NCBI GenBank assembly: GCA_950295325.1
Contig: OX485803.1
Coordinates: forward strand, 39,199,554-39,263,553
Length of the DNA: 64,000 nucleotides
Source of the DNA: Polytrichum commune
Lineage: Eukaryota > Streptophyta > Polytrichopsida > Polytrichales > Polytrichaceae
Reading direction: 5' to 3'
Shown piece after piece: positions 1 through 64,000 of this stretch; position 1 is the stretch's first letter, and each line of letters begins with the position of its first letter. A program made the position numbers and the translations under genes. The notes beneath the pieces were generated by a model. That model had not been told where the DNA came from. It saw only the letters and a program-made list of their open reading frames with translations, and made no database searches.

Positions 1-2757
1 ACACATGCGAAACAAAAATCAGCATTTCCACAATCCTGCAGCCATCCACACATCATGTTAATGGCGTAAACAATTGAAATAGAAACTACAAAGGTCATTG
101 ATGAAGCAACTCCTTTGAACTAACACAAAAAGGGATCGTACCTGAAGGCAAACTTTGGCTGGATTTATTGCACATATCTTGCAAGGTTGAAGTATTTTTT
201 TTGCAATGTTGGGACTGGTCGCACTATTGGGTGAATCATCATGTGATAGATGAGGTGAATCATCAGGGGAATCTTGTTGTGACTCCTCAGGTATTTGGTG
301 AGGTGTGGGGAGTCCAGGTATATGAGCAGTAGCCAATGAATGTGGTGATGCAGTCGAAGGTGAGCTGGATGGAGCATAGCACGATGCCCCATGTTCCACA
401 ATAGTTCCTGAATCTGCAAAAACAACAAGTACTTGGAAATCAATTTTTTATTTATTGATTTTATGGTTCAAAGGATTTTTTCCTGAAATTTTTATGCAAG
501 GTAAAAGTAGTAAGTCAGGAATGTTAAAAGTACTTTGGCATGCAAAAGGAAGGCAACATGTCACTCAAGGAAAGTTCAGGAATTTGTGAACTAGTTTTGG
601 TATGATTTAGGACCTTTGAAGTACTTTAATATTGAGAGGAGGAAAAAAAAGTAAAGTACTTACAAGGCAAGTAATCTATGAAAATAAGAAATAAATAGCC
701 GGAAGTACCAAGTATTCATAAAGGACTTTGTGCCGATGGCAAAGGGTTTAGGAAGTTCCTGAAGATTGAAAAGGACTCCCATACATCCTTAGGCTTTACT
801 TTCGCCTAAACCCTAAACCCACAGAATTCACCCATGACTTCCAAGGAATTCATTGAACTCCAAACACATTCCATGCATGTCAAGAATGGGTTTTTTGTTC
901 TTGCATGAAGCATACAAAGAAAGGACTTTGTCTTGAATATACTCTAAAGCATGCAGAAGATATAAGGAGAAGGGAATGAAAACAAGTAGTACTAGGAATG
1001 TTTGCAAAGTTATTTAGGTCATTTATTTCACTAAACAAGAAATGAACACATAAAATAATGCAAGTTAGAGTAAGTGTGCTCACCAGATTGAGGAGATATG
1101 TTGTTTAAGGCAAGAATTGTAGGCTTCCGCCCATGTTCTCCATAAGGTCTTATTCCCCATGTTGTGAGGCATTTGATGTCAATATCTTCTCCACGATCAG
1201 GAACTAAACATGCTAGCGAATTTCTAGCATGTTATGTAAAAACACCGTGGATGGTAGGTGTGGCCACAACTAGCTGCCAAATGCTCATGACATTCATACC
1301 ACAAATTGCAAACACGACAAGGGTTGAGTATGGAAATACTCTCTTTTGGGGAGTCTGGATGTGAGGGAAGGGGTTGTGGATAGAGGATTGCACCTCCACC
1401 CTTCTCCATTCTCAAAATTCGTTGTTGGAAAGCAGGTTGCAAGGACTCCAAGGACTTCATGATGACCAAAATAGATTTGTATTCCTTCCCGTCTAAGCCC
1501 TCGCCTTCATGTAGGGCATCACACTCCTCTCTGGTAACCCTAAGCTTCTCTACTGCATACCTCTCAGTCATCCTTTCACATGCTTTCTGGCATTCTAATT
1601 CCTTAAGGGTTTCAGAAGCCAACCTCAGCGCATCTTTCTTTTGAGCAATTTCAGAATCAAAGTGCCCAATATCAGATCCACTGTATCCAATGTCTAAACA
1701 AGCGGATTTTTTTCACTAAAAGGTCTTTAAGCACGGTCTCTAAGTTCTCAACAACCACCTTGGCTGCAGTAACTTTAACATCATATTTCTCAAACTCAGA
1801 CAGGGTTGCATTGTAAATGGCTTCATGCTAGGATAACAAAAGTTGAATCCTTTGAGCCCCAATAGTTTTTTTTCTCTCCTTCTAATTTGAGGACCTCTGC
1901 CTTCTATTTTAGACTTGCACACAATTGTTCTTTACGAACCAATGTGGCTTTCATGCCCTCAATGTCCAGTACAGACCAATTAGGAGGTGTTATAACCTTC
2001 GCAGATGTCATTTTCCCTCAACCCATTCTAACCTCAGAAGGAACTCTAATAAGAAGTGGTGCCCACCTTGAAATGGGAGTAGAAGAACACGTCTTAGCTA
2101 CTACAGATCCCCTAATACCAGATGGTTTAGGGGGATGTGACATGACCCCACTAGACCCTTGCTCACGTTGTTTCTTATTAGTATTTTTTGCTTTTACAGA
2201 GCACACCTTCACTCTGTGAGAATGAAGATGTGCAGCAAAGGCCGCCCAATTGACTTCAACACCCCTACCCTCAAGAAGGAGTCCCCGAGCAAACTGTAGA
2301 GTAAGTTCATTGTTAGTAATTTTGTTTTTAGAAGTCACTATGCAATACAATTCTTCAACTTCTCTAGCCGCTTCCGGTGTGAGGCGGTAATCATAACGCG
2401 AGCCATTCTTACTGGACTTTGGACCAAATGCTTGTTCCAACTCTTCCTTGCTAACATCCCTCTGTGAAATCCTCAACACATCCAGTCTGTTATTGCGCAG
2501 ACCCTTCATTGCCTGAAACCATTGGGGCATTCTGAAGGTTGCCAATACTTTTTACCTGCACATGTGGTTTCTAAATACATTGTGTTATTGAAAAACTTGT
2601 ATAACTTCCAGAATACAAACAAAAGGATCACAAAAACATGTTTTCCACACAACTGAACAATAAACACAGTGTAATGATGAAAACCTAATGTAATTTTACT
2701 CACCTTTGTCAATGTTTGTGCAACCTTGCCAATGCAAAATGGAATGAGAATCTTCAT
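1..2757 (-). pseudogene. Decayed multi-exon gene: coiled coil plus RING-like Cys/His cluster, 3' end outside window
   Basis: Read on the minus strand. Exon 1 is 2757-2704 (ATG, 18 codons, donor AAAG|GTGAGT). A long exon runs from about 2550 to 1084 (donor CTG|GTGAGC), and the next exon is 413-142 (acceptor TTTGCAG, donor CAG|GTACGA). The phases of the last two join correctly (G + AT gives Asp). The long exon encodes a charged segment (about 2545-2020), a Lys/Glu-rich probable coiled coil (about 1990-1400) and a cluster CRVCNLWYECHEHL...CGHTYHPRCF (1230-1320), which resembles a RING-variant zinc finger. The next exon is Ser/Pro/His-rich and ends with another CKIC pair. Damage: in-frame TGA at 2018-2020, TAG at 1904-1906, TAG at 1828-1830, and frameshifts near 1868 (A-run), 1710 and 1235. 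The join of exon 1 to exon 2 is not settled. Function unknown; an E3-ligase-like role would be a guess. It may be a lineage-specific gene or TE cargo. Confidence 0.55.
1225..1325 (-). other. RING-like Cys/His cluster within the decayed gene
   Basis: The translated motif is C-x2-C-x5-C then CGH-x-YH-x2-CF, with further Cys residues downstream in a shifted frame (ACLVP, IKCLTTWGIRP at 1110-1220). The spacing resembles RING/PHD-type zinc ligands. A one-base frameshift lies immediately after the cluster. Metal binding is inferred from spacing alone. Confidence 0.45.
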
Positions 2758-4001
2758 GGTTAAATGATTTGAAAGAACAGAGATTGGAGGGAAGCAAACA
2801 GGAGGGAGATTGCGAGGAGGGAGATGGCGACTTCAAATTAAAAGTTGGTGGGAAGCTTTGGAAGAGAGCGAGAAGAAAGTTGTGGAAACTGAGTCGGCAG
2901 AGGGCGGGAGGCGTTGGTCAGTCCATGCAGTTTAGGGTTTAGGGAATGGTAGTAGTCCCTCGGGCAGTGGAATATACATTTTTTTTAGTAATAAATCAAA
3001 ATACCCTAAACGTACCCATATATTGTGAGTCCTTAAGTCCTTTGTCCCAAAAGTAGTACCCCAACCGTGAATGGACCCAATGCAACACTATTATTGAGAC
3101 ATCAATCTATGTAACCACCCTTTAGCATCATAACCCTCATAATAATACATGGTATTGCATGTGTATACAGAACATAAGGGCAAGTGACCCCCCTACATGA
3201 GTCACTTATGAAGATTTCTCAAGCCGTTCAATGCACATTCCATGGGGGGGTGGACTCTTCATAGCACATCTAAACTAATGTGAGTGTAGAAAGGGGGATT
3301 ATTCAAGTCATTAGCGTACATAATATACACAAAGGAAATGTAAATTAAAAAAGGTTATTAAAAAAAATTTGAGGTAAAGGGAGCCCTAAGGATTAGACAA
3401 ATAAATGACAATAGATGTGCTAGATTGATCCAATTTACTTAGATTTAGTTCATACAAATGATGTATGTTTTAGGGTCAAGTACTATATGTATATCTTATG
3501 GTTGAAAAACTTCATGTTTAGAAAATGAAAGTGGATTATATATGTAATGAATGCCTATTATTTCATGATTTATATTTTGTGTTTGTAGTGGAGGAATTTA
3601 TCACATTAAATTGGAAAGCTTAGTGTAAATACATGAGTCCATTTTCTAGCTTATTATTAGTACATATACATTAGTTATTCTCTATATATTTCTTGTATAT
3701 AGGGGGTTTTATTTCATAGTCACCCATGCACGTCATTTAGGTTTCCATTGAAGAGTCTACCCCCGGGAGGCAATGATGTTTTAATGGCTTAGGGTTGTGA
3801 AGGTGGTAAAATATAGGACGAAAAAAATAGTTTGTAATAGCCTCAAGAGGGGCACATTCTTTGAAGATGACCGCTTGATCAAACGATGATTAGGTGGGCT
3901 ACATGATCACACTATTTTGGATAATTGAAGAATGTAATGCATTAATGTTCTAAGGGTACATAAGTCTCTCACCTACGTATGGTCCAATGATATGCGGGAT
4001 T
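2758..4001. other. No gene seen; AT-rich spacer
   Basis: This includes the presumed 5' flank of the minus-strand pseudogene (purine-rich 2770-2900, a telomere-like TTTAGGG pair near 2935). No ORF with recognisable protein similarity and no clear repeat boundary was found. Confidence 0.4.
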
Positions 4002-4521
4002 CACGGGTAGATCACTTAGTGCATTTTAAAAATGGCGTGCGGCATAATATAGAGAGGATTAAAATCATTTGAACTAAAAATTATAAAGGAATTCCAAATA
4101 ATGAAGGGGCCATTAAATGTAGACAATCCCATTATAAGTAAGTTAGATGGACATAAAACGTGGGCCATTATTTTTTTGTAAAATTAATATAGGGGCTGAA
4201 GATAAGGATCCTAGAAGGTATGTTTAGTATGGTATGTAAATGGGTTTAGGACTCACGGGGATGGATGATAATTGGGATTTTTGTTTGTCCAAAAATGGAT
4301 GAAAAGGGAACGCGCCATCGTTAAAAGGAATATAGAGTACAAAAAATTGCAGTGACTTGGACAATATAAGTAATGGAAGGGTGCAAACAAATGGGCCATT
4401 TTTGAAATTTAAGTAATTATAGGGAGGCTTTAATTCAACTCTTGAAGGTAAATAGCCCCAAAACAAAAAAAAACCCAGCCGCACGTGGTGCACAAAAATG
4501 CCTTAGAGTGATCTACCCGTG
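4002..4521. mobile_element. Non-autonomous hAT-like MITE (520 bp) with 8-bp TSD
   Basis: The ends are inverted repeats of about 45 bp beginning CACGGGTAGATCACT and continuing through GCATTTT to GCGTGCGGC on the left; the right end reads as the complement with a few mismatches. It is flanked by a perfect 8-bp direct repeat GCGGGATT at 3994-4001 and 4522-4529. An 8-bp TSD with short TIRs is typical of the hAT superfamily. The interior has no coding similarity, so it would have to be mobilised in trans. The boundary call is strong; the superfamily call rests on TSD length. Confidence 0.75.
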
Positions 4522-4917
4522 GCGGGATTCTACATGACCGTTATCAAATAACACAAAGCCATGGATAAACAAATTCCACATTGTCATCATCATCATAGTG
4601 AAAAATATTCCTTTATCATGCTCAATACTTGGGGTCAATATCACATTGATATGTGTGTGTTCCAACCTTTATATAACGATTAGTGCATGCTACATACTAC
4701 GTTGGTAACGAGTTTAATGATACATGCACAACACTGGACAGGTGCTTCCAAGATCCATTGAACTTGCTTGCATCTATATGAGTTGTAGGGTTTATCGTTC
4801 CCAAAGTTAAGCCACTACGTTGAGGTTTCCCAATGTTGGCACACAACGCCCCTTAATAAATGAAATTGGTATGCAAGGTGTGCCATTTTGTGTTTGGATG
4901 TGCATTGTGTTTTGTCA

Positions 4918-5864
4918 TTTTTGCGTGGTGTATGTCTTGTGTCTTTAGATATGGCTTACCAATGCATGGCCAAGGCTATCATGGAAACCCCCACCGCTAA
5001 ATTTTATCCTATTGTTGTGGTTGAAAGCAAGCAATTCTTCTCCAAGGTGGGTCCCTACACTTCATACACCTAAAGAATAAAGCCATGTTCATGGGCCATC
5101 TTTGGATGTCAACCTTGATGAAATCTTGTCCCTTCCCCCACCTCCCCCCCCCCCCCCCCCCCGGTACTCCAACTACATGAACTTTGTTTAATTCCAAACA
5201 TTTCATTCCAAGGGGGTATGGGTATTGTGGACTGCCATTGGCTTCAAAAGACCACTTCAATTTGATAATTTAAAGGATTTGACCACACTATAGCCATGAG
5301 GATCATAAACATCAATATTTTTTTTATAATTTGTTGGTCAAATGCACCCAACATCTACAATATTCCCAAAGACACATGTCACCATTGCTGCAAATCCAAC
5401 ACGATTCTTTTCAAGGATATAAGAACACAATACATTGGAGGATGTTGAACTTGGTGGTTGGATCATGGTGTGGTCATGGAGGAGGGTTGCATAGCCTTTC
5501 GAAGTGATTGGGATTTGAGCACTTCCGTCATAGAAAATGGGTCGGTCACATGCTCATAGTAGGTTTAAATAATAATTAATTACAAATGCAAACACAAGTC
5601 ATTTGCATGACATTGCAAATATCAATGTGCATTGGGTTGAAGAGGGATGGCAATACGAGCAACCATGTGCCATTGGAATTTTGGCTTCACACCAACGGTA
5701 TCGAGTTTTGCGTTATAAGAAGGAAAAACAACTACATATTTGATTGGCCATGTGTTGCAACTACATGGCCAATGAAGATTGTGATTTATAGTTGGATGAC
5801 CCATTGTTCCAATGCAAGAGAATGGACATACGTGTTTCTTTCACTAGTATGCCAATCTAGATAA
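4918..5864 (+). pseudogene. Relic of a related MULE transposase, plus strand
   Basis: Two blocks match different parts of the transposase at 29-35 kb. At 4944-5045 the translation SLDMAYQCMAKAIMETPTAK...SKQFFSK parallels SLDMAYQCVANEVLKTPTTK...SKQFLAD of the large copy. At 5670-5790 EFWLHTNGIEFCVIRRKNNY and FDWPCVATTWPMKI parallel EFWFCPDDIKRCVSGSKKKY and LDWPIVPNTWPVKI, the region upstream of the SWIM finger. The blocks are in the right order but the catalytic region between them is absent or unrecognisable, so this is an internally deleted, old copy. A 17-bp poly-C tract interrupts it at 5146-5162. No TIRs were located. Confidence 0.65.
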
Positions 5865-5865
5865 A

Positions 5866-8800
5866 ATATCTCCCCTTACATGACCTAATATTAAAGCAAT
5901 ATGTTGGAATACCCTCATATGATTTTGTGGAAACAAAATAGAAAATATTGGACATGTATTATGTTGTTTTTGTCATAGCCATTACATACCCATGATATGG
6001 AACCATCATAATTATCATGGGTATGGAATGTTTCAATGCCAATATCCAACAATGCACATGCCCTAAATTCATCAAGATGAGGAAAATATGTGCTTAACAT
6101 GGTATTCGTGAAAACGTCACTTGGTACGTAAAAATGTCACTCGTGTTGTTTTCTTGAATACAAGGAAGGTTGGCTTGAATTGGCTTTTGGAGGTAGCTTT
6201 TGCCAACTACATTTGGATGTATTTCCAAAATGCTAGTAACATGTGCAAGTGATAACTAGAAAAGAAGACTTTTGAATAAAACATGACAATGCTTGAGAAT
6301 TTGTAAATAGAGTTGGGTACTTCAAATATGTAATGACGCACATTTGAATGATGTATAGTTCCATGTATGTGTGTGTGTATGTTAATAGTAGAAGTTTTTG
6401 AGAAATTCACTTGTATAATGCACATGTTCTTCATTGTTACTTCAAACATTCTTGATAGCAATCAAATTATACATGATATAAAACAATTTCTTATTTACTC
6501 TATGAACTTGTACCATAGGTGCTCATACATAGTTATCTACAAAATGCAAGTTTTCTCAAAGTTTGAGTGCACTCACTGAGTCAACCTATAAAGAAAAATC
6601 GTTACATATGAATGTGATGTTTTCATGAATATTGTGTTTGCTCTATGAGGAATGGGAAATGGGTGCCTTGCAAACACCTTTAATATGAATTGAAATTTCT
6701 ATGCAAGGTGTGCTTCGACAATAGACAATCTTTGGTGGGTGACTCCATCGTCTTAGAAACCATGTGGGAAAAAGGTACGGTCATTTGTTAAGGGGAATTT
6801 ACTAGAGAGTGAATACCACATGCAATAGCAACCACAATATCAAAAGGTTCATGAAACTACTACAAGCAAATACCACATGTTATGCTAGGTATAACAATAG
6901 AAGGTATTTGCACTTACCACAAGGTATCATAGGGCTGGAAATTGGTAGGGGGACAAGGCTCAGGCTACTATATATGGAGCATTGAGCTTAGTTGTAAGGG
7001 ATAAGGTGGTAGGTAATTATTTACTATCACTTTTGTGAGACAGATAGGTAGGACCTCAGCGAATGGGTTGCATCGAGTTAAATAGGATAGTTTTTTTTAG
7101 TATTGTTTCTACCACACATCACTCTAACATGCTTAGAGGCCACAACACCCTCTCCTAAAAGTATATGAGCTTTCTTGTAGAAGAGATACGAGGGAGAAAC
7201 TCTAATAAGATAGAGGTGAGTTTGCATAGTGTGTGGATTTCATAAGTTGTAGGAGTTGATGGTTTGTTGTGGTGTGATTATTTTCCAACATTGTAGCCCA
7301 TACTACACGAACAATTTTTTTGTATTACTTTGTGAATGAACCGTGCTTTGATACTATGTCATGTGTTATGGTAGTCAAAGTATGTACTTAGTGAGGTCAT
7401 GAAGTCTTGTATGGGGATTTGGAATACCTACCAAAGTCAATGGTAGTACAACTAAGTAATATGAAAGCTCTATAGCACATGGTAGATATTTATGAGGGGT
7501 GTTGCCTATGTTCTATTGTGTATTTTTCTTCTCTTGGTACTATTCATAAGTGCTATGTTGTGGGAGTAACGGTAGGAGACTTAGTATTGGTTACATCATA
7601 GAGGTTAGGGTCGGTAATACTAGAGATAGAGTATACACCTATGGGAGTAGTAGCAACAATATCCTAACACCCTCCTATAATAATTCAACCTCTGTGTGTG
7701 CTTTTCAGAGATGTTGGTACTACATGTTCCAGTGGTGTTACCATGGGCAGAGCATAAAGTTCCACCTAGAGCAGAGTTGGTTGGTAAGGTTAGGTAAAGT
7801 TCAGTTACTGCAAGGAAGATTTTGGTAAGAGACTGGTATCATTAACATCAATCTTATTCCTTGCAGCTTAAATGTTAAAAAAGGTTAATAAAAAATTCTA
7901 AGGAAGGTTTGAAAAAATATTAAATGTGTAGGTATAAATAAGAGAGGATGAGTGCAAAAATCAAGTGGTAGGGAAATTGGTAAGTCTAAGATAGCATTGG
8001 ATATTAACGAAGAATGGATGGATGAAGTGTTTTGGATGTAATATCCTTTGTTGTGTATGAAACCTAGAAACGTTATAATATTTTGCTCAATATATTGTTT
8101 TGTAAGGTTAAATTTGTGCAACTAGGTGTTGGTTAGGCCGAGTATGCGTAGGGTCCCATGCACCTTATTATATACTAGGATTTGCATCTTTTGTTAATGG
8201 CTTTTGTGCTGCTCAATTTGTTGTCATAAGGGTTTAATGATTTCCATTGTGTGCATGCAAGGTTTTTTGCCAATCGGCTTTTTCTTTGTGATTGAGAGGA
8301 CCATTGCATATTTGGGGCATGACATGGAGTCTCCAATGTGACATTATCCATTTTTTTGGTTTGAATTGTGAGTGATGTCAACTAAGGTCTTATTGTCTAG
8401 TTGGTATTCCTTTCTTGGTTCAATATTGTCTACTTTTGGTTCCCAACATGTTATTGTACTTGTAAGTTGGGAAATGAAAGTGCATTTTGTTCAATATTGT
8501 CTACTTCTGGTTCCCAACATGTTATTGTACTTGTAAGTTGGGAAACAAAAGTGCATATTTTGCATGTTATGAAAAGAAAAGAGAACTATAATGGGTCTCC
8601 TCTAACAAAATTGTGCATGTGGTTCCTTAACCTAAAACGAAGTGACATTCCTTAGCAAACAATTTATTCACCCCCCAAGCTACACCTACAACGAGATTAT
8701 GCTACTCCTTAGCTTATCAAAGTCGTTGGAAACTTATACATTACTTTTATTTTTAATGTCATTTCATGATTTTTCAAAAATTACAATTGATGACATTAAA

Positions 8801-10455
8801 GGTTTGTAATCAGCAATGGTTACAACCAATAATCAATATGAGATTCTAACAAAATGCTTCATGATTTGACCACACACTATAGTGCATGGTAATAGGCACT
8901 CTTTCATGTTTAAAATTAATACTATAATATCCTTATCTTATAGCAAAGTTGTCAAACCGATTACAAAAGTAATGTTATAAACACACTATACTTGAGAAGA
9001 TTTATTTTGAACTCACTGCTCACTACTCATCACTCGTGTCTTAGCTTCCCTCCATCCTAACACATATTTTAGGGACCCAACAACCACATTATATTGGAAA
9101 ATGTCCATTAGTTGAATCATTGCATCTAAAATTAGTAAATGTTTTTGAGAGAAACAATGTTCAAAATTGTGGGCGTATATGCAAAGGCGAAAGAGTATAT
9201 TGTATGTAAGCCACATGAAAATGTAACTCTATGTTGGATGTGTTGTCGTGTAGGCTCCATGTCATTTTGGGGATTCACATTGGCTACTATTTTCCACATG
9301 CAAGCTTAAAGTGAAGTTGGACGGTCGTTTTGGCATGAGTGGTTTTTTTAGTGTAGGACATTCACTCGGTCCATGGGGTAGAAAAGTGGACCCGCGTCAT
9401 TGGTAGAGAAGTGTCCGAGGTGATATTGTGCAAAAGATTTCATGCAATGTATTGGACCAAGTCAAGGTGAGCCCCGTGTAGGTACATGTTTTCCCAAAAT
9501 CCTCTATTGCCATGAGTGCGCGTTGTGAAACATAGTGCGCATCATTTGAGTGGACGCTAGACTTGTTTATGGCCCCTTGGAGGGAGATGCCAAATAATTT
9601 AAGTGCTTGAATGAATGATGATAACGCTACTCTAGGGCAAGATGTTGCTTGCAAAATCGTTGGCAAACCTCTTTACAACAAAGTAATGCTTCTTTTTAAG
9701 ATTTGGGCCTCAACTTTTCTAGAATCCTTGTAGACCTAACAATCCCCAAATGGGACTTGCACTTTCAAATGGAGAGATCTTGCTTTCAAATAGGTGAATC
9801 TCAACAACTCTTTTTTAGCACACTTTTTTTTTAAAATTAAAAAAAAAAATCTACAACCTCCAAGTGCATGATCATGTGCATTCATTAATAATTATCTTTT
9901 ATGCTTCGTGATAGTTTAGCAATTTGGTCATTTGAAAAAATCATAATGTTTGTGGTTCCCCATTGCTCTATGACGATAATGGTCTATGTAGTCATATTAC
10001 TCTTTTAAAAGCTCACTTCGTGAGTGCACAAAAAAAATGCCCATTCCTAATAATGAGCAATGGACATTCTTGAGCAAAATTGAAGTTGCAGGGGAAAACT
10101 TCAACATTGAATATGTGAATAGTAGGTGTCAAGGCAATTGTGACCAAGTAACAATGTGACCAATATTGGTGAAGCTAATAATTGTTGTATAATTGTGGTA
10201 TTGAATGCCACCAGGGTTGATGTGAGATGTGGTTCTTCCTAGGGAAAGGTCATTTTAGTCCCATGGTCCCCATCACTTCCTTTGCAATTTCAAGAATAAT
10301 ATACTCATCAAATGATGGCCATTATGGGAGGAACTTCAAATGTTCATTATCATCATTCACTATACTACAATAAAAATAATAATAAAGAAATGAATCTTAA
10401 ATTAATAATGAAAAATCCACGAGAGAGGAAAAATGTTGTGCTATATTCCGTGATG
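5866..10455. other. No gene seen; AT-rich DNA with one short tandem duplication
   Basis: No ORF shows recognisable protein features. A ~71-bp unit starting TTCAATATTGTCTAC is tandemly duplicated at 8419-8560. At 9009-9035 there is a short stretch CTCACTGCTCACTACTCATC resembling the subterminal repeats of the big MULE, possibly a remnant end. Long A/T runs occur at 9820-9850. Confidence 0.4.
8419..8560. repeat. Two-copy tandem duplication, ~71 bp unit
   Basis: The sequence TTCAATATTGTCTACTT...GTTGGGAAA is repeated head to tail with a few substitutions. It looks like a simple local duplication with no coding content. Confidence 0.8.
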
Positions 10456-10615
10456 CATAACATTATTCATATCCATAACAATGTTATGTGGGACTAATAA
10501 TATTTCATGGAATATTCCGTGATTTTTTTTACATTCATTTTGAATGTGGATATTTCCTATCAAGGAATATTGTCTATCCCACATAACATTGTTATGGATC
10601 TGAATAATGTTATAT
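10456..10615. mobile_element. Palindromic MITE-like element
   Basis: The inverted arms read CATAACATTATTCATATCC...AACAATGTTATGTGGGA and, at the far end, TCCCACATAACATTGTTATGGATCTGAATAATGTTAT. A related copy lies at 15519-15646, which supports an interspersed family. No TSD was identified. Confidence 0.6.
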
Positions 10616-11010
10616 GAAACCTCAAATCAACATATGGTATTTTATGTTATTGTGGTTACTTCTCTAGTGACAATTTTTATTGATAAGTTTACAAGTGTTT
10701 ACATCCCAACTTACTTTCAGTTCATCCAAAAGCCAATTATTGAAACAAAGTTTTGCATCTTAACAATTCCCAAAATGAACTATTGTTATGGATGATTGGA
10801 AATGGGTGAAAATTCACTGAGGAAGGGATAGTAGTTGCAACATTGTATATCTATATTGCCCAAATTCTTTTACAAGGAATAACAAATATATTGTTTGGTT
10901 CACATTTAGTGTTGTTGACAATATATGGGTTGTTTACAATTGGTATTGCGCAATACAAATAGAATTGATAACATTAAATACAATATTTAGTGTAGTGATA
11001 GCACACACGA
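10616..11010. mobile_element. Degenerate MITE of the ATATTTAGTGTAG family
   Basis: The right half (about 10870-10998: ACAAGGAATAACAAATA... to CAATATTTAGTGTAGTG) parallels the element at 62541-62919 (ACAAGGAATGACAAATAA... to ATCATATTTAGTGTAG). The left end is not clear. Confidence 0.45.
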
Positions 11011-11550
11011 TGGCCTCATGTCAAAGATTCTATCCATCGGGTTGTAGGTCTTTGGTCCTATAATGCCAATGCACTCTACTTGACATCAACTAGTCAAATA
11101 GAAAAAGAAGGTGTGTGGTCTTATTGTGAGAACTTTCGGATTCAAAAAAACAAAATTGAGCATTTGATCAGCTAAATACTTGTCTCATCCAATTACAAAT
11201 TGCAAAGTATCACAAATGTTGTTGATTCAAGTCCTACAATTGGAATAGAGATGCAATAATTATTAGAGTTTAAAGAGAAAACAATGATTTTTAATTGCTC
11301 ACATGGACTCTCCCAATTGCGCTCACAACTAAACCTAGAATGGTGTTTGCAATTTGAGCATGTAGTCCAGTCTCTTCATGGTGGTTTTATTGGTGTCCGT
11401 TCTTGATTTGCAAGCTTTGCCATATACCACTCAAATAAAACGTGTCTAGTTAACAAAGGTGACTAGGTAAGGTCTACACAAGCCTTTATAGCTACATGTA
11501 GACTGTGAGTAATATTCTGACCATCCTTGTTGCATTATCTAGGAGGACTA

Positions 11551-11870
11551 CACTAAAAAGGATATTTAGTGTTTGATTATATTTGATGTTGTTACCACCC
11601 TACCGTGCTCAACACTAATTTTAAAGTTCTTAACAATTAGTGTTAGACATAAATGTGCTGCTACCTTCCATACTGCCACCTCCCTACCTATGAAGCATGG
11701 ATTTCATATCCTTACTAACACTAAGTTCAAACATGTAACTTCCACATATTACCATATTTGATATTTAGTGGTTGAGTGTACATTTAATGTTACTTACTTT
11801 CATAGGGTTAATGACATTTAGTATATGCGTTCGTATTTAGTGTATTAAACACCAAATATCCTTTTAAGTG
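11551..11870. mobile_element. MITE with CACTAAAAAGGATATTTAGTG terminal repeats
   Basis: The left end CACTAAAAAGGATATTTAGT and the right end ACCAAATATCCTTTTAAGTG form imperfect inverted repeats. The left ~95 bp (through GTTGTTACCACCCTACC and CTCAACACTAATTTT) recur at 18461-18556 and, inverted, near 26930-27000, so this is a dispersed family. Confidence 0.6.
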
Positions 11871-12712
11871 TATTTTGAATATAAGATACGTGGGCCTTTA
11901 CCAAACACTTTGGACTCCAAATACACTTTGGGTTGCTGGATGGGATTGCAAATTGCCTCTTCTGGTTAGCAATTGTAAATTGTGACGATTGTTGTTCCAA
12001 GTGAGATGCATACTTGAGATGCATAGCTTATAAGCATTGAAAGTGAAGAATTTTCTTTCTCTTCAAAAATTCACGTAGTAAAACGGCACATATTTTGGTT
12101 TTGGTTTTTTTTATTTTTATTTTTAAAGGGCACTTATTGTAGTCAAGTTTTCATCTCTTAGTTATCAGAAATAAGTTGACCTATGTTGTGAATATGGGTT
12201 GGGAGAGAATATTGCCTTTGCAAATTTACAATACTTTCAGAACTTGGAATTAAATTGTAAATTTTCTATTAAACATTGTGATATCAATCTCCAGACTTGT
12301 AAAAAATCACTCCAGAATCACATTTGTACCATGGTTATGCAAAATTGCTTATGGTTAACATAATTGGGTTTGTTTACCTTAGTGGTCGACTAATGCTTGC
12401 ACAAACTGCATTGGTTTGTCTAATTGATGTTGGTTACTGTTTGGAGTTATGTGTTGCTATATCATTTTACTGAGAATATCATTTTTTACCCAAATTACAT
12501 GGGTAGTCAGTATGCATAACAAAGAATACGATATAACTTAGTTGGTAAAAAATGATATTGTCTGTAAAAAGTTATAGCAACGCATAACACCAAATGGGAA
12601 CCCACACTAATCAGACAAAACAATGAACCTTATGGATGGTGTATTGCTTGGGCACATTGGAGCATCTTATGAACATCGATTCAAAATGGAAAAAATCAAG
12701 GCATGTTACAAT
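11871..12712. other. No gene seen
   Basis: AT-rich. At 12430-12600 there is an imperfect inverted pair (TGTTTGGAGTTATGTGTTGC / GCAACGCATAACACCAAATG) typical of the interior of the ~225-bp MITE family, but its outer ends are lost. Confidence 0.4.
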
Positions 12713-13260
12713 ACTACGACATTTATGGTATTTAGTGTCACATGCGTAATAGTGTCACTTACCCTATTTGGAGGCATATGCTAGATAACGTTGATGATTA
12801 ACAACTTCACCATAAGTGTCACCTGATGACTCTTTGTTGTTCAAGTGCATTTACTAATAAATTGGCATGAGTATGGTCAATAATGTTATGAGGTGCATGC
12901 CTATGTTACACAATGGTCTACAAGTTGACTAAAGTGGACACAAATGACAGTCAGCGTTAGTATGCTCCATAATATCTTCCTCTTGCATATTAAAATGTAA
13001 ATACATGACACTTGCCATTAGTACACATAAGAAATTTCTTCCCCTTGCATACCAAGTTGCAAGACTTATCATCTAAAATATCCCAATGTGCTACTCTAAA
13101 TGTCATAATGCATATTTATTTTTTTCACTTAAAGAAGCTACTTTTGTTGACGAATGAAATCATATTGGCAAATAACATGCGTGACACTTTGAGACCTCTA
13201 AGCATCTAGTTTGGCCCTTCGCAAATAGTGCATGTGAAACTAAATACCACAAATGATGTA
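12713..13260. mobile_element. ~545-bp non-autonomous repeat, copy 1
   Basis: It starts CTACGACATTTATGGTATTT and ends AATACCACAAATGATGTA, forming short inverted ends. The interior (GCGTAATAGTGTCACT, GAGGTGCATGCC, ACACTTTGAGACC) matches 17395-17935 nearly end to end, and matches a rearranged copy at about 21300-21890. No coding capacity; the superfamily is not assigned. Confidence 0.65.
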
Positions 13261-13958
13261 CACAACTCACTTCAATAAATGTACAACTCGCCAAGATATT
13301 TATCATCACCAAACTCAACAATGGACATGGTCTTCCTTCACACTTCCCTTATCTTAAAAAAAAAATGCCACCAGAGAGAAGCCATTTCAAGCAAGTTTGT
13401 TTTATGTATAGGGAATTGTTAAATCAACCACGTAGTTTGTTAAAACGGTCACAAAGACACGTTGCACAGTCACATGACTTGGCAAAATTTGATTTTTCAT
13501 CGCACACATGAAGAAGAGCAAGATATTAGCTTTATGTTAGAAGTGATAAACATGACCCACTTAGATGACAAGTCAGAGCCTAGTCGACACCTTGCATGTT
13601 GACTGAAGTCCATTGAAATAGTGTGATTGATTTAACTATGCCCTATATATACATACATAAAGAAGGTTGTCACAATTTGCCCGAGATGTCAAATTTTCTA
13701 TAGTCTCAGAAACCTGCTTTAAGGGAAATAAATGTATGTGGACTTGAATTGACACATTTCTGGTCTTTGCTCGGGAGTCAATGGCAGTGTCTGGGGAGAA
13801 TTTTTGGGTATAATCAGTCAAAACCCTAGTATTTCCAAGCCCAGCCGATTACATGTTGTGGTGAGATCTTTCCATTTTCCTTTATTAATTAGAAGTACAT
13901 TCAAAGGATTTCCTCTAAAATGATTGATATGTTTGTTGAAGGCTTGAACTTCAAGTTA
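13261..13958. other. No gene seen; start of an older interspersed repeat
   Basis: The stretch from about 13780 (GCAGTGTCTGGGGAGAATTTTTGGGTATA) is shared with 17998-18040 and 27047-27080. The downstream block (TTCCTCTAAAATGATTG...CTTGAACTTCAA) is shared with 20350-20450 and 27720-27800. This is an ancestral dispersed repeat into which later elements inserted. Confidence 0.45.
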
Positions 13959-14329
13959 GGGCTGGTTCACATGGGGTCCCAATTCCCACTCGCATTAGCA
14001 AGTCCCAATGTGGAGGAAAAGTCCCACCATGAAAACACGGTTAATTATCATTGAAGTCGGATCTTGATTATTTTATGCAAAACAATCCACGCGACTTGTG
14101 TTGAGAGTCGGGTCTAGCTTTTTGCTCAACCCAACTCTCAACACAAGTCTTGAGCCTCACCTCCAGAAATTGTCGCCATATGGGCATCTACATCATACTT
14201 GGGACTTAGGACTTGGGACCCGTGTGAAGGGATAAGTCCCAATTTCCTTGCTCTCAACGGCTATGATTGCACGGATTGACCTCGAGTGACTTGGGACTTA
14301 GTACTTGGGGACCATGTACGAACTAACCC
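13959..14329. mobile_element. PIF/Harbinger-like MITE with TTA target duplication
   Basis: Left end GGGCTGGTTCACATGGGGTC; the right end reads as GGGTTAGTTCGTACATGGTC on the complement. It is flanked by TTA at 13956-13958 and 14330-14332. A 3-bp TTA TSD with G-rich TIRs is characteristic of PIF/Harbinger-Tourist elements. An empty-site comparison is available inside the window, because the host repeat continues uninterrupted in the copies near 20400 and 27790. No coding capacity. Confidence 0.7.
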
Positions 14330-14376
14330 TTAGTCTTCAACCGGTTGCTTCTCAAACTCAACTAGCTCATCTCTAA

Positions 14377-14602
14377 CTACACCATTTCTGGTATTTAGTG
14401 TCACTTACTATTTGAAGTTACGCACCACTATAACATCTTATTGTTAGTGTGATTATTTACTAAGTAAAGATTTTAATAATCTACATTGTCCAAGCAATCA
14501 ATTTGACCTTTGTTGGCAAAAAAAATGGATCTACAATAAAGAGTTATAGCACAATGTAAGTCCAAATAGTATAAGAGAGATTAAATACCAAAAACGGTGT
14601 AG
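14377..14602. mobile_element. ~226-bp MITE, CTACAC...GTGTAG family
   Basis: Left end CTACACCATTTCTGGTATTT then GTGTCACTTACTATTTGAAG. The right end is the complement, with CCAAATAGTATAAG then AAATACCAAAAACGGTGTAG. The same layout and length recur at 14815, 44976, 50067 and 57476. Superfamily uncertain because the flanking duplications are not clear. Confidence 0.7.
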
Positions 14603-14814
14603 TGGTCGGTTCTCCCCGTTCATTGGTTTCAAGATACAAATATACGATCAATCTGACACTTAAAGAACGTACAATTGATTCAAACTGGAATAAGCTTAGA
14701 ATATAGTGAGTCCTTTGATTGCAGTGCTACATATTTTTGGCCCCTTTTGACCATCCAGGCTTAAATCAATGACTCGATTTTGAATAGACAACCTCGCCTA
14801 ATTTAGTTAACGTA

Positions 14815-15039
14815 CTACACTAACTATGATATTTAGTGTCACTTGCTACGTGGAGTTGCGCAATGCTATATCACTTTTTCTTATTGATGTACGTTTTTAT
14901 CAAGTAAGCTTGTCCATGTTTTAAAGTGTCTAAACAACGAATTTGACATTTGTTGCTAAAATATGAGACATACAAGAAAGAAATACAATATTATGTAATT
15001 CTAAATAGTAAGTGACATGAGAGACAATATCTAGTGTAG
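14815..15039. mobile_element. ~225-bp MITE, CTACAC...GTGTAG family
   Basis: Left end CTACACTAACTATGATATTT then AGTGTCACTTGCTACGTGG; right end TCTAAATAGTAAGTGACATG then ATATCTAGTGTAG. Length and internal spacing match the sibling at 14377-14602. Confidence 0.7.
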
Positions 15040-15518
15040 ATCACTGAATGGGGAGATTTTCTCCCTGACTTGCTCTTCAAGAACTGGTTGGAGTGAACTC
15101 CAACCGTTTGGAGTCTAGACTTGCATAACATTATTAAGCAGTGTGTGTTCATTCATGTGGGCTTTGAGAGTATAACCATGAGATCCCCAACCTAGTGTAA
15201 GGAGGCACATATTAAGTCTTGTAAACCAAAATCCCAACACATCACAATTGAGTTCCCATTCACCACTATATTGAGCACATAACAAATAGCTAAACCAACT
15301 TGTTGAGAAGGCATGCTAGTCACATCCAATACTTTGAAGGTGGCCATCAAACCTATTTCCTAATGTTTTGCACACATGATTAGCAAATTGATTTGAAAAT
15401 GCCATTGCCTCTATTGGGTCACGCCCCGTTCTATCCCGTATGGTTTGCTCATTGTGGTATTTACAATCTCTAGTATCTTTGGAGATTTTTTTAAAATATA
15501 AATATCGTGGTCCAAATT

Positions 15519-15646
15519 CATAACATTATTCAGATACATGACAATGTTCTGTGGGACTAATAGTATTCCACAAAATATTCCCCATATTTCAGTCTGAATG
15601 TAGGGAATATTCCATGGAATTATGTTAGTCCCACATACATGCCCCA
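15519..15646. mobile_element. Palindromic MITE-like element, second copy
   Basis: CATAACATTATTCAGATACA...GTGGGACTAATAGTATTCC on the left and GGAATTATGTTAGTCCCACA on the right parallel the element at 10456-10615. Confidence 0.55.
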
Positions 15647-15736
15647 GAAACCTCAGGTGTTTACCTTGATGAATCGATCATAATCAACTTCTCATGTGTA
15701 AATGAAACATACACCATATTCAAAATCATATGTTGA

Positions 15737-15985
15737 ATGGTCTGAGATGACCCTAAACTACTAGATGACAACGGAGAGGAACCCAATTCCAAATAGAGGG
15801 GTTGGCAATTCGGTTTCCGGCTATGAAATCTTCTCTCTACTTGATGGAAAAACCAAGAGCCCACCCACCACAAAGTAGGCAATACACCCCACCCTGCATC
15901 AAGGGGATCCTTGAGTAGGGTAGGGCCAACGGGTTCAAATTCACGTCGGATTACGTGATGTTGTATGTTATTATCATTATCATAT
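15737..15985 (+). mobile_element. tRNA-derived SINE-like element, copy 1
   Basis: It starts TGGTCTGAGATGACCCTAAA (A-box-like) and shares about 245 bp with 24431-24690, including AGAGCCCACCCA, CCCCACCCTGCA, CAACGGGTTCAAATTCAC and a 3' tail of TTATTATCATTATCAT. The B-box equivalent (GGCAATTCGGTTTCCG) is degraded in this copy but intact in the other. Length, internal boxes and simple-repeat tail are typical of plant SINEs. Confidence 0.65.
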
Positions 15986-17394
15986 GTGAAAGACAAAACC
16001 ACGTGCAGACACAATACCTAATTTCAACAATAAACAAACCTTTGTACATGAGATCTTTATTCAAATTTTGTACCAACTAAGTTAAGCTAGTTAATTGTCT
16101 CATTGGCAACTATGAGACAACAATCAAAATCATGCATGAGTCTGATGGACTCACATACGAACCCTTATTATTTGATTAAAAAAATACTAGGTTTGGCTAC
16201 ATGTTGAGTTTAGAAGCAGTCAAGGTGGCAAGCTTAAGATTTTTTTGGAGTTTAAAGTGGGCGCCTTCAAGCACCACCAATGTGTTCCACTTCAAAACTT
16301 GAATTTTGATACACAAAATTCTCAAATTCCATTACAATCAAAATGTTGCGCCACTATTCACCACTACATGAATAAAGAGGCTACAAGATACAAGCCGAGA
16401 GAGCAAGAGAGTGGCCATCATAGGGGTAGAGAATGGAGGAGACAATGGCGACACCACCCACCCCACCAAACTAAATCATAAGCGACGTGAGCCCTTGGAT
16501 GGGAAGACGGGCTTCCATCCATGGCTCATAGTGGAGCTTAGAGGTGGGCCCTGGTTTTTGGGTGACTCCACTTCACCCATGTGAAGCTACTTGGTGCCAC
16601 CTCTTACCCACAAAGAGTGGAGGTGGCACCTTACAAGGCAAAAAACCAATGTTTTTGAAATGTGTGTGTAAATAATTCACTTCACCATAGCAAAGTGCCT
16701 AATAATAGTTGGATAAAAGAGGGTTGTTACGTACCTTCAATACATGAGTCAAGAATTGTGACCATGTAACTTGTGAGGACCCTTGATTCTCATGCAAAGG
16801 CCATACTACTTACATAGTCTGCTGGAATATGCGTTAGGCCCACCTCTTGAAGGTGGATCTAACAAAAAATTTGGCATATCATGAAACATTATTTGTAGTC
16901 TACCGCGTTGAAATCCATGTAGGCTTTTCATCCATGACAACTTATTTTGACCCTTAGACCTTCACCTTCCAATGGGAAGTGAACTTGACCGGTCTTGACC
17001 TTTTCGATCAATGAGAGATCTTAGAGTGCAATGGTCACGGGCCTTCAGTCTTGTGTGGGAAGTGGCCCTCACTCTACTTATGTCAGGTCAACATTGACAA
17101 ATGACTAAACTTAGAGATACATGTATGTATGATAACCACTTTTATTTTGTAGACCAAATACACACCATATTCAACATCATATGGGAGAGCGGGAATTGCA
17201 TCCATCCACAAACCCTAATCTCAACACCTAATGAATCTTTGTACTCGAGGCCTTTATTCAAACTTAGATGAACCTAAACCAGTTATTCACCTCATTGACA
17301 AATTTGAGACAACACAAATAATGCATCATTATGAAGGTTTCATATACCTTCAAAATCACTCTAGTATATATCTCATGTCCACATTGCTAGACAA
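15986..17394. other. No gene seen
   Basis: Anonymous repeat-like DNA. Segments such as CTTAGACCTTCACCTTC and AGATCTTAGA...GGTCA...GGGCCTTCAGTC (16960-17060) recur at 45490-45590, so this is part of a dispersed repeat. No convincing coding region. Confidence 0.4.
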
Positions 17395-17935
17395 CTACAC
17401 CGTTTATGGTTTTTAAAGTGACATGCATAATAGCGTCACTAACCCTATTTTGAGACGTATGTTATGTTCCACTAATGATCAACAACTTCACCGCTAGTGT
17501 CACCTCATCACACTCAACATTCGATTGTGCTCACTAATATTTCGACAAGAGTATGTTCAATAGTATTATGAGGTGTATGCCTTTGTTACACAAGGGTCTG
17601 CAAGTTGACCAAAGTGTGCACAAATGACACTTGGTGTCAGTGTGCTCAAGGTTATCTTCCTTTAGCATACTAGAATGTAAACACATAACACTTGCTATTA
17701 TTATGCTCAATAATATCTTCCACTTGCATGTTAAAATGCAGAACTATGATCTCAAGTATCCCAATGTCATACACTAAATGTCAAAATGTAAATATTTCTC
17801 TTTAAAAGAGTAGTTATGTTGACAAATAGAATCATATTGGCACTTAAACATATGTGACCCTCTAAGACCTCTAGGCATCTAGTTTATGCCTTTTGCAAAT
17901 AGTGTACATGACACTCAATACCATAATTGGTGTAG
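17395..17935. mobile_element. ~540-bp non-autonomous repeat, copy 2
   Basis: Ends CTACACCGTTTATGG and CCATAATTGGTGTAG are inverted. The interior is collinear with 12713-13260. Confidence 0.65.
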
Positions 17936-18043
17936 ACGCAAAGGTACATACCTTGGCAACCATGGGTGTTTGGGTTGATGGTCAATTTCTCTTGTGTAAA
18001 CCAGTGTCTGGGAAGTTTTTGGGTATAGTGGGTCAAGATCTTA

Positions 18044-20291
18044 GGGGCGGTTTACACTATGGACCATGAAGTCGTCCCACGTAAGAGGCCTATTTTGCGT
18101 GGGACGACTTCCATGGGACGACTTCCATGGTCCGAGTTACTAAAATATTAGTTTTCATGGTTCATGAGCCCTTCACTAGGTGTAAACCGAATGTGGACCA
18201 TGAAGAATGACCATGCACCAAAAAGTGGAGGTGCTGATTTTTTTAATACATGCCCAAAAAGGGCAATTTTGAAAAAAAATTAAGTTTGATCATTCCTTGT
18301 CTTCTCTTGGGCTCCACTTGTCTTCACTTCTTGTTAAATGTGTCGAAGATGTGGCTTGCAAATCTTCTCACAACAATTTTTTTAAATAAAATAAAATGAG
18401 CAATTTAATTTGTACATGTGACATGTAATTTACATGTGACATGTACCTTGTATTGTCACTACACTAAATAGGATATTTAGTGTTTGATTACATTTAATGT
18501 TGTTACCACCCTACCTTGCTCAACACTAATTTTCAATTCTTTGATAATTAATGTTAGAAGATTTCCCATTGCACTTCTTTTGACTACCCTGATCTACAAT
18601 CACTAAACCACTACAGATTTTTGTTTTTTTGTTTTGCAACTGCATTTTGTAAGAATATTGGGGTGTGTAATATACCGTTGGATAGGTATTCCCAGGACCT
18701 TTCCAACGGTATATTACAAGCCCCAAAATTCCAAAAATTACATTTGGTAGACCAAAAAAACAAATCTGCACTTGAATTCTTGAGTTCTAGATGTCCCACG
18801 TTGTTTGGTGAAACACGTGTGAGCCGGTTTAAGGGGTAGGGCAAGGTAGTGTTGGTATGTCTCATGGGCTATGGTATAATTAAGGCGCTTAAAAGGTAGA
18901 TTCATTAAAAATTTATTGAAATGGTATTTCTCTGACATGGGCCCTTGCCTTTTCCTACGGCAGACATTAAGTCCCCCCATACGAACTATGGGGGGTGTCA
19001 GATCCGGGCGGGGGCAGCCTCCTCGGAAATTTCTGAACCCGCCCGAAAACTGCTGCCCGCCCCGCCCAACTTCAAAAAAAATATTGTTCTTGCATTCTTG
19101 AAGGCCGCTTGACTACAAATCCCATATTAGTGCACTTCACCTTCAAGGTCTAAAATCCAATATATATGTGCACTTCCCACTAGTAAATAACAATTCATTG
19201 CCCGGAAGTGAAACCATCAATGAAGCATGTAATTAACTTGGAGGTCAAATAAAATTACAAAATCCTCATTAACATTAAGGTTATAATTTTTATGACTTAC
19301 CATTTGAAATTGTCTTTGTCATTCTAAAATGAGACCTAAATTTAGTGTGCTGATTTAGTATGTATATTTTATAATATTTTAGTAATGCCGTCTACTTTCA
19401 CAAGTATTCATACACATTCAAACCAATTAAGTGTGATTTAATGTAATTAAGTCTAATTAATTCTGATTAATTCTAATCAAACCCAAATAAATCAGAAAAT
19501 ATTCTTACCAAATTAAGTAAGACACTTTCAAATAATTACATTAAATCACACGTAATTATGAATTAATTAATTAATTCCAGTAATTACATTAATTGATTTG
19601 AGTGTGTATGAATACTTGTGAAAGTAGATAGCGTTACTAAATTAATTGTAAAATATACATACTAAATTAGCACACTAAATTTAGGTTTCACTTTAGAATG
19701 ACAAAGACAATTTCAAATGGTAAGTCATACAAATTATAACCTCATTGTTAATGAGGATTCTGTAAATTTATTTGACCTCCAAGTTAATTACATGCTTCAT
19801 TGATGGTTTCACTTCCGGGTAATGAATTGTTATTTACTAGTGGGAAGTGCACATATATATTGGATTTTAGACCTTGAAGGTGAAGTGCACTCAATATGGG
19901 ATTTGTAGTCAAGCGGCCTTCAAGAATGCAAGAGCAATATTTTTTTTGAAGTTGGGCGGGGCGGGCAGCAGTTTTCGGTCAGGTTCAAAAATTTCCGAGG
20001 AGGCTGCCCCCGCCCGGATCTGACACCCCCCATAGTTCGTATGGGGGGACTTAATGTCTGCCTTTTCGTACCAGACCACCTCTCTTGCCTCTCTCAACGC
20101 AAAACCCGTTGGACCATGTCAGTGCATTTATTAGGCCTTAAAATTTATATTTTGGGGACCTCGACCTGCATGGTCCCTCTGCCATTTTTTCCTTAGTGTA
20201 AACCGAAGTTGTCCCGGGAGAACTTCAGCAGCCAATCAGCTGCCTTGTAGAGCCCTAGTCCAACTTCATGGTCCATAGTGTAAACTGCCCC
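18044..20291. mobile_element. 2.25-kb PIF/Harbinger-like element (non-autonomous) with TTA TSD
   Basis: The terminal inverted repeats GGGGCGGTTTACACTATGG (left) and, on the complement, GGGGCAGTTTACACTATGG (right) both continue into ACCATGAAGT. They are flanked by TTA at 18041-18043 and 20292-20294. The host repeat (GTGGGTCAAGATC|TTA|GTGATTCTAAGTC) continues across the junction as in the copies near 13800 and 27070. The interior has no transposase reading frame. Instead it holds a truncated MITE (18461-18556) and a large foldback palindrome. Subterminal repeats of the GACTTCCATGG type lie at 18105-18135. Confidence 0.75.
18959..20062. repeat. 1.1-kb near-perfect inverted repeat (foldback element)
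   Basis: The left arm starts GGCAGACATTAAGTCCCCCC at 18959 and the right arm ends with its complement at 20062. The arms are about 500 bp each and match through the GC-rich CCGGGCGGGGGCAGCCTCC, the AT-rich middle and CACAAGTATTCATACACA. The ~50-80 bp centre (about 19480-19560) is ATTAATT-rich. The arms differ at only a few positions, implying recent formation or gene conversion. It is nested inside the Harbinger-like element; its own TSD was not resolved. Confidence 0.85.
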
Positions 20292-20294
20292 TTA

Positions 20295-22093
20295 GTGATT
20301 CTAAGTCTAGCCGGTTACATGTCAGCATCTTCCGGTTTTGCTTTATTCATTTGATGTATATTCCATAGATTCCTCTAAAATGATTGGTACTTCTCCTGAA
20401 GTCTTGAACTTCAACTGGTTAATTCTCAAACTCAACCGGTTCATATGCAACCAACTGACACTTCTCCCCGGACAGTGGTGTAAACATCCAGATACATATT
20501 CAATATTATATGTGAGAGATGAAAGCACATCCAGACACAAACATAATCTCCAAACTTAACCAAAATTTTGTACCCGAGGACTTCATTCAAACTCGGGGTA
20601 CAAGAGAAAAAAAAAACCAGTCAATCACCTCATTGACAATCATATACTGCATGATTGTGATGGACTTAACTTATATACTTCAAGACCACTGGTTAAGCAT
20701 CTTCTGATGAAGAAGGACCGCCTTCTTGACAAGGTCTTCAAGCCACTATCAAAGTTGAGGGCTTCAATTTGGAAACACTTTCAAGCACAATAAGGTAAGT
20801 TGTGTCTTGTGAGGTTTTAGGGTCTACATGAAACCCATTGTCATGTCACATATTTTGCCCATATTTTGCCCATATGTTGTCCACATGGTGCCAAAGTGTG
20901 TCACAACTCATTCCCAATTTCACATTTAGTTCAAAGGTAGTCAGTTGTGTAACAATGGTGGTTGTCAAGTGGGATTCAATGGGTTTGCAATTGTACCGAC
21001 TCTGCACAATTAAGGTCAAGCATGAACTAGTCTCATTTTCTTCAATTAACTTAAGCACAAAGCCCATGACATACACCCCATTGCGGAATACCTTAGATCC
21101 AAATTTTATGGGGTTTAGAGTCAAGAGTCATGGCCCTAGGGACATGCTTCCAACTCCCCGCAAGCTACCACTATCATTCACTGTCGTTGGGACTCTCAAG
21201 TGTCATGTTTGCTAATTGCCAATACGATACTTTTTGTCAACATAAGTAACTTTTTGAAGTGAGTGATTATCAACATTATGACATTTAGAATAGCACATTG
21301 GGATACTTGAGATAATAGATTTGTATTTTAGTGTGTAACGGGGAAGGTGCTATTGAGCATACTAATGACAAGTGTGCATGTATTAGATTCTAGTAAATAC
21401 TAATGTGGGTCGCGGTGGCATTTGGTTCTTACACATATATAGTTGTTGTTAAATTGGTTTAATTGGTATGTAAGTCACTCATTTTTTTTATTTGCTACGT
21501 ATGGTAGCAAACATCAGATGCATGAGGTGTATGCCTATATTACACAATGGTCTACAAGCTGACTAAAGCGTACACACATGGCACTTGCCATTACTATGAT
21601 CAAGAATATCTTCCTCTAGCATACTAAAATGCTACCACATGACACTTTCCATAAGTATGCTCATTAATACCTTCCCCTTGCATATCAAAATGCAAAAATA
21701 TCATCCCAAGTATGCAAATGTGCTACACTAAATGTCATAATGTGAATAATTTTGTGTTAGACAACTACTTATGTTGACAAATAATATCATACTGACAATT
21801 AATGAACATGACACTCTGAGACCTCTAGGCACCTACTTGAGGCCCTTTACAAATAGTGTTCATGACATTAAATACCATAAGCAATGTTTGGAATCTGCTA
21901 CGTATGGTAGATGGGTTCAAAATGGTTACATTTCTTGACTGACCCACTTCTAGGATATGAAAACATGATTAATACAAGATGGTTAGTAATTCCAAATCAA
22001 GGTTGTGGCCACTTTCCTTTGTATTTTTTGGGACTCATAATGTATTCATCATCAAACGAGGATTTTCATGCTCATGAAATGGTCATATACCCC
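20295..22093. other. No gene seen; dispersed repeat DNA
   Basis: 20295-20500 continues the ancestral repeat seen at 13800-14390 and 27047-27860. 21300-21890 holds a rearranged copy of the ~545-bp element (AATAGCACATTGGGATACTTG, GAGGTGTATGCCTATATTAC, ATTAAATACCATAAGCAATG). The ORFs here show no recognisable protein features. Confidence 0.45.
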
Positions 22094-22225
22094 TGTGAGG
22101 CCAAACCCACCACCCTTAAGCGTCCTAGTCCGGGTGGTGGTTTTGAGAATCACATGTGTCATACCAAAATTCGCGGTAACATGGAATGTAACTCCCATCT
22201 CAATGAACTCCCAACTTACTTAGAA

Positions 22226-22405
22226 TCATGATGTTTTATTGATGTTAGCCTCTTGAATAGGTAGAGCATTGGCCTTCTCAAGGGTCCACCCTGCGGCCTT
22301 GGCTACACATGCCCTTAGTGATATCCCTCTTGAGACCTTGACATTAGCCAAGACCTTCTCATTAGTGATCTTAGCCTCCGTGAGGCTATGGCTTGTCGAC
22401 TCCAT
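22226..22405 (-). CDS. Small conserved ORF inside LTR-like element A (59 aa)
   Basis: It starts ATG at 22405 and ends TGA at 22226. The protein contains SRGISLRACVAKAAGWTLEK, which aligns with KKGISAWACAYKARNWTLES of the ORF at the same place in element B (30218-30430); the start M-[DE]-S-T is also shared. Reading-frame conservation between two diverged copies suggests the ORF is or was translated. It may be a 5' gag fragment reaching into the LTR or an element-specific small protein. No family recognised. Confidence 0.45.
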   Translation of the reverse strand: MESTSHSLTEAKITNEKVLANVKVSRGISLRACVAKAAGWTLEKANALPIQEANINKTS

Positions 22406-22824
22406 GTGACAATTAAATTTCTAATACCTTAATCTGCAATCGTCACCCAAGGCCGTCCTCTTTGTGGGGAACCACACAACTCACCCTGGTGCTTTACATC
22501 AATTTTAGCACATCAATTCATTCCATGATAAGGATACAAGTGTTAAAAAACACTTCTCTATCTTATCACTATCTTAGCATTCCTCTATTGCAAGTCACTT
22601 CTAAATTCACTCACAAGTTCACTCCCTAACATCAACAACCTCCAACTTAAGGGGTTCCTAATTGTAACTCCAATGCTAACCCCGCTAACTTCCTAAATTC
22701 TACCTAGCTACCCCCCTTAACTTATAACCCAGCTCCTACCTAAGCCCTAGTTCAAATGGCTCCCACTCCTTATTGTGGTTGCTACCCAACAACAGGCTGC
22801 AGTGACCGGGACTGCTCAACCCCA

Positions 22825-23130
22825 GTCCGGTGGCTGGCTAAGCCTTCAACCGAGTTGCAGTCTCGTCCAGGGGCTGGCTAAGCCTTCAACCCAGCTACAG
22901 TCTCGTCCAGGGGTTGGCTAAGCCTTCGGCCCAACTGCCGTTTAGTCCAGGGGCTTGCTAAGCCTTCAATCCAGCTGCAATCTCGTCCAGGGGTTGGCTA
23001 AGCCTTCGGCCCATCTGCCGTTTTAGTACAGGGGCTGGCTAAGCCTTCAATCCAGCTACAGTCTCGTCCAGGGGTTGGCTAAGCCTTCGGCCCAACTGCC
23101 GTTTTAGTCTAGGGGCTGGCTAAGCCTTGC
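22825..23130. repeat. Tandem repeat, ~40-bp unit, about 8 copies
   Basis: The unit is GTCCAGGGGCTGGCTAAGCC followed by TTCAACCCAGCTGCAGTCTC, alternating with a TTCGGCCCAACTGCCGTTTT variant. This higher-order alternation of two unit types implies expansion as dimers. It lies within LTR-like element A. Confidence 0.85.
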
Positions 23131-23296
23131 ATGTGAATACTCAACTTAGCTAAACCACCATAAAACCATAAACACCATTCAAACTAAACTAAATCAAACT
23201 AGATTAAACTATAAGCCTAAACAACTAAGGACTAACAATCAAATGACTAACGCTCCTTTGGGTATCACCCACAACCCACACACACACCTCTACACA

Positions 23297-23405
23297 CAAG
23301 AGAGGGAAGGGGTGAGAGTGAAAAGACAAAGAGAGAGAGCATTGAGAGAGAGAGGGAAGGGGTGAGAGTGAAAAGACAAAGAGAGAGAGCATTGAGAGAG
23401 AGAGG
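23297..23405. repeat. GA-rich duplicated segment (~49 bp unit)
   Basis: GAGAGGGAAGGGGTGAGAGT followed by GAAAAGACAAAGAGAGAGAGC is repeated twice in tandem. The opposite-strand Leu/Ser-rich reading frames here are compositional artefacts. Confidence 0.75.
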
Positions 23406-23824
23406 AAGATTTTGAAGAAGAGAGAAGAAAAGGTAAAAAGAGGGAACTTAAGGAGAAGAGAGGATAAGGGAGGAAGAGGAGAGATAGGGCATCCAATCAC
23501 AACCCCTTAACCTTCTCCCCCTTAGTAGGACCTCATCCTCTCCGCTAACCCTTCAACCCCTAAACCAACAAGAACACGTTCTAATTCAAACAATTAAATC
23601 AAAGGCACTTCCCCATGCCTCATCAAGCACTACTCCTCTAATCAAAACACTCCCTAATGTCACTAAGCTTCTAATTCACCACACAAAATGGCTTAAGGCC
23701 TAAACATAAATCCACACCAAGCCTCACTCTTTTTATACTTTTGATTGTTTCAATAACACTCCAATTGCAATTCTAATTAAATTCTAAACATAAAACAAAT
23801 ATGAGCACTCATTTTGGGCTCATA

Positions 23825-24430
23825 ACCCCCCCCCCTCCCCCTATTGTATTGACTATCAAATGGAGAACATTTATTATATTTTGAACACGTAGTCCAATCT
23901 CTTTGAAGCACATGTCTTTTTATTGGATTTATTATCAAATTTCCACAAATATCGTAATAGGTGACTACATGCATGTTCGGGGGACATATAGGACCATTTA
24001 ACAAAGTTGCTAGTGTTCATAAGCATTTCAACTAATGAAATGTCTCATTTGGTAGGCAATTGAAAATCATAGAGATTGTCATTTGAAGTTCACATTTGAG
24101 GTGCAAAAAGTTTGTAGTGTCACATTATGAGTGGAAAGAGAGAAACACCATCAAACATGGGACTAAAGCCTTTCTTATAAAGACTTAGGAAATAACCAAG
24201 AAGATAAGAGACAATTAAATTCTTTGAGATGAATGGACAATCAATCCTTTGGATACATAAGATGGGTACTTAGAATTTGTAAAGCTTAGATTGCTTGAAC
24301 TGGAAGACACTTGTTGAAGGCCTATGACTCTTGGAATTTGAACAATTGAGCCATGTACGGAAGAATGGTAAGACATGGAAGTCCAAAATTACGTAGAATA
24401 AATAGGAACATACACTTGAGTTACTCAATT
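23825..24430. other. No gene seen
   Basis: A poly-C/T tract (23826-23842) follows the LTR-like element; the rest is anonymous AT-rich DNA. Confidence 0.4.
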
Positions 24431-24690
24431 GTGGTCCGAGATGACCCTAAACTACCGGGTGATAGTGGAGAGGTACCCATTTCCGAATGGAGTGGTTGAT
24501 GGTTCGATTCCCATTGTGAAATTTTCTCTCTACTTGATGAAAAAACTAGCTAGGCAGGTAGGAGCCAAGAGCCCACCCATTGCAAGGTAGGCAGCAAACC
24601 CCACCCTGCACCAAGAGGATTATTGAGCAGGGGAAGACCAACAGGCTCAAACTCATATTAGATTGCCCGACGTTGGTTATTTATTTATGT
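24431..24690 (+). mobile_element. tRNA-derived SINE-like element, copy 2
   Basis: A-box-like TGGTCCGAGATGACC at 24432, intact B-box GGTTCGATTCC near 24512, a body shared with 15737-15985, and a 3' tail TTATTTATTTATG. The box spacing is longer than in a tRNA but within the range seen in plant SINEs. Pol III transcription is inferred from the boxes. Confidence 0.7.
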
Positions 24691-24984
24691 GAGGAGTACT
24701 AGAGCTTGAAATTTGAAGGCTAAAATAAAATGGCATAGGCAAGGTAAATACTTGAATATGTGGAACTCAAGATTCGAGACTTGGATGCCTAAAGTACAAA
24801 GTTACCCAGATCAATTGGAAACTTAGTCACTCATCATACACAATTAGAAATTAGATTTGATACTCAATTTGCTAATGGCTTGAGCACTTGATCGGAATAA
24901 GAGAGAGGTATTTAATCAACCAAGATACATGACCAAAGGTGAGGATCAATGATTAGATGACCCAAGATGTGAAGTGACCCACTA

Positions 24985-25105
24985 ATAATAATAATATACA
25001 AGGTCGGGCAATCCAATGTGAATTTGAGCCTGTTGACCCTACCTTACAAGAATCTCCTTGGTACATGGTGGGGTTTACTGCATACCTTGCGGTGAAGTGA
25101 CCTAC
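24985..25105 (-). mobile_element. 5'-truncated SINE, copy 3
   Basis: On the minus strand it reads GTAAACCCCACCATGTACCA...CTCAAATTCACATTGGATTG then a TATTATTATTATTAG tail, matching the 3' halves of the other two copies. It lacks the A and B boxes. Confidence 0.65.
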
Positions 25106-26735
25106 TTAGGTCAAGTACTCAAATAAACTTAGATTCACAACCCCCTCAAGCGTGCCCAAAGAAACTTACAAGGAACTAATCGAAGAGTCGGAGGCTATCA
25201 TGCACCAAGGAATTCTAAGGTGGAAAGAAAATCGGGCTTACGTCTATTTATAATTGAGTGAAACTTAGAATTTCACTTCAAGAAGGTCTTTGATTTCAGC
25301 AAAGGAATTTGTGTAGTGATGTACACCTCCCCCCAAGTACATTCCAACCTTTACGAAGAATCTTAGACCAAATAAATTTAGAATTAAATAGGAAGAATTT
25401 TGTGTTGGACCCTATAGATTTACAAGAAGACAACATACTCAAAATTCATGCCCTACATTAAGGATGACTATTAGGAGCAATATTCTTTTGCTTAAATCAA
25501 AAGACACTAAACCTTGTAAAACTTGAGCACATGATTCCTCAAGGATTTCGGTGACGTATTTAAGGATTATAGTCTTGTGCCACATATAAGTTTTACAAAT
25601 CAAGCTATTAAATATAGGGATATGTGACTTTGGAATAGTCGAAAGGAGGTCATGGTATACCTAGGAGATATTATAACCCAAACAAAAACAAGGGGATTAG
25701 GACATCAAAAGGGTTGATCTACTCATGTAGAGTTGTAAGGCTTGTGTTCACTAGTGAATAACATGTTACACTATTAAGACTAGGAAATTTTTTTGACCTA
25801 AAAGGCGACCTCAACAAACTTACAAGGGACCAAAGTAACAAATCATTCTACCAATTCAACTAATCATGTAGACCCTTCCAGAATAATGTAACCATTTGAG
25901 GTTCAACAATCAACATGATCCAAGTGACCTAATATGACATTTCAAAGAACACAAAATCTTCCCTTTGACAATGGATAAGACATTCATGTGAGCTCCATGA
26001 GGGATATGGAAAGTTCCTACATCCTCAATGTAGAGTTGCTATCCATCTCGCACTAATTGTTTGTTACATACCCTAGGATAAATAGATGTTTATGAAAAAG
26101 AATGTTTATGTTGAAGAATGAAATCACAGTAGCAATTCATAAACGAAACACTCTGAGACCTTTAAGCATCTAATTAAGCCCTTCGCAAACAATGTACATG
26201 ATACTTAGTAACACAAATGAGTTGTAACGAGCTGAAATTGGAATGAATTAGCAACCAACCGATCTATAGGGAGAGTTAGTTTTTACCATCACCCCTCGGC
26301 AGGTAGGTGGTAGAAAACCAAGCCGCTAATTGGCACATATATATATATGTCAGTGATTGCGTAGTCGAGGAAAATACTTAGTTAATCTCGAAGGTCCAGG
26401 GTGTGGGTGCCTTGGTTGCAGGAGAACTTTTGGTACATTCTCCGTGGGCTGTTGCAATGCAATGGGGGACCAAAACAAGGCTTGATGCTTGGAAATCAGA
26501 CCCATGAAATGTGGATGCAAAATGTAGGCGTTGTTTTGGACTGGCTTGTGTATCTTAATCCCAATTTAAGCTCCTTACAATAGCCTATAATATTGGGTGA
26601 CTAATTCTCCTCCTCCTCCTCATCATCATCCTATCATTCATATGCATATTCACTAAACTAATATGAACTCTCCCACCTGCATGCACCTTGGCTGCCAGTT
26701 TGTCTGAAGGTGAGGCTGGCCACACACGCTTGAAC
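25106..26735. other. No gene seen
   Basis: Anonymous DNA; an (AT)n run at 26338-26350. A block near 26130-26220 (ACACTCTGAGACCTTTAAGC...AACACAAATGAGTTGTA) is the 3' end of the ~545-bp repeat family. The 60-codon ORF near 26400 has no recognisable features. Confidence 0.4.
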
Positions 26736-27042
26736 CACTACACTAAATATGATATTTAGTGTTAGATACACTAAATACGAACACTACACTAAATATCACT
26801 AACTCTATGAAAGTAAGTAACATTAAATGTAAACTCAAACACTAAATATCATCTATGGTAATATGTGAAAATTACATGCACGAATTTAGTGTTTAGTAGG
26901 AAAGAGGTGGCAACAAGGAAGGCGGCGGCGGCGCATTTATGTCTAACACTAATTATCAAAGAATTGAAAATTAGTGTTGAGCAAAGTAGGGTGGTAAAAC
27001 ACTAAATCTAATCAAGCACTAAATATCATATTTAGTGTAGTG
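26736..27042. mobile_element. MITE with CACTACACTAAATATGATAT ends
   Basis: Left CACTACACTAAATATGATAT then TTAGTG; right CACTAAATATCATATTTAGT then GTAGTG, perfect inverted ends. The interior carries further copies of ACACTAAATAT in both orientations and the CTCAACACTAATTTTCAATT block of the 11551 family. The CACTA start recalls En/Spm elements, but no 3-bp TSD or transposase supports that. Confidence 0.65.
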
Positions 27043-28375
27043 CCCGGGAAGTAGTTTTTGGGCATAGTGGGTCAAGGTCCAAGTGATTCTAAATCCGTTA
27101 CATGTTGACATCTCTCCGGTTTGATTTGGGCAAATCGACCCATACACTCGTTCCTTGTTGGATGCCTAAACCCTTGTCTCCAGGGAACGAGTGTACGGGT
27201 TGTTTCGCCCCAGCCTTCCGGTTTTGTTTTATTGGCTCTATCTGTAGGACACATGCTATGCATCAACTTCTTCGTTCCAATAGCAAATTTCCTAACCGCT
27301 TTGCGTTCACACTTGGACGTTACTTGTTCTTGTTATTTTTGGTCCACTTTATTTAATGTGGATGTTAACTATAATTATATACGTATATGTGTGTATACGT
27401 GTGTATACGTGTGTATACGTATGTGTGTACGTATATATATGTAGATGTAGATGTATATGTATATATAGAACTATAATTGCTCCCTAAAATGCATTGAAAG
27501 AAATCTAGTTAACTATAGTTATTTTGGTAGTTCTTGATTATTTATTCTAAAAATTTCAAGTGATATCAAAATCCTTGACCTGCATTTGAGAAGAAGGTGC
27601 ACAAAATCCAAGAAAGGTTTGGTATAGTAAATAGCCATGGATTGGCATGAGCAAAGTGGACAACTATAATTGTAGTCTTTCATAGTAAAGGACAGAGCCT
27701 CACAGTTCTACCGTTTTCTTGTATTCATTCGAGGTATATTGGATAGATTCCTCTAAAGTGATTGGTAATTCTCCTGAGGTCTCGAACTTCAACCGGTTAT
27801 TTCTTAGACTTGACCAATTCATCTGTAACTAATCACCGGTTCTCCCTGAGCATTGGCGCGAACACGCCAGTTTTTGAAATGAGGTTAGGCACCTGTCAAG
27901 GCCATCATTCTTTTACCTTGGCTTACTAGCTTTTGTTTCGAAACCCCGACATTTTCGAATGTGTGTGGCCTCCTCTTGAAAGAGAGAGTTCGAACAACAA
28001 CATTCTCGCTAGCAAATGCAATGAGTATGGATTTTTTAGTGTTCTTTTTTAGTTCTTTTGTTTGAGACGGAAGGCCAATGATGTTGGCTTGGGATTCGTG
28101 GCGTTTATGTAAACTCAATCATCGTAGATGTAAGGGCTTTGGGAAAACCAAGTTCCCTACAAGGTTGATGGTTGATTCATTCAAACTAGACTCCACTACA
28201 CTTGTTCGGGGTCTTTGATGTTTATATATCGGTCTAAATATAGTCAACTATAGACTATAATATAGTTCAATGTGTTTTCACCTCTGCTGTGAATGAGTTT
28301 AAGTATACACCACAAATCCCTAGCCAATAATTTCTCGCCGATACAAAGCAGTGTAAGTTTCTTCACTTTCTTGTA
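27043..28375. other. No gene seen; ancestral repeat and microsatellite
   Basis: 27047-27120 and 27715-27860 match the repeat copies near 13800 and 20300. 27375-27470 is a GTGTATAC/TATATG microsatellite. The remainder up to the big MULE is anonymous. Confidence 0.45.
27375..27470. repeat. GTGTATAC / ATATG simple repeat
   Basis: Repeated GTGTATACGTGTGTATAC units grade into TATATATGTAGATGTAG. Typical microsatellite. Confidence 0.8.
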
Positions 28376-28385
28376 GTAGCCAAAG

Positions 28386-28466
28386 GAGGGAAGCTATCTT
28401 ATGAGCAGTGAGCGGTGAGCGGTGAGCAGTAACACATGAGCAATGAGCAGTAACATATGAGCAATG
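28386..28466 (+). repeat. Left terminal inverted repeat and subterminal GAGC repeats of the MULE
   Basis: GCTATCTTATGAGC at 28392-28405 is followed by a degenerate 7-bp tandem (GAGCGGT, GAGCAGT, GAGCAAT). The right end has the same arrangement on the opposite strand. Such subterminal repeats commonly serve as transposase binding sites; here that is inferred. Confidence 0.85.
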
Positions 28467-28732
28467 ATTCCAAATTTAGTAAAGACACACGGGTTTAGGG
28501 TACACAACCAAAATTTTGACAAATTAATTGCATATTTTCAATTGTAAATTGCCAATATTTTAAATGAAGCACAAGTGAAAGGGCCCTATTTCCATAGATC
28601 ATTTAAAACACTTTCAATTCATTGCTGATTTTTATTATAATAATCCAAACCAATATATGTCATTTATTGACATCCTTATACATGTAGTTACAACCAACAC
28701 TTGCACAACTACTCACATTCCACAACACCATC

Positions 28733-28842
28733 AAGCTCAAGTAGGTGCATAACCTCATTATACGTACATGTAGGTGCCATAATTGTGAGCCACTCAAACT
28801 GCTCACGGGTTGAATTAAGGCCCATAATCTACAAATGAAAGG
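28733..28842 (-). pseudogene. Duplicated last exon of the MULE transposase
   Basis: On the minus strand an acceptor TTTCATTTGTAG precedes an open stretch ending APTCTYNEVMHLLELDGVVE-CE-stop. It is homologous to APTYTYNEVIRLLELAGIVE-CE-stop at the end of the main transposase ORF (29284). The surrounding 28.45-28.83 and 29.06-29.36 kb are also similar (CATTGCTGATTTTTATTATA blocks), so the transposase 3' end was tandemly duplicated. This downstream copy has an intact acceptor and could act as an alternative terminal exon. Confidence 0.6.
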
Positions 28843-28894
28843 AAATTAGATATTAGAAATAGTCAATATGTAGGTAACTACTAGGTTTTGAGAC

Positions 28895-28975
28895 ATCCGC
28901 CTGTGGATGCGAGTTGTGTAAGAGACTGGTATTAGGTCTGTATCAACCCGGGTTCGAATCCGGTTGGTTACATTG
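28895..28975 (+). other. Pol III B-box-like / SINE-like fragment
   Basis: GGGTTCGAATCCGG matches the B-box / T-arm consensus. The T-stem pairs poorly, no acceptor stem or anticodon arm could be folded, and the upstream A box is only approximate. It is more likely a SINE or tRNA fragment between the two copies of the duplicated transposase 3' end than a functional tRNA gene. Confidence 0.35.
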
Positions 28976-29412
28976 ACTGGTGCTATCCCAAATTGAGCTA
29001 GTGATAAAGCAGGAATAATTTATAGGCGGATACCAAGAAGACGTTACTACGTGGATGTGCGTAGAATCTTCTCAATTATTTTTTATTTTTAGAAACTTGT
29101 TATTATTTATCCATGTCAATCAATCAAACCGCTCACGGTTGGGTCGTAGTCTAAATAGAAATGAGTTACTGAATCATTTGAAATACTTCCAGCCCATTGC
29201 TGATTTTTATTATAAAAATCCAAACAAAAACATGTCATATTTTGACATTCAAATATATGGTACTTAATAGACCATTTGCAATACTACTCACACTCTACAA
29301 TACCAGCAAGTTCAAGTAGTCGTATGACCTCGTTATAGGTATATGTAGGTGCATGAATGAATTTGTCACTCTCGTAATCCACCTTGCACAAAAATCTAAA
29401 CACATAATAAAG

Positions 29413-29490
29413 ATGTTTACAATACACCCATTTTCCTTTCTTTCCCAATGCATGAGAGGACATTTTCGTGAAATCCGGGCATGTGCAATG
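29413..29490 (-). other. SWIM zinc finger of the transposase
   Basis: The translated motif PHCTCPDF...GKWVYCKHLYYVF gives C-x-C-xn-C-x-H, the SWIM signature (C-x-C at 29479-29487, C-x-H at 29413-29421). SWIM fingers are the usual C-terminal domain of plant MULE/FAR1-type transposases. The upstream block WPIVPNTWPVKI recurs in the relic at 5.75 kb. Confidence 0.85.
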
Positions 29491-30217
29491 CGGGATGTCG
29501 CCAATTGTGACATGGTAGGTGATATCCTGCTTGGAGACAATGTTGATTATCACTCCAAAGCCCGGATATGGAATGGCAGTGACCCCAACCACATAGTAAC
29601 CCTCCATGAGCCCGGCGCTCTCCCATTTGTTTTTGTGATCCGCTAGCGGTGCTGTTGGATTACGACGCACTGTCTTTCCAAACCTGAATGTAGGGTGGGC
29701 GTCCGGGTTTGGTGGCATAGAAAAATGCGAGCGAGGGATGGGGAGAGTTGCGATTGTTGAAAGCCTACGACGAGGGGACAATGCCTCCCTCTGCTGTAGT
29801 TGAAATCCAGCATCTTCAAGTGCCAAAACCTCCTCTCGCGATAGATTGGTACCTATCTTCACCGGCCATGTGTTGGGTACTATAGGCCAGTCCAACACAT
29901 ATTTCTTCTTACTGCCACTCACACAACGTTTGATGTCGTCAGGGCAAAACCAAAATTCATACTCCACATTGTTGGGAGAGCGAAATTCCTTCCTGAGCCC
30001 TTTGTATGTTGGAGCAGGTGTGCCATGTTTCCCAGTCCCGACTTTGGCATTGCACATAGTCCCTGTGATGGCCTGCAGTGCCCAACATCGTTTGGCTGAG
30101 TTGGGTGGTAATCTTGCAATGTGCCACTTGGAAGCAAGACAATCTGTCTCTAACACGGATGTAGTATGAGCCACACCATGAATTGTAGAACTCAATGTGA
30201 GGCCAAACCCCCCACCC

Positions 30218-30430
30218 TTAAGCGTTCGTAGTCCGAGTAGTGGGTTTGGGCTCACATTCCTCCGTGGCATTGGCCTTAGGCTTGGATATGTCCTTTGATG
30301 ACTCAAGTGTCCAATTCCTTGCCTTGTACGCGCAAGCCCAAGCGGATATTCCCTTCTTCCTTTTACCAATGGTTACCTTCACTTCTTTAGGGTCCTTGAG
30401 CTCCTCACTAGGTTTGGTTGTTGAGTCCAT
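30218..30430 (-). CDS. Small conserved ORF inside LTR-like element B (70 aa)
   Basis: ATG at 30430, Lys-rich; the core KKGISAWACAYKARNWTLES aligns with the 59-aa ORF at the same relative position in element A. The stop lies 22 bp from the element end. No known family recognised and expression unknown. Confidence 0.45.
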   Translation of the reverse strand: MDSTTKPSEELKDPKEVKVTIGKRKKGISAWACAYKARNWTLESSKDISKPKANATEECEPKPTTRTTNA

Positions 30431-30849
30431 AGTGCAAGGATCAACTTTTTAACCTCTACTTAATAATTCAATACACCATGCATGGTATGGAAGCATCCAA
30501 ACACACAAATCTTTATTTGACAATCCAAGTGAATAGTATTAAGAAATACTTTTCTCCAAGGCTTATTGTCTCACAATCAAAGCATCAAGCCCAACGAGTC
30601 TACTCCTCAAGCTTCCTACCCTACCAATCACTTAAACACAACCACCCCAACCTCAAAAACTTAGGAATGTGGCTCTTGGTCCATCACAATCACCAAATCC
30701 TCATTTTTCTATCTTCCTCCATTTTTTTCATTCAAGGTGAGTAGATTCCCCCATAGAAGAACCCCGGCAGTCTCCAACAAGACCCTTCCCGAGGTCTCAG
30801 TCTCAAATCTCCGGGTGTAATTTTGCGCTGTTCTCCAATTGTTCTGCCC

Positions 30850-31200
30850 GTCATCGCCCGTCACTTTCTTCCTTGAGGCACCTGTTCCCCGCAGACAGAG
30901 ACCAGCTCCTTGTTAGCCCTCCTCTAGTTAGGCTAGCTTCGAATTAGCTAGCTCCTGCTTTGCTCGGCCCTTAATTAAGCTGCTCCTAAGTACGGTAGCT
31001 AGCTCCTGATTTGCTTGGCCTTGATTAGCCAGCTCCTACGTAGCTAGCTCCTCTCTGGCCTAACTTCAAATAGTCCGGCTTCTAATTTGCCAGCTCCTTA
31101 GTTAGCTCAACTCGCAATTAGCCTATCTCCTAATTAGCATGGCTCATGATTGGCCTAGATGTCCTTTAAACAATTTGTAACCAACTGCCGGTTCTCCCCG
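30850..31200. repeat. Imperfect AGCTCCT/TTAGCTAG repeats within LTR-like element B
   Basis: Recurrent blocks such as AGCTCCTGATTTGCTTGGCC and AGCTCCTACGTAGCTAGCTCC lie at roughly 30-60 bp spacing. The position corresponds to the 40-bp array in copy A, but the unit is different, so this part of the element evolves rapidly. Confidence 0.5.
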
Positions 31201-32911
31201 ATCATAGCCACCTTCCCCTAATTAGCTGTCGTCTGGTGATTCCTTTGATCTCAGCTTGGTTAGTGCAGCTCCCTTGATTTAATTAATGCAGTTCCCAGTC
31301 TCGGCTTTAGTTGCCACCAACAGTCTCGGCTCAACATTACAAGGTCACGGCTCTTGGCTCATGTGTGAAGTGGACCTGACCAGCAACTGCAGCTAACTAG
31401 GCCCAGCTGCAGAGCTAATCCCAGCTTACAGCTTACCCAGTCTCGGACTCCCAGCACCTTCTCCAAAAGTCCTGCTCCTTCTTCAACAATTCAGGCCTTT
31501 GGCCAAATATTAAACCATTCAAAATAAGTACCATCATCTAATACCAACTGAGTGCGCCAATTTAATGGTTCAAACTAAGCTCTATAAACTAAATGCTATG
31601 AGGTGAACACTATGAACTAAACACTATCACTAAATGCCTTAAGTCAAATACTATATCTAAGCAATGCAAAACCAATCTAAAAACTAGTTTGCCTCGGTTC
31701 TCTACCTAGAACCTTGCACCACACGTGCACCCTTCTTGCTCCACACACACCCACACACACCACATGAGGTGCCAAGAGGGCAAGAAGAAAAGAGAGCCAA
31801 GAGAGAGAGATTAACTAACTACACTAATTCACCCCACTAATTTCCCACACATTGCCTCTAAGTACAAGAGTTTTTCCTACTAACTAAGTCACATCCTCCT
31901 CATGAGCTCTAAGAGCTTCACTTCCTAACATCAACAAGAGAGAGCGAGAATGAGAGCAATCCCCCACCTTACCTCGGACCCCCTTGGGAGTGCTCAACCC
32001 AAACTTAGCCTCCTCCACTTTCCGCCGCCATAACTTTCTCCCCTTACCTTCCCAAATTGTCACTCACCACTTTAATTCAAACCACGATGCTTAAATCGTA
32101 ATTTGATTGGTGCTTTTAGAATTTGCTTATCCTCCATCTTGCATTCTTCGTTGGACCTTCCCCATTAAGTGGCCACGATGAGGTGGTCCACTTGTGCGCT
32201 CAATGTGATCCTCCATTCATCCCAATTCGAATGCACTTGCTTCTTGAGTCACCTTGGTTGTCTCCATCCATTGTACTAGCCTACTCACTAACCATTTGAT
32301 CTAAGCCTTTCCTATCTACCCTACTTCACTCCAATCCTTTTCTACGGTAAAAATACAATAACCACTCACATGCTAGCCTCTTACAACATTGTACTTCTAA
32401 GGCTAACATTTCACTCTTTTTATATTTTTGTGAAGTGATACACCACTTCAACGCACACCAACTAATATTTTCTAACGCTAAGACTAAATGTGGGCACCGC
32501 TTTGGGCTCACACTCAACGATTCCTCTATGCGTTGACGAGTTGCTCGGGTGTTCGGACGAGCAATGGAATAGTTCACTTTGTCGGGTCGATGAGAGTCAC
32601 AATCAGCACCCGGTGGTAGGTTGAGTTTGCGTTTGGTGGAACCAAAGAGCTCTGACCCTTCCAATGCACAATCTCTAGTGTTGACGTCTTCTGCCCCTGG
32701 ATAAGACTTCATGGCATCGGCCAACATTTTTGGATCTCCACACTTGGCAGCCGCTTTGAGTTTCAAGGATGCCGAATCAGGACCTTTACCATCAGACCCC
32801 CCTTTCAACCATGTCCGGTAATTTGCAATTTGCATGAAGGCACGGATCATGTTGTCCACTGTAGCTTCATATAAACAAATCATCTTGTTGCCGGACTGTT
32901 GGAGCCATTTG

Positions 32912-33292
32912 TTGTGTACAGTCTCTGCAAGGTTGCATGTTGGCATTTCCGCACGCTCTTCTATTGTCATATCCTATGAACAACACACAAATACAAGGAT
33001 AAGACAAACATAAGATAGATTATATATCTAGGTTTGGGTCGTTCAACCCAAAATGGCTGCCACGTTTGGGTCGAACGACCCAAACTGCCTACAAGGTTTG
33101 GGTCGTTCGATCCAAACTGCCTACAAGGTTTGGATCGAACAACCCAAATTGCCTACAAGGTTTGGGTCGAACGACCCAAACTGTTTGTTGTTTGTTATGT
33201 ACAGTCTCTGCAAGGTTGCATATTGGCATTCCCGCACGCTCTTTTATTGTCATATCCTATGAACAACACAGAAAGACAAAAATAAGAAAAAC
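32912..33292. repeat. Intron-exon junction duplication flanking a palindrome array
   Basis: The segment GTACAGTCTCTGCAAGGTTG...CGCACGCTCTT...CATATCCTATGAACAACACA occurs at 32915-32990 (real exon start and acceptor) and again at 33197-33270 inside the intron, about 95% alike. The five palindromes at 33031-33182 lie between the copies. The duplicate preserves a second potential splice acceptor. Confidence 0.8.
33031..33182. repeat. Array of five palindromes TTTGGGTCGAACGACCCAAA (transposase intron)
   Basis: Five near-perfect palindromes (centre TTCA, AACG, TTCG or AACA) are spaced about 35 bp apart by CTGCCTACAAGG linkers. The same palindrome family recurs at 37938-38092 in the divergent gene's intron. 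The overlapping plus-strand reading frames (GRSTQN, GLDRTTQ types) are repeat artefacts. Confidence 0.9.
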
Positions 33293-33554
33293 ATAGGATA
33301 TATTACATTGAATAATGAAGTTTGATATGTACTTACAAGTAGCATATGGCCACCCCATTGTCTGTAACGAAAGTGCCAAAATCCCAACCACTCTGAAAGG
33401 CCAAGGATGCCTTCTTCGGAGGCAGCTCCAGATGACAACCACCAAGAACGAATAACATGGTACTTGGTCTCAGCGTCGTCCATTGTTTTCGCGTCTTTGT
33501 AATCTTTGCATATTTGTTTGTGTTGAAATTGCAAGGATGGTTTGATATACTTTT

Positions 33555-33890
33555 GGGTCACCTTATCCAAGCTTGCGGACCAATGAAAAATACATGTACA
33601 TTCACGTGCAACCATGGGTAGACTTGGATCACCATCCCCGTAAATCGCCCTCACCGCATTCCAATTAGCTTGAGCACTATCAGCCATAAACCCTTTGAAG
33701 TTTACGTTTGGTACATCATTATCTGCCATGACAACATTCAAATTTTCCCAAAAAAAAATTTGCGCTGCACCATCTTCAGATTGCATGTCACAACACGCAA
33801 TAGTCAACACTTTACAGTATCGACTGTCGTACACATGGCAAGCCATGGTCGTCCAGTCCTTCAAACGTTTGGCATTGTCAAACATAATCC
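33555..33890 (-). other. MULE RNase-H-fold transposase core
   Basis: Candidate first acidic residue in HVYDSRYCKVLTIACCD (about 33790-33840). Candidate second Asp in NFKGFMADSAQANWNAVR (33650-33710). The C/H motif ECTCIFHWSASLDKVTQ (33555-33610) sits where MULE transposases have C-x2-H before the helical C-terminal part. The order and spacing fit the MULE family; the third acidic residue was not identified with certainty. Confidence 0.6.
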
Positions 33891-34344
33891 ATGAATTCTC
33901 CATATCCCCACCAACTTGCATCCTCTTCACAAGCTCCACACCACTACCTGGAAGGTCTACAGACATCTTAAAAACAAACACATTGTCCTTTGACTGCCCT
34001 GGGAACCGACTACCATAGACGAATTTGAAAGCAGAGTGGTCTTTAAGCGCCATAATACTATCCATAGTTCCCATTCCACTACGCAAAAAACGCTTTGATC
34101 CAGATACAAAGTTACGACAATTTGGAGACACAAGAGTGCTGAATTTTTCCATGACGACCTCTAGGCATGAACCAACCAAGTGATGGCCTTCGACATTTGC
34201 GGGAGATTTGAGAAGGTAATCGGCCAAGAATTGTTTGCTCGCCGCCATAACTATGGCTGAATTTTTTGTTGTGGGTGTTTTCAATACTTCATTTGCAACG
34301 CATTGGTATGCCATGTCCAATGATTCACGGCATGTGCCATTGGC

Positions 34345-34630
34345 CACAGGGTGATCATGTACACCAAGATGAATGCAAGCCCTGGACATTCCAACGGATG
34401 TGGAGTGAATGTATATGATTCGAGCATTACACAAAGTAATGCACACAGGTGTGGAACGACATACCTTACACTCGACAGTGGACTTAGTAGGGGGAACAAC
34501 ACCCACAGCAAATGGGATAGGAGTTGAACCGGCCCATTCAGTGTTGTTCCGGAGGCCCCCATTGCGATTCATGTAATCACAGTAGTCATTATGACATTGG
34601 AGATGACCAGCACAAGTAGAGCGCCGGAAG
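34345..34630 (-). other. WRKY/GCM1-like zinc cluster of the transposase
   Basis: CAGHLQCHNDYC starts the cluster (C-x5-C-x4-C), followed by CKVCRSTPVC and a closing GVHDHP (H-x-H). MULE transposases often carry WRKY-GCM1/FLYWCH-type DNA-binding domains N-terminal to the catalytic core, ending in an H-x-H or H-x-C pair. The exact ligand assignment is inferred. Confidence 0.6.
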
Positions 34631-35340
34631 GACAGTACAAAGTCATTTTGGATATTCGTGGTTTGGTGGTGCACCAAGGGTGACCGTCGCACATCTTGTC
34701 CATGCCGTCCATTGAGCGACCATACGTACTTGGAGCTTTGACTGCCATAGGAGGCAAGAGAAATAAAACATCACCATTAAAAGAAGATGGTAAGTATTTG
34801 ACTTCACGAACATCTATACTGTCAAAATCAATGGATGCAAGATCGGACTTTGATTTTTTTTCTTGACTTTGTCAGCTTCAAGGCATCAACTATAGTCAAC
34901 CCTGTAGATGAAGGTGAAGGGTGTAGTAGAGGACGTTGAGAAGGTGAAATTTGGAGAACCACCTTCTTGTACATAAGACCGCAAGGGGATTTGGTTACAT
35001 GCATAGGAAGTTGGGAAATAGTAGAATGAACACTTCTAAATGGAAATGGCGATGTGTTTGAAAGATCAACAGATGCACAAATGTCATCTTCTGAATCTGA
35101 TAGCACAAATACACTATTATCAAGGGGTTCCACCTTAACAGGTGTGATAGAGGGAATTCGAACTGTGGATGTACCGGATTCGTTTGTCAAAATGACAGTT
35201 GAAGCTTGCATTTGAAACTCAGAAAGTCCTATCACCCTAAATGAACCAGGTCCTAAGATCCACATAAAACCAACATCAGTTCTATTTTTTTGGAACCAAA
35301 ATCGTTTCATACACCTCTCCATCTGCAGAGTACATCTCAT

Positions 35341-35996
35341 GCTCTAAATACATGGTTCCTATCTAGAGGTTGAATCTCAAACTAAGTAAATCCTCTGAAA
35401 CATTCACATGACCATCATCTTGGAGTGGCAAGATGAAGGGAACAAAAGATCCATGAGCTCTAATGGTAGCCATAGAAAATCAAAAGACCATATGAACAAC
35501 ACATCACAAAAATATGGGTGAATGTTGCTTTTGTATAGAGTTGTGTGAAGAAATGAATGGAAATGAAAACGTGTGATACAATAATGGATGGAAATGAAAG
35601 CGTGTGATACATAACATCTAATAATATAGAAGTGGACATAATACAATAATAGTCAAAGACTATTTACGAGCAAGATATACACAAAACGGCGTCAAATACT
35701 AAAAGGATTGATAGAAATTTAAAATATATATATGTGTGGACTGACGCAGATGTAGAAAGAATTAAAATTGGTTGGAAAAATAAATTATTGATCATTATGA
35801 ATAGAACAAAGTAGGTGTCAGAAAATTTTGGCGGATATAACAAAAATAAACACATAATGACAAACGCGTTGAAATATCTCGTTCATTGAACGCCAATTAC
35901 AACATGTGATCGTAATATACGCCGGATTATGTGAGATAGATACATTGGAAGAATAAATGATAGTACCTGATAGAAAACATATCATAGACACCAACG
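35341..35996. promoter_or_regulatory. Shared upstream region of the divergent transposase and methylase genes
   Basis: 656 bp between two divergent start codons. It contains an AT-rich TAAAATATATATATGTGTGG stretch (35718-35738) and a tandem pair of ATGGAAATGAAA(A/G)CGTGTGATAC units (35555-35612). A bidirectional promoter is inferred from layout only; no transcription start can be fixed. Confidence 0.4.
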
Positions 35997-36369
35997 ATGG
36001 TAGACGATGTAGAAAGAACACCCGTGAGGCCGAAGAGAAGACGTAGGAAAGCTTTGTATTTCACTTCCGAAAAAAAAAGATTCAGACTCAGTGTGGGAAA
36101 AAATGATGCAAAAAAAGAAGAGAAAAGAAACTTGTTGAGTATGGTAGAAGAAACTGTGAAGACACTGGATTTTGATGCGATGGAGGATGATGAAGGTGCA
36201 AAGAGCAAAGAAGATGTAGACGATCGTATATCAGAGTCCGAATTAAAGACGGGTTCAAAGAAGACAATAAACAAAAAGGTAAGTCGGTTCAACGTTCACA
36301 TAATTTGATAGTGCATAAGTTGTAAGTTAGGACGGAGAACCTTGTACGTTCACTCACATGTCATGTAGT

Positions 36370-37060
36370 ACCAATTTATAGAGGTTATAAATTGGAGAGG
36401 AAAAACCCTATACGTTAATGCACATGGTATATAACAGAAATTTAGGAAGGCTAGAAGTCAGGAGGAGAACGCACTTAAGAGCAACTTAAGAGACGAGAAG
36501 TTGGGAGGCGAAATCATGTGCGTTAACGCACATGATTTATAAGAGCAATTTAAGAGGCGAGAAGTTGGGAGGTGAAACCCTGTACGTTAACGCACAGGGT
36601 TTATAAGAGCAACTTAGGAAGGCCAAAGTTGGGAAGAGAAACACTGTGCGTTAACGCACAGGGTTTATAAGCACAACTTAGGAAGGCCAAAGTTGGGAGG
36701 AGAAACCCTGTGCGTTAACGCATAGGGTTTGTAAGAGCAACTTAATAAGGCGAAAAGTTGGGAGAAAAAACCCTGTGCGTTAACGCACAGGGTTTATAAG
36801 AGCAACTTAGAAGGCAAAAAGTTGGAAGGCGAAACCCTGTGCGTTAACGCACAGGGTTTATAAGAGCAACTTAGGAGACAAAAAATTGGAAGGCGAAATC
36901 CTGTGCGTTAACGCACATGGTTTATAAGCGCAACTTAGGAAGGCCAAAGTTGGGAGGAGAAACCCTGTGCATTAACGCACAGGGTTTATAAGCGCAACTT
37001 AGGAAGCCCAAAGTTGGGAGGAGAAACCTTGTGCGTTAACGTACATGGTTTGTAAGCGCA
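36370..37060. repeat. Array of ~10 palindromes GTGCGTTAACGCAC, ~60-bp period, intron 1
   Basis: The unit is CCCTGTGCGTTAACGCACAG with GGTTTATAAGAGCAACTTAG and AAGTTGGGAGGAGAAA linkers. At least ten units are present, most with a perfect GTTAAC centre. Both the palindrome and the linker are conserved, so it arose by tandem duplication. It lies between exons 1 and 2 of the ParB/methylase gene. Confidence 0.9.
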
Positions 37061-37509
37061 ACTTAGGAAGGCCAAAGTTGGGAGGTAAAACGACTAGGAG
37101 AGCCTAAAATTAAAACAAATATCTATTGTATGAATTTAAATCGATGTTCAGAACATAGGAGCAAAAAAACTATTCAAAACGAGGTTAGAATGCAAGAAAT
37201 GACAAATATGACTACTCAAGTATTCATGCAATACGTTATAGGAGCTAGAAAATGACACAAAATAGCATAAATTTTTTTTTGCCCCGAAATCCAAAATTTA
37301 CGAGGTGGCCCAAAACAAGGAAATAGATAGAAGAATGAGAAAAGAAAATCATTTCAAACCAAAACAAAATATCAGAAGAATTTGTAGCTACGGAGATTTA
37401 GATAATATAGCATATTTTTGTTTTTTTTTTTATCCCATTAGCATTTTTTTCCAGATTTGACAAGTTTTGGCAAATCTACGAATTCCAGACCCTCAAATTC
37501 ACGTCTCGG

Positions 37510-37725
37510 CCCTGTGCGTTAACGCACAGGGTCTATGTGCTAACGCACAGGCCTTATGTGCTAACGCACAAGGTGTATGCGGTAACGCATAGTGGCTAGA
37601 AAGTTGCCAGCGCAGACCCTGTGCGTTAACGCATAGGGTCTACTTGCCTAGCTAGAGGCTTCGCAAAGTTGGGCAAGTAGACCCTGTGCGTTAACGCACA
37701 GGGTCTGCGCTGGCAAATTTCTAGC
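37510..37725. repeat. Second GTTAACGCAC block with a nested large hairpin, intron 1
   Basis: Five more palindrome units (two of GTGCTAACGCAC type). 37597-37650 (GTTGCCAGCGCAGACCCTGT onward) is inverted at 37670-37724, giving a ~50-bp stem whose arms are themselves palindromes. The spacer is TTGCCTAGCTAGAGGCTTCG. Confidence 0.85.
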
Positions 37726-37937
37726 GGCTATGCGGGGCCACGAAGAGCCATGCTAAATATGGCTGCAGGGACAAGTAGTATAAATTGTCACAACCCCAAA
37801 GCATTTAGTCTTTTTTGTCTCCTCTGTCGGACCTGAGCTCATCGCTGCAAGCTCTCTCATCAACAGGTGCAGTACAAGGTTTGTTGGCACTTTCGTGGTG
37901 ACTGGGTAATTGCGCATAATCAGGCGTAAATTACGGA

Positions 37938-38092
37938 CAGTTTGGATCGGCCGACCCAAATTGTGTGCCTAGTTTGGGTCGATCGATCCAAACTGTGTGC
38001 CTAATTTGGGTCGGCTGACCCAAACTGTGAGCCTAGTTTGGGTCGGTCGACCCAAACTGTGAGCAGGGTTTGGGTCGTTCAACCCAAACCTC
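37938..38092. repeat. Array of five palindromes TTTGGGTCGGTCGACCCAAA, intron 1
   Basis: Five units with centres GGCC, ATCG, GCTG, GTCG and TTCA, spaced about 32 bp by CTGTGAGCCTAG-like linkers. Same palindrome family as 33031-33182, but with different linkers and centres. Confidence 0.9.
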
Positions 38093-38240
38093 GCGTCCAA
38101 CTTTGTTAGACCTGTAGTTGGACGCACAGGGTCTGGCCTTGTAGTTTTGGGGTGAGCGGCCACCCTAATCGTACAATATTTGAAGGTGCAAATGACTGTG
38201 TCTAGAATAATTTTTGTCATTCTTCCCTGTGTTCGTGGTA

Positions 38241-38300
38241 TTCTGTTGTTATTGTTGTTGTTATTGTTGTTGTTATTGCTGTTGTTTTTGTAATGTTATT
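38241..38300. repeat. GTT-rich simple repeat in intron 1
   Basis: TTGTTGTTATTGTTGTTGTT-type microsatellite about 60 bp before the exon 2 acceptor; it may serve as a pyrimidine-poor spacer only. Confidence 0.7.
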
Positions 38301-38607
38301 GCTAATGTGTTGCTACTGGTTTTGAAATATTTATGAAACTTATTTCATTTGTTTTAGGACCAATCAATGGATTTGAAAAGAACGACTCTTATTTCTACTG
38401 ATGATGATTCCACAATGCATTCAACTCAAGATCGTCCATCTCAATAAGTTCATCATCATCAGAACATATCATCAAATCTTCATAATAAAAAAAAGAAAAA
38501 AATAAATGAATCCCTCGATGATTTTGACTCGGATGAAGATAATGATGGTGACAATATGTCGCAACCCTTGCTAGGTCCTTTAATAATCTTGCCAATTTTC
38601 AATTCTA

Positions 38608-39530
38608 GCAAAGGTTACGAGTCGCTAACCCTTCGCATTCCGCCATGCTAATGGATAGCTCCTCTTACCTCGGACCAATAGTTCATAGGAGGGAACCAAC
38701 CCTCCTACTTTGCTTTCGGGACTCACCCCTTAATCGGTAACCCATTTCCCCAATGTGGACTTCCATCCATGGAAGTCCAATCCTATGTTGATCATCGCGT
38801 TGCCGGAGCAACACTACAACAACCCGAACCATACTAGGCAACTATGGCCTCACAATAGGCCAAAGCCCATGGAGGCCTTGCCGTTCGGCCTCGGGTGGGT
38901 GAGGCCACACCACCTCACCCATATAAGCCTCTAGGACTCTACGCGGGGCCCCTACCCCACCGTCAACCAACCTCTTGTCTCTCTACCAAGAGTTGGGGCC
39001 AAGTGGACATTTTCCCTTAGCCGCTGGGCCTAGAAGCCCCCAGCAGCTTCAGACCATTATAACTTCCTTGTATGATGTCTGATTCCAGCAACCAACCACT
39101 CCATCTTTATCTACGCTTCACGTAGATGCCGATGGACTCCTCACTTGCCCCATTCGGGCAAGTGGTGAGGAAGTTATGCCTGTTTGAACCTTGGCAGTCC
39201 CGGGAATCACTCCCAGGCACTGCTGTAGCAGGGCGCTGTCCCGGGACAGCGCCCCACTCAAATGGCCATAACTCCTAGCTCACACCTCGGATTGAGGTGT
39301 TCTTGAGCATTCTAGGATCACCACGCCATGAGCTACGCATAGCTCATGGCCTTACCGTTGTGCCTCCTAGTCTTCGTGGATGGGAGGCGTTCCCAACGCC
39401 CGGGGACCTCATCCACACTTGGATCACTTGGGCCCTCTCACCAAAGGCGCCACAAGTCCCGGGTGTCACTCCGGGGTCCCCCTTGTGCCCATGGTGTTTC
39501 GGGCACTCCTCATGGAGAGGTGCGCGACAC
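38608..39530. mobile_element. GC-rich hairpin-dense insertion splitting the ParB-domain exon
   Basis: Composition changes sharply from AT-rich to GC-rich between two coding blocks that share a frame. The block holds at least eight short palindromes, for example GACTTCCATCCATGGAAGTC, GCTGTCCCGGGACAGC, CACCTCGGATTGAGGTG and CATGAGCTACGCATAGCTCATG. Candidate ends are GTCGCTAACC on the left and its imperfect complement GGTGCGCGAC on the right, but no target duplication was confirmed. It could also be an unusual retained intron (GT at 38608). The open frame across its right half is fortuitous. Confidence 0.5.
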
Positions 39531-39639
39531 AATAAATCTTATCAAGACAAAGTGTGGGAGCTTACGAACAAACGAAAGGTCAATTCCACTTCCACAATTT
39601 CTTCAATCCGTGCTGGACCTAATGCTCGCTTGCGTGTAC

Positions 39640-40063
39640 CCTTATGTCGCATGGTTTCTATGCCGATTGTGCGTTCTGCTTTGAAGGGTAACATTACTAA
39701 ATTGGAGGCTGATTTTTTCAATGGTTATCGTGATGGTGACCGTGTGTTTTATATATCGGCCACCGATTCTAAGGAAAACTTTCAATTCGTGGATGATGAG
39801 GTTCGCGCATCTTGGAGCCCAAATTGGGCTCAAGCCAATGCCCTGTTTGAATCTCAATTGGATACAGATTTGTCATTGACGTCATACAAGAATAAGATAT
39901 TTTTTATATGGGATGGAAATCACAGATTTTTTGCTTGGAAAAATTATATTGACCGCGTATATACCGAAGATTATGAACGTCATGTCTTTGTGGATTCTAT
40001 CATTTTGGCGCCCCAGCCTGACGACATTCCAAGTTTGTTGACTGCTATGCATGACATCAATAA
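39640..40063 (+). other. ParB/sulfiredoxin-like domain
   Basis: The translated exon reads VRSALKGNITKLEADFF...DGDRVFYISATDS...KIFFIWDGNHRFFAWKNYI. The G-x-H-R-x2-A signature after a beta strand, with an upstream strand-helix, is the ParB/Srx nucleotide-binding motif. Followed by VFVDSIILAPQ and a helix, it fits the fold order. In ParB this site binds CTP, in sulfiredoxin ATP. Assignment is by motif only. Confidence 0.6.
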
Positions 40064-41908
40064 GTAATGTTCTTACCTATTTTTTTACACTTATTTCTAG
40101 TCTATATTTTGTTTCCCAAATTATATCATCATGAATCTAATCAATTTAATGTTTTTTTCAGGTCAACCGAAAATTCTCACGTATCCACCAATTTGGTACA
40201 TACTTTATATCGGATGCAAAGTATTGGCACCATGCCTTTGACTTCCTTCAGAAAGCAACTGGATCCAAAGAGTTATAAACGATGTGAGGAGAAGTCCGTC
40301 GAAACTTGGTATTCTTTGACACGACCAATTTTTTTGGATTACATGTACAGTGTAAGTTCTTCTACCATTGCTAATATGTGCCTTATGTTTATTCACCTTC
40401 ATTTTACATTACATCTATATGAACTTATAAATATTGACTTTTGTTTGATTTTTCAGCAAGAACTTGCTGAGGCTAGCGATATTGCTCTCAACCAGTACAA
40501 TGAAATTCATCCTCTTGAACGGACATCAGACGGAGTTTCAAAAGCAATGTCCGCAGCTGTCAACAAAAAACGTGCAATTTTATCTTCTAGTTTTACGAAA
40601 CAACTAGCGATTGCCGATATCAACCTTACCTCTGCTTTCCTTGAAGAAGTTAAGCACCATTGGGGTTCATTTTCGGTGCCTGAAATGCTACAAGAGAAAC
40701 TTCATCGTGTTGCTGTCAGTAATGTGGATACAGAAGTCAAAGTTGGATGGCTCAAGCTTTGGAATGACAATAGATTTGACAAAGATGCATTGCATTTCCC
40801 GAAATCGCCCCTCTCTGATTCTGCACTTGATGATTGGTTATCAAAATCTACATATTGGGCACAGTTGGAAAAAAAGACTATCGAAGAGCTTCAAAGTATT
40901 ATTTCATCTCCTCTTCAGTTGCCTGCAGATGTGCCTACTCTCTCCGAGTATATCCAAACCTGGAAGTTTGCGGCTTTCAATTCAATATTCTATCGTGAAT
41001 TCCAAAGCAGAAAAGTTAAAAAACACAACGGTTGGAATGAGCAACCTAATATTGATCTTGCTATGAAACGTGTATTATACAGATACAACCTAATCTTATT
41101 ATTTTTTTGATTTTTTTTTATTCCATTTGTCAAATTGTCATGGAATATTTGACTTACAATATTTTTGTGTGTAGGTATTTTCGATATGTTTTGATTCCAC
41201 ATAAATGCGTTATAGGGGAACCTCGTTTTTTCCCAAATTGGCGTGACACTGGTGCAGGAGATTCATGCATGTTCACTACTGAGATTTGTTTGGATTGGTC
41301 GCTCCCACACTATGAGGATTGTGGTTGGTATCTTGATTGTCCTAAGGATGCATGTCCGTCAAGTGAGAAGACAATCCGTCAGATAAATGATGCTAAAAAT
41401 GTGGATCCTCGTGATACTGCAATTTTGCAAGCACAAATTGTGCAGCTTAAACTTAGAGAGCCAGAACCAAAAGAGACAAAACATCGTTAGAGGAAACATG
41501 TTCTTGAAACCAAAATACAAGATCAATCGGAAATTTAACAACATGAAGAATTGCTTGTTCTTTCCAATGATTTGGATAAGAATCCACTTGGAGGCGAAAG
41601 TTCAAAGTCTGGGTGCGATGTATTGGAATTCCATTACTCGAGCACCTATGACGCTATTCATCGTGCGCCAAAGAATGTTTTGAGAAAAGAGTTATTCATA
41701 CTGAAAAACTTTCTCACGCTCTCTTTTGCTCGATCTACTGCTGTTAAGAACAAGTCTGAAGGGGTTGAAGTAGGCCCTCCTGAGTGGATCCAATGGCGGA
41801 CATTTTTTGAAAACGTAAGTATTATTGTTTTGGTATTTTCTGTAATGTTCTTACTTTCATTTGGATTTTATTTTGTGTCTTATATTGTGATATATTGTGG
41901 TATTTCAG

Positions 41909-42700
41909 TTCAAAGACAATCGCGAATTTCATGTCATGGGAAGTCCGACTCCATTTGCCGTTGACTTGGTTTTTCTGCAATTTCCCGACGGTCTTGACTT
42001 CAACCTCTCCAATAGACCTGCTGAAATTCCTCTTTGGAATAAATATGACAAGAACTGGATGGTTGCAACAATGTCCTTGTGCAAGTCCATCTTGTCTGAA
42101 GATGGCGTCCTCATAGTATTTTCTGCTATCGATATGCAAACCAAGAAGGTTTTGAATTCAACCTTACACAACGGCAACATGAAAGTTCTTAGGACTTTTA
42201 TTTGCCTCAATTCGTACATGGTGTTCAAGGATCCGGAGTCTCCAACCTACACCGTAAGTATAACATATCACAATTGTTTCTATTTAATTATTTTGGTGTT
42301 ATTTGCATTGTATATAGTTTTAACACAATTTATATTTTTTTGTAGACTCCGGCATTTATGGCTCATGTCTTGGTAAGGGATTTTACTACCACAAAATCCA
42401 CGAGACAACCAAACTCCATTTTTTTTGGCACTGGATTGAAAAGCAAAAACTTGCTTTTCAATTTTGTGGATGAAAAAAACATGCTTCTTCAAAAATCGGG
42501 AAGACCTTGGAGGGGGGCATATCAAAAATCGCCGCGTTTTTTTCAAGATCTTATTGAATTGTACACCATCGAATGGACGCGTTGTTGATTTGACATGTTC
42601 CACTGGAGCTTCTATCCTAGCAACACGCGCATGTGGCAGACATCTTCTTGCATTTGAGGGTGATAATGACATGTTTGAGCACATATTGAAACCGCTTTTG
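41909..42700 (+). other. Beta-class-like DNA methyltransferase domain, degenerate
   Basis: Order seen: DLVFLQFPDGL (41965-42000) where a DPPY/SPPY tetrad would be expected; WMVATMSLCKSILSEDGVLI (42055-42117), like the helix and strand after motif IV; KSPRFFQDLIEL (42525-42560), like the motif X entry; VVDLTCSTGAS (42583-42615), motif I; GRHLLAFEGD (42634-42663), motif II. The G-x-G of motif I reads C-S-T-G, and the catalytic tetrad is not preserved, so catalysis is doubtful in this copy or possibly in the family. A one-base frameshift falls between motifs X and I. Confidence 0.6.
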
Positions 42701-43288
42701 GAAAACGTTTTGAAAGAGGGGTCATCTAAGGAGAATATACAAGATCTCACAAAAGAAGATGATAACCTCTCAGATGAGGAGATGCTTGAATTTGAGTGTA
42801 AGTAAGTTTTAATACAATAAATTTTTATTCAATTCATTCGTTTCATTCAATTCATTGGTTCATTTTTATTTCTTCACATTATTTACATGTTTCATCGATT
42901 TGATTTCAGGAATACGATTGGAAAGAGGACATGTCTCCCGTTTTGGGCACATAGACAATTCCTACGAAGTCCAAGCCGTAGCCCGCGTCTCCCATCATAT
43001 GCCGAAAATGTTGCAATTGCAATGTTGAATCTCGAAGATTCGGATCCAAATGAAAAATCTTGCTATAGTTCCAAAATCAATTCGCAATGCAAAGGTGCTC
43101 GAATATATATAGATGACGAGGCAAAAGATAGTTTCATGTCTAGTGCTACTACTGATGAATAAATTTTTGGACTTCATGTTGTTTATCCCTCTCAACCCTC
43201 TTATTACTAAACCCTAAAATCATCATTTTTAAGGCCACAATTCCACGGTTATAGGATATTGGTGGCCCTATTACCAAAAATTTCATCT

Positions 43289-43359
43289 TCCTCACTGCTC
43301 ATAAGTTACCGCTCATCGCTCACCGCTCATTGCTCACCGCTCATAAGATAGCACTCCCC
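43289..43359 (-). repeat. Right terminal inverted repeat and subterminal GAGC repeats of the MULE
   Basis: On the complement it reads GGGGAGTGCTATCTTATGAG then GCGGTGAGCAATGAGC repeats, mirroring the left end at 28386-28466. Followed by the target duplicate GTAGCCAAAG at 43360-43369. Confidence 0.85.
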
Positions 43360-43369
43360 GTAGCCAAAG

Positions 43370-44192
43370 TGGTGTTCACCACACGACTCCTTGGTTGTAG
43401 ATTGTGGGACCAAGTAACATATGAACATAATTATCCTTTAATTCCGGGATTTCATGTTCATAGGGAGCACTCAAGCTGTGTACTTTTCAATAAAAAGCTA
43501 TAACTCATTTGAGTTTCTTAAATGTGCTCTCTTTCTTTGGAAAAAAAACCATCTTGTAGCTACATAATAATGTAATAACTATCATAATTCTTATTCCATG
43601 GCTTTCGTTTGATATTCATCCCTATTTCTATCAACAATGACATCATATGGTGAGTTTATTTTAAACTTGGATTCATAAATGGAAAGGGAAAAAAAATGGG
43701 CAAAAAAATAATTAACAAACTATCCTTGTTGGATTCTCAATTTATTTTAAAGGTTTTACCTCAAGAAATGAACTATTTATCTTTTTTCCAATATTCTCTA
43801 CAAATAAATTCTTTAACCAAAAACATAATAAGGGAATCAAGGTTATCGGTGAACATGTAGATGTATAGGTGTGGTTTTTCATAGTATGGGGGTTTCAAGT
43901 CAAGTTGTTAATTCAACATGGAGGATATCTTTGATGTTCAACCAATTCTTGTTTGTGTGTGTGGAGGAGGGGGGTAGAGTGAGGGTATCAAAATCATGGT
44001 GTGCAGCCAAGTGTGCATAATGGAGGGCTTCAAAGGAAGTTTGGACGCCCAGGTCAGAGTTGGGATGACAAAACCGGTATCTATTCATTTTGTGCACTTG
44101 GGTGGGTTGCAAAGACAATGTCACATGTGTGTGGGGAGTAGTATGTGTTGCATTGGATGGGAAATGTACTTAGTGGGCTTGAGTGGTATGAA

Positions 44193-44225
<33 letters not shown>

Positions 44226-44975
44226 GGAACCAAAGCTACCCATAATGACCAAAGATCATCCTCCACTACTCATGCCGAGCCAACTGTTCCTAGCATGGCT
44301 TAATCTCCACTTTCATTGCATGCTCCAATTAACCCTACAACAAAAGAATTCCTCTAGCTCCCCAAGTTTTATTGAAGTTGTTGGTGAACACCTGATTTTT
44401 ATTTAAGAAAAAAAGACAAAAAAAAGAAGAAGCCTACTTGAAGACATCTCCCATCTCATTGACCATGTTAAATATATCATATGGATGAGTATATTAATCT
44501 CATGATATATTAATCTCATCCATATGATATATTTAACATTTTGGTGATGTATTAATTTTGGTTGAAGAAAACATCGTTTTGCTCAATCCAACATTCCAAA
44601 GAGTGCCACCATGGAGGAGGTGCCACGACCCCTTATGAATTTCCTTTTGAAAGTGGATTGTTACCGTGTCATTTCTTTACACTTACTCAAACTATTGAAA
44701 AGTAGAGATTTGCTCAATTTCTTCATAATGCGAGCTTTGGATGAAAGCTTGTCACCCGAAGTATAAACTCCCGTACATTGCAAGTTCAAGCTCTCAAGCC
44801 CAGCTCAAGTGTACCTTAAAGGGCTCCCAAGTTGGAGGTGATTGTGATTAGCTAAGGAGTGATAGAAGCCCATTGCTTTTGGGCCCACAAATCGTTCACT
44901 TACATCAACTCTCGAAGACCACGATGACTTAGTGTGACGATGTATACGGTATGGATTGAGTTCCAAGGAAATGGG
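43370..44975. other. No gene seen
   Basis: Anonymous AT-rich DNA with a GT/TA microsatellite (44193-44226) and a 73-bp AT-rich palindrome (44466-44538). The 136-codon plus-strand ORF near 44000 runs through the microsatellite and has no recognisable domain. Confidence 0.4.
44466..44538. repeat. Short AT-rich palindrome
   Basis: GTTAAATATATCATATGGAT and its complement ATCCATATGATATATTTAAC flank a ~30-bp centre containing repeated ATATTAATCTCAT. It may be a small foldback or an insertion footprint. Confidence 0.7.
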
Positions 44976-45183
44976 TACACCAACTATGATATTGTTGTGT
45001 CACTTACTATTCGGAGTTACACATTCCTATATCTTTTACTATTGATGTAATTATGTTATTGTTCTATAATGTTCAAATAATTAATTCAACTTTCTCTTGG
45101 TAGAAAATGAGATATTTAATAAAAACTTATAGCGTTGGATAATCCTAAACAGTAAGTGATGCTAAATATCATATTTAGTGTAG
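44976..45183. mobile_element. ~208-bp MITE, TACACCAACTATGAT...ATCATATTTAGTGTA family
   Basis: Left TACACCAACTATGATATTGT then GTCACTTACTATTCGG; right CCTAAACAGTAAGTGATGC then AAATATCATATTTAGTGTA. Same family as 14377, 14815, 50067 and 57476. Confidence 0.65.
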
Positions 45184-47075
45184 CTACTTCTAAGTTACCA
45201 TCATCATGTCTTCGTACCAAAGCTTGGTGTTCAAAGGTTACAGCTTTCAACTAGTTCCAAATTCATCAAGCTCTCAAATCATGTTCACTCATCGACCTCG
45301 TACTATGCTAGAGGCTTAGGACCACTTCACACACAAGCCAAGGGTTGTGACCATGTATTTGTGAGGGCTCTTGATTCTCATTCAAAGGTTGTATGATGAG
45401 TTGTTATGAATCTATTATTGTTCAACTAACATGATTTGTCATGTAGGAATCCATACACACTTTTCACCCATGTTAATTTCTTTGGACCCTTAGACCTTCA
45501 CCTTCTAGTGTGAAGTGAACTTGGACGGTCTCCGCCTTTTCCACCAATGACAGATCTTAGAATGCTATGGTCATGGGCCTTCAGTCAGTGTTTGAAGTGG
45601 CCCTTATAAGGGCAGCAGGTCCACAGGAGTCGTAGAAAGAGGTGGTCGCCATGACGCGTTCATGGGATTCAAAGTCTTTTTTAAAAAGCCTGACACTCTC
45701 TACATCATCCCGGACCAACTCTAAGATGGCATCATTCTTGCTTTCGTTCTCTTTGCTCCCCCCCCCCCCCCCCCCAAAAAAAAGGTGATAACTTATAAGG
45801 TATCATGCCCTATTGGGGGGGAAATGTGAAGAATAGAAAAATAAAAATAAAAATTGAACTTTGATGACCAACGTGAATATGAGTTTGTAATTTCAATCAT
45901 GTTCAAGAGTCCCCTTGTTATTTGGTTGAGGGTATTGTTAACCGTTCGGTAGGCAGTTTCAGAAACTGGGGGTATACTCAACACCACACACACATGAATT
46001 TGACCGTAGGATTGGATTAGGACTTGCCCCATCTAATTAACAATTGTGAATCACAAAGATTGTCAATCAAAACTGGAGTTGGGATGCAAAAATTGTAGTA
46101 GTCAAAATGAAGGGTTTTCTTACTATTTGAGTGATGGCACATGTCCTCCCAAGTGTGCAAACTATAGAATGATGCTTATTTTATGAGCGCAAAGTCTAAT
46201 CTCATCGAAAGACATGTTTTTTGGATGTCCATTTTCCACTATAAGCTTTGCCACATACCATTTAAATGAGGTGTTGATTAAGAAGAATCACCACATAAAG
46301 TCCAAATACCTTGATCCTTAATGAATGTGGGGTTTCAATATACGGTCATATAAACAATATACATGGGCTTCACCAAGTTCATAAATCATATTTTTTTTAT
46401 ATTTATGTGTTTGAAACCTTATTATATACATTGTCTTCTGTAAGGGAGAAAGTAAAAATATACTCATACTAGGACATTGATGATCAAAATACAATTGTTT
46501 GTATGTGTCCAAGGGCACCCATGTTGCGTATTTGAATCTAAAACTTCAATAACATAATAATGTTTAACTTATTCAAATATTGCACTTGAAGAATAAGTTA
46601 CTTTTAGATATGTCCACTTTTGACAGTTAGCTAAAATGAACAGATGTAGCTCCAATACGATCTTTTTCTTCTTCTCTTGCTTAGAAAAGCCCAATTTGGG
46701 CCTCTTAGACACTTAGATGTCAAATAGAAAGTAGTTCCCACCGTAGCAAGCCTAGCACACATTCAAACTCTTTCCTTATAATGTAAGCCTCAATCCTTAA
46801 AGGACAAGGGAAAATTGCACACCTTAAGATGTGTTATATAAGCATTTTTCCAAGGGTTTTATTGGAACACGAGAGATGATGCGAGACACCATCAAAGGGT
46901 CACACCCACAATGTTAGAAGTCAATTTCACCATTTTTAAGTCTTAATTAGATGCTCAATATTTCTTCGTAAACACAAATCTCATTGTTTTGATGAGATGT
47001 TTGACACGATTGGCTAAATTGATACACGAGGCATAAGGGATTACCATTGATATATTCTTGTGATCAAGATTTTGG
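45184..47075. other. No gene seen
   Basis: 45480-45600 is the dispersed block also found at 16950-17060. A poly-C then poly-A tract lies at 45760-45783. No supported coding region. Confidence 0.4.
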
Positions 47076-47645
47076 AAGTGAGAGTGATTCAAAACTACAT
47101 GGTAACTCTGAATTTTGTGAAGGAAAATATCATAAAATTTTGAAAAAAGCATTGATCTACAAAGTCAAGCAATTTATGTTGACAAAAATTAATTCAAGAA
47201 AAATGTACATGTTTTAGACGACAATGCAAGTAGTGTGCAAATAGATATATTGAACATTTAGTTGTCTATTATTTGTTATAACATGATACATTGATGTTTT
47301 CCTACAAATTTTTGTAATCGACCCCTCGATTTTAGAATGAATGCAAGAAATGTGAAGAAAAATATTCCAACTTCAAAATATTTAAGGTCATGAAATCTAT
47401 AACCAAAACTAGATTCAACCATTACCTTTTGAATGATACTTTTAATGATAAGCTTTGAAAATCTCATCTTGATATTTTATATTTGAGTACCTTACACAAC
47501 TATGGAAGGCGCCTTGGAAAACAAAATCCAATTTAAACAACACTCTGCTACTACTCTTAGGTGTTTGACTAAAAAATTACGGTTTGAATATACCGGAGCA
47601 CTTTTCCATATGCTTGACCATGCTTGCTCCCCATGATACATTATA
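47076..47645. repeat. Anonymous dispersed repeat, copy 1 (pair with 52488)
   Basis: The segment from GAGAGTGATTCAAAACTACA through TCAAAATATTTAAGGTCATG to ATATACCGGAGCAC is collinear with 52480-53035 (about 80% alike by eye). Short minus-strand frames in both copies share FHDLKYFEVG, but both are interrupted and lack recognisable domains, so non-coding repeat homology is the simplest reading. Confidence 0.6.
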
Positions 47646-50066
47646 GTAAACTCAAAACTTTCATACCACCCTTGATGTTGTGTGTGCTTGAGCCCATTCA
47701 AGCCTCTTTTTTGTTCGTAGAATCAACCGCTTGTATGTCAAATCCATTATGTAGATGCGGGAAGAAAATCTCTCCATTTCAAGAAATTTTGTGAAGATCC
47801 AACTGTTTCAAAAGTTAGAGGCTTTAAACATTTGGGACAACTAATAAAAATCTTTATTCTTTTAATTTTAGATGATTCCTTGTATACAAATAATAAATAC
47901 TTGTATATAAACAAAGACACGTGTATGCAAGGGTTTGATTTTTGTAAATGTGGAGTCCATATGCCTAGTCATAATGTGGGTTCAAAGTTCATTGATGAGA
48001 TGATGGATGCCTCTCATATTGAATGTGGTTGCCATCAACGGCAACTTGTACCCAATGCGTTATCCTAGATCTCATGGGAGCTCCAATACTAAGTAGTTAA
48101 GGTTGGAACAATGTTAAGATGGGTGGCCTTCCCTAAAATTTGGTTCTAGTGCAAACTATCACTATGGTCCATCCAATATTAATAGGCATATGTAGGTGAC
48201 ATGCATATTCTAAAACACCATGCCATGGACACATGTACATGTCAACTTTGAAAAGGACAATATTCTTTGAGTTCCCTTCAATTCTTGTGATGTCCGTTTT
48301 TGGGTTTAATATATAATTAGACCAACTCGAAGATGAAGCAACACCCTAATTCGCACCATCCACAACATTGCAATCATATCTCCCTCTTTCATTTCTTTCT
48401 CTTTTGGATGCGATCTTTGTAGTAAGTTAGGCTTGGGTGTTGCCCAAACTACTAAGGATAGTAGATATATTAATGGTCGACGTCGCTTTGTCATCACAAC
48501 CCTTGGCAATCTTTACCCTCATGAGATGTTTCTTTGACAAAGTCTTGTCAAGGATTTGTAAAGGTTTATTAGGCTTTGATTGCTAAGTTCAATGTCATGT
48601 TAATTTTTACTCAATAATAATACAATCATGAATGCACATGAGATACTAGTATTGAGAACTTCCAACTTAAACACAATGTTCTGATTGCTATGAGCTTGAA
48701 CCACCCGACCATAGGAGAGAAAACAATAAGATGATGCTCTCTCCTCCCCCAACCGCTCTCTTATACCCCAAAGGTACTCTTAGTCTTATCCATCTTTATC
48801 GATAGTATCCAAGAGACACGTTTAGAAGTCTCAAGTCTTACTAAATGTAGATTGAAGCTTTCTTATCTATACACATAGATCATTTCACTATGTGCTCCTT
48901 TCTTATCTTTTGGCTTAATCACAAACTTCTAAATGGAACTATTCAATTCCAACTTGATGCATTCATCTATTCTTCTAGTCAAAACTGTCTAATTCCAACT
49001 AGATTCATTAATCCATTCTTCCAGTTGGGAATTCTTTAATTTCAACTAGATTCAATTATTTCATTGAGAGTTGTCTAGCTCCAATGAATAACATCCATCC
49101 ACTAGGAGTTGTCTAACTCCAACACAAAGGTCTTTCAGAGGGAGGTGTCTAACTCCCAATTGCAGTTGTCTAACTCCCGTGCACAAATCCTTCACGGGTC
49201 ATCCAATATTTGTGCATCATTCTTTCTTTGGAGTTGTCTGACTCCAAACACCGTTTGTTCACATGCTAAGTACAACAACTTATGATTAATTTGTCTTTCT
49301 TGCACAATCAAAAACATTAAATCTTTTGATCCACATATATCACATTTGGAGCTTCATTCTTGAAATAATTTTGGTGGGAGGTAAAGGCCTTATCAAACTA
49401 TGTTTGGAGCTTTGGTTGATTACAATATGCTTGAATTGGACTGCAGTTGTTAGCAAAGTATTCAAAAACAATCCATGTTGCCCAATGTGAAAGGTTGAAG
49501 GTCGTGTTATGGGTACCATTCTTGAACTTCCCTTCCCTTTGAGGTCCGCCGTGGGGTTTTGCCTCTTTGCGGTTATTTTCTTTCTCTTGCATGGATTCAT
49601 CATTTTTTTTCAAAACAAGTAGCATTTCAAAACATCATATGAAAGCTTGTCTCCTCTCCCAAATCTTCCCACTAACCTCTTACAAGTGTCCAATGCACTT
49701 ACGAACTCATTCTCCTTCAAATCGGTGCCAAAAGTTTACATAACTTGCACCTCTACATATTCTTTGATACAAGTCGTGTCATGTCATGTCAAAAGCAATG
49801 GACGAGTGGGGGAGAGAGAGAAGGAGAAGAGCAAAGACGACATGAGGTGGTGAGCTAGAGTTCTTTTCCCTCCAAGAGCAAGCGCCTTAGGGGAGCAAAG
49901 ACTAATAGGAAAGCCCTAGTGTAGGCTCCTCATTGCCTACCTTTGATGGAGGAGGACTTGGCCCCTCCAAAAGCAAACCCCAAAAGGCAAAAGCGTGCCT
50001 CGTTGGGCACATTGACACTTGATTGTTGTGGCCCACTCTATTGTTGTTGCTGCTAAGAAATTATAG
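47646..50066. other. No gene seen; short-period anonymous repeats
   Basis: 48950-49250 has irregular repeats of (A/G)GTTGTCTAACTCCAA and AATTCCAACTAGATTCA. No coding region supported. Confidence 0.45.
48930..49245. repeat. Irregular GTTGTCTAACTCCAA repeat cluster
   Basis: Variants of GTTGTCTAACTCC occur at least six times between 49070 and 49240, preceded by ATTCCAACTTGATGCATTC/ATTCATTAATCC-type units. Divergent tandem structure of unknown origin. Confidence 0.55.
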
Positions 50067-50289
50067 CTACATTGGTTATCCCATTTACCACGTGTTATTA
50101 TTTGGAGTTACGCGGTGCTCGAACAATTTAGTGAGAATGTAGTATTTTATCAAGCAAATTCATCCTGGTTCTTTAATGTCTAAACAACCTATTAAACTTT
50201 TGTTAGTAAAAATTGAACTCATGGGGAAGATGTTATTGCACTGCGTAATTTCAAATAGTAAGATGCAATAATTGAGATAAGCGGTGTAG
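50067..50289. mobile_element. ~223-bp MITE, CTACAC...GTGTAG family (diverged)
   Basis: Left CTACATTGGTTATCCC then ATTATTTGGAGTTACGCGGT; right ACTGCGTAATTTCAAATAGT then GAGATAAGCGGTGTAG. Family layout is preserved though the ends are diverged. Confidence 0.55.
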
Positions 50290-52479
50290 TGATAATGCAT
50301 TCAAACTTGAATTGTGATGAAGTTGCTGCACTAAAATTGGACATAAATTAGGTGCACCATTGGTCTTATGAAGCAAGTCTAATTCATCTACTCATCATGA
50401 ACAACCATCTATGTGTGAGCGGTGCATAATTAGGTATGGATCTAAGAATGAACACCAAAAAGGCATGTGTTCAGAAGAGATTGGTCTATGTGCTCAATTT
50501 TTTGTTTGAAAGCCATAAAAAGACAGAAAGAAAGAAAGACAACTCTTATGTTGCCATCGGCGTGAATTATGATGTCTCTTCACTTTCAAGTTGGTCTATC
50601 TCTATGTGAAACTCTAAAACATGCATTGCGTGAGCTAGAGGGCCTCCTTTCGAGGACAAACACCTTGAACATGCACGGACAAGCCGGTCAGCACCTATCT
50701 CCCCCAAGGGCAAGCCCCTAGGCTCTCACATGGTTGGTTGAAAGTATCCAGTTCACCCAGATACCCCCACTATGATTGGGTGGATCATAGGTGTTAGGGT
50801 GGACCGGAAATCAAGTGCTAGGAAGGTAACCCATTCAAGTACTTTTTCCGACCCTCAGTGGCTTAACCTCGAAATACCCATGAATCATGGGTTAAGGACT
50901 TGGGTTTGAGCCACTCTTCTTCATAGTCTATATAGTTTGGAGGAGGGGGAGGGGGAGGGGGAGGGGCACATGATCGATTATAAAGAGAGAGAACCTTTGC
51001 TTTCACAATGACTAGGATATTCATACGAGCTCCAAATATAATGGAGAAAAATCTACTGGTGGTGATTTGGGTTTGGGAATCATCCTGCAGTAGTAGCCTA
51101 TTTCATATATATATGCTAAGAGAAGTGGGTCACATTCAAAAAATGTTTCTTTTTGTATGGTGATGTACCTTGCCATCCATGTGGGCATTGATGTTGTGAA
51201 AAAGTGTGAAATAAAAGCCTTGCAAACAATTGAAGAAGACAAAACACAAAATCTTGTTGAGGAATCATTGTAGACATCCCCCTGCTCTTTCTAAACTCTT
51301 CTCTGGAGAGTTTTTTCAAGTTGGTTGATATCCAGATGCTCCCCTCTGTGTTCATCCAAAGGGTCGTCGTGGTCGTCGTTGTTGACTACACAATGCTTTG
51401 ATCCAACAAGACTTTGGTCTTAGCAAGGTGGCCTCTTAGTCACACAAAGGACACGACGAACTTTTCATTCGGTTCACAAGTGGAATTGAACCCAAGACCT
51501 TGTGACACCAAAACCTCAAACCGTCCCTTGAGACCATCACACTTGGTCTCAAGTTTCACGAGTATAAGCGTTTCTAGATAGATATCCGCCGGATGCTCCT
51601 TTACATTGATCCAAAGAGGTTTCGCGATGCAACTATGTTTTGTCGCCGTCGTTGTTGTTGTTGTTGTTGTTGTTGTGAGTTATGAATAAACAATAGTCTG
51701 ACTCAACATGATTTTGATGTTGGCAAGATAACCTTTACATCAATAATACAACATGTTGGACTTTCAATGATCCACAAGCCAAATTACATCCGGGGCCTTG
51801 TGAAACCAAACCTCTAGACCATCACCCTTGAAGTCAAGTTTCGTGGGTATAAGGTAGATGAGGCTAATTCGGTTAACTTCCTTAATCATACACCTTTTTT
51901 GGCTCCTAATTGGCGGTGCAATTAGTCCAATTTGGTGGGTGGGTAATACATGATGATTTAGCCGCCGCCTTGATGATATTTGGATTAAGATAGAGGGTGC
52001 TAAAAGAAACACTTATAAATGCCTCTCAATCACCAACACTCTACTACCTTGAACCATACCCTATGGAAAATGAGTGCCCATGTTCATGGAGTGATGGGTT
52101 TAGGTGCCATTAGTGGCGCCACCACATAGTGGCCTCCACTACTTACATATAGGGTAGGTAACATGCTCCACTATGTCTCAGGTCGGTTCAAGGTGAATTT
52201 AGGGTGGCTTGGCAATGTCTACTTTAGTCATTATTTTCAATGTGTGTGTGGGGGGGGGGGGGTCAAGCCCGAAAATCCAAGGGGGTCAGTTATGGGCACA
52301 AAGGGGGTTGGTTATGAGTAGCAAGGGGATTGGTACCCGGGATGCAAGGGACATGGTCTACAACCAAACCAAGTGGCATCATGGAGGTGGCCATGTTGGA
52401 CTTTGATCTAGATTGGGTCTAGTACCCAAGACGCAAGCATGGTCAAGTACACAACTCCACTACCCTCCATAGGTTTAAG
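50290..52479. other. No gene seen; scattered simple repeats
   Basis: GGAGGGG tandem at 50940-50967, GTT microsatellite at 51645-51676, poly-G at 52249-52261. The 51870-51985 block (CTCCTAATTGGCGGTGCAAT...CCTTGATGATATTTGG) recurs at 56345-56430. Confidence 0.45.
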
Positions 52480-53035
52480 TGAAAGTGATTCAAAACTACA
52501 TACTAACTTTGAATTTGGTGAATGAAAAAATCATAAACGCTTGAAAAAACACATTGATCTACAAAGCCAAGCAAATTTTGTTGACAAAGACGACTTCAAG
52601 TAAAATCTACATATTTTAGTAGACGGCGCAAGTAGATATGTTGAGCACGTAATTGTCTAAAACTTGTTTACAACATGATAAGATAACATCAATTAAATTG
52701 ATGTTTTCTACACATTTTTGTTGCAGTGCCCTCAAGTTTATAATGAATTCAACGAATATGAAAAAAAATCCAACTTCAAAATATTTAAGGTCATGAAATC
52801 TATCTCCAAAACTAGATTTAGCCATTACCTTTTGACTAGTATTTTGAATGATAAGTTTTGAAGATCTCATCTTGATACTCTATATTTGAGTACCTAACAC
52901 AACAATAGAGGGCACCATGAAAAAAATAATCCAATTCAAACAACAAGTTGCTACTACTTTTAGGCGTTTGACCAAAAAGTTTATGGTTTTAATATACCGG
53001 AGCACTTTTTCCGTATACTTGACCGTGATTGCTCC
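52480..53035. repeat. Anonymous dispersed repeat, copy 2
   Basis: Collinear with 47076-47645, from GTGATTCAAAACTACATACT to AATATACCGGAGCAC. Confidence 0.6.
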
Positions 53036-53294
53036 CCCCAACTATGTTGTGTTGGTTCTAGGCAATGAAGGTGGGGGTCCTCATCATATGCAAGGTTGTC
53101 ATACATGGGGCCTAGAGATCGGTTTTAGGAAGCTAGTGGTTTTGACTTTGAATATTCATCATATATTCGATCGAGGCTCAAATCCATTTACTATCATGTA
53201 TACCTATGTTTAGCCCAAACGCTAATATGTTTACATAAAGATAGTTTATATCACCCACAAAGCCATATGTATGTGCAATAGCTTGAAGTGTCAA

Positions 53295-53830
53295 TTTAAG
53301 CGCTCTCTACCTTAGTCACCTTCACAAAAGTCAAACTACACCCATCACCCTCCATAATTAGGAGTGTTATCCACCGAGCTATGGCACGCTTGATTTTTGT
53401 GTGCGAGCCAGGCAAATTAGGAGGCGGCATGTGGCTGAGAGGTGCCGAGCAACTTGTGTTGTGGGTATTTAATAATGAAATACCCATTTGACAACAATTT
53501 GTCGTACTTGTGACCACTTTAGAGACACGACACAACCAATATTGGCATTTAACATGGTTTTCATCGGCAAATGGCCCATGTAGAATCTGCTATTGATGCC
53601 GTCCACTTACACGACATTAAACGGTGAAAGAGTCACACCAGCTTGGGAAGCAAAGAGCCTGAATCAACACCTTCCTCAACTCGATCTTAGCGATTTCGAA
53701 TTCTTTGATCCTAACTAGCAATTGCTCACATGCTCAAGCTTCTAAGGCTCGAATCCATCGGATGGATGATTACACATCACTTGAGATGTCCACATTAGCC
53801 TCATCTACCTTAATCGCACACAAGCACAAA
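53295..53830. repeat. Anonymous dispersed repeat, copy 1 (pair with 56433)
   Basis: CTTCACAAAAGTCAAACTAC, ATTAGGAGGCGGCATGTGG, TAGAGACACGACACAACCAA and CAACACCTTCCTCAAC reappear in the same order at 56440-56960. Probably the body of a decayed element; no coding signal. Confidence 0.6.
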
Positions 53831-56432
53831 CAAAATCAAGAACAAGGGATGTTACTATACGAGGCTTGGTAAAGGTGAGGGCAGTGGGTCCAGTGTAATT
53901 GGTCAACTGTGTGTGTTAGTGTGGCCAATGAATGGAGAGCTATGATGATGGTGAACCCACAACCGTCCAATTTATACTGACAATACTACTAGACGATGCT
54001 CTATATATAGAACCCAATACATGACCATGCCATCAAAAAATTTGGACCATTTGAATATATATTGGAGACTTGAGTCGACCCGGGGTCAGTAGGCGACTGT
54101 AGCTGCAACACAAAAAAAAAAAACTTCATTTCCTTTCATCGGCTGTGGGATTAAAATCCCATGGAGAAGTTACCTTGTGTTACTTGCTCTTTAGCTGGGT
54201 GCTTGGGACCGCCCTCTCACACTTTCCTTGCCTGACATTGGCAGCACCCTCGCAACATAATTGTGGCCAAAAGCAATTTGCACTTTCATGGTCTCATGCT
54301 TATCCGAGATGCAGTGTGCAATGGCCAGCAATGATTCGTCCCCAAGTGGCGAGATTCGGCAAGGAAACCATGTCCCAAACCCACAAATTTCAATATTTCC
54401 TTATGTTGCCAACCTGCATCTACGGTTCGCCTATTGCAAAATAGGAACTATAAGCCAGCCACACGGACATGAGGAGTAGGTGGTGACCAGACTTCACACG
54501 TCAGTGCATGAGAACATTGATGTTCCTTTTCTTTCTTTCTTACCAACATGCGTGTGTGGCATTGCAATGAAGAGCTTAGCCCCCCCCCCCCCCTTTTACA
54601 ATAGACATGCTTGAGAGCTTGAAGAATTGAGCCTTTGGCAACTTTTAAGAAGCTCTAGGTCAAAATCCTAAGCCTAGGATGTCAACAGTTTGAGCTCTCA
54701 TTTTGAAGGACGATGGGATTTCCAAGGTTTTTGGATTTGTCATGAATTCTCTTTTTGTTTAATATCTTGTGGATAAACACTTGTCAATCCAAGCCTCAAA
54801 TTATCGAACATTGCAAATACAAGCTTTCAACTCAAGTTCTAGTGTAAGGGCAATTTCATTGGATAATGCACCTTGTTATGAAACATGTATCCGTAGTATT
54901 GGGGAGCCCATTCCGAGTTTTTATTTTTATTTTTCTAATTTTAGAGGGGTCCACCGGAATCCCACCATTGGAATCCAATTGTGGCATGGGAATACCTCCC
55001 GGGGCCTCTCAAACACTACATTATGGCAATGTGTGTCGTGCCTTTGTCACTCCCGCCATACAAGTAGTCAATGACTCCGGTGCATGGAAGGAAGGAAGGA
55101 TTTGCAACAACACCATCGACAAAGTGATCATGGTTGCGCAATCAACACTTGTCATAACACTAGTGCATGAAGAAAGGCATGACGCAAAGAGTATCTTGTG
55201 GATTCACATGTTGGAGAAACAATCTCGCATGAATGAGTGGCTCCATGGGCTAGTTGGCCCCTCATTTTGTGTGCGTTGCCGATTCCAATGAGACTCCTAC
55301 CCATAACCGCTACACAACTCGGCACCAACTCCGGCTCCACCTTTATGTTGGCAATTCGGATTCAATAATCTGTGGAGATGCTAAAACGGGTCCTCATTGG
55401 TGAAGCTATTGGCCATATACACGAGATATTGGAATAGATTGAGGAGGAGGAAAACCTTTTTGGTCTCCTAACACCTACAAAGGGGGTAATAGTGAAAATT
55501 GACCTCCTAATAAGTTGATTGGCGATTCATCCATATTTAAAGCTCACTAAACTAATTCACAGTCTTTGATGTTGATTTAGGAATAAACTTATGCCCCCTT
55601 CCCACTTGACTTTAGCTATGACCAAAAGTTGGTTCTAACAACCTAGCCTTCACACCATCGACATTATCTAGTGGTGAGCCTAGGTGGCAAATGATGTGGC
55701 ATGGCTTTAAAGTGGAGGCTTTAAGCCTCAAGCACCGACCCTCCCATCGGTACCTAAACATGAGGCAAGAATATAGGACCTTTAAAAGTGTTGCCTCCCG
55801 CCCTTGTGATTGGTTGCTTTTTAGTCTTAGCTATGAGGGCACGAGGAGCTTCATCAACCAAAACCGATGGTAAGATAGGTGAGTAGTAAGGCATTTGGGG
55901 ATGGGACAAAAACTACCCAAGATTCATTGCTTGGTAGATAAAACAATGAACATGTGTGAAAGCTACTTAACGAAAAACCTACTTGACAATCTCTAGAGCA
56001 AATTCTTGTAGGTGCATTGGGATAGCCGGATGCCTCCTCTATAACTGAGGGAGCTTTACCCGGTTTTTATGAAATACTATGGTTATTTGATAAAGTCAAG
56101 TGGGAAGGGGGCATTAGATTATTTCCAATCAACGTTTTCACCCCCCCCCCTCCCCCTTGGTACGTGTTATGAACATTCACTTGAGAAAACTAGTTAGGAG
56201 ATGGAGTGAAGGGAGTGAACTCCAATGCTTTTGGAGGTAGTGTGTGTTGACTACTTTACATCTACCTTATTTGGTCAAGAATTTATGGTGCCAACACAAA
56301 TAATGATGTGCAAGGTATATATGGCCAATTTGGTCACGTATTTCAGCTCCTTAATCGGCAGTATAGTCGCTCTAATTTGGTGGGTAAGTAATACATGTTC
56401 ATTAAGCTGCCACCTTGATGATATTTGGGTTG
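53831..56432. other. No gene seen
   Basis: ORFs near 54150-54480 and 54770-55290 were examined and show no domain, splice structure or compositional support. Poly-C tracts at 54580-54594 and 56140-56155. Confidence 0.4.
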
Positions 56433-56960
56433 ATCACCTTCGCAAAAGTCAAACTACATCCACCATCCTTCACAATTAGGAGTGATATCCACCAAACAAG
56501 ACATGTTTGATTTTTGTGGGCGAGGTGGGCAAATTAGGAGGTGGCATGTGGATGTAAGGTGCTGCCCAAGTTGTATTGTGGGTATTCTAAAATAAAAATC
56601 TAGTTCAACAACACTTTATCTGACCCGTGACCACCTTAGAGACATGACACAATCAATATAGGCATTAAAGTTGGGTTCATTAGCAAATAACCCATGGAGA
56701 TTATGCTAGTGATGTCATCCACGTACAAAAACATTGGACAATGAAAGAATTTTCCCCTATGATACCATATTGAGAAGCAAAGAATCTTGAATTCCAAAGC
56801 CTAGGTCAACACCTTCCTCAACCCCGTTTTCAATTATTTCAAATTCTTTGGTCTTGATTCAAAATTACTAACATGCTCAAGCTTCTAATGTTCAAATCCA
56901 TCGGTTGGATGATTCCACATGGTGGTGTCCACACTAGCCTCGTCTACCTTATATGGAGCT
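56433..56960. repeat. Anonymous dispersed repeat, copy 2
   Basis: Same block order as 53295-53830, preceded (56345-56430) by the segment also found at 51870-51985. The full family unit is therefore longer than either paired match. Confidence 0.6.
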
Positions 56961-57475
56961 CGATGTTCAATGTTATGTACAATTATGTGTCGATTTTGAT
57001 CTAGGAGCCTTGCAATACATAGAACACATATAGGAAGAAAGCATGTTGAACAAGCCTTCAACAACTAACTTGACTTAGTTTGTTCATGTGCTTTCCAACT
57101 CCTTTCCAAGTTTGAAGGTGTCTATGGGGCTTATGTTGTCAATCTTCTTAATAAGAGCTCTAAGGGCGAGTTTCCATGTAGGCCACTAGCCCACTAGATT
57201 CTAGAAAATAGTGGGTTGGAGGTGTTCGCATGTTCTTAAGCACATGTTGCCATCCAACCACATTTTGGCGTTTGCTAAAATGTGGGAGGGTTGTGGACAC
57301 GGGGCGCTAGACTTCCATGCGCCCACTCAAGAATCTTTAACCTACAAATACCGGTCACCGAAGGATTAAGACCAGTTAAAGACTCAAGCGAACTAATGTT
57401 GGTCTAGAACGTCATCCTTGGTAACCGGGAGGGGGAGGTGAGTAGGTGGGCCTGAATTTTAGAAGATGGGAACAA

Positions 57476-57700
57476 CTACATTACATATGATATTTAGTGT
57501 CACTTACTATTTGAAATCACACAACCCTAGAATTGTTTATTGTACATCTCATTTTTTTAACCAACAAAGGTCAAATTGGTTGTTTGGACATTACAAAACA
57601 TTAACATCTTTGCTTGGTAAAAATCTACATTAATTGTAAGAAGATATAGGAATGTGTAGGTGTGAATAGTAAGTGACAATAAATATCATATTTAGTGTAG
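57476..57700. mobile_element. 225-bp MITE, CTACATTACATATGATATTT ends
   Basis: Left CTACATTACATATGATATTT then AGTGTCACTTACTATTTG; right GAATAGTAAGTGACAATAAA then TATCATATTTAGTGTAG. Best-preserved member of the ~225-bp family in the window. Confidence 0.75.
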
Positions 57701-59850
57701 TTGGCACATACAAACCCCACCCCACCAAGTTTCCTCTACATTTGGGTAGGTTTTTCCTTGTTCACAACTAGAATTTGGTGGTTGAGCAACCTACATGGAC
57801 ACTCACCCTAAGTGCTAGGTATATGGCAAACCTTGTAGTTAAGAATGGATACTAAAAGACACATGTTACAATGAGTTTGGACAATGGCCACAAATTACAC
57901 CAATCAAAATACATGTTCAACATCAACCACAATTGGGAGGGCATGTGTGATCGATTAAAGGGAAAAGGAACATTCGTTTTTTGATATTAGTAGATTTTGC
58001 ATCTCTTCAAGTCCAATTCTTAAACTTGAAGTGACAATATTTGTGATTCACAATTCCTATGAGGTGATTCTTGAGCCAACTCAACATCATAAAATGTATG
58101 TAGCATTGGAATCGCCCACATTAGTGTCACTACCTTGGGTAACACAGTAAATATGCTATGCAATTGAACTACATTATTTGTGATATTTGAAGTCACGTGG
58201 ACTATTTGTAAATGATATATAGAGCAAGACGATGCCAACCTCTAGTGTCAACATGAATGAGGGAGACGTTTACACAAATGCTTACACTAAATGATGCATA
58301 ACCTTGTAATTTACTTTCATTCATTATAAGCATGATATTATTTTTCAGAGTAATTTTTGTTTTTGTTTTTTTAAGAGATCATTTTGTACATTTTGGTGTT
58401 TAATATAAGTAGGGAGAAACTAGTTGGTGCCAACTTGGAGTTGATCCACTACATCTGCAAAACCGCTCCTTGTGCATCTATAGCATTACAAATATTATTT
58501 GAACTATTAAAGAATTGTAGTTGAATATCCAATTTGAGGTATATCGTGATACGGTATACATTGAATCTATTTATACAATTTATACATAACATAAGGGTGG
58601 GGTTGAACCCCATACCTAAATTGAATCCCTTGGGAATCCCAAGGATAAGTTGTATAAGGTTGGAGTAGTACTTGGATGGGTGACCTTCCCAACACTTGAT
58701 TTTTAGTGCACCCTACCATCTTTGATCCACCTTATTGTAGAGGGAGTATCAAGATAAACTACATACTTCAATAACCATGTGGGAACTTAGGGATTTGTCC
58801 TTGGGGGAGATAGGTGTTGGTTGGATTGTCCTCGCATGTTCAACCTTCAAAAGGAGGCAGTAGTCATTGAGACCCCTCCAATTCTCGTAATGCATGTTTT
58901 GAAAATACATATAGACTTAGACTACCTTGAAAATGAAACAACACCATAATTCACGCCAGTGGCAAAATTAAAGATGTATTTCTTTCCTTTCTACATAACG
59001 TGTTTATTATAATTACATTTATACAAACATCAATAATAGTCATAACCACAACATACTGTTCTTGTTTGGAATTCCACCAATAGCACCGGGTCCAATCGGA
59101 ATTAGAAATCCATCCTTTATTAATAAAAGTAGTTTTATTTGTATCATGACACTAGTTAGAAAATACATAAACAATTTGTGTACCTCCACATAGGCTCCAA
59201 TATAAAATAACTAACACTATTGGACTGGTGACACTAAATACCATAAATATCATATTATTGATCACATACACATGATTTTTAACGGTTGGTGAACTTTATT
59301 ATACAACCTCTTTTTTGAAGCTCGTCTATTTTTTTCACTAGAAAAGTGGAACATGCTTTTTTTTAATTTCTATTGAATTTGAATTAAACTTGAGTTGTTG
59401 AATATCAATCATAAATAAACATAACGTCGGTTTATTACATTGACATGCGATGTCTGTTCACCTACTCCCAACCCATATCCGTATGGATTTGAGAAGTGAG
59501 AGTGACTTAATGCCTATTGGTAATAGGTGAACCATGTTGTTAATTCTATATCTATTATGCTAATATGTTTTAATCTAGTAGAACCGGAGCTTGTTTCTTT
59601 TCCAATTTCTTTTGTTGAGCATGATGTGTGTGAGGTATTGGATGGTTATTTGTGATATGTTCTCCATCAACTTGTTGATTTTATATTGGGGGGCTTTAAG
59701 TTATATTAGATGTTTGATGGTTGGTGTGTGCATGGAGCCTCTCATGCTCATTGGAATTATGATTGGGGGGGGGGGGGGGGGGGGATCGATCCACCCTTGT
59801 TGGGTGAGAGGGGTTGTAGAATTGCCTATTTATCCGGCTTGTAGGCGGTA
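57701..59850. other. No gene seen
   Basis: AT-rich. A fragment near 59220 (GACACTAAATACCATAAATA) is a MITE remnant. A poly-G run at 59766-59782 lies just outside the LINE remnant. Confidence 0.4.
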
Positions 59851-60609
59851 GCAGCCTCAAGGAATCTATCGTTATAATATATGAATTCCAAGATTTGGAA
59901 TTTGGTGTTGGGGTTGGGTGTTAATGGGGATTTAGCGTATAGTGGGAAGCCTATTGGGCATAGGATGTCTGAATGTAGGCAAGTTGGGTAGTTACATTTT
60001 GGTAGGTAGCATGTGCATGGTATTAGCCATGACGAGACAATGTTATTTGGTGATTGGTCATTATGGATACCGGTATTTATTAATGTAAAACATTGTGTAT
60101 GAGGGTGTGCCTTCAGAGTGTTAGCCAGTGCATGGGTTGCTTTGTTGTCGCAGTGGGTACAGAGGTTATTTATATGTCAGTTGTGCAACATGATAGTAAA
60201 TGTTAGCATCTATCATTTTCTTGAAGGTTGTGGAGGCTGCATAATGGGGAAATGTCATATTTGAGTATGTGTTTTTGCCTATAGTTGCCCATGTATTGGC
60301 CATATTAGAATTTTAGTGTTTGTGATATTTGTGCACCGAAAATCCATTTGGTGTCCCAAAAGATGTTAGACCTGGTTGGATGGAGACCTTTGTTTGAGAG
60401 CCAATTGTTAGCATATGGGATGGTGTTTGTTGCTAGGGAGGTCAGTGGATTCTTGTGTTCCTTGTGTATGTATGGCTTGAGGTGGCATATAGAGCCATCA
60501 TGTTCAATGGATGTAGGCGGTATTGTGGGCCAAAATGGTGTTTGGTGTCCTATTAGGAGAGAGGGTGACTGGTATCTTTGGTTTTTGTGCCCTTTTTCTA
60601 GCTAGTTTG

Positions 60610-61051
60610 TTGGCATGGTTATTACCTACTATATTTGTATGGGCTCCAACTTTATAGATTGTGATATCATGTTTGGATGATTTAATGGTTTCAATGATTG
60701 AGCGACGTATAGTTTAGCATAAGATATATGTTGTTGAGGTTGTACCTGAATATAAATGTGTCCATGTTTAGAGATCTAGTGTGTTCTATTGCCAAAAATA
60801 ATGCATAGAGTTCGACCTAGAGGATATTTGAATATCCTAGGAGTTTAGCTGCTATGTGAATTTGGAGCGGACCGTTGTATACTCCCAAACCATATTTTTT
60901 CATTATTCGGGGATGTGAATGAACCATTTGTGTAGTCAAATTGGGTGGGAGGAAGCTTAGTGGATGATGGCTGTTGGTTTGTGGTGGGAGAAGAGTAGGT
61001 GGGGGGGGGGGGGTTATGATGGTTTGGAGTGATGGTTGGGCATTGTGCCAT
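60610..61051 (-). pseudogene. LINE-encoded RNase H fragment
   Basis: YTNGSFTSPNN corresponds to the first strand, with the catalytic Asp apparently changed to Asn. VELYALFLAIEHT carries the Glu helix. KVGAHTNIVGNNHANKLA matches the C-terminal V-x-AH-x-G-x2-GN-x2-AD-x-LA motif with its Asp also replaced. Frames change at least twice. Confidence 0.75.
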
Positions 61052-61055
61052 GCTT

Positions 61056-61832
61056 TCAGGGTTCTAATGTTTCGTGGTGGTGTTGTGTGGGAGGGTGGAT
61101 TGGGATATATTGTGTTGATGTGTAGGAGGGAATTGGGGAAATTCTAGAGGAAGGTGTGTATGTTTGTTTAGGGGGGGGGGGTGTTAGGATGGGGGTCATG
61201 TTTGGTTGATGAAGAAGGTTGATTTTGTTGTTTGTCCAGTCATTGTGTGTAATGACATTAGTGGTGGTGTTGTTGGGGTTGGTTTGTTGCGTGATTTTGG
61301 CCCACTTGATGACTTTGGGGATGTGGTCGATTTCGGTAATGTGGGCGCAACCGTGGCTGGACCATTGTGTGTTGAAGGCATGTCTCAAGGAGCCAAAGAT
61401 TTGGTCTCTTAGTAGGAGAGAGTAGGTTTCGATGCCAAACGTTGTCTTAGGTAGTTGTGTGAAGATTTTTGGAGTGCCAAGTGATCGTTTGCAAATTAGT
61501 TTGGTGAACCTGACGAGTAGTTTGTCCATTTTCAAATATTGGGAATTGAAAAGGGGGCAGTGCATATTCTTTGCCGGGCGGATTGTGGTGTCGAGGATTT
61601 TAATTTTTGTATTGATGTTGGCATAGTAATAGTGAGGCACTTTGTTTATTGTTTTTTTTCCTTCTATTATGGTTGCTTTTGGATTGCCCATTTGAGTGGT
61701 GGGACTAGTTGTATCCCTAGTTAGGTGTAGGGTTTGTTTTGGGATAAGATAGGGAGTTGTTGGTTCATGTAGTTGATGTGGTGAATGCCACAGGTTGGAG
61801 TTTGGATTTGTTAGGACAACCCGTGACCCCAC
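61056..61832 (-). pseudogene. LINE fragment between RT and RNase H (258 codons open)
   Basis: The longest open piece of the LINE. The middle part (INTKIKILDTTIRPAKNMHC, KMDKLLVRFTKLICKRSLGT) resembles the thumb/connection region downstream of LINE RTs. The C-terminal Thr/Pro/His-rich part leads to the RNase H segment. The N-terminal ~50 codons are probably out of the ancestral frame. Confidence 0.55.
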
Positions 61833-62025
61833 ATTTAGAGATGCCTAGGTCCATGTGAGCCCAATCCAAGTATTGTCTAATTGTACTATGCCGGAATTGT
61901 ATGAATATGATGTTGTCTATTAGTATGGCTAGGTCGTCAGCATAGGTGGATGTGGTCATGGTATTTGGTGATGTTTGAATGTATACCCCTTTGGGTTTTT
62001 TCGAGCCATTTAAGGAGGGGTTCAA
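61765..62025 (-). pseudogene. LINE reverse transcriptase fragment (YADD motif)
   Basis: The 86-codon frame contains STYADDLAILIDNI, the F/YxDD catalytic motif of reverse transcriptases, followed by HMDLGISKCGVTG, typical of the segment after the RT active site. Another frame just upstream supplies IIQGDILN. Nonfunctional because it is broken on both sides. Confidence 0.8.
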
Positions 62026-62540
62026 GGAAAATGATGAAGGGGTACCTGTTGAGGATGTCTCCTTGGATAATGCCTCTCCTAATTTTTATGGGGGGTGTGG
62101 TCGTGATTTTTATGGGGGGAAGGAGGTGGTTGATTCGGAATATATGTTACATACCAGTTCTATTACATCTTGTGAGTATCCTAGGTCTTCCATGATAGTC
62201 AATAGTCATGGGTGTTTAACTAATCCAAAAGCATTTTTGAGGTCTATGTAAGTGATGTATAGTCTTTGTTTGTGAATTTGGCATCTTCCAATGTAGTCAT
62301 AATGGCTTGGATTTGTCTAACAATGTTTATAATGGGGCGGAAGCCTTCTTGGTTGTGATGTAGAATGTTGTGTTGTTCACTAAAGGTGGTTAGTAGGGAT
62401 GCTAGGGTGTTGGTGAAGAGTTAGTATATGATTCTTGCTAAGTGCTATGGGCATGTAATTGGTGATTGTTGTAAATGGGGCGAGGGGTTTTGTTTTGATT
62501 TGTAGGATTTGTAGGCATGGGGTTAGTTCTAGGGGTGTAG

Positions 62541-62919
62541 CTACACTAAATATGATATTTAGTGTCAAATGGTATTTTATGTCACTATGGTAACTTTCCG
62601 GATAACACTTCTTATAAATAAGTGAACAAATATTGTCATTGATGATGGATGAGCTCATCCATTGGCCAAAACCCCGCCTTCTCCTGTCAACTACTTGTGA
62701 TGAAATATTGTCATCAATAATTGAAATTTGGGTAAAAATCCACTTGGTTAAGTGACAGTAATTGCAATACTATAAATCTAGAATCCCCCAAAACATTTAC
62801 AAGGAATGACAAATAATGTTGGATCAACATTTAGTGTTGGTGACACCATACCATGGTTTACAATTAGTATTGAGCAAGACAAATAGAATTGGTGACACTA
62901 AATATCATATTTAGTGTAG
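62541..62919. mobile_element. 379-bp MITE inserted in the LINE
   Basis: Perfect inverted ends CTACACTAAATATGATATTT and AAATATCATATTTAGTGTAG. The interior (ACAAGGAATGACAAATAATG) is shared with 10870-10998. It separates two stretches of the LINE endonuclease region, so it inserted after the LINE. Confidence 0.8.
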
Positions 62920-63250
62920 TTTGGTGATGTTTCATGTAAAGGCGATTGTTTTATGTATTATGGTAATTATTCCTCTTCTTATGGGGACATATTGTATGTA
63001 TGGTCTTCGAAGACATGTAGTTGTATATAGTGTGTTATTATAAAATATTTTATAGGATGGAAATTGTATATTGATGTATTTGGTAGATATATCTTCGGGG
63101 ATTTTTGTTTCTTAGAGAAAAACGATCTTGCCAGGGAGATTGTGAATTGTGGAGGTCTTGAAGGCTTTTACTCAAGTGTCCATGTTAGGCATGTGAAAAG
63201 GGTCAGGTGATGTTCTATTGTTCTTGTTGTGGGTGGGAACCTGTGTTAGA

Positions 63251-64000
63251 GGGTTTGGTTACATTGCTTTGGCAAGGGGTTGATTGAAATAATTAGTGTG
63301 TAGATGATATGTGTTGGGTGGTTGTTGTTTAGAATTTGTAGATGTCGGATGAGATGTGGAGATTTTTATTGTTGTGGTGGGGTTGTGCGTGGCATGTTGG
63401 TAAGTGGGAGAAATGTGTCAGATAGGTGGGTTTATTCATGTTTAAGGGTGGTTGAGTTTTTTAATGAAATATTGTTTTTGTGTTTGTCAAAAGGAGGCAT
63501 GCATATTTATGGGGCGTAGGTTAGGGGATATGTCTCCAGCTAGAAGTAGGACGGTAGGAGTATAAAAAGTATAAAAAGTTGTATTGTTGTATTTTGGGTG
63601 TTTGGAGTTTATTTGGGAGATATGGTAGAATGTGCACATATTTTGTGGACGGGAGTAGCTTATTTTTACTATGGCTTGGAAGATGGTGTTGGCATGGTTG
63701 TCTTGAACTATGTCACCTTTGATGCGAAGTCAAAGGTTTCGTGTGTTGGGTTGAGCTCGAAGTCTTTCTCCACCTTGCCAATCACCTTCTCACTGCCCTC
63801 CATCTCCATAACAAATGCTCGTTTTCCTTGAAGAAGTGTGATTCCATCCATGTGTGGTGATTAGAGATGAATTTTGATGAAACATGCCCAAGATTTGGTC
63901 ACCATGTTGATTTTGAACCGGTGTTGATGTTCAAGTGCTTGAGCCTCTTGATGCATAATACTCTTGCTTTTCCTCTAGAAATTTTGTTGAATCCAGCGTC
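63251..64000. other. No gene seen; possible LINE 5' region
   Basis: On the minus strand this would be upstream of the LINE endonuclease and might hold ORF1, but no zinc knuckle or other ORF1 feature was recognised. The plus-strand frames here are uninformative. Confidence 0.35.

Follow-up and report, generated by a model that had tools for sequence, protein, structure and literature searches.

The window analysed here, 64,000 nucleotides of Polytrichum commune DNA, carries at 28386-43359 a representative of a high-copy DNA transposon. The element is of the Mutator type, measures about 11.7 kb when unbroken and contains two divergent genes, a transposase gene and a ParB/methylase-like gene. 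The latter is an integral, selected accessory gene of the element. Arrays of long palindromes are located upstream of it. We propose that the transposon encodes a sequence-specific ParB-type binder of its own palindrome arrays which would keep the element expressed despite silencing. We assign this proposal a probability of about 0.5. As far as our searches go, the novelty resides in the palindrome arrays next to the ParB gene; ParB-methylase genes of transposons are already known from algae, as far as the published descriptions available to us extend. The features of the window copy are:

28376-28385, no strand: left target-site duplication GTAGCCAAAG, repeated exactly at 43360-43369
28386-28467, plus strand: left terminal inverted repeat, with subterminal GAGC repeats and an approximate inner boundary
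29284-32973, minus strand: transposase exon T2 with a SWIM-like CxCx(n)CxH pattern, split in the window by a nested insertion
30196-32511, no strand: nested insertion, about 2.3 kb long and lacking in 5 other copies
33032-33181, no strand: 32-bp tandem array of dyads GTTTGGGTCGNNCGACCCAAAC, within a presumed transposase intron
33290-35475, minus strand: transposase exon T1, broken in the window copy by frame changes, boundaries approximate
36406-37703, no strand: 64-bp tandem array plus outliers, dyads CCCTGTGCGTTAACGCACAGGG, between the two genes
37940-38089, no strand: another 32-bp tandem array of dyads GTTTGGGTCGNNCGACCCAAAC, which lies upstream of the ParB exon
38360-40066, plus strand: ParB-domain exon with an approximate 5' boundary, split by a nested insertion
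38556-39528, no strand: nested insertion of 973 bp, solo-LTR-like, absent from 5 other copies
40162-41067, plus strand: middle exons of the ParB/methylase-like gene (40162-40351 and 40457-about 41067)
41178-42799, plus strand: exons of the methylase-like domain, with stops and a frame change in the window copy
42908-43029, plus strand: last coding exon of the gene model
43286-43359, minus strand: right terminal inverted repeat with an approximate inner boundary
43360-43369, no strand: right target-site duplication GTAGCCAAAG

Because the 10-bp GTAGCCAAAG is present exactly at 28376-28385 and 43360-43369, the element spans exactly 28386-43359. A preliminary description of this DNA had reported these perfect duplications as well as inverted ends with GAGC repeats; both are correct, the ends being imperfect, GAGC-rich inverted repeats which match each other. 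Other copies with such ends, which it had suggested looking for, abound in the genome: with at most one mismatch GCTATCTTATGAGC occurs 410 times forward and 419 times in reverse, compared to 14 and 12 occurrences of the reversed control. The length of about 15 kb is valid for the window copy, not as a typical size, as two later insertions missing from 5 of 5 copies have enlarged it from about 11.7 kb. Their absence was judged by comparison with all five full copies fetched. By eye, both have TG...CA ends, combined with a 5-bp CTCAA repeat (30196-32511) or a CAATA repeat (38556-39528).

Co-mobility of the two genes was examined in 26 end-pairs from C1 and C2:1-39.3 Mb. The 5' marker of the ParB gene lies inside 25 of them, and the 26th has the 3' exon of this gene. 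With the gene or its 3' part in 26 of 26 end-pairs, it belongs to the element and is not trapped cargo. Duplications of 9-11 bp flank 18 of 20 end-pairs (null 1/380) and 4 of the other 6, i.e., 22 of 26. Such duplications and inverted repeats bounding a transposase are two traits of a MULE. A listed transposase is positioned divergently upstream at 93 of 136 ParB markers; same-strand and convergent arrangements were encountered once each. For 34 of 131 top transposases the ParB lists, which are partial, hold no ParB partner. A rough first-look count gave 1204-1363 ParB-gene candidates. The earlier notion of a two-gene transposon lineage, with both genes co-occurring between the inverted repeats, is borne out; the designation of the ParB/methylase-like gene as cargo has to be abandoned, since the gene is integral and under selection.

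The transposase is less well defined at the domain level. Of the MULE transposase with a SWIM finger described initially, the SWIM-like exon on the minus strand stands, with the CxCx(n)CxH pattern present; its Pfam score in the window is weak (PF04434, E=0.076, under the curated cut-off), and the transposase core has no Pfam match there. Six aligned T1 sequences gave no Pfam match to a MULE-type domain at E up to 10. T2 is an uninterrupted frame of 455 aa in copies A1 and B1, T1 an open frame of 742 aa in copy A1. The structure model of the transposase (pLDDT 30) is unusable, and a D...C..H-like layout is discernible by eye only.

The ParB/methylase-like gene is on the plus strand, divergent from the minus-strand transposase inside the same boundaries, as initially stated. 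The nine exons assigned to it were not confirmed; our sequence-based model has seven from the ParB exon onward plus 5' exon(s). In the window copy the gene is disrupted: two of the seven exons checked show 2 stops in the best frame. Recognizable are the P-motif GNHR at about 39910-39940, the motif IV position (DLVFLQFPDG, ~41966) and a motif I-like stretch (VVDLTCSTGAS, ~42585).

A ParB-fold domain in the accessory gene is predicted with modest scores, and the assignment is derived from the modelled structure of a relative, E3, not of the window copy. Residues 13-164 of E3 adopt a ParB/sulfiredoxin fold in the model. In the VIA comparison 29 of 31 rows were named ParB, Noc, KorB, PadC, sulfiredoxin, serine kinase or SbnI, and the remaining two were unnamed proteins; the best Z was 8.5, to 7bnk_A and 7bm8_A (rmsd 2.4 over 94-98 residues). 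Foldseek returned 6sdk_A with a probability of 0.99 and E=0.012; the best E was 0.011, the best rows for the ParB fold had E of 0.01-0.1, and none was at or below 0.001. Profile searches in Pfam, PHROG and NCBIfam and sequence searches against the PDB gave no match for this domain. In 15 of 18 fetched loci the ParB frame has GNHR as its GxxR P-motif; the frame was chosen by this motif itself, and three loci gave none. The genome harbors divergent families of the gene, and the ParB exon is under purifying selection: among 21 pairs examined, dN/dS is 0.06-0.28 in 10 close pairs, 0.25 for A1-E1 and 0.34 for D1-E4, both at high dS; nine pairs are saturated.

The second half of the protein resembles N4/N6 DNA methylases. 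The window matches PHROG 67 'DNA methyltransferase' at E=4.5e-7 and N6_N4_Mtase of Pfam at E=0.027, under the curated cut-off; a hand-joined E3 piece matches PHROG 3008 at E=1.4e-7, and E1 matches PF01555 at E=6e-4, below its cut-off. By eye, a motif I of the SAM-binding type is kept in A, E1, E3, L042 and L045. These matches and the retained motif I would suit an active N6-adenine or N4-cytosine methylase which marks the element's own DNA. The canonical catalytic motif of such enzymes is [DNS]PP[YFW]. It is present in none of the seven readable sequences (A, D1, D2, E1, E3, L042, L045). The position reads QFPD, DLPE, DIPE or DIPD, with D[LI]P[ED] common to six of the seven, and the aromatic residue is missing in all. 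Further, four of six fetched 3' parts (L041, L043, L044, L046) gave no methylase match. With D[LI]P[ED] or QFPD in place of the catalytic motif, self-methylation is doubtful, and the earlier suggestion that the element marks its own DNA in this manner is weakened. An active enzyme, although likewise proposed for the algal relatives in the accessible part of PMC12477816, is therefore unlikely.

The first reading of the sequence makes no mention of the palindrome arrays, which occupy 36406-37703, 37940-38089 and 33032-33181. Arrays of long palindromes lie upstream of the ParB gene, and most divergent families share the core TCGGNNCCGA. It occurs 225 times in 24 ParB loci (0.7 expected) and is absent from the 49,020 b of the window outside the element. 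As in VANC-type systems, there are family-specific motif arrays within the element: 18 of the 24 loci have at least three core dyads. The other six have fewer (none in E2, L035 and L039, one in E3 and L024, two in L028). CTCTCGGNNCCGAGAG was found 2550 times versus 2 for its control, TGTCTCGGNNCCGAGAC 1331 times versus 0. The A family, to which the window copy belongs, has other palindromes, GGTCGNNCGACC and TGTGCGTTAACGCACA. The literature searched yielded no report of such arrays.

The outer arms of 13 distinct palindromes, which derive from few independent lineages, are paired at 56 of 78 positions (shuffled 32.6+-4.9; 0/20000); for the nine clearly different ones the figure is 38 of 54 (23.7+-4.0; 19/20000). 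At the level of sequence the arms are shown to differ in a symmetric manner from one family to the next. Two clusters of palindromes were picked without a ParB match, and both adjoin a predicted ParB exon of the clade matching their palindrome type; one of these exons (L091) has GNHC instead of GNHR. Further clusters outside the ParB lists are at about 467-475 kb, 2.49 Mb and 18.38 Mb of C1. The distance between palindromes correlates with that between ParB sequences (Mantel r 0.44, 4/5000, 15 loci), as common descent alone would lead one to expect. In a single case, the D elements, the two genes are incongruent: the T1 exon of D2 is closer to A (80.2%) than to E1 (74.5%), while in ParB and palindrome class D is closer to E (58-62%) than to A (43%).

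Could another protein occupy the arrays? Candidates are the transposase and a host transcription factor, either of which might bind them as promoter or enhancer, with the ParB-like gene serving otherwise, e.g., assisting transposition. The arrays are located between two divergent genes, one A-family array is inside the transposase gene, and the palindromes of some families resemble TGTCTC/GAGACA, which we take to be known plant factor sites. However, in D elements the palindrome class follows the ParB clade and not that of the transposase, the arms differ from family to family about a common core, which would not be the case for a fixed host site, and ParB genes were confirmed next to two clusters. 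We consider this explanation improbable. Even less can be said for palindromes as by-products of tandem-repeat growth or as sources of hairpin small RNAs, devoid of a protein partner. It would agree with the tandem arrangement, in copy numbers that vary from copy to copy and from locus to locus, and with symmetry which is not detectably maintained within A-family arrays, where no significant compensatory change was seen (the observed value was reached by 1803 and 355 of 5000 shuffles). Yet one core persists in most divergent families despite repeat units of unequal length, about 50 to 300 bp, and the arms differ symmetrically between families. This makes it very unlikely. A host gene caught by chance between unrelated ends, for which no favorable point was found, is rejected in view of the 26 of 26 end-pairs, the constant orientation to the transposase and the 22 of 26 duplications.

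Our best reading is that the element is marked by its own accessory protein, probably as a protection from silencing, and that this protein may operate in analogy to VANC and VirB. The ParB-fold domain would be of the NTP-clamp type, joined to an N4/N6-methylase-like domain which, instead of being a canonical base methylase, may bind SAM or contact DNA. The protein would act as a dimer and recognize the arrays of its own family, upstream of its gene and in introns, as parS-like candidate sites. There it would load and then spread, as ParB/VirB proteins do, and the element would stay expressed despite host silencing. Array binding, clamp behavior and anti-silencing purpose are all three what we infer; to counter silencing, a role suggested initially, is our best guess. 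More tentatively, and with less confidence than in the proposal as such, one may envisage that a eukaryotic transposon superfamily runs its own ParB-parS-like system, in which a pseudo-methylase-fused ParB shields the element by spreading from family-specific arrays, and gene and sites co-diversify and are exchanged between elements as one self-recognition module. Such a system would be independent of VANC and parallel to the bacterial VirB.

The preliminary description considered the combination not to be a described element class. This is unsupported because ParB and N4/N6-methylase accessory genes are reported in the brown-algal Sola1 transposon (Sola1-1_Ec32, Ectocarpus; PMC12477816, as far as available) and, by citation therein (Iyer 2011, Petroll 2025), in green and red algae. 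Common to both is a ParB-like and N4/N6-methylase-like protein of ~1,000-1,100 aa encoded opposite to the transposase in a large DNA transposon. In contrast to Sola1, the element presented here is Mutator-type, has 9-11-bp duplications and resides in a green-lineage host; it also has palindrome arrays and a replaced catalytic motif, a comparison in which the algal side is represented by its description only. Among MULEs, VANDALs carry the anti-silencing protein VANC. In the accessible text of PMC5735166 and PMC10398659, VANC motifs are non-palindromic, 8-9 bases long and in one orientation, whereas here they are palindromes; a ParB or methylase domain is not mentioned there, and VANDAL ends are described as degenerate, unlike the recognizable inverted repeats here. 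VirB is a ParB-family anti-silencing regulator (PMC10653881, in part). With VirB and ParB/Noc our protein would share the ParB-type fold, predicted here, and a palindromic parS-like site, a candidate here; anti-silencing is the role of VirB. VirB is a bacterial plasmid protein for which that portion of the source mentions no methylase domain, and the function of our protein is deduced.

Phage fusions of a ParB-CTPase with an N6_N4 methylase exist and have the same domain pair (PMC12704722, in excerpt); no recognizable close phage relative was found. Of the module said to derive from bacteria or phages, the bacterial/phage type of the domains stands, and a donor did not emerge from limited searches, in which single-protein scans reach close relatives only. 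Viral contigs gave three pattern stretches for the ParB domain of A1 and two for that of L029, prokaryote genomes 22 for L029, in each case no relative. A phage tblastn with the methylase part of E1 yielded 54 records, best E 0.02, with 20.6-36.5% identity in the best 15 of 54.

For this transposon lineage, at least, the published idea of DNA-modifying methylase domains in transposons is put in question. One genome contains the gene, the candidate sites and many naturally diverged protein-site pairs; specificity is thus directly testable. If true, this would be a second, unrelated answer to the problem of transposon self-recognition and escape from silencing; the ParB fold, together with parS-like sites, would have been put to use in a eukaryote.

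The Mutator-type element, which carries a transposase gene and a divergent ParB/methylase-like gene (the ParB gene), extends exactly from 28386 to 43359 of the window and is flanked by 10-bp copies of GTAGCCAAAG, so that the boundaries and the perfect 10-bp target-site duplications (TSDs) reported in the preliminary description are confirmed. Relative to five other full copies the window copy contains two additional insertions, and stops are present in its ParB gene. Thus, the window copy is dead. The larger insertion is probably an LTR-type element because of its TG...CA ends and its 5-bp repeat; the smaller one resembles a solo LTR. The direct repeats, which overlap the transposase gene at its 3' end and occur again immediately inside the left end, are likewise present in the other full copies compared. 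The window features are:

1224-1712, minus strand: open frame of 162 aa, RING-like Cys/His pattern CRVC...C..H...CGHTYHPRC at its end
28598-28777 and 29173-29352: direct repeats, about 80% identical
30196-32511: insertion of 2.3 kb inside the transposase exon; TG...CA ends and CTCAA repeat, by eye
38556-39528: insertion of 973 bp inside the ParB exon; TG...CA ends and CAATA repeat, by eye

The end motif was searched in one genome (408 Mb, 64 contigs; the window is C1:39199554-39263553), with 410 and 419 matches versus 14 and 12 for the control. Among the first 100 places listed there are 26 plus/minus end pairs less than 30 kb apart, 19 of them spaced by 11-13 kb. A match to the ParB exon (ParB 5' marker) lies inside 25 pairs, the remaining pair contains the methylase exon, i.e., the 3' part of the same gene, and a transposase match is listed inside 24. 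The same stretch contains 33 ParB markers, 25 of them within an end pair and 6 others at most 14 kb from an end motif. When TSDs were required to be 9 bp or longer and to contain no more than one mismatch, they flanked 18 of 20 further end pairs versus 1 of 380 mismatched pairings. Six copies were seen whole: the window copy and A1, A3 and B1 (these three by eye) possess 10-bp TSDs, and no TSD was found in A2 and B2. Since the end pairs enclose ParB gene and transposase and TSDs flank most of them, the whole two-gene unit transposes, as had been proposed from the window alone. Of the best 131 transposases, 92 are accompanied by a ParB 5' marker and 5 more by a methylase exon or a divergent ParB; 34 have no ParB partner among the matches listed. 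Open exons exist in other copies: the methylase exon is stop-free in 50 of the 60 best-listed rows. Assignment to the Mutator-like elements rests on TSDs, terminal inverted repeats and a weak SWIM finger; a MULE transposase profile found no match in the element's transposase sequences. The host genome also encodes chlorophyll a/b light-harvesting proteins, with fourteen gene matches of equal best score within 95 kb on another contig (C5:1751760-1846160), a recent tandem expansion. For one of these proteins the solved chains that scored best are 9vfj_2, 8htu_U and 7xqp_a, of which 8htu_U and 7xqp_a are moss structures; the host therefore probably belongs to the green lineage and is perhaps a bryophyte.

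A search with the ParB domain listed more than 100 close relatives within the family of the window copy (A), then others at 44-48% identity, most of them with open frames. From these divergent families (D, E and others) 24 loci were fetched, 6 long and 18 shorter. A divergent transposase is strong in four long loci (D1, D2, E1, E3), weak in E4 and without a match in E2; among the shorter loci a transposase match lies at most 5.5 kb away in five (L023, L025, L029, L030, L039).

The ParB gene model comprises seven exons from the ParB exon on, plus 5' exon(s), and the nine exons initially described are not confirmed; the ParB-like and methylase-like domains stand, joined by a middle part. Sequence profiles match the methylase part only. 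The ParB exon of E3 was modelled with a mean pLDDT of 72 (77-92 in ten-residue blocks within residues 11-140, except 58 in 41-50). Comparison with solved structures by VIA, which re-aligns Foldseek's list only (modest E-values, best 0.011), gave a best Z of 8.5; 29 of 31 rows are ParB, Noc, KorB, PadC, sulfiredoxin, serine kinase or SbnI, and two are unnamed proteins. According to PMC12704722 sulfiredoxin, SerK and SbnI belong to the ParB-CTPase fold. The scores suggest a ParB fold weakly though consistently. dN/dS of the ParB exon is 0.12 (A1-B2), 0.24 (D1-D2) and 0.28 (L027-L024); further close pairs gave 0.12, 0.13, 0.06, 0.07, 0.26, 0.22 and 0.27. For A1-E1 (0.25) and D1-E4 (0.34) dS is high, and saturation affects 9 of the 21 pairs. 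The ParB exon is under purifying selection, the closest pairs including post-insertion drift.

The methylase-like domain has kept a SAM-type motif I. The canonical catalytic motif of such methylases is [DNS]PP[YFW]; at its position are QFPD (A), DLPE (D1, D2, E1, E3), DIPE (L042) and DIPD (L045). Because this conserved motif looks non-catalytic, the sequences argue against an ordinary 6mA/4mC activity and weaken the earlier idea that the element marks its own DNA. A methylase match is absent in 4 of 6 fetched gene 3' parts, perhaps due to long introns or insertions, or to loss.

Arrays of palindromes (dyads) lie near the ParB gene. With a tolerance of up to 5 mismatches, the six A-type copies each have 13-24 dyads like CCCTGTGCGTTAACGCACAGGG in a 64-bp unit and 10-20 like GTTTGGGTCGNNCGACCCAAAC in a 32-bp unit, the latter also within the transposase gene. 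Divergent families possess their own arrays with a common core, e.g., CCCTCTCGGNNCCGAGAGGG, AGGCCTCGGATCCGAGGCCT, GTGTCTCGGGGCCGAGACA and GGGTTTCGGTACCGAAACCC; one further type is TGTCTCGG..CCGAGACA. In the 24 divergent loci TCGGNNCCGA occurs 225 times versus 0.7 expected, with at least 3 copies in 18, and 5 of 6 gene 3' parts contain 1-11 dyads each. Across the genome the core is found 11555 times versus 6045 for the control, and longer forms are nearly control-free (2550 versus 2; 1331 versus 0). Positions beyond the searched core are paired above chance in 13 distinct consensus palindromes (56 of 78) and in 38 of 54 cases in 9 clearly different ones (19 of 20000 shuffles); inside the A-family arrays no covariation was seen. 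On the window's contig, C1, palindromes of the form TCGGTACCGA and others are clustered over 7 kb (C1:467248-474782) between A-type ends 49 kb apart (C1:433664/483255), perhaps nested elements.

Two palindrome clusters on C1 outside all ParB lists served as a prediction test, in which solely the neighbouring DNA was examined. A ParB exon adjoins both, in each case of the clade having that palindrome type: at the TGTCTCGG-type cluster (15.22 Mb) it shares 78% identity with L037 and 74% with E4, and it is at the TCGGATCCGA-type cluster (2.25 Mb; both flanks examined, ParB gene on one, L038 left out of the queries) 84% identical to L031. In family D the C-terminal transposase exon is 94.5-96.5% and the larger transposase exon 79-80% identical to A, the ParB shares only 43% identity with A and 58-62% with E, and the palindromes are of the TCGGNNCCGA class. 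In this one lineage, a possible case of module exchange, the palindrome class thus travels with the ParB gene rather than with the transposase, and mainly for this reason we attribute the arrays to the ParB-like protein.

A ParB-methylase transposon gene as such is of a known kind because algal transposon genes and phage fusions have been described: the brown-algal Sola1 element has a ParB + methylase accessory gene opposite its transposase (PMC12477816, which also cites green and red algal cases), and ParB-methylase fusions are reported in phages (PMC12704722). The preliminary claim of an undescribed class is therefore not supported; in the literature searched we found no earlier report of its Mutator-type setting, of palindrome arrays with symmetric family-specific arms, of a link between palindrome type and ParB clade, or of the missing catalytic motif.

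For ParB proteins, recognition of palindromic parS sites and spreading as CTP clamps have been described, and the ParB relative VirB, whose parS-like site is palindromic, lifts silencing (PMC10653881). VANC of VANDAL MULEs is described as binding family-specific tandem motif arrays, with which it co-evolves, and as removing methylation (PMC5735166, PMC10398659). The parts for both logics are present in the element: its ParB-like protein may bind the palindrome arrays, would spread from there and could thereby counter silencing.
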